Made by a program: the position numbers and the translations under genes. Source: Planctomycetota bacterium (GTDB lineage Bacteria; Planctomycetota; Phycisphaerae; UBA1845). Taken from it: a DNA stretch of 57,348 nucleotides. The notes under the pieces were generated by a model. The model saw nothing but the letters and a program-made list of their open reading frames with translations, did not search any database and was not told where the DNA came from. This document shows positions 1 to 57,348 of this stretch, piece after piece. Position 1 is the stretch's first letter; each line of letters starts with the position of its first letter. The stretch covers positions 1-57,348 of the forward strand of contig JAJRWX010000002.1 of the NCBI GenBank assembly GCA_024276605.1, written 5' to 3'.

Positions 1-2
1 CG

Positions 3-128
3 CTTCGTGAAGAAACGGCTGCCTGGTCAACTGATGTTAATGCAACGCAACGAGGCGTTGATTGGCAAATGAAAATCGAAGACGCACGGTGCAAACTGAA
101 GTCCGTATATCCCAAAATTAAGGCGTGA
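3..128 (+). CDS. IS630-family transposase, C-terminal fragment at the window edge
   Basis: The frame enters from the left edge and gives 41 residues before TGA at 126-128. The residues AAWSTDVNATQRGVDW, then EDARCKLKSVYP, resemble the extreme C-terminus of IS630 (Tc1/mariner-like) DDE transposases, with the AAW, VDW and DAR-KL-YP pattern I recall for that family. The catalytic residues lie outside the window. The stop codon sits inside the terminal sequence GTGACAAAGCACTA (125-138), so the gene runs to the very end of its element. Whether the full gene is intact cannot be seen. Family assignment rests on a short stretch. Confidence 0.7.
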   Translation, partial: LREETAAWSTDVNATQRGVDWQMKIEDARCKLKSVYPKIKA

Positions 129-136
129 CAAAGCAC

Positions 137-311
137 TAGTACCTTGTCACTGCTAAGAATTTGGGTGGCATGGGTAAGTCCCGATGTATCCCGACGCAAA
201 GTCGGGATACATCGGGACTTACCCGTGTAGTTCCGGAGGCCGACACGGGCAAAATAGCCTTGCCCATACCACCCTCGATGAACCCGAAAAATAAGCTATG
301 ACAATGCACTA
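137..311. mobile_element. MITE-like palindromic element with IS630-type ends
   Basis: The segment begins TAGTACCTTGTCAC (137-150) and ends ATGACAATGCACTA (298-311), which are imperfect inverted repeats. TA dinucleotides sit at both tips (137-138 and 310-311), as expected for IS630/mariner TA target duplication. The right tip closely matches the end of the neighbouring transposase element (GTGACAAAGCACTA, 125-138), so the element is plausibly mobilised by that family. Inner arms GGGTGGCATGGG (163-174) and CCCATACCACCC (263-274) pair with one mismatch. No coding capacity. It abuts the IS630 end, sharing TA 137-138, and its right tip contains the stop codon of the beta-helix gene at 309. Confidence 0.6.
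172..224. repeat. 24-bp perfect inverted repeat, 5-nt loop
   Basis: Arms 172-195 and 201-224 are perfect reverse complements (beginning GGGTAAGTCCCG and ending CGGGACTTACCC) around the loop GCAAA. It lies inside the MITE-like element and would form a very stable hairpin in either transcript, so it could also end transcription, though no T-run follows it. Confidence 0.9.
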
Positions 312-1694
312 TGGGCTGATGAAACTATCGTGAAATTCGACATAATCGACGAGGTTGATGTTGTCGTTGTTGCTGTCGAACACGCATAGGCAGACGGTAT
401 CGATCGGGTTGGCGGCTGAGGATGTAGCGAAACATCGTTGGAAATGGGCGTAGTCTATCAGATCGATAGACTCGTCGGCGTTGTAGTCATTGGCTAATTG
501 AAGTTTAGCGGACTCAAACGGGCCTCGGTCCACGCGACAACTTTGGATGCGGAGTGCAACGTCAAGGTCTGTGTCTGCGCCTACAGGTGAATCGAATGCT
601 GGATTGCCGGTGTTGATCGCCGGGGACGATAGTACTAATCGCCAATCGTCGTCGTCAGTACCTGCAACACCATCTGTTCCGAACGGGTCGAGAAATTGTG
701 GGTCCGCGCCGTTGACGCCGAGTCCGTCTAAAAAACTAGCGGGGAATCCCTGAATAGTAGTATACGAAAGCGTAGGTGGTGTGAACAAGCTCGATACGAA
801 CTGGGCGGATTCATCCATGCCGCCAATGTCGCTATTGCCCCAGAGGATACAGTTTTGTAGCGTTGTGGCGCTTCCGCCCGAGTCACGTATACCACCCTGT
901 TGGCTATTGGAATCACCGTCAGCGCTGTTGTAAGCGATGGTGCAATTCGTCAACGTTGGGTTGGCACTGAAATTGTCAATGCCACCGGCAAATTTCGCAC
1001 GATTACCAACGATGAGGCAGTTGATGAGTATGGCATTATGCTTGTCGTTGTACATACCCCCACCCTTATTCAAGGCAGAGTTGCCACGAATAATGCAGTT
1101 ACGAATCGTCGGTCCGTTGGTGGTTGAAAAGGGGTTTTTGTTGATGATGCCACCACCACGGTCGTTTGTTCCGGGAGGTGGAAGGTCGGCATTGCCGCCG
1201 GTTATTGTAAAGCCATCGATCACAGTAGAAAAATCACGAAAATTGGCAGTGACAACATGATAGCAGTTCTCGCCATTGTTGATGAATCCGGGTTGGTCAT
1301 CGCCGTTTAGATCGCATGACAATATGGTCTCATGCAAGCGGATGTCGCGCAGGTCAGGGTTAGGTTCACCGCAGCCGGCGAAGCCGCCCAACAAGGTGAC
1401 ACCGTCTTGTTGTAGTAGGAATGTAGATGTGCGAACGGTACCGGGCTTGTAAAGTCCCTTGGCTACACGGATTTCGTCGCCTGTGACAGCGTTGTTGATA
1501 GCTGGTGTCAGGTCTTTATACGCGTTACACCAACTGGTGCCGTTGTTGAGTCCTGTGGCGTTGATGTCGACATATATCTGCGCGCGCACCGGTTGCGAAA
1601 GTAACAACACACTACCCCATAACAATACAAGTCGTACCACCGAAGACCGCGCGTATACCAACCCGATTCCCCCCTCTTTCCTAGCACGCTTCAT
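309..1694 (-). CDS. Secreted right-handed beta-helix protein with dockerin-like C-terminus
   Basis: 461 residues. A hydrophobic signal segment (LVLLWGSVLLLSQPVRAQ, about residues 22-39) predicts export. The body (about 40-320) has repeated GGG-[IM]-N and NC-I--N units (RGGGIIN, KGGGMYN, TLTNCTIAYN), typical of polymorphic-outer-membrane / parallel beta-helix proteins. Residues ~335-395 (SPAINTGNPAFD, then VDRGPFES) resemble the 'choice-of-anchor Q' region. The tail has two Asp/Asn-rich EF-hand-like loops (DYNADESIDLIDY and DSNNDNINLVDY), as in dockerin type I domains of planctomycete exoproteins. Probably cell-surface or extracellular; no enzymatic motif is visible. A TTG at codon 12, behind a G-rich stretch, would give a more usual signal peptide length. 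The stop codon lies in the MITE tip, so the original C-terminus may have been altered. Confidence 0.8.
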   Translation of the reverse strand: MKRARKEGGIGLVYARSSVVRLVLLWGSVLLLSQPVRAQIYVDINATGLNNGTSWCNAYKDLTPAINNAVTGDEIRVAKGLYKPGTVRTSTFLLQQDGVTLLGGFAGCGEPNPDLRDIRLHETILSCDLNGDDQPGFINNGENCYHVVTANFRDFSTVIDGFTITGGNADLPPPGTNDRGGGIINKNPFSTTNGPTIRNCIIRGNSALNKGGGMYNDKHNAILINCLIVGNRAKFAGGIDNFSANPTLTNCTIAYNSADGDSNSQQGGIRDSGGSATTLQNCILWGNSDIGGMDESAQFVSSLFTPPTLSYTTIQGFPASFLDGLGVNGADPQFLDPFGTDGVAGTDDDDWRLVLSSPAINTGNPAFDSPVGADTDLDVALRIQSCRVDRGPFESAKLQLANDYNADESIDLIDYAHFQRCFATSSAANPIDTVCLCVFDSNNDNINLVDYVEFHDSFISP

Positions 1695-1890
1695 GAGTCA
1701 ACATCACTTAGCGTCCCGTATCGCCGCAAAATCTGTGCCCATTCATTATAGTCAGGATTTGCCCCTGTTTGCGAATATAAATGACCGATATTATCGCGGT
1801 TACTATAGGCCAATAGGGTGCGTGCAAGACGTTTGGGGCGTGGGCGATCTGCTTGGGGCATTGATCCGTACTGGGTATAATGGTTACTTG

Positions 1891-1934
1891 TGTGGGGCAG
1901 ATGATTCACCAGCGTTCACTATCGGACTGCCGTA
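1891..1934. repeat. 44-bp intergenic repeat, copy A
   Basis: Ungapped 44-bp match to copy C at 3926-3969 (33/44 identical by hand count) and to copy B at 2860-2903. Shared core: TGATTCA then CTGCCGTA/CTGCCGCA. It lies 11 nt beyond the 3' end of the antitoxin gene. All four copies have the same orientation. Confidence 0.6.
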
Positions 1935-1945
1935 CTTGTACTTTT

Positions 1946-2263
1946 TTATGCGGATTGAAAATTGCGTTTATTACTTGGTACGAATTTGATTTCCACACGC
2001 TTACCAAGCGCAGCGGCGATGCGGTCGAGCATCGAGAGTGAATGTCCCTCGTAATCAGCGTCCTCCAGACGGGCGACGACAGGCTGCTTGGAGTGGATCA
2101 GGTCGGCTAGTTCTTGCTGAGTGAGTTTGGCCATGGTTCTCGCTTCGTAAATGAGCCGAGCAACACGAACGTTCACTGTTTCTTCAGCGATCATGTCGCG
2201 GAGTTCGGTATCATTTCCGGTGATGCGGTCGATGATTTGTAGGGCATTGTGTGTCTTAGCCAT
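1946..2263 (-). CDS. higA: HigA-type antitoxin, XRE-family helix-turn-helix
   Basis: 105 residues. The C-terminal half (LTQQELADLIHSKQPVVARLED, about 48-69) is a clear XRE/Cro-type helix-turn-helix, followed by SLSMLDRIAAALGKRVEIKFVP, the usual ending of HigA-like antitoxins. It should bind the neighbouring toxin and repress the shared promoter. The gene overlaps the 3' end of the toxin gene by 8 nt, which suggests translational coupling. The toxin-first order is the one typical of higBA. It is the last gene of the pair, and repeat copy A follows its stop. The family is secure; the exact HigA subtype is inferred from order and partner. Confidence 0.85.
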   Translation of the reverse strand: MAKTHNALQIIDRITGNDTELRDMIAEETVNVRVARLIYEARTMAKLTQQELADLIHSKQPVVARLEDADYEGHSLSMLDRIAAALGKRVEIKFVPSNKRNFQSA

Positions 2264-2651
2264 TTTCGGCCTCCTCGTTGTACGTATGCTGTTTCGGGTT
2301 CTTCTCGAACGCTTCCTTTCGTTGGATGGCTCGTTCGATGTCAGCGTCTGGAACCTTGTCTTTCTTGGTCAGGGCGTGGGCCAAAATCGCCACGGCCTGC
2401 CCGTGAAAAAAGTACAGAATCCGGTAGTTCACGTGCCCATGTCGAACCCTAAGCTCATGAACACCGTCCCGTAAATAATCGGCTATGGGGCGACGTAGTT
2501 CGTGGCCAAGGGTAGCGAGCGCGTCAATCCGGGCAACGCATTTGGCGTAGACCTTACGCTCCTTCCGGCGAAGCCCCTTGATCCAATCAACTACCGGTGC
2601 CTTGCCGGCGACATCCTTGTAGAAGTAAAGCGCTGTTTTGGGCACGTCCAT
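2256..2651 (-). CDS. higB: HigB/RelE-type toxin (phage Gp49-like family)
   Basis: 131 residues. The pattern VVDWIKGLRRKERKV near the N-terminus, then LRDGVHELRVRHGHVNYRILYFF (about 61-83, broken here for description: ELR, then YRILYF) and HALTKKDKVPDADIERA, is that of the RelE/ParE-superfamily Gp49-like toxins, which are ribosome-dependent mRNA endonucleases in characterised HigB members. Conserved basic residues lie in the central beta strands and the TKK stretch. The start is followed 8 nt before its end by the antitoxin ATG. Such pairs are common mobile cargo, which fits the accessory block. Activity on mRNA is inferred from the family only. Confidence 0.83.
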   Translation of the reverse strand: MDVPKTALYFYKDVAGKAPVVDWIKGLRRKERKVYAKCVARIDALATLGHELRRPIADYLRDGVHELRVRHGHVNYRILYFFHGQAVAILAHALTKKDKVPDADIERAIQRKEAFEKNPKQHTYNEEAENG

Positions 2652-2859
2652 TCACCTCTACCAAAGTATACCAATATTGTTATGCGCCGTCAAGCAGTTT
2701 CTCGGTGAATCGCGGAACGCTCTTTTGATCGCCCGGTGGTACAACGATGACCGTAAGGGGGCATGCACGGCTGTGAAAACTACTAAACGGTCTCTTATCG
2801 GAACTGCTATCGTATGAAAGAGTGGATCAACGCTGTTTCAGTTTCCAGTTGCGTAGTTG

Positions 2860-2903
2860 CGTAGAGCAGGTGATCCATCTGCCTTCACGATATGGCTGCC
2901 GCA
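2860..2903. repeat. 44-bp intergenic repeat, copy B
   Basis: Ungapped match to copy C (35/44 by hand count). It lies in the 295-bp space between the toxin gene and the zinc-ribbon membrane protein gene, 43 nt past the latter's stop codon. Confidence 0.65.
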
Positions 2904-2946
2904 ACTTCGACACGCACTCGACTCGACGCTGAACGATTAAGGCTGG

Positions 2947-3597
2947 TCAACAATCTTCACTACGTCTTGCCATGAGGCGTTCGTCAAATGGTGTGCCACA
3001 TTCCGGACAGCGAGGCTCATGCTGGCCGCGAAGATCGTATCCACATGCCACGCAAATGGCGACGTCTTTCTCGGCCAACTGCTTACGCAAAGCACGTCGC
3101 ACGGGGTCTCGAAATGTTCGATTGATCACATAATGTATGGCCCAACTAAATGCAACAATGCACAACAGTAGAACGATAAGCCGTTGCACATTGTTAGCGT
3201 TGTATTGACTTAGCATAGCCATCAACATTTTGACCGCTGGATAAGCCACTACCGCGGGAAGTGCCGACGCGATCCAAAACTTTGGATTTCGACGGCGCGC
3301 CTTCATCGCCGTTACCAGGTTGGTGTCGCGTTCCTCGTGTGTTTCAAACAGATCAAGCTCAGGATATAAAATGCGCGATAGATTGAAGACTCGAAGCCGA
3401 TCCTTACATGTGGATAACAGCAGCCGTATCACTCCTACGGTCATGAGTACCAATAGAGGAATCGCAAGATTAGAAACCGGCGGAAGCTGTGTATTGGCAG
3501 ACGGAATAAATAGTTTAGCATATATACAAAGAAGGAAAAGGCCCACACCTAGTGCCCAGGTAAGCCAAAACATAGTATTATTCATTTGCATAGCCAC
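2947..3597 (-). CDS. Membrane protein with C-terminal zinc ribbon
   Basis: 216 residues, function unknown. Four hydrophobic segments are visible: about 8-27 (FWLTWALGVGLFLLCIYAKLF), 40-60, 106-125 and 135-155. The C-terminus (about 178-205) holds CVACGYDLRG then PRCPECG, a four-cysteine zinc ribbon with the CGYDLRG signature common in planctomycete small membrane proteins. The ribbon probably faces the cytoplasm and could bind protein or nucleic acid. The next gene upstream (3628-3912) has the same plan, so the two may be related, co-transcribed genes (30-nt gap). No catalytic motif is seen. Confidence 0.75.
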   Translation of the reverse strand: MAMQMNNTMFWLTWALGVGLFLLCIYAKLFIPSANTQLPPVSNLAIPLLVLMTVGVIRLLLSTCKDRLRVFNLSRILYPELDLFETHEERDTNLVTAMKARRRNPKFWIASALPAVVAYPAVKMLMAMLSQYNANNVQRLIVLLLCIVAFSWAIHYVINRTFRDPVRRALRKQLAEKDVAICVACGYDLRGQHEPRCPECGTPFDERLMARRSEDC

Positions 3598-3627
3598 ACT
3601 CGTTTTGTTTTCGACAAGCAGAATGCT

Positions 3628-3912
3628 TCATATTGGTTCGCCGCATTCCGGGCAGCGAGGCTGCGATAGACCTCTGAGGATGTGGCTACATTTTCGGCAC
3701 CGTGTTTCACCGTCCCCCCGTGATTCACTAAGCGTAACGAGCACCCAACCAATACAACTACAAGCCGTAAGCGTGATGGGTATCGCCTTCCAATGGTATC
3801 GATTCACTGCATAGCTATATCCCATGAGCCACGCTGCCAACGCCCATGAGACTATAGCCAACACGCTCAACGTGATGGTAAGGATAAAATTAATTTTTCG
3901 TATAGGAATCAT
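3628..3912 (-). CDS. Small two-helix membrane protein with zinc ribbon
   Basis: 94 residues, function unknown. Two transmembrane helices (about 8-30 and 43-62) are followed by a zinc ribbon, CRKCSHILRG then PRCPECGEPI, at the extreme C-terminus. It has the same architecture as the 216-residue protein immediately downstream on the same strand, in a shorter form. A GAGAG-containing ribosome-binding region lies just upstream of the ATG. Repeat copy C lies 14 nt upstream of its start codon. Probably the first gene of a two-gene unit. Confidence 0.7.
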   Translation of the reverse strand: MIPIRKINFILTITLSVLAIVSWALAAWLMGYSYAVNRYHWKAIPITLTACSCIGWVLVTLSESRGDGETRCRKCSHILRGLSQPRCPECGEPI

Positions 3913-3925
3913 ATGATGACTCTCG

Positions 3926-3969
3926 TGTAGGGTAGGTGATTCATCTGCCTTGACTATTGGGATGCCGCA
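3926..3969. repeat. 44-bp intergenic repeat, copy C
   Basis: The best-conserved copy (TGTAGGGTAGGTGATTCATC is its first half). It separates the 94-residue membrane protein from the doubtful small gene at 3954-4241, whose stop codon lies inside it. Confidence 0.65.
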
Positions 3970-4241
3970 TCATTGGCATTCCTTCGACTCGAATATGCAT
4001 GATACAGGCGGGCTAACGACCTACCATATATGGTTAATAATTCATCCTGACGCCTTTTTATCTTCTTCATTCTCCATGACGTTACGTGGCGGGTGGATGT
4101 GTGACGTCCAGTTGGATGAATGCTGTTGATAAGGGATTCATTGGGTAACGGTAGGAAGTTGCCTACGGAGTCGGTGGTGGGGTCGGCGTATAGAGCGAAG
4201 TGGGTCTGATTGTGCGTACCGGTCTTCATAGCATTGTGCAT
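3954..4241 (-). CDS. Possible small basic protein of unknown function
   Basis: A 95-residue frame, not recognised. The C-terminal half is rich in Lys and Arg (MKKIKRRQDELLTIYGRSLARLYHAYSSRR) and could form a helix. There is no convincing ribosome-binding site before the ATG, and the stop lies in repeat copy C. It fills the gap between the nuclease-like gene and the membrane protein pair on the same strand, which is the main reason to keep it. It may be a chance frame. Confidence 0.25.
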   Translation of the reverse strand: MHNAMKTGTHNQTHFALYADPTTDSVGNFLPLPNESLINSIHPTGRHTSTRHVTSWRMKKIKRRQDELLTIYGRSLARLYHAYSSRRNANDAASQ

Positions 4242-4325
4242 ATATTGACATAGGCTTCGAGTTTGGCGGCCACCACAGTTCGGTTGTGGCTTTGGGTCGC
4301 TTGATCCTTTCGATTGGGAGTAATC

Positions 4326-5192
4326 TTACTCACTCCGAAACTCCTCGACAGCCTTGTGAATCAGTTCCGTCAGCAGTGCGCGTTGCTTTGGTAACTCTTT
4401 CGGTGAAACAGTGAGGCGCAGATACCTCCTTTCCGTAGCGGATGCGAGACCCGCTTCTTCCATGCGTTCGGTCCAGCCGACTTTATCGATGATCTCAACT
4501 AACAGGTGCGTGAACTTCTTCTTGGGGCGAAAGTTAACGAAATTGCGCGAGCGAGATCCGTCGCTCAAGCCGATGTGATATTTGTTATAGTTGAGTTGTT
4601 GATTCGGTTCTAGCTTTTCATTAATGATTTCGAGAAATGTGTCAGCCATCGCGACTGTTTGAGGTGACGCACGGTTATTCCAGTAATTGCGGTCTGTTTC
4701 TGTGAGATTCACTTCGTCATCTCGACGTAGATCGGTCGAGTCCAGCACGCGAACAACATGGAGCGCAATTTTGTCGTCGATTTTCATCGCATTTAACTGA
4801 AGTGCAATTAGCGGTATGCTCCCGGTGAACAGGCTCATGACGTTGAGGAATCGGCTGGTGATGTCTTCAGCCACAATCACGGCGACGTGGTCGTAGCCTG
4901 GATATCGCCGTCGCTCGATATCCCAGTATTCAATGCAACGGATGATGTGCGACTCGTCGGTCTGGCCTAACATCAATTCGACCTCATATCGCCGGTCCTC
5001 ATCCGGGTTGCCTAGTAACAAGTCGAGCCTTCCGGCTTTATGTTGTCGGCGTTCGCGTTCAATCAGCACAATCTCACCGAAGCCAAGTATCCCCGGATCC
5101 TTGGCGATCAGATCCTGAAGCCACTTTTCCGTAAACTCGGGGTGGTTCTTGAGCATGAGCGGCTCGGTTTTCGTATAAGTCAGATTACTCAC
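4326..5192 (-). CDS. PD-(D/E)XK nuclease-like protein
   Basis: 288 residues. Residues ~30-75 contain FGEIVLIERERRQHKAGRLD followed by LLLGNPDEDRRYEVELMLGQ. The GRLDLLL strand with Asp and the following YEVEL strand match the layout of the NucS/DUF91-like PD-(D/E)XK fold, in which the Asp and the E-x-[EK] bind metal. A central segment (IIRCIEYWDIERRRYPGYDH) and a basic C-terminal half follow, possibly for DNA contact. The canonical catalytic Lys appears replaced by Glu, so activity is uncertain. The gene stands alone, with repeat copy D about 65 nt upstream, in an accessory block. It could be a defence or DNA-processing protein; no partner methylase or helicase is present. Confidence 0.6.
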   Translation of the reverse strand: MSNLTYTKTEPLMLKNHPEFTEKWLQDLIAKDPGILGFGEIVLIERERRQHKAGRLDLLLGNPDEDRRYEVELMLGQTDESHIIRCIEYWDIERRRYPGYDHVAVIVAEDITSRFLNVMSLFTGSIPLIALQLNAMKIDDKIALHVVRVLDSTDLRRDDEVNLTETDRNYWNNRASPQTVAMADTFLEIINEKLEPNQQLNYNKYHIGLSDGSRSRNFVNFRPKKKFTHLLVEIIDKVGWTERMEEAGLASATERRYLRLTVSPKELPKQRALLTELIHKAVEEFRSE

Positions 5193-5257
5193 TGTGACTC
5201 TCCTTCAGGTAGGTAGATGTGTACCGACCGTTTGGTCAGGCACACCTGTGATCGTTG

Positions 5258-5300
5258 TGTTAGGCAGTGATTCATCTGCTTTCACTAATGGGCTGCTGCA
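5258..5300. repeat. 44-bp intergenic repeat, copy D (one base shorter)
   Basis: TGTTAGGCAGTGATTCATCT, then CACTAATGGGCTGCTGCA, aligns to copies A-C with a single one-base gap. It lies between the nuclease-like gene and the aldolase gene. The string GTTAGGC (5259-5265) matches the GTTRRRY integron core-site consensus, but I see no paired partner site. Confidence 0.55.
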
Positions 5301-5389
5301 CCGTTGCTGGATTCCCGCTTGTAATGGTATGACAAAGAGTCGTACCGGACTGACGTATGTCTGTGTGCCAAACTATTAAGTGATGACAA

Positions 5390-6439
5390 TCAGGCCACAG
5401 TGATAGACTTATCCAGGTACACATCCTGAATGGCGTTGAGTAGTTTGATGCCTTCAGCCATGGGTCGTTGGAAAGCTTTGCGACCGGAGATCAAACCCGT
5501 GCCGCCTGCTCGTTTATTGATGACAGCTGTGCGAGCGGCATCTTGGAAATCGTTTTTTCCAGATGCACCGCCGGAGTTAATCAGACCCATGCGGCCCATG
5601 TAACACCCGGCAATTTGATAGCGGGTGAGATCGATGGGATGATCGCTGGTCAGATTATCGTAGACCGCTTTGTTGGTCTTAGCGAAGTTGATAGCCGTGA
5701 AGCCGCCATTATTTTCTGCTTGTTTTTGTTTGATAATGTCTGCTTGAATGGTGACACCGAGATGATTCGCCTGATTGGTCAGGTCGGAAGCGGCGTGGTA
5801 ATCGGCACCGTCTTTTTTGAAGCCGGCGTTTCTCAGGTAACACCATAGTACCGTAGCTAGACCCATTTCGTGGGCCGCCTGGAATGCTTCGCTTACTTCC
5901 ATAATCTGCCGAGAAGATTCTTCGGAACCGAAATAAATAGTGGCACCCACAGCCACGGCGCCCATATCCGCAGCCTGTTCGACGGAGGCGAACATAATCT
6001 GATCGAACTTGTTGGGATAGGTGAGCAGTTCGTTGTGGTTAATTTTCACAAGGAAGGGAATCTTATGGGCATATTTACGGGCGACTGCACCGAGTACGCC
6101 AAGGGTGGAAGCCACCGCATTACAGCCACCTTCGATGGCGAGTTTTACAATGTTTTCAGGATCGAAGTATATCGGGTTCGGCGCAAAAGACGCTCCGGCT
6201 GTGTGCTCGATACCCTGATCTACAGGTAGTATAGAGACGAACCCCGTACCGCCGAGTCGGCCATGATCGAAGATGGTTTGTAGTGATCGCAGGACTGGTG
6301 TGGGTCGATCCGTATTCGCATAAACGCGATCGACAAAATCCGGACCTGGCAGATGCAGCATCCGATTATCGATGGTTTTGCAAGTATGCCCCAGCAGGAA
6401 ATCAGCCTGGTCTCCAAGGAGGTCTTGTATAGCGCTCAT
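5390..6439 (-). CDS. fbaB: Fructose-bisphosphate aldolase, class I (DhnA/FbaB type)
   Basis: 349 residues, the usual length for the DhnA-type class I aldolase found in archaea and many bacteria. It cleaves fructose 1,6-bisphosphate into glyceraldehyde 3-phosphate and dihydroxyacetone phosphate in the cytoplasm, using a Schiff-base lysine. The region [10 protein letters not shown] (about 232-241) corresponds to the family's active-site lysine segment. [17 protein letters not shown] near 64-80 and GGASGKNDF and [16 protein letters not shown] near the C-terminus form the phosphate-binding part. The gene is divergent from trigger factor, with a ~310-bp shared upstream region. It is monocistronic as far as can be seen. 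Confidence 0.93.
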
Positions 6440-6749
6440 CGTTGTGATACTCCCTAAAATGTTGACTCATCAAGACGCGTCATGGCGGGCTAGTGACGCC
6501 GCGTTACCAACCCTGAAATCGCACCAATTATGGTAATGTTAGCTACTCGATCGGCAAGGGGAAAAGCGTAAAAATCGTACTTTCGTACTCCGATTGAAAG
6601 AGCTGTGAAATAAGAGATTTCAGTCTCTCTGAATAGGCTGCGATATTGCCTCGAATGCGAGGGTCGTGTACGTTGGTGGCAGGTTTAGCTTCGTCGCGGG
6701 TCAGAATGGCCGGTGGTGGTTCTTAAGATAGCTAGCAAGGAGCAGCTTG
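6440..6749. other. Divergent intergenic region between aldolase and trigger factor
   Basis: About 310 bp with no open frame of note. It must hold the promoters of both genes. The only assignable site is the ribosome-binding sequence AAGGAG at 6738-6743, seven bases before the ATG chosen for trigger factor. Confidence 0.5.
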
Positions 6750-8390
6750 ATGACTGATGAGGATACGAACATGGGGAATGGCGACACCATCGTCGATGAG
6801 CAGGAGTCTATGTCTGACAGTGAGCAGGCTATGGCCAAGCTCAAAGAGTCGATCTCCGTCGAGAAAGAAGATGTCGGATCGCTGCGCATCAAGATGACCG
6901 TCACCGTCCCACGCGAGACCATCGACGAGCGAATGGGAGAACAATTCGCTGAGTTAAAGCGTGATGCAGCCGTCCCTGGTTTTCGTAAAGGCCACGCGCC
7001 GATCCAACTCGTGGAAAAGCGGTTTGCTTCCGATGTTGGAGACCAACTTAAACGCGAGTTGGTCAGTTCGGGATATTTAGCGGCTGTTGAAAAAGAGGAC
7101 ATCAACGCGCTTGGCGATCCTTTGTTTTGGGTGTCCGTGAAGGAAGAGCAGGAAAACGAAGACCAACAGACCAAGTCGGTCGAGACCGAAAAACTTCTAC
7201 CCATCGATCAAGCGCTTGATTCACTGGTTTTTCCCAAAGAAGGGGCTTTGACCTTCGCCTGCGAGATTGAACTTAAGCCTGAGTTTGAGTTACCAAAGCT
7301 GGACAAAATTCCTATCAAGCGCGTAAAGCATGAAGTGGATGAAAGCGATGTGGACGCTGAGCTAAAGCGCATGCGCATGATGCGTGGCACATTCAAGCCG
7401 GTAGAAGACGGACAAGTGAAGTTGGACGACATGTTGTACGTTGATTTCAAGATGTTCGTGGATGGTAACGTGGTTGATTCTGCGGAGAATTTCGATGTGG
7501 CTGCCCGTGATATGAATATCAGAGGTGTCCAATTGGAAGGCTTCGGCAAAGCCGTTGAGGGTAAAAAACTTGGCGATACGATCACCATCGAGGGAACCGT
7601 GCCCGATGACCATGAGCAGATGGATATTCGAGACAAAACAGCCAAGTTTGAACTGACGATTAACGAAATCAAACGGCTGGAGGTGCCGCCATTCGATCAG
7701 GCGTTCCTCGAGTCTGCTGGTTTTGATAGTGAGGAAGACCTGCGGGAACTGGTGCGCGATCAAATGCAAGCAGACCTGAGCAGCCGAAGCCGAAGTCATA
7801 TGCACGAGCAGGTCGGTGATTTTTTACTGGAACATACTGATTTTGAATTGCCTGAAGGCTTGTCGCAACGACAGGTAGAGAGGTCGTTGTCGCGTCGTCG
7901 CATACAATTACTCCAGGCGGGTATGCCTGAAGCGGAAATTGATAAGTCGATGGACGATATGCGGGTGAAAGCACGTGATCAAGTGATCCGCGATCTTAAA
8001 CTATTTTTCATCTTGGAAAAAATCGCCGAAGATCGTGAGATTGTCGTCCCTGAGGATCGTATAAACGGCGCGATTGCCCATATGGCCCATCGTGCCAATA
8101 AGCGATTTGATCGTGTACGTGACGAGTTGAGCAAGGGCGACGGTTTGACGATGTTGTATCTGCAAATTCGCGACGAGATGATCTTGGATCTTCTGATTAC
8201 GGATGCGGACGTATCGGACGAGGAAAGTCCGAAAAAGAAAGCGGCACCGAAATCCAAAACCAAGGCGAAAACTACAGCCAAGGTAAAAGCACCGGCCAAG
8301 AAAGCTGCAACGACAAGTGCGAAAAAGAAAACCCCGGCGAAAAAAACACCTGCAAAGAAGTCCGTTAAGAAGAAAAAGAAGACCTCCTGA
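6750..8390 (+). CDS. tig: Trigger factor with lysine-rich C-terminal tail
   Basis: 546 residues. Trigger factor is the ribosome-bound chaperone and peptidyl-prolyl isomerase that meets nascent chains. The N-terminal ribosome-binding domain carries VPGFRKGHAP (about 75-84), the family signature. A PPIase (FKBP-like) domain spans about 200-290 and is followed by the helical C-terminal chaperone domain to about residue 490. The final ~55 residues are almost only Lys, Ala, Pro, Thr and Ser (KKTPAKKTPAKKSVKKKKK), like histone H1 tails and absent from standard ~430-residue trigger factors. An acidic insert (EEQENEDQQ) near 130 adds to the length. ATG 6750 is preferred over TTG 6747 because AAGGAG lies 7 nt upstream. 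Two clpP genes follow, the usual order tig-clpP. Confidence 0.93.
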   Translation: MTDEDTNMGNGDTIVDEQESMSDSEQAMAKLKESISVEKEDVGSLRIKMTVTVPRETIDERMGEQFAELKRDAAVPGFRKGHAPIQLVEKRFASDVGDQLKRELVSSGYLAAVEKEDINALGDPLFWVSVKEEQENEDQQTKSVETEKLLPIDQALDSLVFPKEGALTFACEIELKPEFELPKLDKIPIKRVKHEVDESDVDAELKRMRMMRGTFKPVEDGQVKLDDMLYVDFKMFVDGNVVDSAENFDVAARDMNIRGVQLEGFGKAVEGKKLGDTITIEGTVPDDHEQMDIRDKTAKFELTINEIKRLEVPPFDQAFLESAGFDSEEDLRELVRDQMQADLSSRSRSHMHEQVGDFLLEHTDFELPEGLSQRQVERSLSRRRIQLLQAGMPEAEIDKSMDDMRVKARDQVIRDLKLFFILEKIAEDREIVVPEDRINGAIAHMAHRANKRFDRVRDELSKGDGLTMLYLQIRDEMILDLLITDADVSDEESPKKKAAPKSKTKAKTTAKVKAPAKKAATTSAKKKTPAKKTPAKKSVKKKKKTS

Positions 8391-8544
8391 AAGATGCGAC
8401 CTTGTCAGGTTATTTTGCCGACAATACGTGTAGCTGTTGTCGTGATTCGCCCAGAAGATGTTATAAGACGTTATCGACGAATGGCTATTGAAGAAATGTG
8501 TGAAGCGATACAAAGTAATGATCTACCCAAACGAGGTTCGACCT

Positions 8545-9171
8545 ATGCATGATGTGAATGGGCCTGTGCCTGTGATGAACCAAATGCCGGCGTACCAGCG
8601 TACGCGTGAAATGTCTCTTACGGACATGCTATTGGAGAACCGGATTATTTTCCTGTCCGGTCCGATTGTTGAGCGGTCGGCTAGCTTGGTGATACAACAG
8701 TTGTTGTATTTGCAATCGATTCGTCGCACGCAGGATGTGAATCTGTATATCAATTCACCCGGTGGGTTGGTGGATCAGACGCTGGCGATTTATGACACTA
8801 TGAAATTTATGGGGTGCGAAGTAGCCACTTATTGCATCGGTCAGGCCGCTAGCGGTGCCGCGATTATTCTCATGGCCGGGGCAAAAGGCAAGCGCTACAT
8901 TCTGCCTAATGCTAAGGTGATGATGCACCAACCTTATGGCGGCATTACCGGTCAAGCGGAAGACATTCGCATTCAAGCGGAAGAAGTGCTTCGTGATAAG
9001 AAACGGTTAAACACCATTATCGCGAGTTGCACCGGGAAATCAATCGAACAGGTGGCTGATGAGACCGAGCGCGATCGATATCTTGATGCCCAGGAAGCCG
9101 TTGATTACGGTGTGGTAGATGAAATCCTCGTCGAAGCGGTGGACGATAAGGACAAGGCCAAGAAGAAGTAA
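8545..9171 (+). CDS. clpP: ATP-dependent Clp protease proteolytic subunit, copy 1
   Basis: 208 residues from the ATG at 8545, which has GAGG 9 nt upstream; in-frame starts at 8488 (TTG) and 8518 (ATG) would lengthen the N-terminus. ClpP forms the barrel protease that degrades proteins unfolded by ClpX/ClpA. The catalytic triad is visible: Ser103 in GQAASGAA, His128 in MMHQPYGG and Asp177 in ERDRYLD. The oligomerisation motif INSPGG (70-74) is present. The AASG sequence replaces the usual AASMG next to the serine. It lies 154 nt downstream of tig and 58 nt upstream of a second clpP, so the three may be co-transcribed. The two subunits may form a mixed ring, as in some bacteria with paired ClpPs. 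No clpX follows. Confidence 0.92.
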   Translation: MHDVNGPVPVMNQMPAYQRTREMSLTDMLLENRIIFLSGPIVERSASLVIQQLLYLQSIRRTQDVNLYINSPGGLVDQTLAIYDTMKFMGCEVATYCIGQAASGAAIILMAGAKGKRYILPNAKVMMHQPYGGITGQAEDIRIQAEEVLRDKKRLNTIIASCTGKSIEQVADETERDRYLDAQEAVDYGVVDEILVEAVDDKDKAKKK

Positions 9172-9229
9172 ATCGTCAGGCGTGTGGCGAGAATGCAAAA
9201 CTTTGGTTTTTTTAGTGGTAATGTGATCA

Positions 9230-9844
9230 ATGCCTACAGTGAATCAACGCGTGCCCTTTGTCATCGAAAGTACCGGTCGGGGCGAACGAGAGATGGATAT
9301 TTTCTCTCGTTTGCTGAAAGATCGGATTATCTTTCTGACGGGCGGTGTGAATGATGACGTGGCCAACATCATCGTGGCACAGTTGCTTTTCCTTTCCAAT
9401 GAAGATCCTAAGGCCGACGTACATATGTACATCAATAGCCCGGGCGGTTCCGTTTCTGCGGGCTTAGCTATTTTCGATACGATGCAATATCTGCGATGTG
9501 ACGTGGCGACGTATAACGTGGGATTGGCCGCCAGTATGGGGGCGATCATCCTGTGTGGTGGTGCAAAGGGAAAGCGTTATTTGTTGCCGAATTCTCGTAC
9601 CTTACTTCATCAGCCGCTCATTGGTGGGGTGTTGGAAGGTTCTGCTACCGATCTATCCATCGAGGCTGAGGAAATTATTCGGCTTCGTAAATTGCTATAC
9701 GAAATCATCGCTTCGCGTTCCGGCAAAGATATGGCAACGATTGAAAAAGATTGCGATCGCAATAAGTGGTTGGATGCCAACGAGGCCATCCAATATGGTT
9801 TAGCCGATCAGACGCTAGAACGCATGCCCATGCCGGCAGATTAA
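9230..9844 (+). CDS. clpP: ATP-dependent Clp protease proteolytic subunit, copy 2
   Basis: 204 residues, the standard ClpP length. The triad Ser102 (GLAASMGA), His127 (LLHQPLIGG) and Asp176 (CDRNKW) is complete, so this copy should be active in its own right. It differs from copy 1 in having the standard AASMG sequence and a shorter, uncharged C-terminus (LERMPMPAD), whereas copy 1 ends in a charged tail (DDKDKAKKK). The gene begins 58 nt after copy 1 and is probably in the same transcript. Its stop codon is 4 nt before a dispersed repeat shared with the convergent amidotransferase gene. Confidence 0.93.
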   Translation: MPTVNQRVPFVIESTGRGEREMDIFSRLLKDRIIFLTGGVNDDVANIIVAQLLFLSNEDPKADVHMYINSPGGSVSAGLAIFDTMQYLRCDVATYNVGLAASMGAIILCGGAKGKRYLLPNSRTLLHQPLIGGVLEGSATDLSIEAEEIIRLRKLLYEIIASRSGKDMATIEKDCDRNKWLDANEAIQYGLADQTLERMPMPAD

Positions 9845-9848
9845 ACTC

Positions 9849-9875
9849 CGCGCAAACCTAAAGCCCACGGCTCGG
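9849..9875. repeat. Dispersed GCTAAAGCCC-type repeat, copy 1
   Basis: CGCGCAAACCTAAAGCCCAC then GGCTCGG. Related copies lie at 31303-31327, 36961-36985 and, inverted, 49226-49251. This divergent copy occupies the 13-bp gap between two convergent genes and contains the stop codon of the amidotransferase gene (9858-9860). Confidence 0.5.
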
Positions 9876-10451
9876 TTTTATGGATACACCGAGAAAGTTT
9901 GCCATCAGTTGTGAACCTTCGGTGGTTAGAAAGCTTTCCGGATGAAACTGCACGCCTTCGATGGGCATGGATTTATGGCGGATGCCCATTAGTTCGTCTC
10001 TATCGGTCCATGCTGTCACCTCAAACACATCGGGCAAACTATCTCGTTGGATGGTCAATGAATGATAGCGGGTGGCGATAAAGGGGTTTGACAGGCCTTC
10101 ATAACAACCCGTGCCTATGTGTTTAATGGGACTGGTCTTGCCATGCATGAGCCTCGCTTCCCGACCAATGGTTCCACCGAATACTTGGCCAATACATTGA
10201 TGCCCCAGGCACACGCCAAGGATAGGTACCTTGCCAGCGAAGTGTTTGATGACATCGTTGCTCATGCCTGCTTCGTTTGGTGTACAAGGTCCGGGTGAGA
10301 TAATCACGTGGGTGGGTTTAAGGTTATCCAATTCGTACAGGGTGGTTTGGTCATTACGTACAACTTGAATCGGCTGATGGGGGATTAGCGCACCCACCTG
10401 TTGAACCAAGTTGTAGGTGAAGGAATCGTAGTTATCGATGATGAGGATCAC
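9858..10451 (-). CDS. pabA/trpG: Glutamine amidotransferase of anthranilate / aminodeoxychorismate synthase
   Basis: 197 residues, the normal length of TrpG/PabA. It releases ammonia from glutamine for a chorismate-using partner (TrpE or PabB). The N-terminus MILIIDNYDSFTYNL, the oxyanion stretch ISPGPCTPNEAG, the nucleophile Cys81 in GVCLGHQCIG, and His170/Glu172 in FHPESFL complete the class I amidotransferase triad. No trpE or pabB is adjacent, so tryptophan and folate roles cannot be separated; in many bacteria one subunit serves both. The last codons (SRGL and stop) fall inside a dispersed repeat, so the C-terminus is probably extended or altered by it. Confidence 0.9.
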   Translation of the reverse strand: MILIIDNYDSFTYNLVQQVGALIPHQPIQVVRNDQTTLYELDNLKPTHVIISPGPCTPNEAGMSNDVIKHFAGKVPILGVCLGHQCIGQVFGGTIGREARLMHGKTSPIKHIGTGCYEGLSNPFIATRYHSLTIQRDSLPDVFEVTAWTDRDELMGIRHKSMPIEGVQFHPESFLTTEGSQLMANFLGVSIKPSRGL

Positions 10452-10571
10452 TATAGCATTGTCATCTATTGTGCATCGTTTTTCAAGAGAATCTCCCGGA
10501 AAAACAGAGATCCGTCTGCTACAGAAAAATAGAGCTTGCTCTAAGGCAGCCTAGCAGACGGGGGGCATGAA

Positions 10572-11786
10572 TCAATGGTTGAGCACTTTTAGCGGGGTAT
10601 CTACAGGTATGCAGGAGAATGCTAATTCACGGATGACGGCGTCGGCGACGAGTCGGCCTTGCGGAGTTAAGGCTATATGCGATGCCGTAACGATGAGATT
10701 ACCTAGTGAGACAAGATGAGGAAGCACGGAAGAAAAATGCTCGCGTGGGTCGAGGTCAAAGCGGTGTTGAAAGGCTTCGATTGATAAACCCTCGATCAAC
10801 CGAAGTTGCATGAGTATGCTTTCCAGCATGAGCGCATCGTTATCTAACGTTTCAACTTCGACCTCAGCGTGATGTTGCGCTAACATCATGTTGACGTAGG
10901 CGTTGAGGTCGGGGACGTTTTTGTATCGTCGGTTGCCCGTGCATCCGGCTGCGGATGGGCCTACACCGATGAAGGGCTGATTGCGCCAGTAGATGAGATT
11001 GTGCTGCGACTCGCAACCCGGACGGGTGAAGTTGCTCGTTTCATATTGACGGTAGCCTGCGGCGCAGAGTTCGTCGATGGCCAGTAAATACATATCCGCT
11101 TCAAGCCCCTCATCGCAGGGTGTGATTCGATTCGCCTCGCGCATGGCGGTTAGTCGCGTTTGGGGTTCATACGTTAGTCCATAACAGGCAATATGGTCAG
11201 GTGTTAGATCAATCGCACGATGCAATGATTGCGACCAGGTCTTCATGGTTTGGCCGGGGATACCGAAAATAAGATCGAGATTGATTTGATCAATACCGGC
11301 GCGCCGGAGCGTGTCCACGGAGGGGGCGATATCTTCCGGTGTATGCAAGCGTTCAAGTGTAGCTAGCTCCTCCGGGAAAAACGATTGTGCGCCCATCGAT
11401 ACGCGCGACACGCAGCATTGTTGGAGAAGCAATGCTTTATCGTGTTCGACCGTAGCGGGATTGGCCTCGACGGTAAACTCATCCAACTGGGCTTGGCCAA
11501 CTGATTTGCTGACGGCTTGAAGTATGAGCCGAAGCTCATCGGATGGTAAGGTCGTTGGTGTGCCGCCGCCGACGAAGACGGTGGTGATGGCATGTTCAAG
11601 CGAAGCTGTACGGACATCTAGTTCGTTGACCACAGCTTCGACCAGCGGCTTAGTGGCCCGATCTTTCAGTGCGACGGAGTAGAAATCGCAATACCCACAT
11701 TTTGAATCGCAAAATGGGATGTGGACGTACAATCCGCAAGGTTGATGACGAAGGAAATTCGTTTGGTTAGCGAGGCGATCATTCAT
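10572..11786 (-). CDS. hemW: HemW-like radical SAM protein (coproporphyrinogen oxidase-like)
   Basis: 404 residues. CGLYVHIPFCDSKCGYCDF (about 17-35) contains the radical-SAM CxxxCxxC cluster motif in the form typical of HemN/HemW. VFVGGGTPTTL (about 70-80) and the SAM-binding LDLIFGIPGQT (about 173-183) follow. The HNLIYWRNQPFIGVGPSA region is characteristic of HemW, now regarded as a heme chaperone rather than an oxygen-independent coproporphyrinogen oxidase. True HemN has a longer N-terminus. The gene runs in the same direction as the amidotransferase gene, 120 nt ahead of it, and is divergent from the FHA gene. Confidence 0.88.
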   Translation of the reverse strand: MNDRLANQTNFLRHQPCGLYVHIPFCDSKCGYCDFYSVALKDRATKPLVEAVVNELDVRTASLEHAITTVFVGGGTPTTLPSDELRLILQAVSKSVGQAQLDEFTVEANPATVEHDKALLLQQCCVSRVSMGAQSFFPEELATLERLHTPEDIAPSVDTLRRAGIDQINLDLIFGIPGQTMKTWSQSLHRAIDLTPDHIACYGLTYEPQTRLTAMREANRITPCDEGLEADMYLLAIDELCAAGYRQYETSNFTRPGCESQHNLIYWRNQPFIGVGPSAAGCTGNRRYKNVPDLNAYVNMMLAQHHAEVEVETLDNDALMLESILMQLRLIEGLSIEAFQHRFDLDPREHFSSVLPHLVSLGNLIVTASHIALTPQGRLVADAVIRELAFSCIPVDTPLKVLNH

Positions 11787-11873
11787 ACGGTTATGGTATC
11801 ACACGGACTGTGTGTTGTTTAGTGTGATTCGGTAAAACAAGCTCATCGTTGGGTATGCACAGCGTGGTAACAT

Positions 11874-11902
11874 TTGTCGGTCTTAAGTGGTTCGGATATA
11901 AT
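11874..11902 (+). promoter_or_regulatory. Sigma-70-type promoter for the FHA gene
   Basis: TTGTCG (11874-11879) and a perfect TATAAT (11897-11902) are separated by 17 nt. Predicted transcription start is near 11909, leaving a ~90-100-nt leader before the FHA protein. Confidence 0.6.
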
Positions 11903-11910
11903 GCAGCGTG

Positions 11911-11948
11911 GTGCCGTTGGCACTTCGACGTGCCGTAGGCACATCGAC
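11911..11948 (+). repeat. Two tandem 19-bp hairpin units in the FHA leader
   Basis: GTGCCGTTGGCACTTCGAC (11911-11929) is followed directly by GTGCCGTAGGCACATCGAC (11930-11948), with two differences. Each contains GTGCC-3 nt-GGCAC, a 5-bp stem. They begin about at the predicted transcription start, so they could form a double 5' hairpin protecting or regulating the mRNA, or be a dyad DNA-binding site. Function unknown. Confidence 0.65.
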
Positions 11949-12000
11949 CATGATTATGTGAAACTTTAGCAGGGCTGAAGGTAGCTATGCTCATCAAGGG

Positions 12001-12501
12001 ATGTGTCGTATGCACGTCAAGTTTATCATGTTCCGTGAAGACGGTAACCGGCGGGATTACCTGATTGCCGAGGGCACGACCAAAATAGGGCGGCAGAGCG
12101 ATTGTCAAATTCGCATTCCACTTTCTGATATATCACGTCGCCATGCAGAAGTAATCATTGAGGAACACAGTGCCACATTGCGGGACTTAGGCTCGGCTAA
12201 TGGTACGTTTCTTAATGAGGAGCGGGTGTTTACGGATGAGTTTCTTGAAGCCGGCGACCGTATCGTGATTGGTCCTGTGGCGTTTATTGTGCAAATAGAT
12301 GATGACCCCTCGGATGCTGAAGTTCTGGCTATTCACAATGCCGCTATGAGTGGCCAGGCGTTGGACCAAGGTGGTGGTGCGGTTGGTACTTCCAAGCATG
12401 TGTACATTTCAGATGAAGATATTGATCCGATAGCGGCGTTGGAAGAGTTGGCTTCAAGCGCGGATCATACGGCGATAAACGCTGATGAAGATGAGGATTA
12501 A
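12001..12501 (+). CDS. FHA-domain protein
   Basis: 166 residues. An FHA domain spans about 20-95: TKIGRQSDCQIRIP, SDISRRHAEV and LGSANGTFLNEERV contain the conserved GR, SRRH and NG residues that bind phosphothreonine peptides. The remaining ~70 residues are acidic and ungrouped (ISDEDIDPIAALEELA; DEDED at the end), likely disordered. It probably reads Ser/Thr-kinase signalling, which is abundant in planctomycetes; no kinase gene is adjacent. ATG 12010 is an alternative start, with AAGGG at a better distance. A promoter and tandem hairpins lie upstream, and a TTCG-loop hairpin follows 51 nt after the stop. Confidence 0.85.
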   Translation: MCRMHVKFIMFREDGNRRDYLIAEGTTKIGRQSDCQIRIPLSDISRRHAEVIIEEHSATLRDLGSANGTFLNEERVFTDEFLEAGDRIVIGPVAFIVQIDDDPSDAEVLAIHNAAMSGQALDQGGGAVGTSKHVYISDEDIDPIAALEELASSADHTAINADEDED

Positions 12502-12552
12502 GAGACTGATATATATATCACGGCTTCGTATTGTAAATTGATCTCAATGAGC

Positions 12553-12570
12553 CGCGGGTTTCGACCCGCG
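12553..12570 (+). terminator. TTCG-tetraloop hairpin after the FHA gene
   Basis: CGCGGGT (12553-12559), loop TTCG, ACCCGCG (12564-12570): a 7-bp GC-rich stem with the very stable UUCG tetraloop. There is no T-run after it, so termination is a guess. It also resembles the GCGGGT-ACCCGC repeat at 13205-13269. Confidence 0.4.
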
Positions 12571-12690
12571 CGGATGTACGAACAAGATAAAACCTGCGAC
12601 TTGGTATGGTCGTGTAGTTGCCACACGAGTGAAACAGTGTACTTGCTTTCGTTTGATAAATGTTAAGCTTTCCAGTATTGCAGGTGGTTC

Positions 12691-13209
12691 ATGGCTACGC
12701 TAACTCAGTCACAAGTCGATGCAGATACTCGATCTGATACGCGCCATATTCGACGTCGTCGGGCTGTACGTCGTCAGATTATTTTACTTCTCGTGGGCAC
12801 GGTTATTCTGGTTACGTTTATCATGGTGTTAGGCGATATGCGCAGGCAGCGATGGTCGATGGAGCAATCTCGTTGGTACGCTGCGCAACTGATGAAACGA
12901 TCCGGTGAATTCCGTGTCTTGCCGTTAAATTTGTTCGTCGATGTCATGCAGGATGTGCCTGATAGGCTCAAAGCGCAGGCGAGACCTTTTTCATATCTTA
13001 CGCGAGAGCAGGCTCGGCTATTGAGTAAATCCTCGAACCGTCTGCTCGTGGCGTGGTCGAAACCTGTCCATCGCGTTTTAGCCAAGGATGGTCGGGCGGT
13101 TGTGCTGTACGAGGAAGGCAGCTTTCAGCCAGTCTGGATACACCTGGCGGATTTCGATCTATTCTTTGCCCGGCAGCAGCAAGAGCTTGAACGCTTGAAA
13201 AGTGGGTAG
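12691..13209 (+). CDS. Single-pass membrane protein of unknown function
   Basis: 172 residues, not recognised. A basic N-terminus (RHIRRRRAVRRQ) precedes one transmembrane helix (IILLLVGTVILVTFIMVLG, about 30-48), so the ~120-residue C-terminal part probably lies in the periplasm. That part has no cysteines and no known motif. It contains FSYLTREQARLLSKSSNRLLVAW and a region with the feel of a small beta-domain (KDGRAVVLYEEGSFQPVWIHL). The gene is downstream of the FHA gene (189-nt gap) and convergent with the helicase gene. Its TAG stop lies inside a palindromic repeat. Confidence 0.65.
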   Translation: MATLTQSQVDADTRSDTRHIRRRRAVRRQIILLLVGTVILVTFIMVLGDMRRQRWSMEQSRWYAAQLMKRSGEFRVLPLNLFVDVMQDVPDRLKAQARPFSYLTREQARLLSKSSNRLLVAWSKPVHRVLAKDGRAVVLYEEGSFQPVWIHLADFDLFFARQQQELERLKSG

Positions 13210-13269
13210 GGCGGGTTTTACCCGCCTTCGCGCGTGCGCCGAATTCCGGCGGGTGGAACCCGCGCTACC
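13205..13269. repeat. 65-bp palindromic repeat of GCGGGT-ACCCGC hairpins
   Basis: Outer arms GGTAGGGCGGGT (13205-13216) and ACCCGCGCTACC (13258-13269) pair with one mismatch. Each half also folds alone: GGCGGGT-TTT-ACCCGCC (13210-13226) and GGCGGGT-GGA-ACCCGCG (13248-13264). The stop codon of the preceding membrane protein gene (13207-13209) lies inside. It sits between convergent genes, so it could terminate both. Confidence 0.7.
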
Positions 13270-13271
13270 AA

Positions 13272-15455
13272 TCATTGATTCGCCTGTGCGAGTTTTTTGG
13301 CTTCGGTGTCTGATTCCAGGAAGCGGTCGGTGTATCGTGGGTCGATGCTTTGGCAGACCTGGGTGGCTAATTCTCCGATACGCTCGTAGTCGGGGTCTTG
13401 ATTCGAGTGTTCCAGAAATTCTCCGGCTAGGATGACGAGGCGCAGCAGATGGCGTAACACGAGGCCTTCGTTTTTTAGCAGGTTTCGTGCCCGCACGAAT
13501 TTATCGAAGTCGCCTTCCAACTCGAATATGCCACCGGCTAGCCACTTCTCATCGGAGATGATTATTTCCGGTGAGGCTAAGTGCGACTCGAACAAGATGC
13601 GCAACATTTCAGGAAGCCTGATTCTTCTGGGGCCTAAGTCCTCAGCCATGTAGTCCGCCCCAACGTCCTCAGCGATGGCAGCTAATCCGCCGTCCGGATG
13701 CGGGAGCGCGAGTCCACGTGTTAGCAGTTGAGGCGAAAGCACTTGTGTTTCCAATATGCTCGCGGGTCGATCTTCCGGCGGTGCGATCGCACGACGCACG
13801 GCTGGGGGCATAGGGAGCACGGATTCTAGTGCTTCGAGTTTTTCTTCCATCTGACCACGAGATAATTGCTTAACGAGAAACGCGCCGTACAACGGATCAA
13901 CGCTGCGGAAATCCTTTAATTCGTGGATGTTATCATTGAGTGTCACGTGCTCGCCGTTTTCATCCATCGTGAGATAGCCAAGCTTGGCGAGGTTCGCCAT
14001 CATATGGTCGAGTTGGGATTGGAATTTTTCGAGTCGGGCGGATTCGTTAAACCGTTTACCCAGAAATTCGCGCACCGTAGCCAACGATCCTTGTTTTGTG
14101 ATCAGGTAGATCAAAATCTGATAGGGAATCATGGACCGGCTGTGCAACTTAGCCGGGCCTGCTTTGACGAGCGTTTCTAATTGACCCTTGGCCCAATACT
14201 GCTGCGTCGTTCTTCGCTTGGGTTTTTTGCGTTCGAGTTGTTTCCGCGCCCGCATGATACCCGGGTCTTTCGACTTGGGGTCTATTTTCTCATATTTTTT
14301 ATGCCACTTGGCAATCTTGACATCATCCTCATGGGCCATGGCATACACGTATCCGGAAGTGTCAAACTGCGGACGTCCGGCCCGTCCGAACATTTGATGC
14401 GCGTCGGAAGATGGGATCAGTTTTTTTTCTCGCGGTTTTCCTTTTAATAGCGAATTGATCACCACCGACCTAGCCGGCAAGTTGATTCCCGCAGCTAGCG
14501 TTTCCGTACAGACTACGAACGGCGTGAGTTTCTCAAGGAAAAGGTTTTCGATCATCTCCTTATACTTAGGTAGTATGCCCGCATGATGCACGCCGACACC
14601 GCGTATGAGCATTTGCCGAAGCTTGGGGCCGATACCCGATTGAAAAAGCTCAGCCGGTAATTGTTGTTCGATTTTATCGCGTGTTGTTTGGTTAATGAGT
14701 TTGAGGCCTTTGAGCCGCTCAGCGACGTCCCAACATTCATCCCGACTAAAACAAAAGACCAAGGCCGGCACGCGATTGTCCGAATCGTTTTCGCTAATCA
14801 TTTCGACAAGATGTTCAGTGAGCAGTTTTTCACCGACCCAAATAAATTCCAGCGGTACGCGCCGCTGATCGGACTGGATCATCGTTAAACGTCGGCCATG
14901 TTTTTCCTTAGCCCATTGGGTGAATTCGACGGTGTTGCCAACGGTGGCGGATAGAAGCATCAGGCGGATCGAATGAGGAAGCAATGACAACGACAGTTCC
15001 CACACGATTCCCCGATCCATCGAGTTGAAATAATGAAACTCATCCATCACCACGCCGCTAACATCGGTGAGCATGTCCTCTTCACTGAGGATATGGTTGA
15101 GTAGAATTTCCGCAACGACTACGCGAATCGTTGCATCAGGGTTGATTTTGCGATTGCCCGTGACCAGGCCGACACTTTCGCGCGGGAACCCCCAACGCTC
15201 GGCTGCGTCTTGAAACTCACGAAATTTCTGATCGGTCAGCGCGATGAGTGGCGTTGTATAGTATAGCTTAGTGCCCGAATGCAGGGCTTCGAAGATTGCG
15301 GCTTCGGCGATTAAGGTTTTACCCATGCCCGTGGGCGCAGCGATGAGTACCCCGCCCTCGGCTTCAAACCAGGCAAGCAGCGCTTCCTCTTGGAATGGAT
15401 ATAACTCGAATTGGAGTGAATCCAGGAATTTATCACAAATAGTCGCACGGTCCAT
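13272..15455 (-). CDS. Ski2-like DEAD/DEAH-box helicase
   Basis: 727 residues. Helicase motifs in order: Q-region YPFQEEAL (~19-26), Walker A AAPTGMGKTL (~39-48), VVVAEILLN, the DEFH box in VVMDEFHYF (~136-144), LLSATVGN, and the motif VI region SDAHQMFGRAGRPQFD. This order and the DE-[FH]-HYF box fit the Ski2/Mtr4/Brr2-like superfamily 2 group, ATP-dependent RNA or DNA helicases. Typical Mtr4 arch and DSHCT domains are not recognisable; the C-terminal ~250 residues are unplaced. It probably works in RNA turnover. It is convergent with the membrane protein gene and 59 nt downstream of the PLP-enzyme gene on the same strand. Confidence 0.87.
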   Translation of the reverse strand: MDRATICDKFLDSLQFELYPFQEEALLAWFEAEGGVLIAAPTGMGKTLIAEAAIFEALHSGTKLYYTTPLIALTDQKFREFQDAAERWGFPRESVGLVTGNRKINPDATIRVVVAEILLNHILSEEDMLTDVSGVVMDEFHYFNSMDRGIVWELSLSLLPHSIRLMLLSATVGNTVEFTQWAKEKHGRRLTMIQSDQRRVPLEFIWVGEKLLTEHLVEMISENDSDNRVPALVFCFSRDECWDVAERLKGLKLINQTTRDKIEQQLPAELFQSGIGPKLRQMLIRGVGVHHAGILPKYKEMIENLFLEKLTPFVVCTETLAAGINLPARSVVINSLLKGKPREKKLIPSSDAHQMFGRAGRPQFDTSGYVYAMAHEDDVKIAKWHKKYEKIDPKSKDPGIMRARKQLERKKPKRRTTQQYWAKGQLETLVKAGPAKLHSRSMIPYQILIYLITKQGSLATVREFLGKRFNESARLEKFQSQLDHMMANLAKLGYLTMDENGEHVTLNDNIHELKDFRSVDPLYGAFLVKQLSRGQMEEKLEALESVLPMPPAVRRAIAPPEDRPASILETQVLSPQLLTRGLALPHPDGGLAAIAEDVGADYMAEDLGPRRIRLPEMLRILFESHLASPEIIISDEKWLAGGIFELEGDFDKFVRARNLLKNEGLVLRHLLRLVILAGEFLEHSNQDPDYERIGELATQVCQSIDPRYTDRFLESDTEAKKLAQANQ

Positions 15456-15514
15456 GGCGATAAGCTTAGCCGGATACGCGCATAAAGTCTCGGTACACTT
15501 GACTGTTAAGTGCT

Positions 15515-16831
15515 CTATATCTGTTCGAGGGCCGCGTCGAGATCAGCGATAATGTCTTGCCAGTCTTCCAGGCCGATGCTGACTCGAATGCCGCCGGGCA
15601 ATAGGCCGCGTGCTCGTTTAAGGTCTTCCGGCAGTGCTGCGTGTGTCATGCCGTATGGAGCTTCGATCAGCGTTTTGATTTGCCCAAGAGAAACCGCCAG
15701 GGTTAAGGTATAGGCGTGTACGGCTGCCCAGTCGATCAATGTCCTAGCCGGTACTCCGGAATCCTCTTTATCTTTGACAACGAAATAGAGCATGGACCCT
15801 GGCGCAAAGCGACCTTTATCATCGCGCATTTGTTTCTTGGCTAAATCGAATTGAGGAAATGATTCCAAGCCGGGATAACGCACCGCTTCTACTTTTGGAT
15901 GAGATTCCAGGAACCTGGCCACGCGCATAGCGGATTTTTGATAATTGGCCATACGTGTAGATAAAGTCGGTAGACCATGTACGAGCACCGGCCAGGCGCT
16001 TTTCGGGGATAAGGCGGCACCGAAATCCTTACGGAACATAATTAAGTCGCGATATTGTGACATTGGGCCAATGACTGCGCCGCCAATATCGGTACCGAAG
16101 CCGCCGATGGCTTTTGTTAGGGATTGGCAAACTAAGTCAGCGCCTAGTTCGATGGGACGCTGGCAATAGGGGGTGGCGAATGTATTGTCTACGACCATGT
16201 GTACATGTTTGTTTGCCGGGCGATTTTTATTGATGTCGTCCAGCATGTCACGCATGGCTGCGATGTCGATTAAACACATGTCAGGATTGACGGGTGTTTC
16301 AAAATACAACACCCGCGTTTGAGGTGTGATTAGATCCCGCGTTGACGAAAGGTCGGTCATATCGGCTAATGTGTGGTTGATAGAAAATCGCGGTAACCAG
16401 TTTTCCAGTAATGAATACGTACAGCCATAAAGCATTCTGTGGGCAACGACATGCTCGCCTGCTTTCGTAAGTGAGCAGATGGCTGCAGCAATGCCGGCCA
16501 TACCGGATGCAAAGCACAACGCTATTTCTCCACCTTCTGCGATGGCGAGATTTTCTTCGAGCATATCACCGTTTGGTTCACCCAGACGGTCGTAAATGTA
16601 GATAGGGTGATGTCCGTCTGATTCCATAACATCACCGGCGAACTCTGCGAAACCCAGGGCACCGCGTGCTGCGGAATCCAATCGGAAAGTTGCACTGGAG
16701 GTCATAGGCGGGATGACATGGTGGTCGTAGTCCCAGCGGTGCGTATGGCTACGACCGTGTATCATTCGGCTGCGCGTGCGATAATTGTTTTCCGCTGCTG
16801 TTTCGTTGGTTTTGTCTTTGTGCATGATCAT
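15515..16831 (-). CDS. Cys/Met-metabolism PLP-dependent enzyme (gamma-lyase/synthase family)
   Basis: 438 residues, within the range for cystathionine gamma-synthase, methionine gamma-lyase and O-acylhomoserine sulfhydrylase. Family landmarks: YSRLGEPN-like YDRLGEPNGD near 80, CFASGMAGIAA near 110, ETPVNPDMCLIDIAA near 195, NTFATPYCQRP near 235 and the PLP-lysine segment SLTKAIGGFGTDIGGAVIG near 258. These residues bind PLP and define fold type I. The exact reaction cannot be told from sequence by eye; the GEPNGD and FGTD variations are unusual. It uses sulfur amino acids in the cytoplasm. ATG 16825 is an alternative start. No met or cys genes are adjacent. Confidence 0.85.
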   Translation of the reverse strand: MIMHKDKTNETAAENNYRTRSRMIHGRSHTHRWDYDHHVIPPMTSSATFRLDSAARGALGFAEFAGDVMESDGHHPIYIYDRLGEPNGDMLEENLAIAEGGEIALCFASGMAGIAAAICSLTKAGEHVVAHRMLYGCTYSLLENWLPRFSINHTLADMTDLSSTRDLITPQTRVLYFETPVNPDMCLIDIAAMRDMLDDINKNRPANKHVHMVVDNTFATPYCQRPIELGADLVCQSLTKAIGGFGTDIGGAVIGPMSQYRDLIMFRKDFGAALSPKSAWPVLVHGLPTLSTRMANYQKSAMRVARFLESHPKVEAVRYPGLESFPQFDLAKKQMRDDKGRFAPGSMLYFVVKDKEDSGVPARTLIDWAAVHAYTLTLAVSLGQIKTLIEAPYGMTHAALPEDLKRARGLLPGGIRVSIGLEDWQDIIADLDAALEQI

Positions 16832-17970
16832 TGTCCCTATGTATTTCGTTTAGTCAGATGCGCAATAGATCCGCTTCCATCTATTATGAGGAGTGCAATT
16901 CCTATGCCGGAAGTTCGTGGAATTCGTTAATAGAAAGGTTAATCCAGGTGATGACGAAGATAAAGCGTCTCATTGCAACCGATGAGCGTGGGGCCGGTGA
17001 CACTTTCGGCGAGGTGGGTGCAATGCGTCAGAGCCGCCCCGATGTACATTGGGATGAATCTGCGGGCATTCTTGCCACCCACTCACGTAACTTTGCGTTT
17101 GGGAATGGTTGCTAGACCTGTCCGCTTACAGTTCGAGAGTGCTCACACCCGATCCAACATCACCAGGCTCGCGCCAGGTGTTCTGAACAACCAGACGTCG
17201 ATTTTGTAACGCACACAGTAGCATGGCAGTCGATTCAGGTGTGCCAAGCTTGGTATCACGTATAGAAAGTGGCTGAAGGAACGGGGTCCGTGACACTTCC
17301 GGCGGCTTGAGAACCGTTCCTCGTTGCAGCCTGAAAGGCTGACCGAAAGTAGCCGTGGGCAAGTCCGCCGCAGGCGGATGCCGCTCACGGTAAACCCAAC
17401 ATGCGTTCCATTCGACCCTGCAGGGGTCGCACAAGCGCCGCGTCGCACACATCTCGCAGAATAGACGACCCTTTCAGGGGCGAGCAGGCCTTCGGCCTGC
17501 AACAACTGCCGCCGATTCTGTCACGGACCCGAAGGAACGGGGATAATACCCTTTCGATTGCCTAAACTTGGCTATTGTGTTAGCATGAGGTGTCCAGATC
17601 AGGTGTCGAAGCTCATTCTTGCTACCTTGCGATGCCGCAACACGAATCTACTCGCTCAATCTGGACCGCCGAATGAACGACATCCGTCCCCCACTCCTAG
17701 GCTCGGTGATCGTGCCCCCCACGGCAAATCGGCCAGTATAGATGGTTAGCCTGGATGATGCGCCTACGGATGGGCGGTGTATGACAGGCTTCTCGCAATA
17801 CAGGCGGACAGTGACTACTGAAAATGGCCAGCTCTAGCCCTCCGACAACCTCGTAGGGCGGGAGGAGGAGGTCCATTTGAGATACGAGGACAGCTGACTG
17901 AGGGCAGGGCTGGTGCGGCAGAATCTGGCGGCACGAGTCTTCAACTCAGAGAACGGAGAAGGCAACCTGC
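16832..17970. other. 1.1-kb non-coding, repeat-bearing region
   Basis: No convincing gene: the frames here lack recognisable motifs and ribosome-binding sites and overlap repeats. It contains the insertion-like segment at 17275-17542 and a degenerate relative of its left end near 16989-17015 (GGGGCCGGTGACACTTTCGG). It separates housekeeping genes from the more G+C-rich three-gene cluster, consistent with a region that has received foreign DNA. Confidence 0.5.
17275..17542. mobile_element. Small non-coding insertion with inverted tips and 12-bp direct repeats
   Basis: GAAGGAACGGGG occurs at 17275-17286 and again at 17531-17542. Just inside, TCCGTGAC (17287-17294) and GTCACGGA (17520-17527) are perfect inverted repeats; including the flanking bases, GGTCCGTGAC and GTCACGGACC match over 10 bp. 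The interior has further G+C-rich palindromes (GCAGGCCTTCGGCCTGC near 17484; CCGCCGCAGGCGG near 17371). The arrangement suggests a non-autonomous element with a target duplication. No transposase inside. Confidence 0.5.
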
Positions 17971-18837
17971 ATGGATAAGACGATCGTTTCTAGTAGGAGT
18001 CAAGGTGAGGATCACTGGTTGCCGTCCCGCACGGATCCGTGCGATAAAGATGATGGACTGATTACCACGGCTCTTCTCTTGGCCGCTGGAGCGGGGACAC
18101 GTCTACAGCCGCTGACAGACAACAGCCCCAAGTGCCTTACGGAAGTGCGCGGCATTCCCATTCTAAAACGGCTTCTTTCTTGCCTAGTGGAGGAGGGCTT
18201 CAGGCGGTTGGTTGTAGTCGTCGGTTACCGCGACGCGCAAATCCGCGATTATTTGGAACGGCATTCTTCAGGGCTTACGATCGACTTCGTGGACTGCCGT
18301 GAGTTTGCGACGACAAACAACATCTACTCCCTTTGGCGGGCACGTGAACACGTTCGAGAACCGTTCGTCTTAATTGAATCGGACTTAGTGTTCGATTCGC
18401 ATCTACTGGGCCTGATGCGTGTTCGGGATCGCATCGCCGTTGCCCGCTTTCAATCGCCCTTGCTTGGGACGACTGTCTCGATAAACGAGTTTGGACGTGT
18501 TCTATCATTCCGTGTTGGGGCCGACCCGTGCACGACTGAGTTAGGGCATAAGACCGTCAACGTGTATAGCTTGTCGAAGGCGACTTGGCTGGAAGTTATC
18601 CGACGATTAGATCAGCATATTGCTGCGGGCAAAGTGCATGACTACTACGAGGTCGTGTTCGCGGAGATGGTCGCCGAAGGTTTGCTGGCGCTGCAATCGG
18701 TTCACTTTGACGAAGGACGTTGGTGCGAGATTGACACGCTCGAAGATCTCCAAATAGCCGAACAGATCTTTCTTGATCCGCAAGATGCGTACGGACCACA
18801 GATTGCGAAACGTTCGTGCTCCTTGCGGGTATCATGA
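17971..18837 (+). CDS. Sugar/choline-phosphate nucleotidyltransferase (LicC-like)
   Basis: 288 residues. LLLAAGAGTRLQPLTDNSPK (about 36-55) is the NTP-binding signature of nucleotidyltransferases (G-x-G-T-R and P-K). LVVVVGYRDAQIRDYLERH, TTNNIYSLWRAREH (about 114-127) and IESDLVF with a metal-binding Asp near 138 match the LicC-type CTP:phosphocholine, 2-aminoethylphosphonate and inositol-1-phosphate cytidylyltransferases. The ending WCEIDTLEDLQIAE is also typical of them. It should make a CDP- or NDP-activated head group. The first ~30 residues look unstructured. AGAAGG lies upstream of the ATG. Its stop overlaps the next gene's start (ATGA), and a CDP-alcohol phosphotransferase follows. The exact substrate is not determined. 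Confidence 0.78.
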   Translation: MDKTIVSSRSQGEDHWLPSRTDPCDKDDGLITTALLLAAGAGTRLQPLTDNSPKCLTEVRGIPILKRLLSCLVEEGFRRLVVVVGYRDAQIRDYLERHSSGLTIDFVDCREFATTNNIYSLWRAREHVREPFVLIESDLVFDSHLLGLMRVRDRIAVARFQSPLLGTTVSINEFGRVLSFRVGADPCTTELGHKTVNVYSLSKATWLEVIRRLDQHIAAGKVHDYYEVVFAEMVAEGLLALQSVHFDEGRWCEIDTLEDLQIAEQIFLDPQDAYGPQIAKRSCSLRVS

Positions 18838-19823
18838 CGGGGTCGCAAGGCGCAACTGACCACAGCGGAGTCGTTGTCGCCGGGGAAACCCCGCGTCAAC
18901 TCAATTACACGAAGGTTCGGGCGTATTGGAAGAGTGCGCGACCGTCAATGCTTGGTCCCTACATGATGGACGGGTTCGGGTTCCCCGTCGGCGCGGGGCG
19001 CTTTCGTTTTCGTGGCGAAGTAAAGGCGGTCGCAGAAGCGATAAAAGACCTCAAACCGGAAACGTCGGTGCTGGACCTTGGCTGTGGCATAGGCGTGTGG
19101 GCGGAGTACTTCGCGCAACGCTTCTCAAGAGTAGTGGCGGTCGAGGCTAGCTCAACGCTGTACACGGTGTTGAAGGAACGATGCTCACCCTATCCGAACG
19201 TGACCACACACCACCGCGACGTGTTATCCTTCGAGATGAAAAACGATTGCGGGGCTGCAGAAGGGTTTGGATCCACCAGTGGGTTTGGGCTGGTTTTTCT
19301 CGGTGGTTTGCTGATGTACTTGAACGATCACGATGTTTCGATCCTGCTGCGCAAGCTCGTTTCACACCTTAAACCGGGCGCGATAGTACTTTGTCGTGAG
19401 TCCACGATTCGCCAAGGTGTCGACACGTTGCAAGGCGATTATCAGGTCGTTTACCGCTCGGTTGAAACATATCGGAACATTCTTGTGGATGCCGGCTTCG
19501 ACGTCATGAAGGTACAGGGCAACAACGCATACATCAGCGTGCAAATGGCCTGCGAACTTGTCAAGAAATGGAAGGCGCTTGTGCCGGCGCGATTCCGATG
19601 TCTCCCAATCGTCGGTCGCCTTGCGTACTTGGGGTTTCGCTTGGGCTACCCGTGGAATACGAGGCTGATTCCTTGGCTGTTGACCAGAATGGGGTGCGAG
19701 TTCCCGTGGTTGACGAACCACTTCTTTGTTCTACGGCCAAGTATACAGGCCGCAGCGGACCGGATGGACGCGCCGTCGCACGGCACGCAGGTCGGGCAAG
19801 AGAGGATGCAGAAATCGCGTTGA
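18834..19823 (+). CDS. SAM-dependent methyltransferase
   Basis: 329 residues from the ATG at 18834, which overlaps the preceding TGA as ATGA; a GTG at 18816 is a less likely start. The class I SAM-binding core is clear: VLDLGCGIGVWAEYFA (about 79-94), VVAVEASSTLY, HHRDVLSFE and LVFLGGLLMYLNDHDVSILLRKLVSHLKPGA (split: post-I and motif III regions). About 90 C-terminal residues follow, with hydrophobic, aromatic stretches (RCLPIVGRLAYLGFRLGYPW), perhaps for membrane or lipid contact. Context (cytidylyltransferase before, CDP-alcohol phosphotransferase after) suggests methylation of an amino-alcohol head group, by analogy with phospholipid N-methylation, but this is inference. It overlaps the next gene as TTGA. 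Confidence 0.75.
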   Translation: MTGSQGATDHSGVVVAGETPRQLNYTKVRAYWKSARPSMLGPYMMDGFGFPVGAGRFRFRGEVKAVAEAIKDLKPETSVLDLGCGIGVWAEYFAQRFSRVVAVEASSTLYTVLKERCSPYPNVTTHHRDVLSFEMKNDCGAAEGFGSTSGFGLVFLGGLLMYLNDHDVSILLRKLVSHLKPGAIVLCRESTIRQGVDTLQGDYQVVYRSVETYRNILVDAGFDVMKVQGNNAYISVQMACELVKKWKALVPARFRCLPIVGRLAYLGFRLGYPWNTRLIPWLLTRMGCEFPWLTNHFFVLRPSIQAAADRMDAPSHGTQVGQERMQKSR

Positions 19824-20485
19824 ATAAACCGCTAAGACAACTCTACTGCAATCTCCCAAACATCGTTTCGTTTGTCGGCGTGCTACCGCTCTTCATCCTT
19901 CTCCGGGAGGACGCGTTTATCTATCTCTGCCCGCTCATCGTCTTCAACAACATCATGGATGATTTGGACGGAATTCTGGCCAAGAAGTTGGGGCTTTGCA
20001 GTGAATTCGGTGCCGGGTTGGACAATGTATGCGACGCGGTGGCGCACATCCTCATTGCAATGGTTGTCGGCTTCCATTTTGGTGGAGTCGTGCTGGCGGC
20101 TAGCCTACTCTCTGCCGTCGCGATTCTTATTCGTGTTGTTCAGCGAATAGCCCCTTCTCACGTTCCCGGAACCGGGACGCCGACCAACGAATTAATGCGT
20201 CACCTCCTGCTATTGACCATGCTCCATCAGTTCTATGCCTTCGAGATCACTACATACCTTGTCGCTGTGTACCTTCTGAACTCGGCGTCGATGCTCGTAC
20301 CATTTGCCATGCCTCACCTTGTTCGCTCGAAAACCAAGTCAGCGACGGCGATCCTGGGCGTCAATGTTGCCCTTGTGCTTACCTGGGTTTCCCCCGAAAC
20401 CGCACCTTTCATGGCGGTAGTCTTCTTGGGCACATATCTCTATTCGTTTGCGGTGGGCGCTGTGGGATGGCTCCGAGCGGGATGA
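19820..20485 (+). CDS. CDP-alcohol phosphotransferase
   Basis: 221 residues from TTG 19820, which overlaps the methyltransferase stop (TTGA); the open frame extends further upstream but that part overlaps the methyltransferase gene. Asp47, Asp50-Gly51, Ala54-Lys55, Gly64, Asp68 and Asp72 fit the family motif D-x2-DG-x2-AR-x8-G-x3-D-x3-D exactly, except that Arg is replaced by Lys55. The aspartates bind the two metal ions. About six hydrophobic helices are visible, as expected for this inner-membrane family, which moves a phospho-alcohol from a CDP-linked donor to an acceptor alcohol such as diacylglycerol. Paired with the LicC-like enzyme, it suggests a Kennedy-type lipid head-group pathway. 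Confidence 0.82.
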   Translation: MNKPLRQLYCNLPNIVSFVGVLPLFILLREDAFIYLCPLIVFNNIMDDLDGILAKKLGLCSEFGAGLDNVCDAVAHILIAMVVGFHFGGVVLAASLLSAVAILIRVVQRIAPSHVPGTGTPTNELMRHLLLLTMLHQFYAFEITTYLVAVYLLNSASMLVPFAMPHLVRSKTKSATAILGVNVALVLTWVSPETAPFMAVVFLGTYLYSFAVGAVGWLRAG

Positions 20486-20516
20486 AGGTAAGCGCTCGGT
20501 GAAGTGCACTTTTTAA

Positions 20517-21962
20517 CTACACTTTGGTGTGTACCCATTTACCTCGATAGTAACGTGTTAGTCCAGCGGCGCCACGCCAAATATTATCTGCGAACATACC
20601 CATCCAAGCGCCAAGCAGGCCACCTTGTAGGACGATTCCACAGATGTAACCTGTCAATATGCGTATGTTGACGCCGACTATGGTGATCAGCAGGGGGTAT
20701 TTTGTATCACCCGCCCCACGTAAAGCCCAGATGTAAACAATGGCTATGACAAGTATCGGTTGGAGTAGAGATAAGTAGCGGAAGGGGGCTGCGCCGGCGA
20801 GACGAACCTCTTTGTCCGTGCTCATTACGTCATAAATCAGGTCAGCACCAAAATAGAAAAATGCCGCGACGAACAGTGAGAGTAGTCCGCATTGCATAAC
20901 GGCTTCGTGCGCGATGCGACGGGCGCGGGCAATGTTCGCTGCACCAAGTGCCTGGCCAATCATGGTGGCTGTGGCCGTAGACCACGCTACGGCAGGAAGG
21001 TAGGTTAGTGCTTCGACGCGGATAGCGACGATGTGGGCTGCGAAGAGAATCTGGCTTTGCTGTGGGTCTGCCAATCGTGAGATGATCGCCAGGAATATGA
21101 AGTGTCCGGACCACATGATCGCGCCATCTGCGGCTGCGGGGGTTCCGATGTTGAGTATTCGTTTGACGTCCTGCAGGCGGAGTTTGAGTAGGGGCGCTTG
21201 AATCATGATGCCGGTCCTACCGCGTGCGAGTACGAGAATCATCAACATTGCGCCGAGACCTTGCGCAGCGACCGTTCCGATGACAATACCTGTGATGCCC
21301 AGTTTGGGAATTGGCCCTGGTCCGTAGACCAACAAGTATGACACCAATATATTGACACCGTTGATGATGGCGAAAATAGCCATGGGTGTTCGCATGTCGC
21401 CAAGACCGCGAATAGCGGCGCTGCCGACGAGGGTGATGCAGAGGAAGAATAGGCCAATGGCGTCGAATCGGAGGTAATTGACGGTGATGGTGTAAGCTTC
21501 CCCGGTCATGCGGCAGTAGTGTGCGAACCAGGGGGCTAAGGTGTAAATGAGTAGAAAGATGCACAGGCCTACGATCGCAGCCAGGGTGATGGATTGGTTG
21601 GCGAAACGGTTAGCCTGCCGGCGGTCTCCTGCGCCTTCGAACCGAGAGACGAGTGCGGTAGTGCCGGTTCCCACAAGCATGGCGATCATTGAGCCTAGCC
21701 AGGCGACGTAGGCACCGAGACCGATGGCGGCGGTGGCTGTGTGGCTGATACGACCGGCGAGAAAAACGTCAAAGGTGCCTACGGCGGCGTTGAGTAGCTG
21801 TTCGCCAAGTACGGGGATGGCTAGGATGAACAAGGTACGGCGGATGGGGGCAGATACGAGTTTTGTAGAAGTCTGCGACTTCTTTACCAGTGGCTCTTGC
21901 GCTGGCTGATTCGATCCATCGAGCATGTCATAGTTTTCAGTGTCCGAATGGACGTTGGACAT
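20517..21962 (-). CDS. MATE-family multidrug/solute efflux transporter
   Basis: 481 residues with about twelve transmembrane helices in two homologous halves, the standard MATE size. LFILAIPVLGEQLLNAAVGTFDVFLAGRIS (N-terminal, split here: the PVLGEQLLN helix) and IGLGAYVAWLGSMIAMLVGTGTTALVSR match the N-terminal bundle with the conserved glycine pattern. The second half repeats the plan after about residue 250. It exports small compounds by Na+ or H+ antiport; substrate unknown. It is convergent with the lipid-type gene cluster (31-nt gap), without evidence that the two are related. Confidence 0.88.
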   Translation of the reverse strand: MSNVHSDTENYDMLDGSNQPAQEPLVKKSQTSTKLVSAPIRRTLFILAIPVLGEQLLNAAVGTFDVFLAGRISHTATAAIGLGAYVAWLGSMIAMLVGTGTTALVSRFEGAGDRRQANRFANQSITLAAIVGLCIFLLIYTLAPWFAHYCRMTGEAYTITVNYLRFDAIGLFFLCITLVGSAAIRGLGDMRTPMAIFAIINGVNILVSYLLVYGPGPIPKLGITGIVIGTVAAQGLGAMLMILVLARGRTGIMIQAPLLKLRLQDVKRILNIGTPAAADGAIMWSGHFIFLAIISRLADPQQSQILFAAHIVAIRVEALTYLPAVAWSTATATMIGQALGAANIARARRIAHEAVMQCGLLSLFVAAFFYFGADLIYDVMSTDKEVRLAGAAPFRYLSLLQPILVIAIVYIWALRGAGDTKYPLLITIVGVNIRILTGYICGIVLQGGLLGAWMGMFADNIWRGAAGLTRYYRGKWVHTKV

Positions 21963-22278
21963 ATCATATCTCTATCCGTTAGCCGTGTTATGTAACACAC
22001 GTTCGCATCGTTCGCCGGAAAAAACCACTGTTTAGCCGGTTCGATATACAGTATGGCAGTTGGGAGGTTATGCCTAGATGTGGTTGTATGGGATGACTGG
22101 AAAACGAGACGAGGTGAAGCAGGAGGCCTATTCACGGTATGGAGGGGGTAGGAAATGTCACTTTTGGTGCATGTCTCATTGATGCGAGGTTTATGACGGC
22201 TATACTCGACGGGCGGAATTCGGTTGAGGCGACTCCAGGGTGAATGGATAGTGGGCATCTGTATTTGAAGGATAAAGC
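21963..22278. other. Divergent intergenic region
   Basis: About 315 bp between the MATE gene and the PIN-TRAM gene. I see no convincing gene or hairpin. AAGGA at 22268-22272 serves the PIN-TRAM start. Confidence 0.4.
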
Positions 22279-23409
22279 ATGAGTGAAGCACCGGTAAGTG
22301 TATCTGATCGCGCACACACGGCCCGTTCGAGCATGTTATTTTTGCTTGGACTGCGCTTCATGTTTTTGCTCGTATTGATGGCTGTGGGTTGGAGTTTGGC
22401 TTCGGAAGAACAGCAATTATCGGCTCAGTTATCAGAGCATCGTCAGTTGATTGTGCTAGGTTTCTTGGGTTCAGCTTTGATTGTGATCGCGTTGGATGTG
22501 TTTATACCGCGCAAGTCGCTCTCTGCGATATCGGGTCTGTTTTTTGGGCTGGTAGTGGGGATGGTGGTGGCGTATGGGCTTTCGTTGGTGATCGACCTGC
22601 TGGTGGAGGCGAATGCCGCTACGATTGATTTAGAAGACCCCGGCTCTGCTTCGGTGGTCAGTGCGCTCAAGTTGGCGCTGGGTGTGGTGTGTTGCTATAT
22701 GGCGGTCAGTTTTATTTTACAGACTAAGGATGATGTTCGTTTTGTCATCCCGTATGTGGAGTTTTCCCGGCAAAGTAAGGGATCGCGACCGATGGTTCTG
22801 GATACGTCCGTGATTGTCGATGGTCGCATTGCAGATATTGCAGATACACGGGTTTTTGACTCGGAGTTAATTGTGCCGAGGTTTGTATTGCAGGAATTAC
22901 AGACCATTGCGGATAGCAACGATAAGCTCAAGCGCATTCGCGGTCGGCGCGGTCTGGATATGTTGAACAAGCTTCAAACCAATGAGCATGTGGATATTAA
23001 AATACTGGAAGTCAAGCCTGAGAGAAGTGCTTCGGATGCCGGAGTGGATGAGATGCTCGTTGACCTTGCACGACAGCTGGATGGTAAAGTTGTGACCAAC
23101 GATTTCAATTTGAATAAGGTTGCGCAATTGCGCGGTGTGGTCGTGATTAATATCAATGATCTGGCCAACGCGCTTAAGCCGGTGGTGCTTCCTGGTGAAG
23201 CCATGTCCATCAAAGTGGTTAAGCCGGGCGAGGAGTCGGGACAGGGTATTGGCTATCTTGATGATGGTACGATGGTGGTTGTCGAAGGTGGCCGGGAACG
23301 CATCGGTGAAATCGTTCAGTTGGCTGTAACCAGTGTTCTTCAAACGTCGGCGGGACGTATGATATTCGGTCGTGTGGATGGCGGAGTACCTGAACGACGC
23401 AAGGTGTGA
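22279..23409 (+). CDS. Membrane-anchored PIN-TRAM domain protein (YacL-like)
   Basis: 376 residues. Four hydrophobic helices occupy about 18-150. A PIN domain (about 172-300) follows, with the conserved acidic residues in VLDTSVIVDGRIADIAD, LQELQTIADS and KVVTNDFNLNKVA, the layout of a metal-dependent ribonuclease. The C-terminus (IKVVKPGEESGQGIGYLDDGT to VTSVLQTSAGRMIFG) is a TRAM domain, an RNA-binding beta barrel. This combination is the YacL family of Gram-positive bacteria, where yacL is also next to ispD. It probably cuts RNA at the membrane; the physiological target is not known. It is followed by ispD after a 23-nt gap. Confidence 0.85.
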   Translation: MSEAPVSVSDRAHTARSSMLFLLGLRFMFLLVLMAVGWSLASEEQQLSAQLSEHRQLIVLGFLGSALIVIALDVFIPRKSLSAISGLFFGLVVGMVVAYGLSLVIDLLVEANAATIDLEDPGSASVVSALKLALGVVCCYMAVSFILQTKDDVRFVIPYVEFSRQSKGSRPMVLDTSVIVDGRIADIADTRVFDSELIVPRFVLQELQTIADSNDKLKRIRGRRGLDMLNKLQTNEHVDIKILEVKPERSASDAGVDEMLVDLARQLDGKVVTNDFNLNKVAQLRGVVVININDLANALKPVVLPGEAMSIKVVKPGEESGQGIGYLDDGTMVVVEGGRERIGEIVQLAVTSVLQTSAGRMIFGRVDGGVPERRKV

Positions 23410-23432
23410 TCGTCCTTGCAGGGGAGGTTGTG

Positions 23433-24164
23433 ATGAGTAAGTACGCGGTGATCCTGGTAGCTGCCGGTAAGAGCGAGCGATTTGGTGGTAAGGAGAAAAA
23501 AACCTTCGCCAAGCTGGATGGTCGCCCGATCTTCTTACGATCGTTAGAGGTGTTTACGAGACGGGACGATGTGTGTCAGACGATATTGGCCGTTGCGCCG
23601 GAGGATATGGAGGAGATGAAATCCAAGTTCGGTGCGAATTTGGGTTTCATGGGTGTGAGCTTAGTTGAGGGTGGCACAGCGCGTTGGCAAACGGTGCGTA
23701 ACGCACTTCAGCGCGTTAGTGATGACGCTACGCATGTGGCCGTTCATGATGCAGCGCGTCCTTGTGTGACGGAATCGATGGTCGATGGAGTTTTTGCGGA
23801 AGCGAAAAAAAGTGGGGCTGCGATTTTGGCTTGCCCGCTGACCGGGACATTAAAGCGCGTTGGCGAAGTCGGTATAGAATCTACGGTCTCACGTGAGAAT
23901 CTGTATGAAGCGCAGACACCGCAGGTGTTCCTCAAGTCGATCTTAGTGGAGGCGTATGCTAAGTTAGGTGATAACGGAGACACGATTACTGATGATGCTC
24001 AGGTTGTTGAGCAGACTGGGCATCTGGTAACCGTGGTTTCGTCGAGTCCGCTGAATCTAAAAATCACAAGCAGATCGGATATGGCGCTGGCCCAGTCAAT
24101 CATTAAGACCAGCCCGAGGAAGACAACGCCGAAGTTGGGTGCGTTTGATGAGGCGCAGTGGTAG
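23433..24164 (+). CDS. ispD: 2-C-methyl-D-erythritol 4-phosphate cytidylyltransferase
   Basis: 243 residues from ATG 23433, which has GGGGAGG 5-12 nt upstream; an upstream in-frame start overlaps the previous gene and lacks a good site. The enzyme makes CDP-methylerythritol in the MEP isoprenoid pathway. VILVAAGKSERFGGKEKKTF (about 6-25) is the CTP-binding loop, HVAVHDAARPCV (about 101-112) the conserved DAARP block, and YEAQTPQVFL (about 160-169) the C-terminal motif. It normally acts as a cytoplasmic dimer. No ispF follows. The tail (about 20 residues after IIKTS) is longer than usual. Confidence 0.9.
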   Translation: MSKYAVILVAAGKSERFGGKEKKTFAKLDGRPIFLRSLEVFTRRDDVCQTILAVAPEDMEEMKSKFGANLGFMGVSLVEGGTARWQTVRNALQRVSDDATHVAVHDAARPCVTESMVDGVFAEAKKSGAAILACPLTGTLKRVGEVGIESTVSRENLYEAQTPQVFLKSILVEAYAKLGDNGDTITDDAQVVEQTGHLVTVVSSSPLNLKITSRSDMALAQSIIKTSPRKTTPKLGAFDEAQW

Positions 24165-24379
24165 TTGCTTGTGAAAATAATGTGATTTCTCTGGCTTGCA
24201 GCTTATCGTGGTGGTGCCTGTGAATTGTTGTTCGTGTAAGAAACTATATTGGACTTCGAAAATGTGTTTTGGTTATCTGATATGCGTTGACATGCGAATG
24301 GGCTGAGGGTGTAATGTGATGGGTGGTGCTTGCGCGGGGAACGGAGTCACATGTCCTAAAGTTTAGGCGAGGAGATGCC

Positions 24380-25225
24380 ATGAAAATAACACGGTTTAAT
24401 CGGATGATGTTGATCGTTTGGGGATCAGTTGTTGTTTCTTTATCAGGCTGTAATGTCGATGGCGTGTATCGAGATCGGCAGGTACGAACGACACCGGCCA
24501 TAAAAATTCCGAATTTGCTTGCCTCTCCCAAGGACCATGAAGCGGTAGATATCCAAATTGCCGACGCGCGCGAAGTTGACTTGGTGGAAGATATGGCTGC
24601 TCATCGCGCGAAGTATCATGAAGGCTTAGCTAAGTTGCGTGAGTACTATGAAGTGCATGGTCATGCAGAAAAAGCCAAGTGGGCAGCGTATGAGATCGAC
24701 GGTTTGCGATCAGTCAAGGCATTTCGTTTTTTGATGGATGCTGAAATCCCGTCTGATCAGTTAAGGGCTGACACGAGTATCCCAGAAGCTGATGCGTTGC
24801 TGGCGAAGGGACAGGATTTGATGAAACGTGGCGGGCACGGTGTTCCGGGATTGTACCGGCAGGATTTAATGGTTCAGGCAGCCGGGGTTTTCCGCGAATT
24901 GATCGAAACATATCCTAGTAGTGATAAAATTGATGACGCCGCGTTTTATTGTGGTGAGATTCATAAGGAGTATCTGCCTGATCAGGAAACGCTGGCTGTG
25001 AAGTGGTATGAGCGAGCTTGGGCGTGGAATCCGGATACTGAACACCCCGCCAGGTTTCAGGCTGCGGTTGTGTATGACTACCGGCTGCATGATCGGGACC
25101 GAGCGTTGGAATTGTATCAGGCGGTGATAGCTAAAGAATCGGCGTTCGATAGTAATGTACGTTTTGCCGTCCGCCGTATCGATGAAATTACCAAGAAGCA
25201 TCGAACAGTCAGTGCTACGCGCTAG
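24380..25225 (+). CDS. Lipoprotein with TPR-like helical repeats
   Basis: 281 residues from ATG 24380, behind GAGGAG. The N-terminus is a lipoprotein signal: two basic residues, a hydrophobic stretch (MMLIVWGSVVVSLSGCN) and the lipobox LSGC, so the mature protein would be lipid-anchored. After a charged region (about 60-140), residues ~150-270 form helical units such as LMVQAAGVFRELIETYPSSDKIDDAAFYCGEIHKE (split: VFRELIETYPSS, DAAFYCGEI) and RALELYQAVIAKE, resembling tetratricopeptide or BamD-like repeats. Likely a periplasmic scaffold; the partner is unknown. The ispD gene lies upstream and a small membrane protein downstream. Confidence 0.75.
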   Translation: MKITRFNRMMLIVWGSVVVSLSGCNVDGVYRDRQVRTTPAIKIPNLLASPKDHEAVDIQIADAREVDLVEDMAAHRAKYHEGLAKLREYYEVHGHAEKAKWAAYEIDGLRSVKAFRFLMDAEIPSDQLRADTSIPEADALLAKGQDLMKRGGHGVPGLYRQDLMVQAAGVFRELIETYPSSDKIDDAAFYCGEIHKEYLPDQETLAVKWYERAWAWNPDTEHPARFQAAVVYDYRLHDRDRALELYQAVIAKESAFDSNVRFAVRRIDEITKKHRTVSATR

Positions 25226-25275
25226 TTGCCTGAGGACGTGTACCCACCGGCTTAGCTGCGTTTCTTGGCGCGGGT

Positions 25276-25764
25276 ATGGCGAGAACTTTTACCTATCTTG
25301 CGATTAGCAATCTCATCGTGTTCATCGGAGTGGCTGCGCTAGGTCTAGTGAAGCTGGATGAGACGCCGGATCGTCACGTATTGCTAGCTGTGTTTGCACT
25401 GATGGTGAGCGCACTCGTTCAAGTCGTCACGTTTACATATTTTACCGTCACCGGAAAAATGATGTTTCAAGCCATGCACCATGCTAGTATTGGACGTGCT
25501 CGTTTGGATGAAGTGAAAAGTTTGAAACGCTCGATGACACACTGCGTGGCTGGTATTTTTGCCAGCGGTGTATTGGCGACGGCTACGGGGGCCATGCAGT
25601 GGCGCGATGGGCCAAACATGTATTTACATTTAATGGCAGCTATGCTTTTGCTGGTTTGTCATGTTTTTCTGCTTATGCGCGAATACCATTTGGTTGTTAG
25701 CAATGCCCAGGTTTTTGATGAATTGATGAGTGAATACGCTTCGAAAAAAAAAGCCCATAGCTAA
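25276..25764 (+). CDS. Four-helix membrane protein of unknown function
   Basis: 162 residues, not recognised. Helices at about 3-23, 35-57, 90-108 and 115-134, with a charged loop between the second and third (HHASIGRARLDEVKSLKRS) and a charged C-terminus (YASKKKAHS). No catalytic motif; probably an inner-membrane protein with both ends inside. It begins 50 nt after the lipoprotein gene and may be expressed with it. Confidence 0.65.
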   Translation: MARTFTYLAISNLIVFIGVAALGLVKLDETPDRHVLLAVFALMVSALVQVVTFTYFTVTGKMMFQAMHHASIGRARLDEVKSLKRSMTHCVAGIFASGVLATATGAMQWRDGPNMYLHLMAAMLLLVCHVFLLMREYHLVVSNAQVFDELMSEYASKKKAHS

Positions 25765-26208
25765 TTCACTCATGGTGTGATGTGGTATTCAAGTAACGAC
25801 CGATCCATGCTACCCATCATTCAAGCTGTAGCAGATCATTTGTCGTTGTGATATTTTTCTCGTGTTTGTTGCAAACCAATCGTAGCACATAGTTTATCGT
25901 GGATAAGTGAAAATGCGTGAGTGGGTTGTTACCTTGTGAAAAACGGTCATCTTGAATTTTTACTTGTTGATACGTGTTGACGGTGTACAATGTGATTGAT
26001 GGTCTATGGCGTCGTTTCGTATCGGGTAATGTTGCGTGCTGTGGAGGCTATGTTCGGTTCGTGCTATGGCGGTTAATCAATGGAAGATTCTGCCTTTGTT
26101 ACGCTCGTTGATCAAATCTCATTTCCACTCGACCTTTCAAGGAAGGATGTCGGCGTGGCAACAGTCACTATCATGTAGTGTTATAGCTGCATGTGGGGAG
26201 GCTATGCG
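25765..26208. other. Intergenic region
   Basis: About 440 bp, A+T-richer than neighbouring genes. I see no gene or strong hairpin. TACAAT at about 25986-25991 could be a -10 element, but no good -35 element lies at the right distance. A GGGGAGG ribosome-binding site for the next gene lies at 26195-26201. Confidence 0.35.
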
Positions 26209-26847
26209 ATGCTGTTCTGGGAAAAACTCAATGCCATGCCGTCTATCCAATCGCCGACGGGGCCGGAACCGAGTAATTTGGCCGGTGGGAATCAACGTTT
26301 GCCTTTTGATCGACATTGCGCTGCCCGGAAAAAAAACGGTGAACGGTGTGGTTGTACAGCCCGCCGAGATAGCGACTACTGTGTATTTCACGACCCGACC
26401 ATCATAGCTAAGCGTAAACTTAAGCAGCAGGATCCGAACAGGCGTCGCCGACGATCTTTAGCTCGGATGCCTGATGGTTATCTGCGCAAGCTAACCTCTC
26501 GTCATGCGGTGGGGCAGGCGATGGATCGATTGTATCGAGAGGTTCGGCTGGAGCTTATTACGCCGGAGATGGGGTACGTGTTGTTTCGTATCTTAACACG
26601 CCTTATGGATGATGGTCTGTGTCACGACGATACAGGTCTTCAGAATGCCTGGAATCGGACAAAAGCAGCTCGTTTGCGTCCTAAGCTGTCGGATTTGATG
26701 ACCCGGGCGGAGCGTCGTGCTTGGCGCAAAGCGATCGAGCGAGCGCCTTCGAAATTCATTCGTTCAACGAATACCACTCAGCAGCAACAGGATCGAGAAG
26801 ATAAGCCGAAGGCTACGCGCAAGGCAGCCTTGTCTGTCGCGTCTTAG
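26209..26847 (+). CDS. Basic protein with an N-terminal Cys/His zinc-binding motif
   Basis: 212 residues from ATG 26209, chosen because GGGGAGG lies 7 nt upstream; 26191 and 26236 are alternatives. CAARKKNGERCGCTARRDSD followed by YCVFHD (about 42-67) has the C-x6-G-x2-C-x9-C-x2-H layout seen in small bacterial and phage proteins that recognise DNA or RNA ends; function is unproven. The rest is strongly basic and helical (KLKQQDPNRRRRRSLARMP; RAERRAWRKAIERAP), which suggests nucleic-acid binding. It stands alone and is convergent with the HDOD gene. I cannot name a family with confidence. Confidence 0.55.
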   Translation: MLFWEKLNAMPSIQSPTGPEPSNLAGGNQRLPFDRHCAARKKNGERCGCTARRDSDYCVFHDPTIIAKRKLKQQDPNRRRRRSLARMPDGYLRKLTSRHAVGQAMDRLYREVRLELITPEMGYVLFRILTRLMDDGLCHDDTGLQNAWNRTKAARLRPKLSDLMTRAERRAWRKAIERAPSKFIRSTNTTQQQQDREDKPKATRKAALSVAS

Positions 26848-26959
26848 TGCAAGCTTTACATTGCTAGAGGCGTTCGGAAGTATGCCGTGGCAGCCTTCGG
26901 AACAATACATGTAAGCTGTTGCTTACCCATACGCCCGAATTCTCAGTTTTGATAAAGCA

Positions 26960-28009
26960 TTAGAAGGAGGAGAAGGCTTCGTCGATGAGGTTGGGGATGT
27001 TTTCTAGAAATGGTACGAAGTTTGGTCTCATGTGTAGGTTCAGCGCCTTTACGACATCCGTATTAAGCAGGTCATAAGGTTGGTATGGTTGGAAGCGTTG
27101 TAGAGACAGGATGATGTCAGTCAGTTGAAGTTGGAGGCGATGCGTACGCAGCGGATCATCTTCACTTGGGAATCTATGGTGATCGGTGATAATGGCTTTG
27201 ATGTCGTCGGGCAGGTTCCACTCATTGGCGATAAGTTCTCCGAATTCCTGATGGCATTCCGCACATAAATACTCGAATGTTCTTTCATCCGGATCAAAGG
27301 AGCTTACGGTTCGATCATTTAGAATAATCCTCAAAACGACGACGCATCCGATGTCGTGAAGTAGACCAAGCAAATAGGCATCTTCTTCGTCAACATTCGT
27401 AAATTTTGAAAGCGCACGCATCACGTGGGCTGCCACGAGCGATCGTGACCATAATCTTTGTGCCATGCTCGTTTCACCCTGTTTTCCAGGGAACATGGCA
27501 GAACGCAGGGATTCGTGCATCATCAATGTGTGGATAGCTTTTGCACCGAGACGTGTCGCAGCCGGTGTGACGGCTGTGATCTTATGCAATCCTCGGTATA
27601 GCGGACAATTAGCCATGCGCAACACTGAAGCGGCTAGCACCGGGTCTTCTGAAAGGGTTTCAGCGACTTTACCCATGCTTGATTTTCGATTGCGTAACTG
27701 CTGCAACACGCGTTCAGTTACATGTGACAGTGGCGGCATGTTGAGATCATGGCCATCGAAGTAAGAAACGAGAAGGTTTTCAATGGCCACTGCTTCAGGG
27801 CTTAACTCGGGTGGTTGAATGCCGATTAGCTGCGTGAATATTTCACCCTCCGGCTGCCACCAGGGTAGTTGGTCTTGTGTGTCTGCCGCGGCCTCCCCTT
27901 CGACCTCAGTGAGCGTTTGCGTCGCTACAGCGGTAGCGCCGGTTTGGTCACTGTTCTGTTGAGGAGGCTCGTCTGAGAGCCATGTCCAAAATTTATCCCA
28001 TATACCCAT
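26960..28009 (-). CDS. HDOD-domain signalling protein
   Basis: 349 residues. After ~70 unstructured, acidic N-terminal residues, an HDOD domain spans about 90-300: LPPLSHVTERVLQ-like PPLSHVTERVLQQLRN, VAETLSEDPVLAASVLRMANCPLYR, TPAATRLGAKAIHTLMMHES and LLGLLHDIG. HDOD domains are catalytically dead relatives of HD phosphohydrolases that work in signalling, chemotaxis and motility. The LLHDIG motif is retained but the usual catalytic HD residues are not obviously complete. No receiver or GAF domain is attached. It is convergent with the basic Cys/His protein and has a 412-bp non-coding space upstream. Confidence 0.82.
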   Translation of the reverse strand: MGIWDKFWTWLSDEPPQQNSDQTGATAVATQTLTEVEGEAAADTQDQLPWWQPEGEIFTQLIGIQPPELSPEAVAIENLLVSYFDGHDLNMPPLSHVTERVLQQLRNRKSSMGKVAETLSEDPVLAASVLRMANCPLYRGLHKITAVTPAATRLGAKAIHTLMMHESLRSAMFPGKQGETSMAQRLWSRSLVAAHVMRALSKFTNVDEEDAYLLGLLHDIGCVVVLRIILNDRTVSSFDPDERTFEYLCAECHQEFGELIANEWNLPDDIKAIITDHHRFPSEDDPLRTHRLQLQLTDIILSLQRFQPYQPYDLLNTDVVKALNLHMRPNFVPFLENIPNLIDEAFSSF

Positions 28010-28421
28010 TGCCTACAGCTCCCCCGCTGTTACGTCGAATGTTCGGCCAATGTTGGACGCCTGTCGTAGATACGCAATTCGCACCTAGTGAATCGCCTCC
28101 TGAAAACATCTAGTTGTATCATCAATCGACAGATTTCATGTTCGAGTTGGGTGATCTTCGTTATGTTAGGCAAGTGAGTATATTCGGACGACGGTGAGAT
28201 GAATGGGTATGGTATTTATCGGACTACATTAAAAGTGACAATGATCGCAAGCGTATGGTTGCTCGTGTCGTGTGAACAAAGGATGACGAGGAAGATCATA
28301 TCTTACAACACTCAGGTGGTGTGCCGGTGGTAGAACTTGCGAGGATGGATTACCTTGCCTGTTCAACAGGTGGTGGTTTTGGCCCTAGTGGGTATATCCA
28401 TCCGTTAACATCACACAAGGA
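28010..28421. other. Divergent intergenic region
   Basis: About 410 bp between the HDOD gene and the M16 peptidase gene. No gene-like frame with a ribosome-binding site is visible. AAGGA near 28415-28420 precedes the cluster of ATG codons of the peptidase (28422, 28425, 28431). Confidence 0.35.
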
Positions 28422-31136
28422 ATGATGCACATGTTTAGGACGATTCCATTTTCAGTTTTGATAGCCTTGGGGTATGGCACGATGGCCGCAGCACAGCATG
28501 TGCCCTTTGAAAAGTACACACTGCCAAATGGCATGACGGTGATCTTGCATGAGGATCGTTCACTACCGATTGCGTGTGTGAATATATGGTATCGCGTGGG
28601 GGCTAAGGATGAGGTTGAACGACGTTCTGGTTTTGCGCATTTGTTCGAGCACTTGATGTTTATGGGGACAAATCGTGTTCCGAACGGTGAGTTTGATGCG
28701 ATCATGGAAGCAGGGGGTGGATGGAATAACGCATCCACCGGCCAGGATCGAACCAATTATTTCGATGTGGGGCCGTCGGAACTGTTGCCGACGTTGCTCT
28801 GGTTGGAGGCGGATCGTCTTGAGGTGTTAGGCAAGGCGATGACGCAGGAAAAACTTGACAAGCAGCGGGACGTGGTTCGTAACGAGCGGCGTCAGACCTC
28901 GGAAAATCAACCATACGGCAGGGCCGAGTTGATGATACACCCGACGATGTTTCCGAAAAATCATCCATACCACATTCCGGTTATTGGCACGCATGAAGAT
29001 TTACAAGCCGCTACGGTTGACGACGTGAAGCAATTCTTTGCGCAGTATTACGTGCCGAGTAATGCGTCGATGGTGGTCGCTGGAGATTTTGATGCTGCTG
29101 AGATTAAGCCGTTAATCGCAAAGTTGTTCGGGTCGTTGCCGCGTGGGAATGACGTGTTCCATGCGACGGCTAAGCCGGTTCGGTTGGAAGAAGTCAAACG
29201 ATTGACTATGACGGACGATGTGCAGTTCGCACGGACGACGATGGTGTATCACAGTCCTGCTCGATTTCAGCCGGGCGATGCTGAGATGGACCTGGCTGCG
29301 GATATTTTAGCCTCGGGTATTTCGAGTAGGTTGTACAAGCGTTTGATTTACGATGAATCGCTGGCTACAAATGTCATGGCCTATCAATTGTCCATGCAGC
29401 TTGGTTCTTTGTTTTATATTGTCGCGACGGCCAAGCCGGGCGTTTCTCTGGATCAAATTGAAATGGCGATCGATGAAGAGGTGGGTAAGTTTACGGCGAA
29501 GGCACCCATGCTTGATGAGTTGGAACGGCAGAAAGCGCAATGGGAATATGCAGCCGTGTCGCGTTTGCAATCGCTTCTGGCCAAGGCGGATCGATTGAAC
29601 TCATATGAGTATTTTTATGGTGAGCCGGATTCATTCAAGCAGGACATGGACCGTTATCGAAACGCGACACCGGAGAGTGTCAGGTCTTGGGCACAAAAAG
29701 TGTTAACACCGGATGCACGGTTTATTCTTCGGGTGTTGCCAGAGCGCGAATTACCGTCAGTGAATCCACGAGACCGACGTCCTACGCTGGCTGGGAAGGA
29801 TAGTTTTTCGCCGCCTGAGCCTGAGATATTTCGCCTGAGCAATGGCGTGACGGTTCACCATTGGGTGCGACAAGAATTACCTTTGGTGTCGATCCGATTG
29901 CTTTTGGAAGGTGGCGCGACGCTGACTCCAGCCGATAAGGCAGGTCTGGCCGACCTGACGGCTGACATGTTGGACGAGGGAGCAGGGGAACTTGGTGCGG
30001 TGGCCTTTTCGGATGCGTTGGATCAACTCGGGGCAAGTCTATTTGCCATGTCAAATCAACACTCAACAATTGTCGGACTCTCTGCGCTGGCGAGTAAATT
30101 TGATGCGGCACTATCTCTGTATGCTGATGCGATCCTACGACCGCGTTTTGATGAGAAAGAGTGGGAGCGTGTGAAGAAGCTGCATATCGAATCGCTGCAA
30201 CGAGCGAAGGATCAACCTACTATGGTAGCGGCGAAAGTTGGGGCACGGGTGTTGTTTGGTGATGCTCATCCGTACAGCCGTTCGGTGTCGGGATCGATAG
30301 AGGCCGCCGGAAAATTGACGTTGGATGATATTCGTCTGTTTCATCGTCAGCTATTTCGCCCGGAAAAGGCTACGATTTTGATCGCCGGTGATCTCACCAC
30401 CCAGCAGGCTAAGGAGAAAATGGAGCGTGTATTCGGGAAATGGACGGCGACGAGTGGAGTGGCAGCGCTCGCTGAACCGAATTATCCCGCCCCTGAAAAT
30501 GATTCGCTCAAAGTCGTTATTGTGGATCGGCCTGATGCGGTGCAGACGGTGATACGCTTTGTCATGCCCGCGCCGAGTTACGGCGATCCCGCGCGCCCCA
30601 AGCTGGAGTTGATGAATACGATTCTTGGTGGGAGTTTTACGTCAAGGCTAAATCAGAACTTGCGTGAGCAGCATGGCTATACCTATGGAGCGCGGTCGGG
30701 TTATACGATGTCGCCTCGGGTGGGGTATTTTACGGCCTCGTCAAGCGTTCGGTCGGACGTCACCGGCGCATCCATCGAAGAATTCTTGAAAGAGTTTAGA
30801 GCGATACGAAGTGGCGACATCACGGCAGAGGAGACAGGTAAAGCCCGCACGAATCATCGCATGGACCTGATGCAGTCTTTTGAAGGATTAAACGGAACAC
30901 TCTTCGCTGCGATAACTTTAGTGCGCAATAATCGACCCTTTTCTCAGTTGGGTGATGATTTACGGTTAGTGTCACAGATCGACGAGGGGGCACTCAATCG
31001 ATTAGCCTATAACGCCGTGCCGCTGGAAAAAGCGGTGCTGGTCTTGGTGGGTGATAAGGAAACTATTCTCAAGCAACTTGACGGATTAGATCTGCCGCAG
31101 CCGGTGGAGATGACACCGGAGGGGGTGGAGAAGTAG
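28422..31136 (+). CDS. Secreted two-domain M16 (insulinase-like) zinc peptidase
   Basis: 904 residues. The signal peptide (MFRTIPFSVLIALGYGTMAAAQ) predicts export. The inverted zinc motif His-x-x-Glu-His is in FAHLFEHLMFMG (about 71-82), and the distal zinc ligand Glu lies in VVRNERRQTSENQPYG. This first M16 domain should be active. A second M16 domain (from about 470: SNGVTVHHWVRQELPLVSIRLLLEGG to GYTYGARSGYTMSPRVGY) lacks the motif, and its R/Y pocket helps bind substrate, as in PqqL/YmxG-type proteins. It digests peptides in the periplasm or outside. Exact start among three near ATGs is unsure. The stop codon lies in a repeat. Confidence 0.9.
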   Translation: MMHMFRTIPFSVLIALGYGTMAAAQHVPFEKYTLPNGMTVILHEDRSLPIACVNIWYRVGAKDEVERRSGFAHLFEHLMFMGTNRVPNGEFDAIMEAGGGWNNASTGQDRTNYFDVGPSELLPTLLWLEADRLEVLGKAMTQEKLDKQRDVVRNERRQTSENQPYGRAELMIHPTMFPKNHPYHIPVIGTHEDLQAATVDDVKQFFAQYYVPSNASMVVAGDFDAAEIKPLIAKLFGSLPRGNDVFHATAKPVRLEEVKRLTMTDDVQFARTTMVYHSPARFQPGDAEMDLAADILASGISSRLYKRLIYDESLATNVMAYQLSMQLGSLFYIVATAKPGVSLDQIEMAIDEEVGKFTAKAPMLDELERQKAQWEYAAVSRLQSLLAKADRLNSYEYFYGEPDSFKQDMDRYRNATPESVRSWAQKVLTPDARFILRVLPERELPSVNPRDRRPTLAGKDSFSPPEPEIFRLSNGVTVHHWVRQELPLVSIRLLLEGGATLTPADKAGLADLTADMLDEGAGELGAVAFSDALDQLGASLFAMSNQHSTIVGLSALASKFDAALSLYADAILRPRFDEKEWERVKKLHIESLQRAKDQPTMVAAKVGARVLFGDAHPYSRSVSGSIEAAGKLTLDDIRLFHRQLFRPEKATILIAGDLTTQQAKEKMERVFGKWTATSGVAALAEPNYPAPENDSLKVVIVDRPDAVQTVIRFVMPAPSYGDPARPKLELMNTILGGSFTSRLNQNLREQHGYTYGARSGYTMSPRVGYFTASSSVRSDVTGASIEEFLKEFRAIRSGDITAEETGKARTNHRMDLMQSFEGLNGTLFAAITLVRNNRPFSQLGDDLRLVSQIDEGALNRLAYNAVPLEKAVLVLVGDKETILKQLDGLDLPQPVEMTPEGVEK

Positions 31137-31230
31137 GTCTGGCATCTCCCGACGAATTAGTGAAGTAGGTCGGGCATCGCCCGACGAATTAGAATTACGG
31201 ATAAAGATGTCGCGCAATGCACGACCTACC
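31131..31230. repeat. Tandem 30-bp repeat plus inverted copy
   Basis: Unit 1 (31131-31160) and unit 2 (31163-31192) are 30 bp with two differences; both start AAGTAGGTC and end CCCGACGAATTAG. A shorter inverted copy, GATGTCGCGCAATGCACGAC then CTACC, lies at 31206-31230. Each unit itself folds (CGGGCATCGCCCG in unit 2). The stop codon of the M16 gene (31134-31136) is inside unit 1. Confidence 0.75.
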
Positions 31231-31302
31231 AAGCTTCTTACATGTACGTCATGCACAGCTTCACTTGTTATGCTCGCACAGCGTATTGGACACATCAACG
31301 AT

Positions 31303-31327
31303 CGCGCGAGCTAAAGCCCTCGGTTCG
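31303..31327. repeat. Dispersed GCTAAAGCCC-type repeat, copy 2
   Basis: CGCGCGAGCTAAAGCCCTCG then GTTCG. Nearly the same as 36961-36985 (CGCGCGGGCTGAAGCCCTCG then GCTCG). It lies in the 303-bp space between two convergent protease genes. Confidence 0.65.
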
Positions 31328-31439
31328 TTTATGTTGGATCATGGCTATTGATTCATTTACTTTTAACCGGAAACGCCGGGCGTTGCGGTAAATCGTGTGG
31401 GTCTTCTTTGATTCGTTGCATGATATTGGCGATGCCGGC

Positions 31440-34400
31440 TTAGAGTTGGGCGTCTTTACCGCGTAGTACGTCGCCGGGCATGTTGTCTACTTCGATGTCC
31501 GGGTCAACGCCATGTCCCTCGATTTGCCAGGTTCTACTTAACGAATAAGCCCCGAACTGTGGTGGGGTGGTCCCGCCACCGTCTACTAAGGGTTGATGCA
31601 GTTCAATACCAACAGCCCCTCCCCATGTGCGTTTTCCAATCAGTGGTGCGATCTTTTTCGATATCACTGATTCGGAGAAGTTTTCACCATCCGAGCCGGT
31701 GTCTTCGTTGATTAACACTACGTAATGACCATAGAAGACGCGCTCGGGGTCTGGTGTTGGTTTACCCTCCCTCGGTTGGGTCATGCCGGAAATACTGCGC
31801 TCAAGACGATCGAGAATCATGCGGGATGTAAAACCGCCTCCGTTATAGCGTACGTCAAGAACGAACCCCTTTTTGTAATACTGCGGGTAATAGACTTTAG
31901 CGAATTCGATTAGGCCGCCTTCTCCCATGTTGGGGATGTGAATGTAACCCACGGTCCCACCGGTCTCGGTATCCACGAATGCGCGATTGTTATCTACCCA
32001 TTCTCGATAGCGTATCGATCTTTCACTACTCAACGTGCGCAGGCGAAACTTCTTGGCGTCTTTGGCAGTAGGTTTGTCGTTATAAGTTAATGTGACGACT
32101 GCATTACCCTTGTTTTGCAGGAAAGAATAAGGATTTTCTTTAGAGGAGATTTCCCGGCCATCGATGGCAATGAGATAATCACCTTCTTTGACGGGGCATC
32201 CCGGCTGAGCTAGGGGGGATCGTTCCTTGTTGTCCCAAGGGGCACCCGGAATGATATGACTGATGCGGTGGTATTTACCCTGCGGGGGAGATTCAAAGTC
32301 TACGCCAAGGAGTCCGACCGATACGTACTTGGCATCATGTTTCCTATCACCGCCGAATACGTAAGTATGGCCGGCGTTGAGTTCGCCGATCATTTCGCCA
32401 ATGAGATAGTTGAGATCGCTCCGATTGCCGCAGTGCGGTAGGAGCCGGCGATATTTTTCACCTGTTGCAGCCCAATCCAACCCGTGCATGGCCGGGTCGT
32501 AGAAGAAATCTCGCTGCACGCGCCAGGCTTCGTTGAATATCTGCATGAACTCTTTAGTTCGATCCACTTCGATGTAGACGCCGTCCAAATCGACTTCACC
32601 GTCACCGACGTCGGCTTTTTCGCCTACTTTCACCACGCCGTATGTAGAACCACTGCGATAGACAAGTTTCTTGCCATCCGCACTAAGATGATAGTTGGCG
32701 ATGGGGCTGAGGATATTTTTTGTTTCCGCTTTTTCTATGTCGTAGCTATACAGATCGAGGCTATCGGATGTGCCGTCATTGACCGCTTGGTATTTAATGA
32801 ATTCCTGTTTGGTTTTTGCTAAGTAAAGGAAACCTTTTTTCGTGGCTTCGAGACGGAAATAGTTGCCCGGCGCAATGTCCTTGGCACGAACTACGCGGCG
32901 GTGTATGCCATCCACATCTATCCGCACATCGACCGGCTTATCTGCATCTTCTTTTTTGCTGTCATCGTTATCTTCTTCAGCGGCATCATCCTTGTCTTCG
33001 GCGACTTTTTCCTGAGAATCTTTTGGTGCAAACGGGGATGGTGCATCCGCCTGTAGCAGGACGACCATCGGCGTAGCCATATTCAAAAAGACATGGTTTT
33101 GGTCCAACGCGCCCATGATCGGATTGAAAGCACGTTTGGACAGGAAGTAGAGATATTTACCTGCCGGGTCGAACGATGGACTCCAATCGGCGTAAAACTC
33201 GTCCGTGATGCGATGGCTTTCCCCATCTTTCATCGAGTATAGAAAGATAGCTTCGGTAAGGCTCTGTTCGAGCTTGGTATAGGCAATCCACTGACTGTCG
33301 GGCGACCACACATAATCCTGTATGCCCCAGCGATACCAACCGTCGTCATAATCGCTTTGGTCAATGACGGTGCTAGTGCCGGTTTTTACGTTGACCAGAT
33401 TGAGTTTGAGATACTTGTCGGAATAGATCAGCCATTGACTGTCGGGCGACCAGACGGGTTGTAGCCGAAAGCCTATACCGCCGGAAGTCAGTTGACGGGC
33501 GGGCAATAGAGCTTTTTGATCGATCAGATAAAGTTGTTCTTCGCCGGTTTTATCGGAGTAATAAGCAATCCATTGGCCATCCGGGGACCACGTCGCATTC
33601 TTCTCACGCGTGTCGGTTGATGACGTCAAATTGATTGGCTCTCCGTCTTCAACGGGGATGTTAAGAATTTCACCTCGGGCAGTCAGTAGCATCCGAGTGC
33701 CGGAAGGTGATAAACCAAACGAACCTGTTCGAGGTGAAACGTCAACAAACTCCGGCCTCATGCGTACGAGATCGCTATCAAGTTGGATGGGTACGCGGCG
33801 CGTTTTACCGTTAGCCAAGTCGAGTATGTGCAGCTGTTCGCCATATTGATAGATAATTTGCCTTGGCCCTGCGGAAGGATACTTAACGTCATAATCCTTA
33901 TAGGAAGTCATCGCTGAGACCATGTTGGAGGTCATGTTGTATTTGTAAATGTTGAGCGTGCCATGCTCACGGTCGGAGTTGAAGTAAATGTTGTTGCCCA
34001 CCCACATGGGGAAATTATCAGAACCTGGCCAACGGGTAATGCGGCGATAGTCGAGTTTATCAAAACTGCCCATCCAGATGTCTTGTGCCGTGCCGCCTTG
34101 ATGACGCTTCCAGGTTCGTTCTTCCCGGCTGATTCGATTGTAGGCGATGCTGTTACCGTCAGGTGATACCGCGCACAGACCTGCTCGATCGACAGGAAGT
34201 TTGACAGGCATACCACCTTCTATGGTGACACGCATGACCTGTTCGCCGCGCGAAGGATATTCACGTCGTGTGCGAAACAGTACACTTTGTCCATCGGGCC
34301 ACCATCCGACGACGCGATCTGCGGCGGAATGATAGGTCAATCGTTTCGCCTGGCCACCGGTGGATGGAATGATGTAGACGTCCGTATTGCCGTCGTACTG

Positions 34401-34649
34401 AGCGCTGAAGGCAATCTTCGATCCGTCCGGTGAAAACTTGGCCCAGCGTTCGTTACCTCCGTCGCGTGTGATGCGCCGTGCATGGCCACCCTGAGACGAG
34501 GCCAGCCACAGGTCGCCCTCGTAGGTAAAGACAATGTTGTCATCGTGTATGTCGGCGTAGCGCATAAGCTTACTCTGAGCCAGGGCATGTGGCGCAGCTA
34601 AGGCTATGATGGTTAAGATAAATGCTAAATGGATATTCGGTTTATTCAT
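31440..34649 (-). CDS. Secreted tricorn-like protease (PD40 propellers, PDZ, S41)
   Basis: 1069 residues, close to the usual length of tricorn-family proteases. A signal peptide (LAFILTIIALAAPHALAQ) begins it. Residues ~30-600 hold WD40-like PD40 repeats (KFSPDGSKIAFSAQYDG, TWSPDGQWIAYYSDKTGEEQL, VWSPDSQWLIYSD), forming beta propellers. A Lys/Asp-rich linker (~555-590) precedes a second region with a PDZ domain (~780-860: GCPVKEGDYLIAIDGREISS) and a C-terminal S41 tail-protease domain; ERVFYGHYVVLINEDTGSDGENF has the serine-nucleophile region. It degrades peptides to small pieces. In this gene neighbourhood it could feed the POT transporter. It is convergent with the M16 gene. Confidence 0.88.
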   Translation of the reverse strand: MNKPNIHLAFILTIIALAAPHALAQSKLMRYADIHDDNIVFTYEGDLWLASSQGGHARRITRDGGNERWAKFSPDGSKIAFSAQYDGNTDVYIIPSTGGQAKRLTYHSAADRVVGWWPDGQSVLFRTRREYPSRGEQVMRVTIEGGMPVKLPVDRAGLCAVSPDGNSIAYNRISREERTWKRHQGGTAQDIWMGSFDKLDYRRITRWPGSDNFPMWVGNNIYFNSDREHGTLNIYKYNMTSNMVSAMTSYKDYDVKYPSAGPRQIIYQYGEQLHILDLANGKTRRVPIQLDSDLVRMRPEFVDVSPRTGSFGLSPSGTRMLLTARGEILNIPVEDGEPINLTSSTDTREKNATWSPDGQWIAYYSDKTGEEQLYLIDQKALLPARQLTSGGIGFRLQPVWSPDSQWLIYSDKYLKLNLVNVKTGTSTVIDQSDYDDGWYRWGIQDYVWSPDSQWIAYTKLEQSLTEAIFLYSMKDGESHRITDEFYADWSPSFDPAGKYLYFLSKRAFNPIMGALDQNHVFLNMATPMVVLLQADAPSPFAPKDSQEKVAEDKDDAAEEDNDDSKKEDADKPVDVRIDVDGIHRRVVRAKDIAPGNYFRLEATKKGFLYLAKTKQEFIKYQAVNDGTSDSLDLYSYDIEKAETKNILSPIANYHLSADGKKLVYRSGSTYGVVKVGEKADVGDGEVDLDGVYIEVDRTKEFMQIFNEAWRVQRDFFYDPAMHGLDWAATGEKYRRLLPHCGNRSDLNYLIGEMIGELNAGHTYVFGGDRKHDAKYVSVGLLGVDFESPPQGKYHRISHIIPGAPWDNKERSPLAQPGCPVKEGDYLIAIDGREISSKENPYSFLQNKGNAVVTLTYNDKPTAKDAKKFRLRTLSSERSIRYREWVDNNRAFVDTETGGTVGYIHIPNMGEGGLIEFAKVYYPQYYKKGFVLDVRYNGGGFTSRMILDRLERSISGMTQPREGKPTPDPERVFYGHYVVLINEDTGSDGENFSESVISKKIAPLIGKRTWGGAVGIELHQPLVDGGGTTPPQFGAYSLSRTWQIEGHGVDPDIEVDNMPGDVLRGKDAQL

Positions 34650-35041
34650 GCTTTAGAACTCCTCTGTGCGCTGGCGGTATACCTGAGAAATCATATCACA
34701 TCCCGACGCGTCATCGTTTTAAGGTGAACGAAGTAGGCTACCTGTTGTTAAGAAGATCAACAAGCTGGGTAGCCCTGACGAATCACGTAAGTTGTACGAT
34801 GGAGATGGACAGATCGCAATCTTATCAATTCTTTCGGTCATAGCCCGTCAACGGAACCTCATTTGCTCTGGAAAGTACTTGCCGCTACGCTTTACACGAT
34901 TTAATTGGCTCTAACGGTGCGCTGCCGGTAAGCGTTAAGATCGACGTAGCGTAGTCTGATCGCACCTTCCGCTTTGGGCAGTGCTTTCATCACGCGATAA
35001 GCGGTTAACCTTCAACCAGTTCCTGATAAGGAGTATTGCCC
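34650..35041. other. Divergent intergenic region with a stem-loop
   Basis: About 390 bp between divergent genes. GGCTACC (34736-34742) pairs with GGTAGCC (34768-34774), and inside it TTGTT (34745-34749) pairs with AACAA (34759-34763), giving an interrupted hairpin. No gene seen. AAGGAG at 35028-35033 serves the transporter. Confidence 0.45.
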
Positions 35042-36889
35042 GTGTCGGACAGTAAACTCAGCTTCACGGCCCAGATAAAGAGCTACCCAGGTGTTTTTTG
35101 GTGCGCTAACACCATGGAAATCTTTGAGCGCATGGCCTGGTATGGTTGGTTCACGGTCATGGCTTTGTATGTGACGGGTAGCCCGGAAACTGGGGGGCTG
35201 GGATTTACCACCGAAACACGGGGGACATTACAAGCCATCATACCATGCCTGCTCTATCTGATGCCCGTCGTGACGGGATCTATAGCCGATCAGTTTGGGT
35301 ATAAGAAAATGTTTATCATTGCTTATATCGTTATGATTGCCTCGTATTATGCCCTAGGACAGTTCCATTCCTTACCCATGTTTACCGTGGCCTTCTTTTT
35401 TGTTGCCATCGGAGCCGCGATTTTTAAGCCAATCATTGTGGGAACTGTTGCCCGTGTGACCAATGAATCCAATTCCAGCATGGCGTTCGGCATCTTTTAT
35501 ATGATGGTCAACATAGGTGGTTTCGTTGGCCCGTTTGTGGCGGGATATATTCGTGGTTGGGGTTGGGAATATGTATTCATCGCCTGTTCTGGGTGGGCAG
35601 TGGTTAACTTGGTTATTGTTATATTTATCTATAAGGAACCCGAAGTCGCTGACCGTACAGAGGAGAAGCGTACTATTGGAAAAGCCTTTGAGAATCTTGT
35701 CATCGTGCTGGGTAATCTGCGTTTTTTCATAACGGTCGGTGTTGTTATTGTTGGTCTAATGGTCGCCAGTGTGTTGGACTCTGTAGGTATTTCTTGGTTT
35801 ACATGGAAACGTGGCGGTATTGCTCTCATTTTGTGGATTATCGCAAACTTTCTATACGACGCCATCTTACCTGCGGAAAACGACAAGCCGGAAGAACCAG
35901 GTTCACCGAAACGGTCTCCGCTGCTCAAACGTATGCATTGCAGCGATTGGCGGTTTGCCATGTTCCTTTTGATCATGTCAGGCTTCTGGACCAGCTTCAA
36001 TCAGATTTTCTACACCATGCCGGAATACATTCGTGACTATACCAATACACGACCTTTAATTGACTTTGCCGAATCTGTAGTCGATGCTGATCCGACCGGA
36101 CTGCTCCCGATGATTTTTGGAGAAAATGATCCTACCGATCCAACGACGGGTATCGCTAGTGTTGTAGCTACGATTAGCGATTTGGAACGCCTGGAGATCG
36201 AGAAACGGGTAGGAAAATTAATCGAAGCTCGTGGGGGAACGGAGGCAGCTCTTTACGATGAAATTGCCAAAGAGTTACTCGATACGAAGATCCGCATATC
36301 TTCTGAAGCACTTACGTCCTTCGTTGCGGCAGATGGTGCGACTACATCATCCGTGACGGATCGTGTGATCATTGAGGGAAGACAAGTTAATCCGGAATTT
36401 ATCGTCAATTTTGATGCTGGTGCTATTATCCTGTTTCAAGTGTTGATTTCTTTTCTGATGACGCGATTCCACCAGTTCACGACCATGATCGTCGGTATGG
36501 TGATCGCTGCCGTTGGTATCGGGTTGTCCGGGTTTGCCGGTGATACGGGCCTACTTGGCAGCGGAGGTGTTATATGGATCGTCGGTGCAGGTATTATCAT
36601 CTTTGCCTTCGGTGAGATGATGGCCAGCCCTACGAGTCAGGCGTACATCAGTTGCATTGCGCCTAAAGACAAGTCTGCGCTATATATGGGGTATTATTTC
36701 GTATCTGTTGCTCTTGGTAATCTGTTTGGCGGTATTCTTTCCGGGCAACTGATGGGAAAACTCGTCCGCGATATGGGACGCCCCGATCTAATGTGGTTTA
36801 CTTTCGGCGGTATCATGTTTGCGACAGCCGTTGTATTTCTAATCTATAACAGAGTCGCATTGCCGAAAAGCGATCCACAGACCGCATAG
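35042..36889 (+). CDS. POT/PTR-family proton-coupled peptide transporter
   Basis: 615 residues from GTG 35042, which is 8 nt past AAGGAG; TTG 35036 is too close. EIFERMAWYG (about 27-36) is the E-x-x-E-R-F/M-x-Y-G proton-coupling signature of the POT family in helix 1. GFVGPFVAGYIRGWGWEYVF and the following helix match the next conserved block. Twelve or more transmembrane helices are visible. Between helices, about residues 340-465, lies a soluble insert of ~120 residues (NTRPLIDFAESVVDADPTG, GIASVVATISDLERLEIEKR) not usual in POTs. It imports di- and tripeptides, which fits the dipeptidase gene that follows in the same direction. Confidence 0.82.
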   Translation: MSDSKLSFTAQIKSYPGVFWCANTMEIFERMAWYGWFTVMALYVTGSPETGGLGFTTETRGTLQAIIPCLLYLMPVVTGSIADQFGYKKMFIIAYIVMIASYYALGQFHSLPMFTVAFFFVAIGAAIFKPIIVGTVARVTNESNSSMAFGIFYMMVNIGGFVGPFVAGYIRGWGWEYVFIACSGWAVVNLVIVIFIYKEPEVADRTEEKRTIGKAFENLVIVLGNLRFFITVGVVIVGLMVASVLDSVGISWFTWKRGGIALILWIIANFLYDAILPAENDKPEEPGSPKRSPLLKRMHCSDWRFAMFLLIMSGFWTSFNQIFYTMPEYIRDYTNTRPLIDFAESVVDADPTGLLPMIFGENDPTDPTTGIASVVATISDLERLEIEKRVGKLIEARGGTEAALYDEIAKELLDTKIRISSEALTSFVAADGATTSSVTDRVIIEGRQVNPEFIVNFDAGAIILFQVLISFLMTRFHQFTTMIVGMVIAAVGIGLSGFAGDTGLLGSGGVIWIVGAGIIIFAFGEMMASPTSQAYISCIAPKDKSALYMGYYFVSVALGNLFGGILSGQLMGKLVRDMGRPDLMWFTFGGIMFATAVVFLIYNRVALPKSDPQTA

Positions 36890-36960
36890 CGTAGGGTATA
36901 CGCGAGATATAGAGCCAAGGATATTTATTTTTACTGCGTAGGTATAAGAGTACGCGAGTC

Positions 36961-36985
36961 CGCGCGGGCTGAAGCCCTCGGCTCG
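36961..36985. repeat. Dispersed GCTAAAGCCC-type repeat, copy 3
   Basis: CGCGCGGGCTGAAGCCCTCG then GCTCG, 71 nt past the POT-transporter stop and 25 nt before the dipeptidase gene. Arms GGGCT and AGCCC can pair across two bases. Confidence 0.65.
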
Positions 36986-37009
36986 TAGAACAATGAAGCG
37001 AAAAGTATC

Positions 37010-38521
37010 ATGAGTCTTTACGAAGAAAATCTTTCCGTAGTCGAATCACTAGAGCCTCAAGGTGTGTGGCGAATTTTTGCCGGCATGGCCTCGGTGTCCA
37101 GACCTTCCAAGCACGAAGAGAAGATTCGCAAGCACCTGCGTGATTTGTTCGATTCATTTCATCTAAGCTATCATGAGGATGGTGTCGGGAATTTGGTCGT
37201 TGATGTGCCTGCTTCGCGTGGGAAAGAAGGGGTATCGCTGATTGTACTGCAAGCCCACGTCGATATGGTCTGCGAGAAAAACAGCGATATTACGCATGAT
37301 TTTGATGCTGAAGGCATTCACCTCGTGTATGGCGATGACGCGGATACCGGCAAGAAAGTCATTCGTGGCAAGGGTACTACGCTAGGGGCGGATAATGGGA
37401 TAGGCGTAGCCATGGCGCTGGCTGTGGCCACTGATCCCTCCGTGGTACATGGTCCGCTTGAGTTGTTATTTACGGTGGATGAAGAAGCCGGCATGACAGG
37501 CGCCAAAGCGCTGACCTCAGACTCATTCAAGGGGCGTTGTTTACTCAATCTCGATTCAGAGGAAGATGACGAGTTGTGTATTGGTTGTGCAGGTGGTTGT
37601 GACACTAATTTGACATTCCGAGAAAAGCTCGAAGTCGTCCCTGGAGAGGTAACAGCTATTCGTGTGAGTGTCTCAGGGTTGCGGGGTGGACATTCCGGTT
37701 GCGATATTAACGAAGGCCGGGGCAATGCCATCAAATTGCTGGCTCGAACCCTGTCTCGGGCTGACGTGGGCGACCTGAGATTGGCCCAAATCACGGGCGG
37801 TAGTAAGCGAAATGCCATCCCGAGGGAAGCTATGGCTACATTTGCCGCACCGGTGGGTGTGTTGAATAAGTTTCAAACGGCGGCTAGGGAGGTTCAACTT
37901 GAAGCATCGGAGGAATCCTGCGAATCGAAGCTTGTCATCGATGTGGTGGAAGTGGAGTCATCGTCGTGTCAGTATGCGATGTCCGTTACGACTACCCGAC
38001 GCATATTGGATTTATTGACGGCATTACCCAGTGGCGTGCTCGGTATGCATCCCCAGGTGCCTGGGTTAGTGGAAACGTCCAACAATATATCCACCGTCAT
38101 CAGTCGCGTGCATGAAAACCAGATTGCTGTAGCGATAGGTGCTTTGACGCGGAGTTCTTCGGCTTCACGTAAACTCGAAGCCCTTGCGTTGATCGCTACG
38201 GCTGGTCGCTTGACCGGGGCCGACGTGAAAAATGACAACGACTATCCCGGGTGGGCACCTAACGCGGATTCACATATTCTCGGCGTTTGCCAACGCGTCT
38301 ACGAAAGTGAATTTGATGAAAAGCCCCACGTCTCATCGATCCATGCCGGCTTGGAATGCGGCATTATTGGTGAGCAAATCAAGGGGATGGATATGGTATC
38401 GTTCGGCCCGACCATTCTCGGTGCTCATAGCCCGGATGAGCGGGTGTTTGTCGATTCGGTGGGGAAATCGTATCGATACCTAGTAGCGATCCTTGCAGAA
38501 TTAGCTGCTAGCACTATGTAA
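37010..38521 (+). CDS. pepD: Aminoacyl-histidine dipeptidase (PepD, M20 family)
   Basis: 503 residues, the usual PepD length (about 485). It is a zinc-dependent cytoplasmic dipeptidase with broad specificity, including carnosine. VLQAHVDMVCEKN (about 84-96) provides the first His-Asp metal pair, TTLGADNGIGVAMALA (about 121-136) the bridging Asp, and LLFTVDEEAGMTGAKAL (about 150-166) the catalytic Glu and metal ligand. The C-terminal SFGPTILGAHSPDERV block holds the last histidine ligand. The POT-type transporter lies immediately upstream, so imported peptides could be hydrolysed by this enzyme. It is probably co-transcribed or coordinately placed. Confidence 0.9.
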   Translation: MSLYEENLSVVESLEPQGVWRIFAGMASVSRPSKHEEKIRKHLRDLFDSFHLSYHEDGVGNLVVDVPASRGKEGVSLIVLQAHVDMVCEKNSDITHDFDAEGIHLVYGDDADTGKKVIRGKGTTLGADNGIGVAMALAVATDPSVVHGPLELLFTVDEEAGMTGAKALTSDSFKGRCLLNLDSEEDDELCIGCAGGCDTNLTFREKLEVVPGEVTAIRVSVSGLRGGHSGCDINEGRGNAIKLLARTLSRADVGDLRLAQITGGSKRNAIPREAMATFAAPVGVLNKFQTAAREVQLEASEESCESKLVIDVVEVESSSCQYAMSVTTTRRILDLLTALPSGVLGMHPQVPGLVETSNNISTVISRVHENQIAVAIGALTRSSSASRKLEALALIATAGRLTGADVKNDNDYPGWAPNADSHILGVCQRVYESEFDEKPHVSSIHAGLECGIIGEQIKGMDMVSFGPTILGAHSPDERVFVDSVGKSYRYLVAILAELAASTM

Positions 38522-38692
38522 TATGTTGAGTTTGGCCCTTGATAAGTAGATATTTCCGGACGTAACAACGGGGTCACTCCACCCACTAACAAGTTTTCTA
38601 CGTTTCGTCGAAATCAAGTATAATATGTTCTGACTAGGTATATGTGATACGGTTAGCTTTGCGATGACAAAGGATACAGGAGTTCTATCGGC

Positions 38693-39529
38693 ATGAAACA
38701 GCGAATAGTCATAACCCGTCTTGTTTTGGCTTTTTCCCTAGTTGCATGGGGTACATGCGAAAGTGCGTGGGGTGATACGCCGCCTGTCGCTGAAAAAGCG
38801 GCAGCCCCTAAAGTTGTGGAAAAGATTTCGTCTGATGCAGGGCCGACTTTGGAAGAGGTCGAGGCGCTTATTGCGGAACGTTGGTCCAAACTGAAAACCG
38901 TTAAAGCGTCTATCCTGACAACCAAAAAAACAATCATGCCGACGGTCAAAGAAGAAACGACAACGCAAGGCCATTTGGTTTATATGCGACGTGATGGGAA
39001 AAATTATTTTCTTAAAGAGTTGAAAACGCGTGGGCGAAAAACACCTTTCGGCAAGCCCGAGTTTGAAGTCAATACTCATGCGAAAAATATATGTAGCGGC
39101 GACACCTGTTATTACGAGTTCAAGATCGATAAGGGCAAAGATAAAGTATTCAAGTCCAGCGTGGAATCAGTAAATACCGATTTTGGTGGTGAGGGTATCT
39201 TTAATTATATACGGCTAAATTATATTCCCGAATTGCGTCCTTCTGAGGTTTTTGAGGGCGAAGAAGTCTATGTGATCGAGGCCAAAGGCAAACCCGGTAC
39301 GATCTTTTATTTGCGAACTATTACTGCTCATATAAGCAAGAAAACGGGCATGTTACGACAAATGGTAACCAAACAGACGCATGATATGTTATTGTTAACC
39401 GCGAAGTACTACAATATCGAATTGAATCCCAAGGTCGATCCTAAACTGTTCGACTATAAGCCTGAAGGGGATGTCCGCGTTCTCCAAAAAGTGACGAAAA
39501 AGAAAGATGGTACACTGTCACCTGAATGA
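38693..39529 (+). CDS. Exported LolA/LolB-like lipoprotein-sorting fold protein
   Basis: 278 residues. The N-terminal signal (LVLAFSLVAWGTCESAWG) predicts export. The remainder (about 60-260) has the long beta-strand pattern of LolA-like proteins: LVYMRRDGKNYFLKELKTRG, YYEFKIDKGKDKVFKSSVES, FYLRTITAHISKKTGMLRQM and the closing strand, with K-rich surfaces. Such proteins are annotated as outer-membrane lipoprotein-sorting proteins in planctomycetes and may bind lipid or lipoprotein. The weak similarity is judged by pattern only. The stop is 1 nt from the stop of nadD, convergent. Confidence 0.6.
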   Translation: MKQRIVITRLVLAFSLVAWGTCESAWGDTPPVAEKAAAPKVVEKISSDAGPTLEEVEALIAERWSKLKTVKASILTTKKTIMPTVKEETTTQGHLVYMRRDGKNYFLKELKTRGRKTPFGKPEFEVNTHAKNICSGDTCYYEFKIDKGKDKVFKSSVESVNTDFGGEGIFNYIRLNYIPELRPSEVFEGEEVYVIEAKGKPGTIFYLRTITAHISKKTGMLRQMVTKQTHDMLLLTAKYYNIELNPKVDPKLFDYKPEGDVRVLQKVTKKKDGTLSPE

Positions 39530-39530
39530 G

Positions 39531-40166
39531 CTAGTTTGGGGAGGTTGTATACAGACCGTGTTGTTGAATATATTGGCAAACTATCTTAGGGACTTCTGAC
39601 TGCACCTGCCGACCTTGAGCTAATCGTGACCGAATGTCCGTCGCAGAAATATCAACGATCGGGGTTTCTAGAATACCGCGTCGTAGCGATTCGATTTGTT
39701 GATCATTCAGCACCGTTTGAAAGTGGTTCCAATCGAGTTTTTGGGTTGTCTTACGCGCAGCTGTGACGATCTGACACATATCAACGAATTCTGCGATTCG
39801 GTGCCACATGGGTAATTCCAACAGTGAGTCCTCTCCGATGATCCAATAAAGTTCCGTCCCCGGCTTACAGGTTTGGCGAAAGTGTTTGACCGTATCGATG
39901 GTGAACGTAGGGCCGGGGCGTTCGAGGTCGTAATCACTGAATGAAAAAATGGGAAAGTCCGCTATGGCTAATCGGACCATCTCAGCCCGGTGCTTTTTCG
40001 GAGTTAATTGGATATCCGTCTTATGTGGTGGTTGTGCACTTGGCAGAAAAATGACCTCGTCGAGATTGAGCTGATCCGCTACAGCCGTCGCGATGGACAG
40101 ATGGCCTCGGTGGATGGGATCAAAACTACCGCCATACAAACCAGCACGTAGTGCCATATAGTACAT
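39531..40166 (-). CDS. nadD: Nicotinate-nucleotide adenylyltransferase
   Basis: 211 residues, normal NadD length. It joins ATP and nicotinate mononucleotide to make deamido-NAD in the cytoplasm. GLYGGSFDPIHRGHLSIA (about 9-26) contains the nucleotidyltransferase GxFDPxHxGH motif, and IIGEDSLLELPMWHRIAEFV lies in the middle. The C-terminal VDISATDIRSRLAQGRQV holds the ISST-x-IR-like motif that binds ATP phosphate. It is convergent with the LolA-like gene, and its upstream region (40167-40549) is non-coding. Confidence 0.92.
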   Translation of the reverse strand: MYYMALRAGLYGGSFDPIHRGHLSIATAVADQLNLDEVIFLPSAQPPHKTDIQLTPKKHRAEMVRLAIADFPIFSFSDYDLERPGPTFTIDTVKHFRQTCKPGTELYWIIGEDSLLELPMWHRIAEFVDMCQIVTAARKTTQKLDWNHFQTVLNDQQIESLRRGILETPIVDISATDIRSRLAQGRQVQSEVPKIVCQYIQQHGLYTTSPN

Positions 40167-40549
40167 CCAGTTCGATTGACATCCCCGTGTACACCCATGT
40201 TGGTGAAATTCACCGGCTTATCGTAGCCATGCATACGCCATTATGATCGTATTGGCGTAATAATATAGCGTCAATCACATCATATTATGAGTGTATGACA
40301 GAATCGGTGGGTGGGCGGCATGAACGGGGGCAAACGCTACCGAGGAAGAGCACGGGCAAGCGTTTCTCCAGACGACTTTCCTGATTCTACGACCACTCTG
40401 CTGCGACGCTTGTCAATGCCACGCCACTAAACGTGACAAAGTCATAGGGCTTCTGCCGGCTATTATCACGAATTTCCGATCTAAGATGGACCGCATCTGC
40501 AGTTGCAGGCTCTGAGGACCGATAATAGGGGCATGAGGAAGGGCTACGC
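40167..40549. other. Intergenic region with an operator-like inverted repeat
   Basis: About 380 bp between divergent nadD and glycosyltransferase genes. TACGCCA (40234-40240) and TGGCGTA (40253-40259) form a perfect 7-bp inverted repeat with 12-nt spacing, in an A+T-rich setting. It may be a protein-binding site or a small hairpin. No gene seen. Confidence 0.4.
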
Positions 40550-41836
40550 ATGAACGTGTCAGGAAGACCTACGATTAGCTTCGTTATAGCTACCCACAAC
40601 CGGTGCGCGGTTGTCGAGTCGACGCTTAAGCGCGTTCGTGCATTGCGCCAGGAAGTACCGTCGTCTGAAATCATCGTTGTTGATAATGCCTCCACCGACC
40701 ATACGCGTACACGGGTGGCACCGTTGGTCGATGTGTTGATCTGCCTACGTCGAAATATCGGTAGCTGCTCAAAGGCGTTAGGTGTTGATCGAGCCGGGGG
40801 TAAGTACATTGTATTTCTCGATGATGATGCATACCCCAAACTAGGTTCATTGGTACGCATGATCGATCATTTTGAATCTGACGACGGATTAGCTGCGGCG
40901 GGCTTTCGCGTTCATCTTCCCAGCGGTTGTGAAGAAGCTAGTGCGCTACCTGGTGTTTTTGTCGGATGTGGTGTTGGTTTACGAACCGATGCTTTGCGAT
41001 CGGTGGGCGGTTTGGATCGGTCGTTTTTTATGCAGGCGGAAGAATATGATTTGTGTTTCAAGCTCAGTGCTGCCGGTTGGAAAACTGAGGTGTTTGATGA
41101 CCTTCATGTTGAACATATGAAAACCGAGTTGGCGCGAAAATCGCAACGCACCACTTTTTATGATATACGCAATAACCTTCGCGTCGCTGCTCGATTTCTT
41201 CCATCATCGTATTACGAAATATACAGACAAGATTGGTGTCAGCGTTATGCTTGGCTGGCGATGAATGACGGCCATTACGCGGCCTATGATCGAGGCATTC
41301 GTGTCGGTCGTCCATTAGCTGCGCGCGAACGCGTCATGTATCGCCGAAAAAGGCTACATGCTATATCTTTCGAGCGTTTTTTCCTATGGTCTGAAATCAA
41401 CGAACGATTTCGCCAATTGGGTAACGATGGCGTTCGGCGCGTGTTGCTGGCGGACTTGGGGAAAAATATATATGCCTTCTATCAGGCTGCGCGTCGTCAT
41501 TGTGTGCAAATCGTGGCCATCGCGGATGACCGTTTTCATCGACCGGGTCGGCGGTATCGAGGCTTGGACATACTGCCTGTTACACAATCCTTAGGTATAG
41601 ATGTTGACCGGATTGTGGTGAGTCAAACCACAGCGCCGCCGGCCTTGGCTTCGAAAAAACGTTTGGAGGCCTTGACGTCTACACCGGTAGTGTGCTGGTT
41701 TGGATCTAACGATAAAACGCTGAAGATAGACAATGCGTACCCGGTCCAAACAGCGCCTATTAATAGCGATGTTGAGTCTGTCTTGGGGCAAAAGCCACGC
41801 GCTCGAGAAGGTTTAGTGTCTTTTGTGAAAGTGTAA
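40550..41836 (+). CDS. Family 2 glycosyltransferase with C-terminal Rossmann-like domain
   Basis: 428 residues. The N-terminal part (about 6-225) is a GT-A family 2 transferase: TISFVIATHNRCAVVESTLK, IIVVDNASTDHTR, and the DDD metal site in YIVFLDDDAYPKLGSL, with the acceptor motif AEEYDLCFKLSAAGWKTEVF. After about 60 linking residues, a C-terminal domain (about 295-400) starts GVRRVLLADLGKNIYAFYQA, followed by IVAIADDRFHRPGRRYRGLD, a pattern of a Rossmann-type fold resembling PglD-like or methyltransferase-associated sugar domains. It is followed 12 nt later by gmd, so a fucose- or rhamnose-type deoxysugar polysaccharide is a reasonable context. No transmembrane helix. Confidence 0.78.
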   Translation: MNVSGRPTISFVIATHNRCAVVESTLKRVRALRQEVPSSEIIVVDNASTDHTRTRVAPLVDVLICLRRNIGSCSKALGVDRAGGKYIVFLDDDAYPKLGSLVRMIDHFESDDGLAAAGFRVHLPSGCEEASALPGVFVGCGVGLRTDALRSVGGLDRSFFMQAEEYDLCFKLSAAGWKTEVFDDLHVEHMKTELARKSQRTTFYDIRNNLRVAARFLPSSYYEIYRQDWCQRYAWLAMNDGHYAAYDRGIRVGRPLAARERVMYRRKRLHAISFERFFLWSEINERFRQLGNDGVRRVLLADLGKNIYAFYQAARRHCVQIVAIADDRFHRPGRRYRGLDILPVTQSLGIDVDRIVVSQTTAPPALASKKRLEALTSTPVVCWFGSNDKTLKIDNAYPVQTAPINSDVESVLGQKPRAREGLVSFVKV

Positions 41837-41848
41837 AGAAAGGTGCGT

Positions 41849-42877
<1,029 letters not shown>

Positions 42878-42923
42878 TTGCGACACATAAATCGAAATAA
42901 GGTTTGGGACACCCAGTCGTTGG

Positions 42924-43120
42924 GTGGCCCACCTCGTTTCCGAGGTGGGGGAGTCGATGATGTCCGGCAAATCTCATGATGCAGGAAAGTGAATCACCGA
43001 CGCCAGGAGATTGTCCGATAGTGATATTCAACAGATTCGTTGTGTTTAGAAGTGTCGATGTTCTGGCACTATACGTCCATCATCGACTCCCCCAGGTCCA
43101 AAAAGAAGGACCTGGGCCAC
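42924..43120. repeat. Inverted pair of REP-like hairpins with covarying stems
   Basis: Left unit: GTGGCCCACCTCG (42924-42936), loop TTTC, CGAGGTGGG (42941-42949), tail GGAGTCGATGATG through 42962. The right unit, inverted, has tail CATCATCGACTCC (43078-43090), stem CCCAGGTCC (43091-43099), loop AAAAAGAA, GGACCTGGG (43108-43116), then CCAC. Both have the same GTGGCCCA entry and GATGATG tail, but the stems differ in a way that keeps pairing. This resembles REP/BIME units mobilised by RAYT-type transposases. Confidence 0.75.
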
Positions 43121-43236
43121 GCCGTCAGTGAATGAATACATGTAACAGTTGAGTATGTTGGGTTGATGGCTCAAATCTTATGCGGTGCTGCGAAGAATAT
43201 GCAGCATTCAGGCGTACACGATACAGTAGTTAACTA

Positions 43237-45492
43237 CTAACCGTCCATGTTATTCGGTGATGTTGGTTTTTGCCTATTATTAAGCTGTTTGCTCATCCGT
43301 TGAACTAATTGCGTCCAAGCTTCATCAGGCGGTTGCGGTGTGATTGATCGAAATGATTCAGTCATTGTACTCCATCTATCGAGCTGAGTTGACCAGTCTT
43401 GTCCGTCAACCCAAGTGGCCATCGTGGCTATCATGTCGTTGCGGGCTGAAGCATCTTTTGAAGTAGCCAGTAAATAACTCACCACAGAGCCGGCATCCAC
43501 ACCTGGACAATCTAACACCGTGAGCAACCATGTTCGACCGGCGTCGACGATGTCGACATCGTGATTTTGGTTTGGTTCGGTTTGTGCGAGCTTGATCCGA
43601 TGATCATATAGGCGCTGATGATAAGGCGCAGCCTCCGTGCATTTGTCTTGATCGAGCAAAATTTTAATCAGCCGCTCATTCACCTTTTCAAGCACCTCGG
43701 AGGGGGCTTCACGCCGGCTGAATTCGTCAGATAATTTTGTGAGGTAACGAATCTCCAGACTCGGAAAATCACGCAGCCTGGCTGCGATGTTGAATTTCTG
43801 AAGCGGGGCTTTGTTTGATAAGAGATGCAAGAACGCTTGCCATGCGGCATCGCGGACTAACTCATTCGTCTCGTTGGTCGGGTTCAAACGACTTAACACG
43901 CCTTCGAGGTCGGCATCCTCTTGGCCCAAATTCCCCAGTGCCTCAACGGCATCACGCCGTACCAGAGCGTCTACATCAGCACAGAGGGCACGAAGTCTGG
44001 CATTTCGAGATTTATCGCCAAGTGCGACTAGTCCTTGGATCGACGGTCGAACTATCACGGAATCCGTGGCGTCGACACTGGTTTGAAACTCTTTTTCGAA
44101 ATGAGCGTCAGCTACGCCGGCCATGGCACTCAATAGCGCCGCACGCAGTTCAATATCCGACTCTTGAACCTGCGCATATCGTCTTTTCAACGCATCCGCT
44201 GCGGAGGATCGTTGTATGTCATCCAGCATCGAAGCCGTTTGCCCCAGCGCGATGGCCGCTTCTCGAACGCATGGAGCTAAACTATCCGGGGCGTCGATTT
44301 CACGAACCAAGAAGGGGATGGCCGCTGCACTATCTAATCGACCGATCGCCCGAAGTAATGTCTCACGTGTGGTCGGGTCATGTTCTTCATCGAGGCGTGC
44401 CAAAAGGGTCTTTTCAATTTTCGGGTCTACTAGCGTCTGCACGATAATCAGCACTTCTTGCCGGACAACCGTAGACTCATCGCGCAGTAATATGAGCAGG
44501 CTATTTAACACATCATCAGAAGGTCGACGCCCTTCGTCGGCGATATGTCCTTTAATAATTCCCAGGGCAACGAGTTTGACGACGGTGACCGGATCAGAGA
44601 GCCATGCAATAATCTTGGCATCGCGTTGGTCGGGACTGCTGAGTGCAAAAATTTCTAACTGGTATTCGCGAAGTTTAGCGGTGACCATGAGTCGATGTTG
44701 TTCCGCCCGTTCTCGATAAGTGCGATATTCATCTTCTACCGTTGCCAAACGCCCTAAATACAGGCGCAAGCGATCCACCAGCCATGCTTGTTCGCCAAGC
44801 TGAGATTTTTCAGCCCACCAGGTTTGCCATGCTTTCACATTCTCGCCAAACGGCTGGGGTGTGGCAGGTGAAAGTGCGGCTAGGGCACGAGCCATAACCG
44901 TCGGCGACTCCACTTCTAATATGGCAATCAATTGACCTACGACATCAACTCGATCGATGTTGGGGGCCAGGGCATCAATCGCAGCCATGCGTTTTGTGAT
45001 TGGTGCTGATTCATCCGTGCAAAGCGCCCCGAGTTTTTCAATGACCTCGCCCTGACGAAACGCTGCCAGCGCTGCCGCTGCGGCTTGTCGAGCTTCTGCC
45101 GACGGCGCGTCTAGAAGTTCCAACAGTGGACCGACCAAAACTATATTGCCTAGATCGGTAGATTGTGACACACGCTGCTGGATGACCGAACAGAGTGCAG
45201 ATTGTGCTTTCGGATGGTTGTCCAGTGAGAGGATATCAATAATCATCGCCCGTGCTTGGGGCGTATCATAAGACAACAACGTGCGTGCCCAGCGACGTCT
45301 TTCAGCCGGTCGGCCTTGCGGATCGAGTATGCCTGCGCGACAATCCGTGAGTTGTTGTTCGTGAACGACAGCCTGTTGCGTTTTCGCCAAGCTCGTTTCG
45401 CCAAGTGGCGAGTTTTGCGCGAGGGCAGCATAGACCGGCCAAACAAGACAGATCATCGACATCAGCACATCACGTCGAATCCGATTATGCAC
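43237..45492 (-). CDS. Exported HEAT-repeat protein
   Basis: 751 residues. A signal peptide (MSMICLVWPVYAALAQ) is followed by about 700 residues of alpha-helical HEAT repeats: LLELLDAPSAEARQAAAAALAAF, LIAILEVESPTVMARALAALS, LLILLRDESTVVRQEVLIIVQTL, LDAPDSLAPCVREAAIALG and ALCADVDALVRRDAVEALGNLG. A coiled-coil-like stretch (VEDEYRTYRERAEQHRLMVTAKL) lies near 250. It probably acts as a periplasmic scaffold. No heme or catalytic motif is seen. It stands alone between two repeat-bearing or non-coding regions, so its role cannot be inferred from neighbours. Confidence 0.78.
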   Translation of the reverse strand: MHNRIRRDVLMSMICLVWPVYAALAQNSPLGETSLAKTQQAVVHEQQLTDCRAGILDPQGRPAERRRWARTLLSYDTPQARAMIIDILSLDNHPKAQSALCSVIQQRVSQSTDLGNIVLVGPLLELLDAPSAEARQAAAAALAAFRQGEVIEKLGALCTDESAPITKRMAAIDALAPNIDRVDVVGQLIAILEVESPTVMARALAALSPATPQPFGENVKAWQTWWAEKSQLGEQAWLVDRLRLYLGRLATVEDEYRTYRERAEQHRLMVTAKLREYQLEIFALSSPDQRDAKIIAWLSDPVTVVKLVALGIIKGHIADEGRRPSDDVLNSLLILLRDESTVVRQEVLIIVQTLVDPKIEKTLLARLDEEHDPTTRETLLRAIGRLDSAAAIPFLVREIDAPDSLAPCVREAAIALGQTASMLDDIQRSSAADALKRRYAQVQESDIELRAALLSAMAGVADAHFEKEFQTSVDATDSVIVRPSIQGLVALGDKSRNARLRALCADVDALVRRDAVEALGNLGQEDADLEGVLSRLNPTNETNELVRDAAWQAFLHLLSNKAPLQKFNIAARLRDFPSLEIRYLTKLSDEFSRREAPSEVLEKVNERLIKILLDQDKCTEAAPYHQRLYDHRIKLAQTEPNQNHDVDIVDAGRTWLLTVLDCPGVDAGSVVSYLLATSKDASARNDMIATMATWVDGQDWSTQLDRWSTMTESFRSITPQPPDEAWTQLVQRMSKQLNNRQKPTSPNNMDG

Positions 45493-45997
45493 GATTCACT
45501 CCTCTAGGTACACGGTAGAGTATGACTCCTTGACGAGGCCCTAGGATGTAAAGCCTCATGGCATGCACCGTAGGTGTACATGCCCAACCAATCGCGCTGC
45601 CGCGCTTCTAGTTGTACTCAGCACACTACATATTGGCAACTATACTTCGCCGCTGGCACTACGGCTTACCGGTAAGAGCCTGTTCCTCATTCTGTGCGTA
45701 CTCTTCTCTTACTAAGCTGATCGGCATGTTTTGTTCCCGGCTTTGGGCCGTTTTGCAAGCTGACAATTGGGACAAGCTATATGAGAGTGGTGGGAGTAGG
45801 GTACTTTTTGTTCCGTTCTTTTTCGTGAATTTCAAGCTGTGCAAAGAACTGACATGCAATAATCCTGGCGACGTCAATCACTTGTCGAGTCGTTTTCCAC
45901 GATATATGATGACTGATTGTGTAAGGTGACGAGCCGTGGCTTAGCTCCTCGACCAGATCAACATGGGTATGGTTTTTGCCAACTATCTCGACGCTTC
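45493..45997. other. 505-bp intergenic region
   Basis: Frames on both strands in this space show no motifs, ribosome-binding sites or consistent strand, so none is called. GGCATG (45561-45566) and CATGCC (about 45580-45585) form a small dyad around ACCGTAGGT, resembling the 19-bp units before the FHA gene. It contains the presumed promoter region of the nifU-like gene. Confidence 0.35.
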
Positions 45998-46273
45998 ATG
46001 AAATCCTCAGCTTCCAATGCCGACGATACCACACTGGCCGATACCGCGCTACTTTCCCAGGTGGCTGCAGTGATAGATGAAGTTCGACCGTTATTGCGTG
46101 CGGATGGTGGTGATATTGAGTTGGTCGGTGTCCTGCAAGGGGGTGTGGTCCAGGTTCGTTTGCTCGGTGCTTGTGTCGGATGTCCGTCCAGTGCCATGAC
46201 TTTAACGATGGGCATCGAGTGCAGCCTGAAAGAAAAAATACCAAAAGTCCAGCGTGTCATTTGCGTACCTTAG
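45998..46273 (+). CDS. NifU-like iron-sulfur scaffold domain protein
   Basis: 91 residues from ATG 45998; an upstream ATG is less likely. EVRPLLRADGGDIELVGVLQ and VQVRLLGACVGCPSSAMTL contain the GG and C-x-x-C elements of the NifU C-terminal (Nfu) domain, which holds a [4Fe-4S] cluster and passes it to apo-proteins. The size fits a stand-alone Nfu protein. It is followed by miaA, 22 nt later; MiaB, the partner enzyme in the same tRNA modification route, is an Fe-S enzyme, but this proximity may be chance. Confidence 0.88.
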   Translation: MKSSASNADDTTLADTALLSQVAAVIDEVRPLLRADGGDIELVGVLQGGVVQVRLLGACVGCPSSAMTLTMGIECSLKEKIPKVQRVICVP

Positions 46274-46295
46274 ACCACATCATCGCGCAGACCGT

Positions 46296-47255
46296 ATGTC
46301 ATCATCCACTAACATGACGGAACCTACACTAACTTTTATCATTGGATGCACGGGATGCGGCAAGGGATCGCTTGCCCGCGCATTAGCCCGGAATACCGGC
46401 GGAGAAATCGTCAGCATTGATTCCATGAAAGTCTATCGCGGGATGGACATAGGCACGGCAAAACCGTCATCTCAGTTACGCCGGGAAATTCCTCATCATA
46501 TGATCGATGTGGTTGAACCAAGTGAAGAATTTTCGGTCGCCCAATATGTCGCACGTGCCGAGGATGCCGTGCGGACTATTCATGCACGCAAGCGGCCCAT
46601 TTTTTTTGTCGGTGGTACACCTTTGTATCTCAAAGCAATGATTGAAGGCCTTTTCGATGGACCCGGCGCAGACGAACAAATCAGAACTCGTCTACGTGAA
46701 CAGATTACCCGTGAAGGCTCCATGGCTGTTTATCGGCAATTAGACGAGATCGATCCCCAAGCCGCTCAACGCATTCACCCCAATGACACGCGCCGCATGA
46801 TTCGTGCGCTTGAGGTGTACGAACTCACCGGCTCGACCATCACGGATTTACAGACCCAGTGGGATCGCAATCGAACTCGATACCCGTGTGTCTTGATCGG
46901 GCTACGGCGTGAGCGTGAAGATCAGAATCACAGAACAAACCAGCGTGTACAACGCATGATCAAAGAGGGTTTAGTCGAAGAAGTCCGTCATCTACAATCC
47001 GCAACAAGGCCTTTGAGCGCATCAGCACGACAGGCAGTAGGGTATGCAGAGATGATTCAACATCTAAACGGAGAGATTTCTCTTGAAGAAGCGGTGGAAT
47101 TGATCAAAATCAATACCCGACAGCTAGCAAAATCCCAGCGTACTTGGTTCAAGCGATTTCTTCAGACCGAATGGGTTGATCTGACGCCGCTGTCCAAAGT
47201 TGAGGATATCGCCGATGATTTGATGAGTCGTCGAGGGAACGTATGGTCGGTATAA
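46296..47255 (+). CDS. miaA: tRNA dimethylallyltransferase
   Basis: 319 residues from ATG 46296; ATG 46314 is an alternative. MiaA adds an isopentenyl group to A37 of tRNAs reading U-starting codons. Core motifs are SIDSMKVYRGMDIGTAKPS, HHMIDVVEP, FFVGGTPLYLKAMIEGLFDGP (split), and NDTRRMIRALEVYELTG. The P-loop is IIGCTGCGKGSLA (Gly17 to Ser25), in which Lys23 is followed by Gly24 rather than Ser or Thr, an unusual form. The 3' end overlaps the ABC ATPase gene by 13 nt. The substrate pathway (MEP, with ispD at 23.4 kb) supplies the dimethylallyl group. Confidence 0.88.
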   Translation: MSSSTNMTEPTLTFIIGCTGCGKGSLARALARNTGGEIVSIDSMKVYRGMDIGTAKPSSQLRREIPHHMIDVVEPSEEFSVAQYVARAEDAVRTIHARKRPIFFVGGTPLYLKAMIEGLFDGPGADEQIRTRLREQITREGSMAVYRQLDEIDPQAAQRIHPNDTRRMIRALEVYELTGSTITDLQTQWDRNRTRYPCVLIGLRREREDQNHRTNQRVQRMIKEGLVEEVRHLQSATRPLSASARQAVGYAEMIQHLNGEISLEEAVELIKINTRQLAKSQRTWFKRFLQTEWVDLTPLSKVEDIADDLMSRRGNVWSV

Positions 47256-48208
47256 CCGAAATGACAAATTGGGCAGTCGATATGATCGATGTGCGCAAGA
47301 CGTACGGTCGGACGGTTCACGCTCTTCGCGGTGTCAATATTCAGGTAGGTCGTGGAGAAATTTTCGGCTTGCTCGGCCCCAATGGTGCCGGAAAGACGAC
47401 GCTGGTCAAAATTATGATGACGGTTGTCAAACCGGATCGATCCTATGGCACTATCCTGGGACGTCCGTTAGGCCATCGTGGCAAGCTGGCTGTGACCGGC
47501 TATCTACCTGAAGATCATCGCTTTCCACCGTACCTAACGGGTAATCAGCTACTTGACTATTATGCCGCGTTGGCCAAAGTTCCACGAGCTAAGCGCCGCG
47601 ATAATGCCAAGCGGTTGCTGGATCAACTCGACATGACCAAATGGGCAAACACACGCATCGACAAATATTCCAAAGGAATGTTGCAAAGGTTGGGTATCGC
47701 TCAATCGCTTATGAACGATCCCGAGTTGGTTGTGTTGGATGAGCCGACCGATGGGCTGGACCCGGTAAGTCGGCGACAGGTGCGCGAGCTATTATTAGAG
47801 CTAAAGCATCGTGGGATGACTGTCTTTTTGAATTCCCACTTGCTCAGTGAATTAGAAATGGTTTGCGACCGCGTGGCTATTCTCGTCGACGGACTCGTGG
47901 CCAGGCAGGGGACGTTGTCACAGTTAACCGAACATACGATCGAGTATCGCATCCAGTTTGACGGCGATGCTTCGGATATTCGCTCCAAGCTGTTAGCGTG
48001 TCGTGCGACATTGGACGGACATATCGTATCCGTACCCGGCCATGACCTTTCGCGGGTCAATGAAGTGATCGATCTGCTACGAAACGCTAAGCTTTCCATA
48101 GAATCCGTTCAACCTCATCGATTTAGCCTGGAAGATTTGTTAATTGAAGTCATGGGACAACAAGAGCCTGTAACCGCACGAGCGGTAAATATGGAGGACG
48201 ACGTCTGA
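47243..48208 (+). CDS. ABC transporter ATP-binding protein
   Basis: 321 residues. GLLGPNGAGKTTLVKIM (about 42-58) is Walker A, SKGMLQRLGIAQSL (about 136-149) the ABC signature, and LVVLDEPTDGLDPVSRRQ (about 156-173) Walker B with the D-loop; NSHLLSELEMVCDRVAIL supplies the H-loop. The family is the ABC-2-type exporter ATPase with a C-terminal extension of ~90 residues. It powers the permease in the next gene, 30 nt later. The substrate is unknown. It overlaps miaA by 13 nt, so the two may be translationally coupled. Confidence 0.93.
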   Translation: MVGITEMTNWAVDMIDVRKTYGRTVHALRGVNIQVGRGEIFGLLGPNGAGKTTLVKIMMTVVKPDRSYGTILGRPLGHRGKLAVTGYLPEDHRFPPYLTGNQLLDYYAALAKVPRAKRRDNAKRLLDQLDMTKWANTRIDKYSKGMLQRLGIAQSLMNDPELVVLDEPTDGLDPVSRRQVRELLLELKHRGMTVFLNSHLLSELEMVCDRVAILVDGLVARQGTLSQLTEHTIEYRIQFDGDASDIRSKLLACRATLDGHIVSVPGHDLSRVNEVIDLLRNAKLSIESVQPHRFSLEDLLIEVMGQQEPVTARAVNMEDDV

Positions 48209-48238
48209 TCGGTATTGAGGCGTTAGCGCGTTGAACTT

Positions 48239-49168
48239 ATGCAAATTTGGGCCATCATCATCGATAGTTTTCGCGAATCACGCGATCGTAAAATGTTCTG
48301 GGTGATGCTCTGTATTTCCATCATTATTTCGTTAACCATGATTTGCGTGAGCTTTGAGCCAGGTCGTGTAAACTTTTTCTTCGGTATATCCGAGTTTGAA
48401 ACAGACATTTTTACCGTAGGGCATCAGGTCCGCCCGGAAACCATTGGCGCTGTCGTTGTCGATTTCATTTTAGACCTGATGATGAATCGTATTGGTATCA
48501 TCATTGCGATTATCGCCACAGCCGGGATGTTTACCTCTATGCTCAGGCATGGGGCGATCGAGGTTCTGCTCGCTAAGCCCATGTCGCGTTCCAAGCTTTT
48601 CTTCGCACGCTACCTGGGTACGCTGACATTCATCGGTTTTCATGCAACGATCTTTGTCGGGCTAACTTTTTTGGTGATGGGATTGCGGTGGGGGGCTTGG
48701 TTGCCCGGATACCTTTTGGCCATTCCGCTCATCGTCCTACTATACAGCTACTTGCAATGCATCTCCGTGTTGATAGCTGTGGTAACGCGAAGTTCAGTGA
48801 CTGCGATTATGCTCACCCTGGTAGCTTGGACGGCGTTCGGGGGTGTTCAACTGGTAGATGACTTGTTTACGACATTTCCTCAATGGCAGCGCTATCAGAC
48901 CGTATATACGACGGCGCGAACCGTGCGTTGGATCGTCCCCAATACAGCTGACATTGGACTCACTGCTCGAAAGTGGGCCGGTACGGACTCTGTTGTTGAG
49001 TTTATGCCGGCATCTACCGATCAGGAGAAATCTGATCGTGACATGGCTATGCGCGTGGAAACCGCCAGATTAAATGTGCCAACGATGTATACGGTAGGAT
49101 CTTCATTGATATTCGAATTATTCATATTACTTCTGGCTATGTGGCGTTTTTCCAAACAGGATTTCTAG
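48239..49168 (+). CDS. ABC-2-type transporter permease
   Basis: 309 residues with about six transmembrane helices (about 21-39, 82-104, 140-160, 165-185, 190-210 and 284-302). The long extracytoplasmic region after the first helix (EPGRVNFFFGISEFETD) and the VLLAKPMSRSKLFFARYLGT segment (about 116-135) are typical of ABC-2 permeases of the YhaP/GldF kind, where the latter contacts the ATPase. A second soluble loop (ARTVRWIVPNTADIGLTARK) precedes the last helix. It forms the transporter with the preceding ATPase. Exported compound unknown. Confidence 0.85.
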   Translation: MQIWAIIIDSFRESRDRKMFWVMLCISIIISLTMICVSFEPGRVNFFFGISEFETDIFTVGHQVRPETIGAVVVDFILDLMMNRIGIIIAIIATAGMFTSMLRHGAIEVLLAKPMSRSKLFFARYLGTLTFIGFHATIFVGLTFLVMGLRWGAWLPGYLLAIPLIVLLYSYLQCISVLIAVVTRSSVTAIMLTLVAWTAFGGVQLVDDLFTTFPQWQRYQTVYTTARTVRWIVPNTADIGLTARKWAGTDSVVEFMPASTDQEKSDRDMAMRVETARLNVPTMYTVGSSLIFELFILLLAMWRFSKQDF

Positions 49169-49225
49169 CGTGCGGTGAGAAACAGTGGTCACCTGATGGT
49201 TCCCAGTAAATGATATGTCTTTACC

Positions 49226-49251
49226 CCGAGTCGCAGACTTTAGCCTGCGCG
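49226..49251. repeat. Dispersed GCTAAAGCCC-type repeat, inverted copy 4
   Basis: CCGAGTCGCAGACTTTAGCC then TGCGCG; its reverse complement carries CGCGCAGGCTAAAG then TCTGCGACTCGG, matching the family at 31303 and 36961 with several changes. It lies 57 nt after the permease stop. Confidence 0.5.
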
Positions 49252-49347
49252 AAAACGGATCACGAACAATGCTAGGCAATCGATTTCTATAACAAAGTAA
49301 AAGATTAATGGTTAATCCAGTTACTCTCGGTTAAGTATTGACGAACT

Positions 49348-50469
49348 TTGAAAGATACGCCACCTGACATTCTGTATGTGATTACGGATTTAGACATCGG
49401 CGGTGTTCCCCTTCATTTACACCGCCTCGCGCTGGCTATGCGCGATCGAGGTTATCACGTAGCCGTGGCATGTTTGGCACCACCCGGTCCGATTGCTGAA
49501 CGACTGCAGTCCAATGGCATCGAGGTGTTTAGTTGTCACGGACGTAGCGGATGGGATTGGCGGGTGATTCACCGATTGAAGCAAATGTTAGCTAAGATGT
49601 CTCCCCGCATAGTTCATGCGCTGTTGTTTCATGCCAACCTAGCTGTGCGGTTGTCCGCTCGAAGTGCTGGAATTTCTATTCATCGCGTGCTATGTGAAAT
49701 TCAGACCGTCGAGGTAGAGCGACCTTGGCATCTTACGCTGGATCGTTGGACGTATCGTCGGTGTCGTCTAACCATAGGAAACTCGCCGTCGGTGATCGAG
49801 CATTTATCAATCCGTGCCCGCATTCCGCGAGACCGATTACAGCTAGTGCGTGGTGGGGTAGATATGGTGGGTATTCAAGGCGCGACTCCCATCGATCTCG
49901 CCTCTATCGGACTTCCTAATGATGCCCAATTGGTCTTATGGGTAGGTCGGCTCGATCCGGTGAAGGGGCTGGACTATCTCATCGATGCATTTGCTACGAT
50001 ATCCGAAGGTTTGTCTGCCCATTTGGTGCTCGTTGGACAGGGAGAGATGGAGCTTTCGCTTCGCGAGCGTATCGCAAATGCAGGATTGTCATCACATATT
50101 CACTTACTAGGTGCGCGCGATGACGTGCCTTGTTGGCTGCGACGTGCCGACCTGTTCGTCTTCCCTTCTCGAACGGAGGGTTTGCCAAACGCGCTCCTCG
50201 AAGCCATGGCCTGTGGTCTTCCTGTAGTAACCACTGATGTACCAGGATGTCGTGATCTTGTCACCCATAAAAAAACCGGTTGGCTTGTACCCTTCGGCGA
50301 CACGGTTAAATTGGCCAACGCCATTGATCGTCTTCTTTCAAACCAACAATTAGCAGCCCAACTTGGCCTAGCCGCCCGCCAGGAAGTCGAAGACAACTGG
50401 AACCTCATGCCAATGCTGGATGCTTACGAACGTCTTTATCGAGACATATTGGATAGTATGACGGGCTAG
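49348..50469 (+). CDS. Family 4 glycosyltransferase
   Basis: 373 residues from a TTG codon; no strong ribosome-binding site is seen. DILYVITDLDIGGVPLHLHRLALAM begins an N-terminal Rossmann domain. The GT-B sugar-nucleotide site follows: LVLWVGRLDPVKGLDYLIDAF (split: GRLDPVKG), LVLVGQGEMEL, HIHLLGARDDVP and the acidic motif VFPSRTEGLPNALLEAMACGLPVV, with the E-x7-E pair of GT4 enzymes. It moves a sugar to an acceptor in cell-surface glycan or lipid synthesis; specificity cannot be told. The neighbouring ABC pair may export a glycan, though it is 180 nt away. The integrated element begins just after it. Confidence 0.87.
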   Translation: MKDTPPDILYVITDLDIGGVPLHLHRLALAMRDRGYHVAVACLAPPGPIAERLQSNGIEVFSCHGRSGWDWRVIHRLKQMLAKMSPRIVHALLFHANLAVRLSARSAGISIHRVLCEIQTVEVERPWHLTLDRWTYRRCRLTIGNSPSVIEHLSIRARIPRDRLQLVRGGVDMVGIQGATPIDLASIGLPNDAQLVLWVGRLDPVKGLDYLIDAFATISEGLSAHLVLVGQGEMELSLRERIANAGLSSHIHLLGARDDVPCWLRRADLFVFPSRTEGLPNALLEAMACGLPVVTTDVPGCRDLVTHKKTGWLVPFGDTVKLANAIDRLLSNQQLAAQLGLAARQEVEDNWNLMPMLDAYERLYRDILDSMTG

Positions 50470-51129
50470 ATTGGTTCAAGAGATTCTGGCGAGAGCGTGG
50501 ATGAAGAGATTGGACAGACATGTACGTGTGTTCAACAGGACTGTGGATCAGATTCGATCGTTTCTTCCGGTGTAGGCTGTGCTGATGGAGCGGTTTCGGC
50601 CTCGTTGCCACTGCGTGAACACATTCACGCAGTAGGAGCGTTATATCCTCGGATGGATTGCTGATCTCAAGCGAAAGAGCATCGAGCCGATTACCAGGCT
50701 ATTGGCGTAGTCGTTCGCACGTTGCAGAATTTCCTGGCGTTCTTGTTTTGGACCACGCCCGGACGGTTTCGCCGCTGACAGTATTGGGACAGCAGCCCAT
50801 AAATGCCTGAAGGCCCTGAGCGCAAGTCGTTGCGAATCAAGGCCTTACAAATCATCGTCGAAAACTATCGGAGAGGGGGGGATTCTTTTCGCCCTTTGCC
50901 GCTCACGACGTCGTATGGTCGATTGGCAACGTAACTGTTTCCCCTAAAAAGGCTTACGGTTTTGTACCAGTTCCGGTTCGTGCTGATCCGTTACGATTTG
51001 TGACCCTCAAATTGGGACAGTATTGGGACAGTGGCAATGTTCTCGACCATGCCGACAGGTGTCCATTGGTAGCGTGCATATTCTTTACGACACCAAATTC
51101 ATAAGCTGAAAGACCGTTGATAAGATCGC
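50470..51129. other. Left-flank region of the integrated element
   Basis: About 660 bp with no convincing gene. It holds a 9-bp hairpin (CTGCGTGAA-CACA-TTCACGCAG, 50611-50632), a 16-bp direct repeat GACAGTATTGGGACAG at 50777-50792 and 51016-51031, and between them a tRNA-end-like sequence at 50869-50885. A 62-codon frame at 50954-51142 on the minus strand looks like decayed continuation of the gene at 51130-51471 rather than a gene. Confidence 0.5.
50869..50885 (-). other. Possible attachment-site remnant: tRNA-Ser 3'-end-like sequence
   Basis: On the minus strand this reads GAATCCCCCCCTCTCCG, the usual T-arm and acceptor-stem 3' end of bacterial tRNA-Ser (CTCTCCG pairs with CGGAGAG at the tRNA 5' end). 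No cloverleaf precedes it, so it is a fragment. Tyrosine recombinases often use tRNA 3' ends as targets, and one is encoded nearby. A 17-nt match could be chance. Confidence 0.4.
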
Positions 51130-51471
51130 CTACAAGTTGCACTTAGTATGACGAGCATCGCGTTCGAGGGTCGGTAGGATGTTGTGCTCGGTATCGACGT
51201 AGTCGAACTGCGAAAAATGTGGCGGTTCGCGGTATCCGAGAATCGGTCCAAGGTCAGAGAGCCATAACGGTGGCTCATCGAGTTCGTCGAAGTAGGCATG
51301 AACGATGCTCTTCGTGAAGACGTCGATCGACGAGAAGATATCCGGGAAGATATGGAACGGTAACCAGGTGGTTTGGCTATATTTTAGCTTCAGCCAGAAG
51401 CAACGTGGGCAAACACCCGGCAAGGCTAGCGTACTCAGATTCTTGGCCGAAATTCGGATTATATCGCTCAT
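51130..51471 (-). CDS. Truncated PD-(D/E)XK nuclease-like (Cys-rich N-terminus) gene
   Basis: 113 residues. SAKNLSTLALPGVCPRCFWL then PFHIFPDIFSSIDVFTKSIV resembles the N-terminal part of a Cas4-like/PD-(D/E)XK family I recall with CPRCFWL-FP-IFSSID. That family normally continues for another ~150 residues including the D-Y-K catalytic strand, which is missing: the frame ends at DARHTKCNL and stop. The gene may be a decayed remnant or a short stand-alone version. It is the last gene of the leftward operon. The family call is from memory of a pattern only. Confidence 0.45.
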   Translation of the reverse strand: MSDIIRISAKNLSTLALPGVCPRCFWLKLKYSQTTWLPFHIFPDIFSSIDVFTKSIVHAYFDELDEPPLWLSDLGPILGYREPPHFSQFDYVDTEHNILPTLERDARHTKCNL

Positions 51472-51507
51472 TTTGTCAGCCTACTTTCGGAACAGTGGCG
51501 TTGCCGA

Positions 51508-52023
51508 CTACGATTCGTGGTCTTCGGTGCTCGGGTCATTAAGACCCAGCCGCCTCAGAAAATCTTTCCATTCATCCTTGTCGAAACCGAACTTGATACG
51601 TTCTACGTCGTTGTCGTCGGGCGAATTCTGTTCGATTTCGAGTGCCGGCAATGATCGCATCGTTGAATTATTGTTGGTTTCCATCAACCAATCGAAGTCA
51701 TGGAATATATTGGCAAGCATGTCGCTTTTCTGATTGAGTGACACGGTCATTGTGGATTTAGACCGGCAACGATGATCTGCATCGACAAGTGCAATATTGG
51801 CCAGGATGTATCCAAACAGGAGTGTCGGTAGCTTTATGGGAATACAACCCGAACCTCCACACGGACACCGAAGCGGGTAGATAAGCTCGATATTCGCGAT
51901 GCCCCACTTAAGCCGAGGGAATAGTAACCTGAAGTTCCTGTCTGATCGGCCACAACGCCTGCACGCGTTTGGTGGAATGAAATTGCTGACTATATCATCG
52001 GGTAGGATCAATCGTGTCGCCAC
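51508..52023 (-). CDS. Protein with two zinc-binding cysteine pairs, unknown function
   Basis: 171 residues, not recognised. CRRCGRSDRNFRLLFPRLKWG, then LRCPCGGSGCIPIKLPTLLF, provides two cysteine clusters spaced ~30 residues apart (about 21-61), consistent with a zinc ribbon. The C-terminal half is acidic and polar (NNNSTMRSLPALEIEQNS; FGFDKDEWKDFLRRLGL). It is the fourth gene of the leftward operon of the integrated element, 36 nt ahead of the truncated nuclease-like gene. Possibly a DNA- or RNA-contacting protein. Confidence 0.5.
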   Translation of the reverse strand: MATRLILPDDIVSNFIPPNACRRCGRSDRNFRLLFPRLKWGIANIELIYPLRCPCGGSGCIPIKLPTLLFGYILANIALVDADHRCRSKSTMTVSLNQKSDMLANIFHDFDWLMETNNNSTMRSLPALEIEQNSPDDNDVERIKFGFDKDEWKDFLRRLGLNDPSTEDHES

Positions 52024-52108
52024 AATGCGTCTCCAACAGGCTACTCCAGATAAACCACGAATGAGCTTTGAGTTAGACGTTCAGTAATACCAAGAAGCCG
52101 TTGGAGCA

Positions 52109-52597
52109 TTAAAAACGGCGACGGCGCCTGTGTTTACGATGTATTTTCCTGATGACCGTTTGGCGCTCATGGATCAGCCGCTCAAAATCAGAAGGATATT
52201 TGCGCATGAACTGGTATAACGCGCCATGCCCTAAGCGAAGCATGTCAGTCGCTGATGGGTAGTGGCCACCGTGTTGGTCAAGTAGTTGCCTCGCCGTAGC
52301 TATATGACGCGCCCGAACAGATGCGTAAGGCGACCCGGGCTTGCTGGCCGCGCCTTTACATTGAACTTCGGTCTCGTGTTTTTCTATGGGGCGTCGTCCC
52401 GGCTGGCGCCGACCCGTTACCCCGAGGCGCGCGGCGAGCTGGGGTAGCTTGGACACCGCGTTCACCACCAATTGCTGGACGTGCTGCCGACTTCCCACGC
52501 CAATGTATCTCGCCATCTCCTCATACGTCATGTCCGCCGCGCTTAGTCCAAGTACAACGCGGAACCGTTCGTCTTTCGTTCTTTGTTCAATCATCAT
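52109..52597 (-). CDS. Predicted HTH DNA-binding protein with arginine-rich tail
   Basis: 162 residues from ATG 52597, where GGAG lies 8 nt upstream; the frame is open further upstream but that part overlaps the next gene. MTYEEMARYIGVGSRQHVQQLV (about 23-44) fits a helix-turn-helix of the sigma-70 region 4 kind. A second helical part (ARQLLDQHGGHYPSATDMLR, HGALYQFMRKYPSDFERLIH) ends in RKIHRKHRRRRRF, a strongly basic tail. A regulator or a DNA-packaging-type protein of the element is plausible. Third gene in the leftward operon. Confidence 0.5.
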   Translation of the reverse strand: MMIEQRTKDERFRVVLGLSAADMTYEEMARYIGVGSRQHVQQLVVNAVSKLPQLAARLGVTGRRQPGRRPIEKHETEVQCKGAASKPGSPYASVRARHIATARQLLDQHGGHYPSATDMLRLGHGALYQFMRKYPSDFERLIHERQTVIRKIHRKHRRRRRF

Positions 52598-52671
52598 TAA
52601 TGATCTCCATGTAATTCTGGGCCTGCGGGTACCCATGTCGTTGATTCTATTTTCACTATCCAGCCGCCCGC

Positions 52672-53073
52672 CTATTGGCCAGATTCGGTACCATCCGCCG
52701 ATTGCGTGTGCGGGTCCGCCGTCGGGGCTGCAAACTCCGGAAGGAAATCCTCCAGCAAGATGCTGTAGCCCGATTTCATCGCCGTAGCTGTCACCTTGAT
52801 CAAGCGGTGGATGTCCGCCCCGACACCGCGTACGACTTCGGGGGAGGCACCGGATACGGCGAGCTTGCCAAGTGTTTGGAGTAGCTCTGCCCGGCAATAC
52901 GCAGACAACAATGGTTCGGTTTCGACGAAGGTGAATTTTTCGCCGGATGTCTCATTCGCCACCGCTTCTATGGCGTTGTTCATTGCGCCCCGGTTAACTA
53001 GCATTGCGTCAGTTTTTTTCGTTTGGTTGTTCATGTTCATGCATAACACAAGATTCCTAACCAGAAGGTCCAT
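52672..53073 (-). CDS. Unknown element protein (133 residues)
   Basis: 133 residues, not recognised. Helical, with AIEAVANETSGEKFTFVETE and SAYCRAELLQTLGKLAVSG, then an acidic, Pro-rich C-terminus (PTADPHTQSADGTESGQ). AGGA lies 5-8 nt before the first ATG; ATG 53040 and 53034 are possible. It begins 11 nt after the first operon gene ends, so it is likely co-translated or co-transcribed with it. Confidence 0.45.
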   Translation of the reverse strand: MDLLVRNLVLCMNMNNQTKKTDAMLVNRGAMNNAIEAVANETSGEKFTFVETEPLLSAYCRAELLQTLGKLAVSGASPEVVRGVGADIHRLIKVTATAMKSGYSILLEDFLPEFAAPTADPHTQSADGTESGQ

Positions 53074-53084
53074 ACCGTTCCTGT

Positions 53085-53654
53085 TTACACGAGAACCGGA
53101 GTACGATAGACGACGTCGCTGAAATCGATCTCGAACCGTCCGAAGAAGAACGTCAGCGTCTCTTCCAGCCGGGGATCGGTAACACTGGTTTTGCGACCAT
53201 TGGGCTCAAGTCCGAGCGTCGCCTCGATCAGCTCCTCCGCTGTGATGTGGCGCCGACGAAGCCCCCAATGAACGTGGTTGGCGATTCGGGCCACGTCTGG
53301 AGACGTACCGACCAGTCGTACCTGCCCCGCGCTAACCGGAACTGCTACGATTCCCAGCAGAGTCAGCGATCCGTGTGGAACGCTTTTCACACCGGGCATT
53401 CCCAACGCCACGCTGATGTCGACGACGCTCACGTTGTCTTCCACCTTTGCAGCCATCATCAGAGACGCGCATGCATCGTCACGTTCGATCCAAACCCGTG
53501 GCCGAAACGGCGGTTCGGCTACGGGGCTGGATGTTATGAGGCCACGGTCATTCATTTGAGTGTGGTGACGCCCGACTGCGCACTTGGTCACCTTCCGCCA
53601 GTGTTCTTTTCTCCGCAAATACTCCAAAGGAGCGATTATTCGTCGTCGCGGCAT
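53085..53654 (-). CDS. First gene of the element's leftward operon, unknown function
   Basis: 189 residues from ATG 53654, with GGAGG 7 nt upstream; an in-frame ATG at 53672 is worse placed. MPRRRIIAPLEYLRRKEHWRK is basic. The middle (VEDNVSVVDISVALGMPG) and IVAVPVSAGQVRLVGTSPDV may form a beta-rich domain. RRRHITAEELIEATLGLEPN is helical. No family recognised. It is driven by the promoter at 53698-53725, under the repressor's operators, as early genes of phages are. Confidence 0.5.
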   Translation of the reverse strand: MPRRRIIAPLEYLRRKEHWRKVTKCAVGRHHTQMNDRGLITSSPVAEPPFRPRVWIERDDACASLMMAAKVEDNVSVVDISVALGMPGVKSVPHGSLTLLGIVAVPVSAGQVRLVGTSPDVARIANHVHWGLRRRHITAEELIEATLGLEPNGRKTSVTDPRLEETLTFFFGRFEIDFSDVVYRTPVLV

Positions 53655-53697
53655 GATTGTTCCTCCATTCAATAGACTATATTTGGATCACTTAAGA

Positions 53698-53725
53698 ATC
53701 ATAACAGAAAATATTAGAATGTCAA
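53698..53725 (-). promoter_or_regulatory. Strong leftward promoter of the element operon
   Basis: On the minus strand: TTGACA (53725-53720), 16 nt, TATGAT (53703-53698). Both hexamers match sigma-70 consensus (6/6 and 5/6). The start would be near 53691, giving a leader of about 37 nt to the GGAGG-preceded ATG 53654. The -35 is inside an operator. Confidence 0.7.
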
Positions 53726-53775
53726 GATCATATCTAATCTTGATAATATTATCGCTTGGCCAGAGAATCTTGACA
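53720..53775. promoter_or_regulatory. Operator cluster of the repressor
   Basis: TCAAGAT (53722-53728) and ATCTTGA (53737-53743) are a perfect inverted repeat with 8-nt spacing. A third half-site, ATCTTGACA (53767-53775), overlaps the repressor's first base. Repressor binding would cover the leftward -35 box and the repressor's own start. Confidence 0.65.
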
Positions 53776-54446
53776 TGAAAAGCATCTCCGGAAAGACCAT
53801 TCGCGCCTATCGTGAGCGATTGTCGCTTAACCAGCGGGATCTCGCAGCTAAGCTAGGCTGTACACAAGGTCTCATCAGCCAAGTCGAAATTGGCCAGCTT
53901 CCTGTCTCGAAAAAAATGTTGCGCGCACTGTGGGGTATGTCCGAAGAGGGTGTATTCGAGATTCCGTTCGATCAGTTCCTCCGTCATGGCGGGGTCAATA
54001 CGGAGTTTCTCAAAGCAGAATTCGGCGCGGTCGCCCCGATTCCAGTGGAGACATGGGTGTCCCGACTCGACCTTCGCGAGCCACCCGAACCGAGTATTAA
54101 GGAATCGATCTGGATCCCCAGCATGACCAACAGCATGCGCGCCTTTCGGTTCAACGAAGCACCACCCATCTTAACACCGTATACGCTAGCAGTGTTTAGC
54201 CCCGCAGACTGGTCTGAGTTGGCCAGGGAACAAGTCGTCCTTATGCAAATGCGACCAAGACCGACCGTCAAGCAACTGGAAGGGCGCATCGGACATATCG
54301 GTCGAGCGATCGTAACACGCCATGCTGGCAGGCTCACCTGTCAGTTTGAGCGGTCACCGAGCACCGGACCGATCGTTAGCGTGACCGAAAAGAGTGTCGA
54401 GGTGCTCATGATCTGTCACTTCCGTGGGCGCTACGGTTACCTGTGA
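53775..54446 (+). CDS. XRE-family repressor (CI-like) of the element
   Basis: 223 residues. KTIRAYRERLSLNQRDLAAK then LGCTQGLISQVEIGQLPVSK (about 7-46) is a clear helix-turn-helix. The C-terminal ~150 residues resemble the S24/LexA-like C-terminal domain in position (IPSMTNSMRAFRFNE; QVVLMQMRPRPTVKQLEGR), but the Ser-Lys catalytic dyad is not clear. No ribosome-binding site precedes the ATG, and a weak -10 (GAGAAT, 53763-53768) would start transcription at about 53775, i.e. a leaderless message, like lambda cI from PRM. It is divergent from the element operon and convergent with the integrase gene (10-nt overlap). Confidence 0.72.
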   Translation: MKSISGKTIRAYRERLSLNQRDLAAKLGCTQGLISQVEIGQLPVSKKMLRALWGMSEEGVFEIPFDQFLRHGGVNTEFLKAEFGAVAPIPVETWVSRLDLREPPEPSIKESIWIPSMTNSMRAFRFNEAPPILTPYTLAVFSPADWSELAREQVVLMQMRPRPTVKQLEGRIGHIGRAIVTRHAGRLTCQFERSPSTGPIVSVTEKSVEVLMICHFRGRYGYL

Positions 54447-56086
54447 ACGATCCGGTTGGGTGACACCAACTGGTTCCGGCGGAAATCATCCACACGTCCG
54501 GCGGCTAGCGTCGGATTCGTTACCTCGTAATATTTCATGCAAGTCAGCGGCGAACGGTGGCAAAGGAACGCCGCCAGCTCTGTCGGTGTTAGCTTCCACT
54601 GCTGTGCGGCGTGGGTGGCTACAATGTGGCGATACAGGTGAGCGTTGATCGGCTTACCGATCAGCCGACGTGACATCCTCGGTACTTTGCTGCTAAATGA
54701 GCTTCTGTCGAATGGTTTGCCACGGCGGTTGACCAGTAGGATGTCGCCATCGCAAGCCACCCGACCGGTTAATGCCTTGTAACCATGTCGGATGTAATCC
54801 TTGATGATCGGTGTGAGTTCATCCGGGCAGGATATTTCGAATTTGCGATGACCCTTCATCTCTGATGAACAGAATCGTAAGTTGTATTGATGTTCCGATG
54901 TGATGAGATTTGTTCCAATTTGGATGCCCCATATGTTAGCCCCGCGCAAGGCGCGGGTTACCAGCAAACCGAAGATGATCACATCGATTTGCTGCTGCGC
55001 GAGGCGGACCCGATCATCGTTCGATTGTTTACCAACACGCATCGCCATCATCACCTTCTTGACTAGATCCTCGAATGCTTGTTCTAGTACAGGATAGGGT
55101 ACCATTCGGACGGCTTTGTCACGTTCCTGTACTTCGCATCGCTTCGTCAATTCGTTAAACATCTCGACGGTGTCATTTCCCGAGTTCAGCAAGAACCGAT
55201 GGAACCCGCGAACCGTCCGCAGAAACGCCGTGTGCGACGGGTTCACGTAACCGTTACCGCTGCGGATAACGAGCCAGTTGACGAACGCTTGGCATTCGTC
55301 AGCCGTGAGGAGTGACGCCCAAGTATCCGCTGTTAGGTCGCGCCCCGGCTGGTCGATCCGAAGCCAACCCAGGAACTTCGACAGCGACTTCTCATAGTGT
55401 TGCTTCGTGATCGATCGCCACGGGCGCATACCGCCTTTGCGAAGTGGAGCCGATGCGTCACGACACATCCGCTGCCATTCAATTCGCAGATGGGAGGGCC
55501 ACATATCGATCGAAAGGGCATACGCTTTGTTGAGCTTGGCCGGTAGCGAAGCGAACACCATTGGCTGTAAGCCGTCGTGTTCAAAAAGAATCTGCCATGC
55601 ATCGGTGAGACGTTCATAGTCCTTACGCCAATGTAGGTTCGCTCTCATTTTTTCATCAAAAGCCCAATCGACGAGGTCACCGGCGCGTATCGTTCCTGGC
55701 CAGTGACCACGACCTATGGCCCACTTTACGAACCTGTCATAGGCTACAACCGTACGTCGTAGCGAGCCGTTGTTCTCCGGCATTGACGGCCACAAATGCT
55801 TGTCGTCGCCACCGGTCATGTCGATCCCCTCATCCGCAGCAAACCTATATATATGCCGCAGGTAGTTACGGTAGTTGGAACGGCTCTGCGACCGTAGGTC
55901 TTTCGTTGCCATTGCGGCGTCCAGCAGAACCAGGGCTTGCTGTAGAGTCATAACCTTGACCTTGGACCAGTCGTCACAATCCAAGGCCCTGGCCAGATAC
56001 TTCATCGTGGTTCTCGTCATGCGAGTTTTTGTGGTGGATGGACTTGTCCTAGCCATCCAGCTTTGATACAAATCGTTGTATGTCAT
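54437..56086 (-). CDS. Tyrosine recombinase / integrase
   Basis: 549 residues. The catalytic set is complete: Arg381 (TRALRGANIWGI), Lys411 in the beta hairpin, His483-x-x-Arg486 in NAHLYRHIVATHAAQ, His510 in FLCHRSPLTC and Tyr519/520 in MKYYEV. The N-terminal ~200 residues are a longer than usual core-binding part, with a second helical SAM-like region (RSITKQHYEKSLSKFLGWLR). It catalyses integration and excision of the element at its attachment site. The neighbouring excisionase-like gene is upstream on the same strand, and the repressor gene ends within its 3' end. Confidence 0.9.
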   Translation of the reverse strand: MTYNDLYQSWMARTSPSTTKTRMTRTTMKYLARALDCDDWSKVKVMTLQQALVLLDAAMATKDLRSQSRSNYRNYLRHIYRFAADEGIDMTGGDDKHLWPSMPENNGSLRRTVVAYDRFVKWAIGRGHWPGTIRAGDLVDWAFDEKMRANLHWRKDYERLTDAWQILFEHDGLQPMVFASLPAKLNKAYALSIDMWPSHLRIEWQRMCRDASAPLRKGGMRPWRSITKQHYEKSLSKFLGWLRIDQPGRDLTADTWASLLTADECQAFVNWLVIRSGNGYVNPSHTAFLRTVRGFHRFLLNSGNDTVEMFNELTKRCEVQERDKAVRMVPYPVLEQAFEDLVKKVMMAMRVGKQSNDDRVRLAQQQIDVIIFGLLVTRALRGANIWGIQIGTNLITSEHQYNLRFCSSEMKGHRKFEISCPDELTPIIKDYIRHGYKALTGRVACDGDILLVNRRGKPFDRSSFSSKVPRMSRRLIGKPINAHLYRHIVATHAAQQWKLTPTELAAFLCHRSPLTCMKYYEVTNPTLAAGRVDDFRRNQLVSPNRIVHR

Positions 56087-56362
56087 TTTGAATCCTCCTT
56101 ATGTATTGAAATTTCGCGCCCTATCGGGCTGTCTGGAGTCGCCTCTATCACCGCCGCTCTGTTGCGGGTGAGTGATGTAGACAAGGCGCACCCTCTATCA
56201 AGCTTGTCACTGTTTGCGCTGAGCTACATCGCGCTGTGACAGTGAGCTAAGTCGAGCCGTTACAGGCAGTTACGAAACGCTTCGAGATGTGTGTCGAAAG
56301 AGCATGATCTACTTCAGTGTTGAGGTGGCATCGATCACGTCCTGTGTGTTCATCTATCTCTC

Positions 56363-56539
56363 TTACGATCTTTGGTTATCGATCCAACGGTCGATCTCAT
56401 TCGGGTCGAATCGTATGAATCGACCGATACGGATGCAGGGGATGCGTTGCTCGCGCGCCATAACCACCACAGTCTTGCGAGCGATTTGCAGGATGTCTGC
56501 CACATTATCCGGTGTAAGCAACTTTTTTTTTGCTTTCAT
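56363..56539 (-). CDS. Excisionase-type MerR-like DNA-binding protein
   Basis: 58 residues from ATG 56539, with a strong AGGAGG 8 nt upstream; a longer frame to 56587 has no such site. LLTPDNVADILQIARKTVVV (about 7-26) and IPCIRIGRFIRFDPNEIDRW (about 33-52) are the two halves of the excisionase/MerR-like winged helix (PxxxAxxLxxSxxTV, then RxxGxxxRFxxxxxxxW). It directs recombinase toward excision. It precedes the integrase gene by 277 nt on the same strand. Confidence 0.75.
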   Translation of the reverse strand: MKAKKKLLTPDNVADILQIARKTVVVMAREQRIPCIRIGRFIRFDPNEIDRWIDNQRS

Positions 56540-56835
56540 GAGAAAAACCTCCTTGCCGACGAATTCAGTGATGCCGCCGGTACGCATCGAAACACAGTGG
56601 TGAACGACTAGATCGTCGTCGCTTCTATGTCGCTTTATGACTATTCAGCGAAACGTGAGCGATGTCCTTTATTTGTTTTTCCCGTCTTTTGAAGAGGTGA
56701 AATGGCGGCCCGCAGGCTCAAGGATCAGGTCTACTGGGTTAGCACTACAGCGCAAAGTAAGCTCAAGAAACTGTTCGGTCGTATTCGATAACTTCTGTCA
56801 TGGGAACGATTTAGGTTCTTTGGCAGGAGCGAGAC

Positions 56836-57348
56836 ATGGATGTCGCAGAGATTCAGCGTGTTGGCCCTGGGCTTGAGGCCTTTCTGGCGGAGTTTTCGGA
56901 TTGCTTTGGGCGGTGTGATACGGAGTCGTATCTTGAGGTTTACGTGGAGGGGCAGAACTCCGACTTGCAGCGTAAGAGTGCTGAGCCGATCGCCCTTCGA
57001 GCGGGGATTGTTCCCCGTTCTCTACAGGTTTTTCTTGGCTCGGCGAACTGGGATGAGCAGCGGATGATCGATCGTGTTCAGGAGATCGTGGCTCACGATC
57101 ACTGCCATCCTTATGCCATCGGCTTGATCGATGAGACGGGATCACCCAAGAAGGGAGTCCATACGGCCTGCGTACAACGTCAGTGGAACGGCAACCGGGG
57201 CAAGGTTGACAACTGCGTGGTCAGCGTTCACCTCGGGTACACGGCTGGACGGTTTCATTCGCTGCTCGACGGCGATCTGTTTCTCCCGAAGAGCTGGGCG
57301 AATGACAAAGCGCGTCGAGAGCGAGCCGGCATTCCCGATGACGTTACG
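56836..57348 (+). CDS. IS701-family transposase, N-terminal part at the window edge
   Basis: 171 codons from ATG 56836 to the right edge without a stop. MDVAEIQRVGPGLEAFLAEF, then YAIGLIDETGSPKKGVHTAC and GNRGKVDNCVVSVHLGYTAG and LFLPKSWANDKARRERAGIP are the sequence blocks of IS701-type DDE transposases, with the first catalytic Asp in GLIDETGSPKKG. No terminal repeat could be assigned upstream. The element may be a separate insertion in the right part of the integrated element. Confidence 0.85.
   Translation, partial: MDVAEIQRVGPGLEAFLAEFSDCFGRCDTESYLEVYVEGQNSDLQRKSAEPIALRAGIVPRSLQVFLGSANWDEQRMIDRVQEIVAHDHCHPYAIGLIDETGSPKKGVHTACVQRQWNGNRGKVDNCVVSVHLGYTAGRFHSLLDGDLFLPKSWANDKARRERAGIPDDVT

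What the first reader, a model, noticed from the sequence alone, without database searches (positions are those of the whole stretch)
17971..20485. Three overlapping genes that look like a compact lipid head-group pathway
A LicC-like cytidylyltransferase, a SAM methyltransferase and a CDP-alcohol phosphotransferase overlap as ATGA (18834) and TTGA (19820), so they are translationally coupled. Known parallels are the Kennedy pathway (CDP-choline/ethanolamine), aminoethylphosphonate lipids and di-myo-inositol phosphate. A cytidylyltransferase plus phosphotransferase with an in-line methyltransferase could make an N-methylated phospho- or phosphono-lipid. The methyltransferase has a hydrophobic C-terminus. 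The cluster looks richer in G+C than its neighbours and follows a repeat-bearing 1.1-kb space, suggesting transfer. Substrates are not determined.
Basis: partly seen in the sequence, partly recalled or inferred. Interest (0 to 1): 0.75.

Follow-up and report, generated by a model that had tools for sequence, protein, structure and literature searches.

The report
Compact lipid head-group gene cassette
Three overlapping genes look like a small kit for building and methylating an unusual membrane-lipid head group; the same kit, often without the methylating gene, turns up in scattered bacteria of many phyla, but its product has not been measured.

Summary
The genes are real: NT 17971-18837, MT 18834-19823, PT 19820-20485, joined by ATGA and TTGA overlaps. 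NT is nearest by profile to LicC (2.6e-24) and PntC (3.9e-20), ahead of inositol and sugar enzymes. MT is nearest by sequence to phosphoethanolamine N-methyltransferases (1e-25), by fold to protein alpha-N-methyltransferases and those. PT has the phosphatidylserine-synthase fold, but keeps the motif Arg in 5 of 83 rows. Of 109 PT relatives found, 80 were kept, under 11 phylum names. NT and PT stay together; MT is missing or broken in 37 of 75 loci with both, while NT pocket columns do not differ. Among three congeners the cassette is present, inverted or absent at one site. Best reading: a CDP-amino-alcohol lipid head-group pathway with optional N-methylation; substrate, acceptor and order are inferred. 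Phosphonates are unlikely: no PEP mutase over cut-off here, 10 of 49 cassette genomes have one. A new variant of a known kind; ten literature searches listed no description of it.

The parts
17971..18837 (+). NT: LicC/PntC-type nucleotidyl (probably cytidylyl) transferase, 288 aa
   Evidence: LicC best full-length match; GxGTR...PK motif; E136, D138, E227, E253, D255 invariant in 68 of 68 aligned rows
18834..19823 (+). MT: SAM-dependent N-methyltransferase (PMT/NTMT-like), 329 aa, ATG in ATGA overlap with NT
19820..20485 (+). PT: CDP-alcohol phosphotransferase of phosphatidylserine-synthase fold, 221 aa, TTG start in TTGA overlap with MT
   Evidence: Asp 47, 50, 68, 72 invariant in 83 rows; motif Arg lost in 78
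16832..17970 (.). 1.1-kb intergenic space upstream of NT; 17601-17683 and 17957 onward share DNA with the inverted cassette of a congener
   Evidence: no Rfam match at gathering score
15515..16831 (-). flanking gene (Cys/Met-metabolism PLP-enzyme-like, my reading), left border of the variable site
20517..21962 (-). flanking gene (MATE-type transporter), right border of the variable site
   Evidence: Pfam MatE for its orthologue in L057

Best explanation
The cassette makes a phospholipid head group by a Kennedy-like route. NT joins CTP to a small phospho-amino-alcohol, most likely phosphoethanolamine, giving a CDP-amino-alcohol. PT, in the membrane, passes the phospho-amino-alcohol to a lipid alcohol such as diacylglycerol. 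MT adds one or more methyl groups to the head-group nitrogen, probably after NT has acted (on the CDP form or on the lipid), and is an optional decoration. Shown: gene families, conserved order, conservation of catalytic residues, frequent loss of MT without change in the NT pocket columns. Inferred: the substrate, the lipid acceptor, the order of steps and the product (N-methylated PE-type lipid).
For: NT profile (68 rows): LicC 89.2 bits over profile positions 4-240 of 253, PntC 75.5, an unnamed nucleotidyl transferase 52, inositol-1-P enzyme 50, sugar enzymes 49.3 or less. By my reading of these alignments NT E136 and E227 fall on PntC E104 and E196, which face the amine of AEP, where LicC has Asp (D105, D192; PMC6697681, passages); both are Glu in 68 of 68. 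An NT relative (L040, 51% identity) lies beside a CobD-like PLP enzyme, a LicD-family gene and another CDP-alcohol phosphotransferase; two more distant NT relatives are fused to CobD-like domains (158-199 bits, all below the CobD cut-off of 290.55 but above HisC). CobD-type enzymes make phospho-amino-alcohols (established knowledge, recalled). MT profile: plant PMT 1e-25 and 8.7e-25, nematode PMT 6.7e-17. PT: four invariant Asp, PSS fold Z 19.6, rmsd 3.4, 197 aligned. NT and PT distances move together (n 67, r 0.82, 0 of 999 permutations). Of 75 loci with NT and PT, 43 give an MT signal (5 of them broken) and 32 lack it, 4 of these with short remnants, one of the four weak (E 3e-3).
Against: PT's nearest fold uses CDP-diacylglycerol, and CPT1/CEPT1 score far lower (Z 9.7 and 8.2), so use of a CDP-amino-alcohol donor rests on the NT partner. 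No source of phosphoethanolamine is evident in the own genome: its best CobD hit is 93 bits against a cut-off of 290.55, and ethanolamine kinase was not searched. The own genome and 41 of the 48 other genomes searched have a PS decarboxylase, so plain PE would be redundant there. All 40 MT also match Pfam Methyltransf_PK, the protein N-terminal methyltransferase family; VIA-align ranks that family first (Z 23.4 against 20.8), and Foldseek ranks FPP methyltransferases first. NCBIfam ranks sugar enzymes first for NT, all far below cut-offs. The pocket inference is from sequence alignment alone; NT was not modelled, and the passages read give no phosphoethanolamine value for PntC. The loci were collected by PT, so that PT is kept is partly built in; NT itself is broken or cut in L080, L091 and L123.
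Confidence: 0.48

Rival explanations
1. A choline-type route: MT methylates phosphoethanolamine to phosphocholine as in plants and nematodes, NT makes CDP-choline and PT makes phosphatidylcholine.
For: MT's best sequence match is the plant enzyme; NT's best match is LicC.
Against: Both acidic pocket positions are Glu as in T. denticola PntC, whose activity with phosphocholine was too low to determine; the LicC residue that I recall as Trp136 aligns with Thr in NT (my reading). MT is absent or broken in 37 of 75 clusters with no change in the NT pocket columns. But another PntC has LicC-like aromatic residues, so the pocket rule is not strict.
Confidence: 0.2
2. A phosphonolipid route: NT activates 2-aminoethylphosphonate (PntC-like) and PT makes a phosphonolipid, methylated by MT.
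For: PntC is the second-best match with the same Glu pair; DhpI (phosphonate methyltransferase, recalled) is among MT's fold neighbours (Z 20.4, 191 aligned, 2.4 A); 26 of 49 genomes have some PEP-mutase-superfamily match.
Against: PEP mutase is above cut-off in 10 of 49 cassette genomes and not in the own genome, whose only match is methylisocitrate-lyase-like.
Confidence: 0.08
3. PT is a phosphatidylserine-synthase relative that takes CDP-diacylglycerol and a soluble alcohol, and NT works on a different molecule.
For: PT model matches archaeal PSS far better than the other CDP-alcohol enzymes listed (Z 19.6 against 12.0).
Against: NT and PT stay side by side under 11 phylum names and co-vary; the Arg that binds CDP-diacylglycerol in PSS (R49, PMC8633023, passages) is kept in 5 of 83 PT, though the next residue is Lys in 74; the serine-contacting Ser63 is Asn in 83 of 83.
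Confidence: 0.12
4. The acceptor is not a membrane lipid (a glycan, a polyol as in di-inositol phosphate, or another metabolite).
For: In three Nitrospinota loci (L068, L087, L100) an inositol-phosphate-synthase-like gene, an inositol-type nucleotidyltransferase/phosphotransferase fusion and an HD-domain gene lie inside or beside the cluster (names by my reading of the sequences); an NT relative sits beside LicD.
Against: The inserted fusion carries its own CDP-alcohol domain (my reading); among the commonest families of 122 immediate neighbours nothing of the kind recurs.
Confidence: 0.12

Closest known systems
CDP-choline pathway of Treponema denticola (LicCA + CPT), as summarised in PMC8590670 (passages)
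   Same: LicC-type cytidylyltransferase plus CDP-alcohol phosphotransferase
   Different: no kinase domain, a methyltransferase gene between, PT of PSS-like fold, NT pocket with two Glu (by alignment)
Phosphoethanolamine N-methyltransferase (PMT) route of plants, nematodes and Plasmodium
   Same: MT is nearest by sequence to the first domain of the plant enzymes
   Different: single domain with a helical insert, bacterial, in an operon with NT and PT; activity untested
PntC / Pnt phosphonate tailoring (PMC6697681, passages)
   Same: NT family and the Glu pair at the amine site (by alignment)
   Different: no PEP mutase over cut-off in the own genome
Archaeal phosphatidylserine synthase MjPSS (PMC8633023, passages)
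   Same: overall fold and four catalytic Asp of PT
   Different: motif Arg mostly lost, serine-contact Ser replaced by Asn, partner NT
PmtA / Pcs routes to phosphatidylcholine in bacteria (PMC8590670, PMC10434233, passages)
   Same: N-methylated head groups are a possible outcome
   Different: different enzymes; PmtA methylates ready-made PE, Pcs joins choline to CDP-diacylglycerol

Membership tests
LicC/PntC cytidylyltransferases | GxG(T/S)Rx4-8PK motif | tested here: met
   GAGTR(x8)PK at residues 40-54; R44 and K54 invariant in 68 rows; motif from PMC6697681
LicC/PntC cytidylyltransferases | best full-length similarity to LicC/PntC among solved structures | tested here: met
LicC/PntC cytidylyltransferases | use of CTP with a phospho- or phosphono-amino-alcohol | not testable with these tools
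   needs assay
Lic (phosphocholine) pathway | licA kinase, licB permease and licD beside licC | tested here: not met
   none lies in the window cluster; not among the 25 commonest families of 122 neighbours elsewhere. L040 is an exception with a LicD-family gene. The rest of the own genome was not searched for them
CDP-alcohol phosphotransferases | DxxDG(xx)A...GxxxDxxxD core (four Asp) | tested here: met
   D47, D50, D68, D72, G51, G64 in 83 of 83
CDP-alcohol phosphotransferases | Arg after the Ala of the motif (DGxxAR) | tested here: not met
   Arg at position 55 in 5 of 83 (Lys in the window); the next residue is Lys in 74 of 83. PT is placed by Pfam domain and fold as a divergent relative
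Phosphatidylserine synthase | curated family score and serine-contact Ser | tested here: not met
   TIGR00473 26.6 bits against cut-off 107 for the window protein; Asn69 in 83 of 83 at MjPSS Ser63
Phosphoethanolamine N-methyltransferase | similarity above other methyltransferase families | tested here: inconclusive
   best by profile against solved structures, but fold comparison puts the NTMT family or FPP methyltransferases first and all 40 rows match Methyltransf_PK
Phosphoethanolamine N-methyltransferase | methylates phosphoethanolamine | not testable with these tools
   needs assay
Pnt phosphonate pathway | PEP mutase in the genome | tested here: not met
   own genome (96% complete): no hit over cut-off, its one hit is PrpB-like; 10 of 49 genomes over cut-off
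IPCT/DIPPS (di-inositol phosphate) | NT closest to IPCT | tested here: not met
   50 bits against 89 for LicC

The most novel reading that the evidence does not exclude
A further bacterial route to N-methylated phospholipids, independent of PS decarboxylation and of choline uptake: a portable cassette of a CTP:phosphoethanolamine cytidylyltransferase, a PSS-fold phosphotransferase re-tooled to take a CDP-amino-alcohol, and a PMT-like methyltransferase that lineages gain and lose to tune head-group methylation.
Probability: 0.25. Interest if true: 0.82.

Novelty: new variant of a known kind. Interest (0 to 1): 0.6.

Why it matters
If right, some uncultured bacteria make (methylated) phospholipids by a CDP-amino-alcohol route; the review passages read name T. 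denticola as the uncommon bacterial case of a CDP-choline route (PMC8590670). It would give a marker gene set for such lipids and a natural experiment: lineages with and without the methylating gene. One genome named Scalindua (marine anammox) carries the three genes (L129), and anammox bacteria are reported to have phosphocholine and phosphoethanolamine lipids (title of Boumann 2006 seen in reference lists; paper not read). But only 2 of 59 genomes sampled in that genome's order, itself included, have PT at E 1e-10 or better, so the cassette is not a general trait of that order.

Tried and rejected
Phage or plasmid carriage: no PT relative in the viral contigs scanned by pattern, and no match in plasmids at 1e-15 or phages at 1e-10. 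RNA element in the space: none at gathering score. Recurrent operon partners: besides the cassette genes, only a regulator in 6 of the 85 sequence sets compared, a histidine-kinase-like protein in 4 and several proteins in 3 (first 30 sets shown); neighbour strands are even (33/32 and 32/30). Capsule setting: 122 immediate neighbours scanned of 124 listed (left out: L100:1-990, an insert gene, and the L106 neighbour, whose NT row equals that of L105); of 166 Pfam families the 25 commonest were shown, none hits more than 4 and none is a sugar or capsule family; one glycosyltransferase-like neighbour was seen by eye (L125). An invertible switch: no long inverted repeats flank the cassette in either orientation. 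A CobD-like supplier gene in the own genome: best hit only 93 bits. An MT N-terminal piece used as query did not bring out the PMT N-terminus. No base rate for habitat could be had, so the marine or hydrothermal look of the sample names is only an impression; PMC6946796 (passages) places one SZUA and one HyVt genome at vents. Literature: ten searches (two were on other questions) listed no description of this three-gene set; subscription papers and preprints are mostly not held, so this is no proof of absence. PMC7542103 (passages) lists a CDP-alcohol phosphatidyltransferase biased to piezophilic Colwellia; I could not tell whether it is PT.

Limits and dropped rows. The PT loci were collected with two peptide patterns (around NN[IFV]MD and G[ST]PTNELM), so conservation of those residues, and presence of PT, are partly built in; D50, D68, D72, Asn69 and Arg55 are outside the patterns. 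NT, MT and PT rows were taken only if one open hit covered the core, so broken genes are not in the alignments; NT is in two frames in L080, only residues 193-279 in L091 and 1-219 in L123. One search counted 76 loci; I dropped L100, whose 'NT' is the insert's enzyme, giving 75; L037/L092 and L041/L116 are pairs with the same sequences. 'MT+' (36 rows) means any MT signal, broken ones included. Frameshifts in MT (L039, L066, L068, L088) may be assembly errors. Nearly all loci are metagenome bins, and identical NT rows sit under different names (L105/L106, L037/L092), so phylum names are not all sound. The NT tree is a quick one with 19 of 65 inner branches open; it needs 16 changes of the MT label, not tested against shuffles.
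Full report
Observation. The window carries three same-strand genes that overlap as stated: NT 17971-18837, MT 18834-19823 (ATGA) and PT 19820-20485 (TTGA). The window is a contig of a 4.5-Mb genome, 96% complete. Its nearest named relatives are Planctomycetota metagenome genomes. Pfam domains of all three are over their cut-offs.

NT. A single-sequence search of solved structures puts S. pneumoniae LicC first (2e-16) and T. denticola PntC second (4.4e-9). A profile of 68 relatives gives LicC 2.6e-24 and PntC 3.9e-20 over nearly the whole profile, an unnamed nucleotidyl transferase 5.8e-13, inositol-1-phosphate enzyme 2.3e-12, sugar enzymes weaker. NCBIfam, by contrast, lists sugar enzymes first, none near its cut-off. 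The paper on PntC reports that Glu104 and Glu196 face the amine of 2-aminoethylphosphonate and that LicC has Asp105 and Asp192 there (PMC6697681, passages). In my reading of the printed alignments these fall on E136 and E227 of the window NT; both are Glu in 68 of 68 rows. That suits a small primary or secondary amine better than trimethylated choline, but it is a sequence inference. The same paper says that another PntC has the LicC-like aromatic residues, so the pocket rule is not strict.

MT. Best solved relatives by sequence are phosphoethanolamine N-methyltransferases of Arabidopsis (single sequence 2.4e-18; profile of 40 rows 1e-25) and of nematodes (6.7e-17, 1.2e-11). The model (mean pLDDT 84.4) is closest in fold to protein alpha-N-methyltransferases (Z 23.4, 219 aligned, 2.4 A), then to the PMTs (Z 20.8, 193 aligned, 2.9 A) and DhpI (Z 20.4, 191 aligned, 2.4 A); Foldseek by E-value puts FPP methyltransferases first, with NTMT1 and PMT close behind. 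All 40 rows match Methyltransf_PK, and also Methyltransf_25, _23, _11 and RrnaAD. NTMTs and PMTs methylate amines; the substrate here is open.

PT. The model (mean pLDDT 89.4) matches archaeal phosphatidylserine synthase over 197 of 221 residues (Z 19.6, 3.4 A), and other CDP-alcohol enzymes less: PIP synthase 12.0, PgsA-type 11.4, IPCT-DIPPS 10.3, cholinephosphotransferase 9.7, CEPT1 8.2. The four metal-binding Asp are invariant in 83 rows, but the Arg of the family motif, which in MjPSS contacts CDP-diacylglycerol (PMC8633023, passages), is kept in 5 of 83; the next residue is Lys in 74. MjPSS Ser63, a serine contact, is Asn in all 83. No NCBIfam model reaches its cut-off for the window protein; in the scan of 78 PT rows the best E-value for any family is 8.5e-10. 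This looks like a CDP-alcohol subfamily of its own.

Distribution. Of 294 sampled genomes of the phylum, six have an NT at E below 1e-60: the own one and five in two other family groups. In the own class 2 of 198 have PT. A scan of the genome-contig collection with a PT alignment found 109 relatives, 80 kept; 76 carry a phylum name, 11 in all: Planctomycetota 20, Pseudomonadota 19, Bacteroidota 10, Nitrospirota 9, Nitrospinota 6, Verrucomicrobiota 5 and others. NT lies upstream of PT wherever the contig reaches far enough; in L068 and L087 an insert separates parts of the cassette. One NT relative, L040, has no PT. Pairwise distances correlate: NT-PT 0.82 (n 67), NT-MT 0.90 (n 31), MT-PT 0.80 (n 40), 0 of 999 permutations each. 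No further gene recurs widely. So this is a self-contained module, patchy and probably moved between phyla, though names of metagenome bins are not always sound.

The optional methyltransferase. Of 75 loci with NT and PT, 43 have an MT signal, 5 of them broken, and 32 lack it, with MT remnants between NT and PT in L038, L076 and L093 and a weak one in L135. NT is broken or cut in three (L080, L091, L123); PT was the search key, so its presence is built in. NT pocket columns are the same in both classes (36 rows with MT signal against 32); none of the 14 PT columns that differ most is a near-invariant one. The original order is therefore probably NT-MT-PT, with MT lost repeatedly. This fits a product that is useful without methylation, and methylation after activation; it also fits an NT that takes both forms. 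MT in the window is intact and under purifying selection (dN/dS 0.26 against L057; NT 0.15, PT 0.14).

Locus history. Protein identities of the cassette to L057 (85/78/81%) are in the range of the flanking genes (72-89%). L123 has a cassette with internal deletions, and by its coordinates is the other PT match within the own family. Together with ordinary codon use this argues for an older cassette that is rearranged and lost, not a fresh arrival.

Function. The genome already has a PS decarboxylase on contig C74 beside a PssA-like gene (92 bits against a cut-off of 107), and 41 of the 48 other genomes searched have a decarboxylase. The cassette would therefore add a second, CDP-amino-alcohol route. 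PEP mutase is over its cut-off in 10 of 49 genomes (26 of 49 have a weaker superfamily match or better) and not in the own one, so phosphonolipids are not the general answer. A CobD-like enzyme and LicD next to an NT relative, and CobD-like fusions (below the CobD cut-off), point to a phospho-amino-alcohol. I commit to CDP-ethanolamine or a near relative as the NT product at about even odds, with the lipid acceptor inferred from the membrane fold of PT.

Known routes. The review passages I read list PmtA methylation, Pcs, CDP-choline in T. denticola and acylation as bacterial routes to phosphatidylcholine (PMC8590670; also PMC10434233, passages). Neither describes a PMT-type or NT-MT-PT route in the passages shown.

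Noticed in passing
L087:4773-7869, L068:3992-7101, L100:1-2896: In Nitrospinota loci an inositol-phosphate-synthase-like gene, a nucleotidyltransferase/CDP-alcohol fusion (IPCT-DIPPS-like) and an HD-domain gene sit inside the cassette, between MT and PT in L087 and between NT and MT in L068; L100's contig starts within the insert (names by my reading).
   Followed up: partly
L040:8168-12349 and L008:201-1328: An NT relative without PT lies with a CobD-like PLP enzyme, a LicD-family gene, another CDP-alcohol phosphotransferase and a phosphatase-like gene.
   Followed up: partly
L042:5911-7770, L045:8656-10551, L049:7722-9560, L052:7722-9761: Distant NT relatives in the same phylum are fused to CobD-like (L042, L045) or class-V (L049, L052) aminotransferase domains.
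   Followed up: no
L057/L174, L175: Within one genus the cassette is present, inverted or absent at one site, with no long flanking inverted repeats.
   Followed up: partly
L037:1622-2992, L038:6656-7999, L039:15052-16395, L040:12456-13721, and in L072 and L092: A helix-turn-helix regulator with an ImmA-like motif (my reading) recurs in these six loci.
   Followed up: no
L105 and L106; L037 and L092: Identical NT rows stand under different names, one pair in different phyla: probable binning errors or one record seen twice.
   Followed up: no
L129:6342-8645: A genome named Scalindua carries NT-MT-PT; only it and one other of 59 genomes sampled from its order have PT.
   Followed up: partly
window:20517-21962: The MATE-type gene beside the cassette has the largest codon-use distance of the 15 genes compared (0.181).
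   Followed up: no
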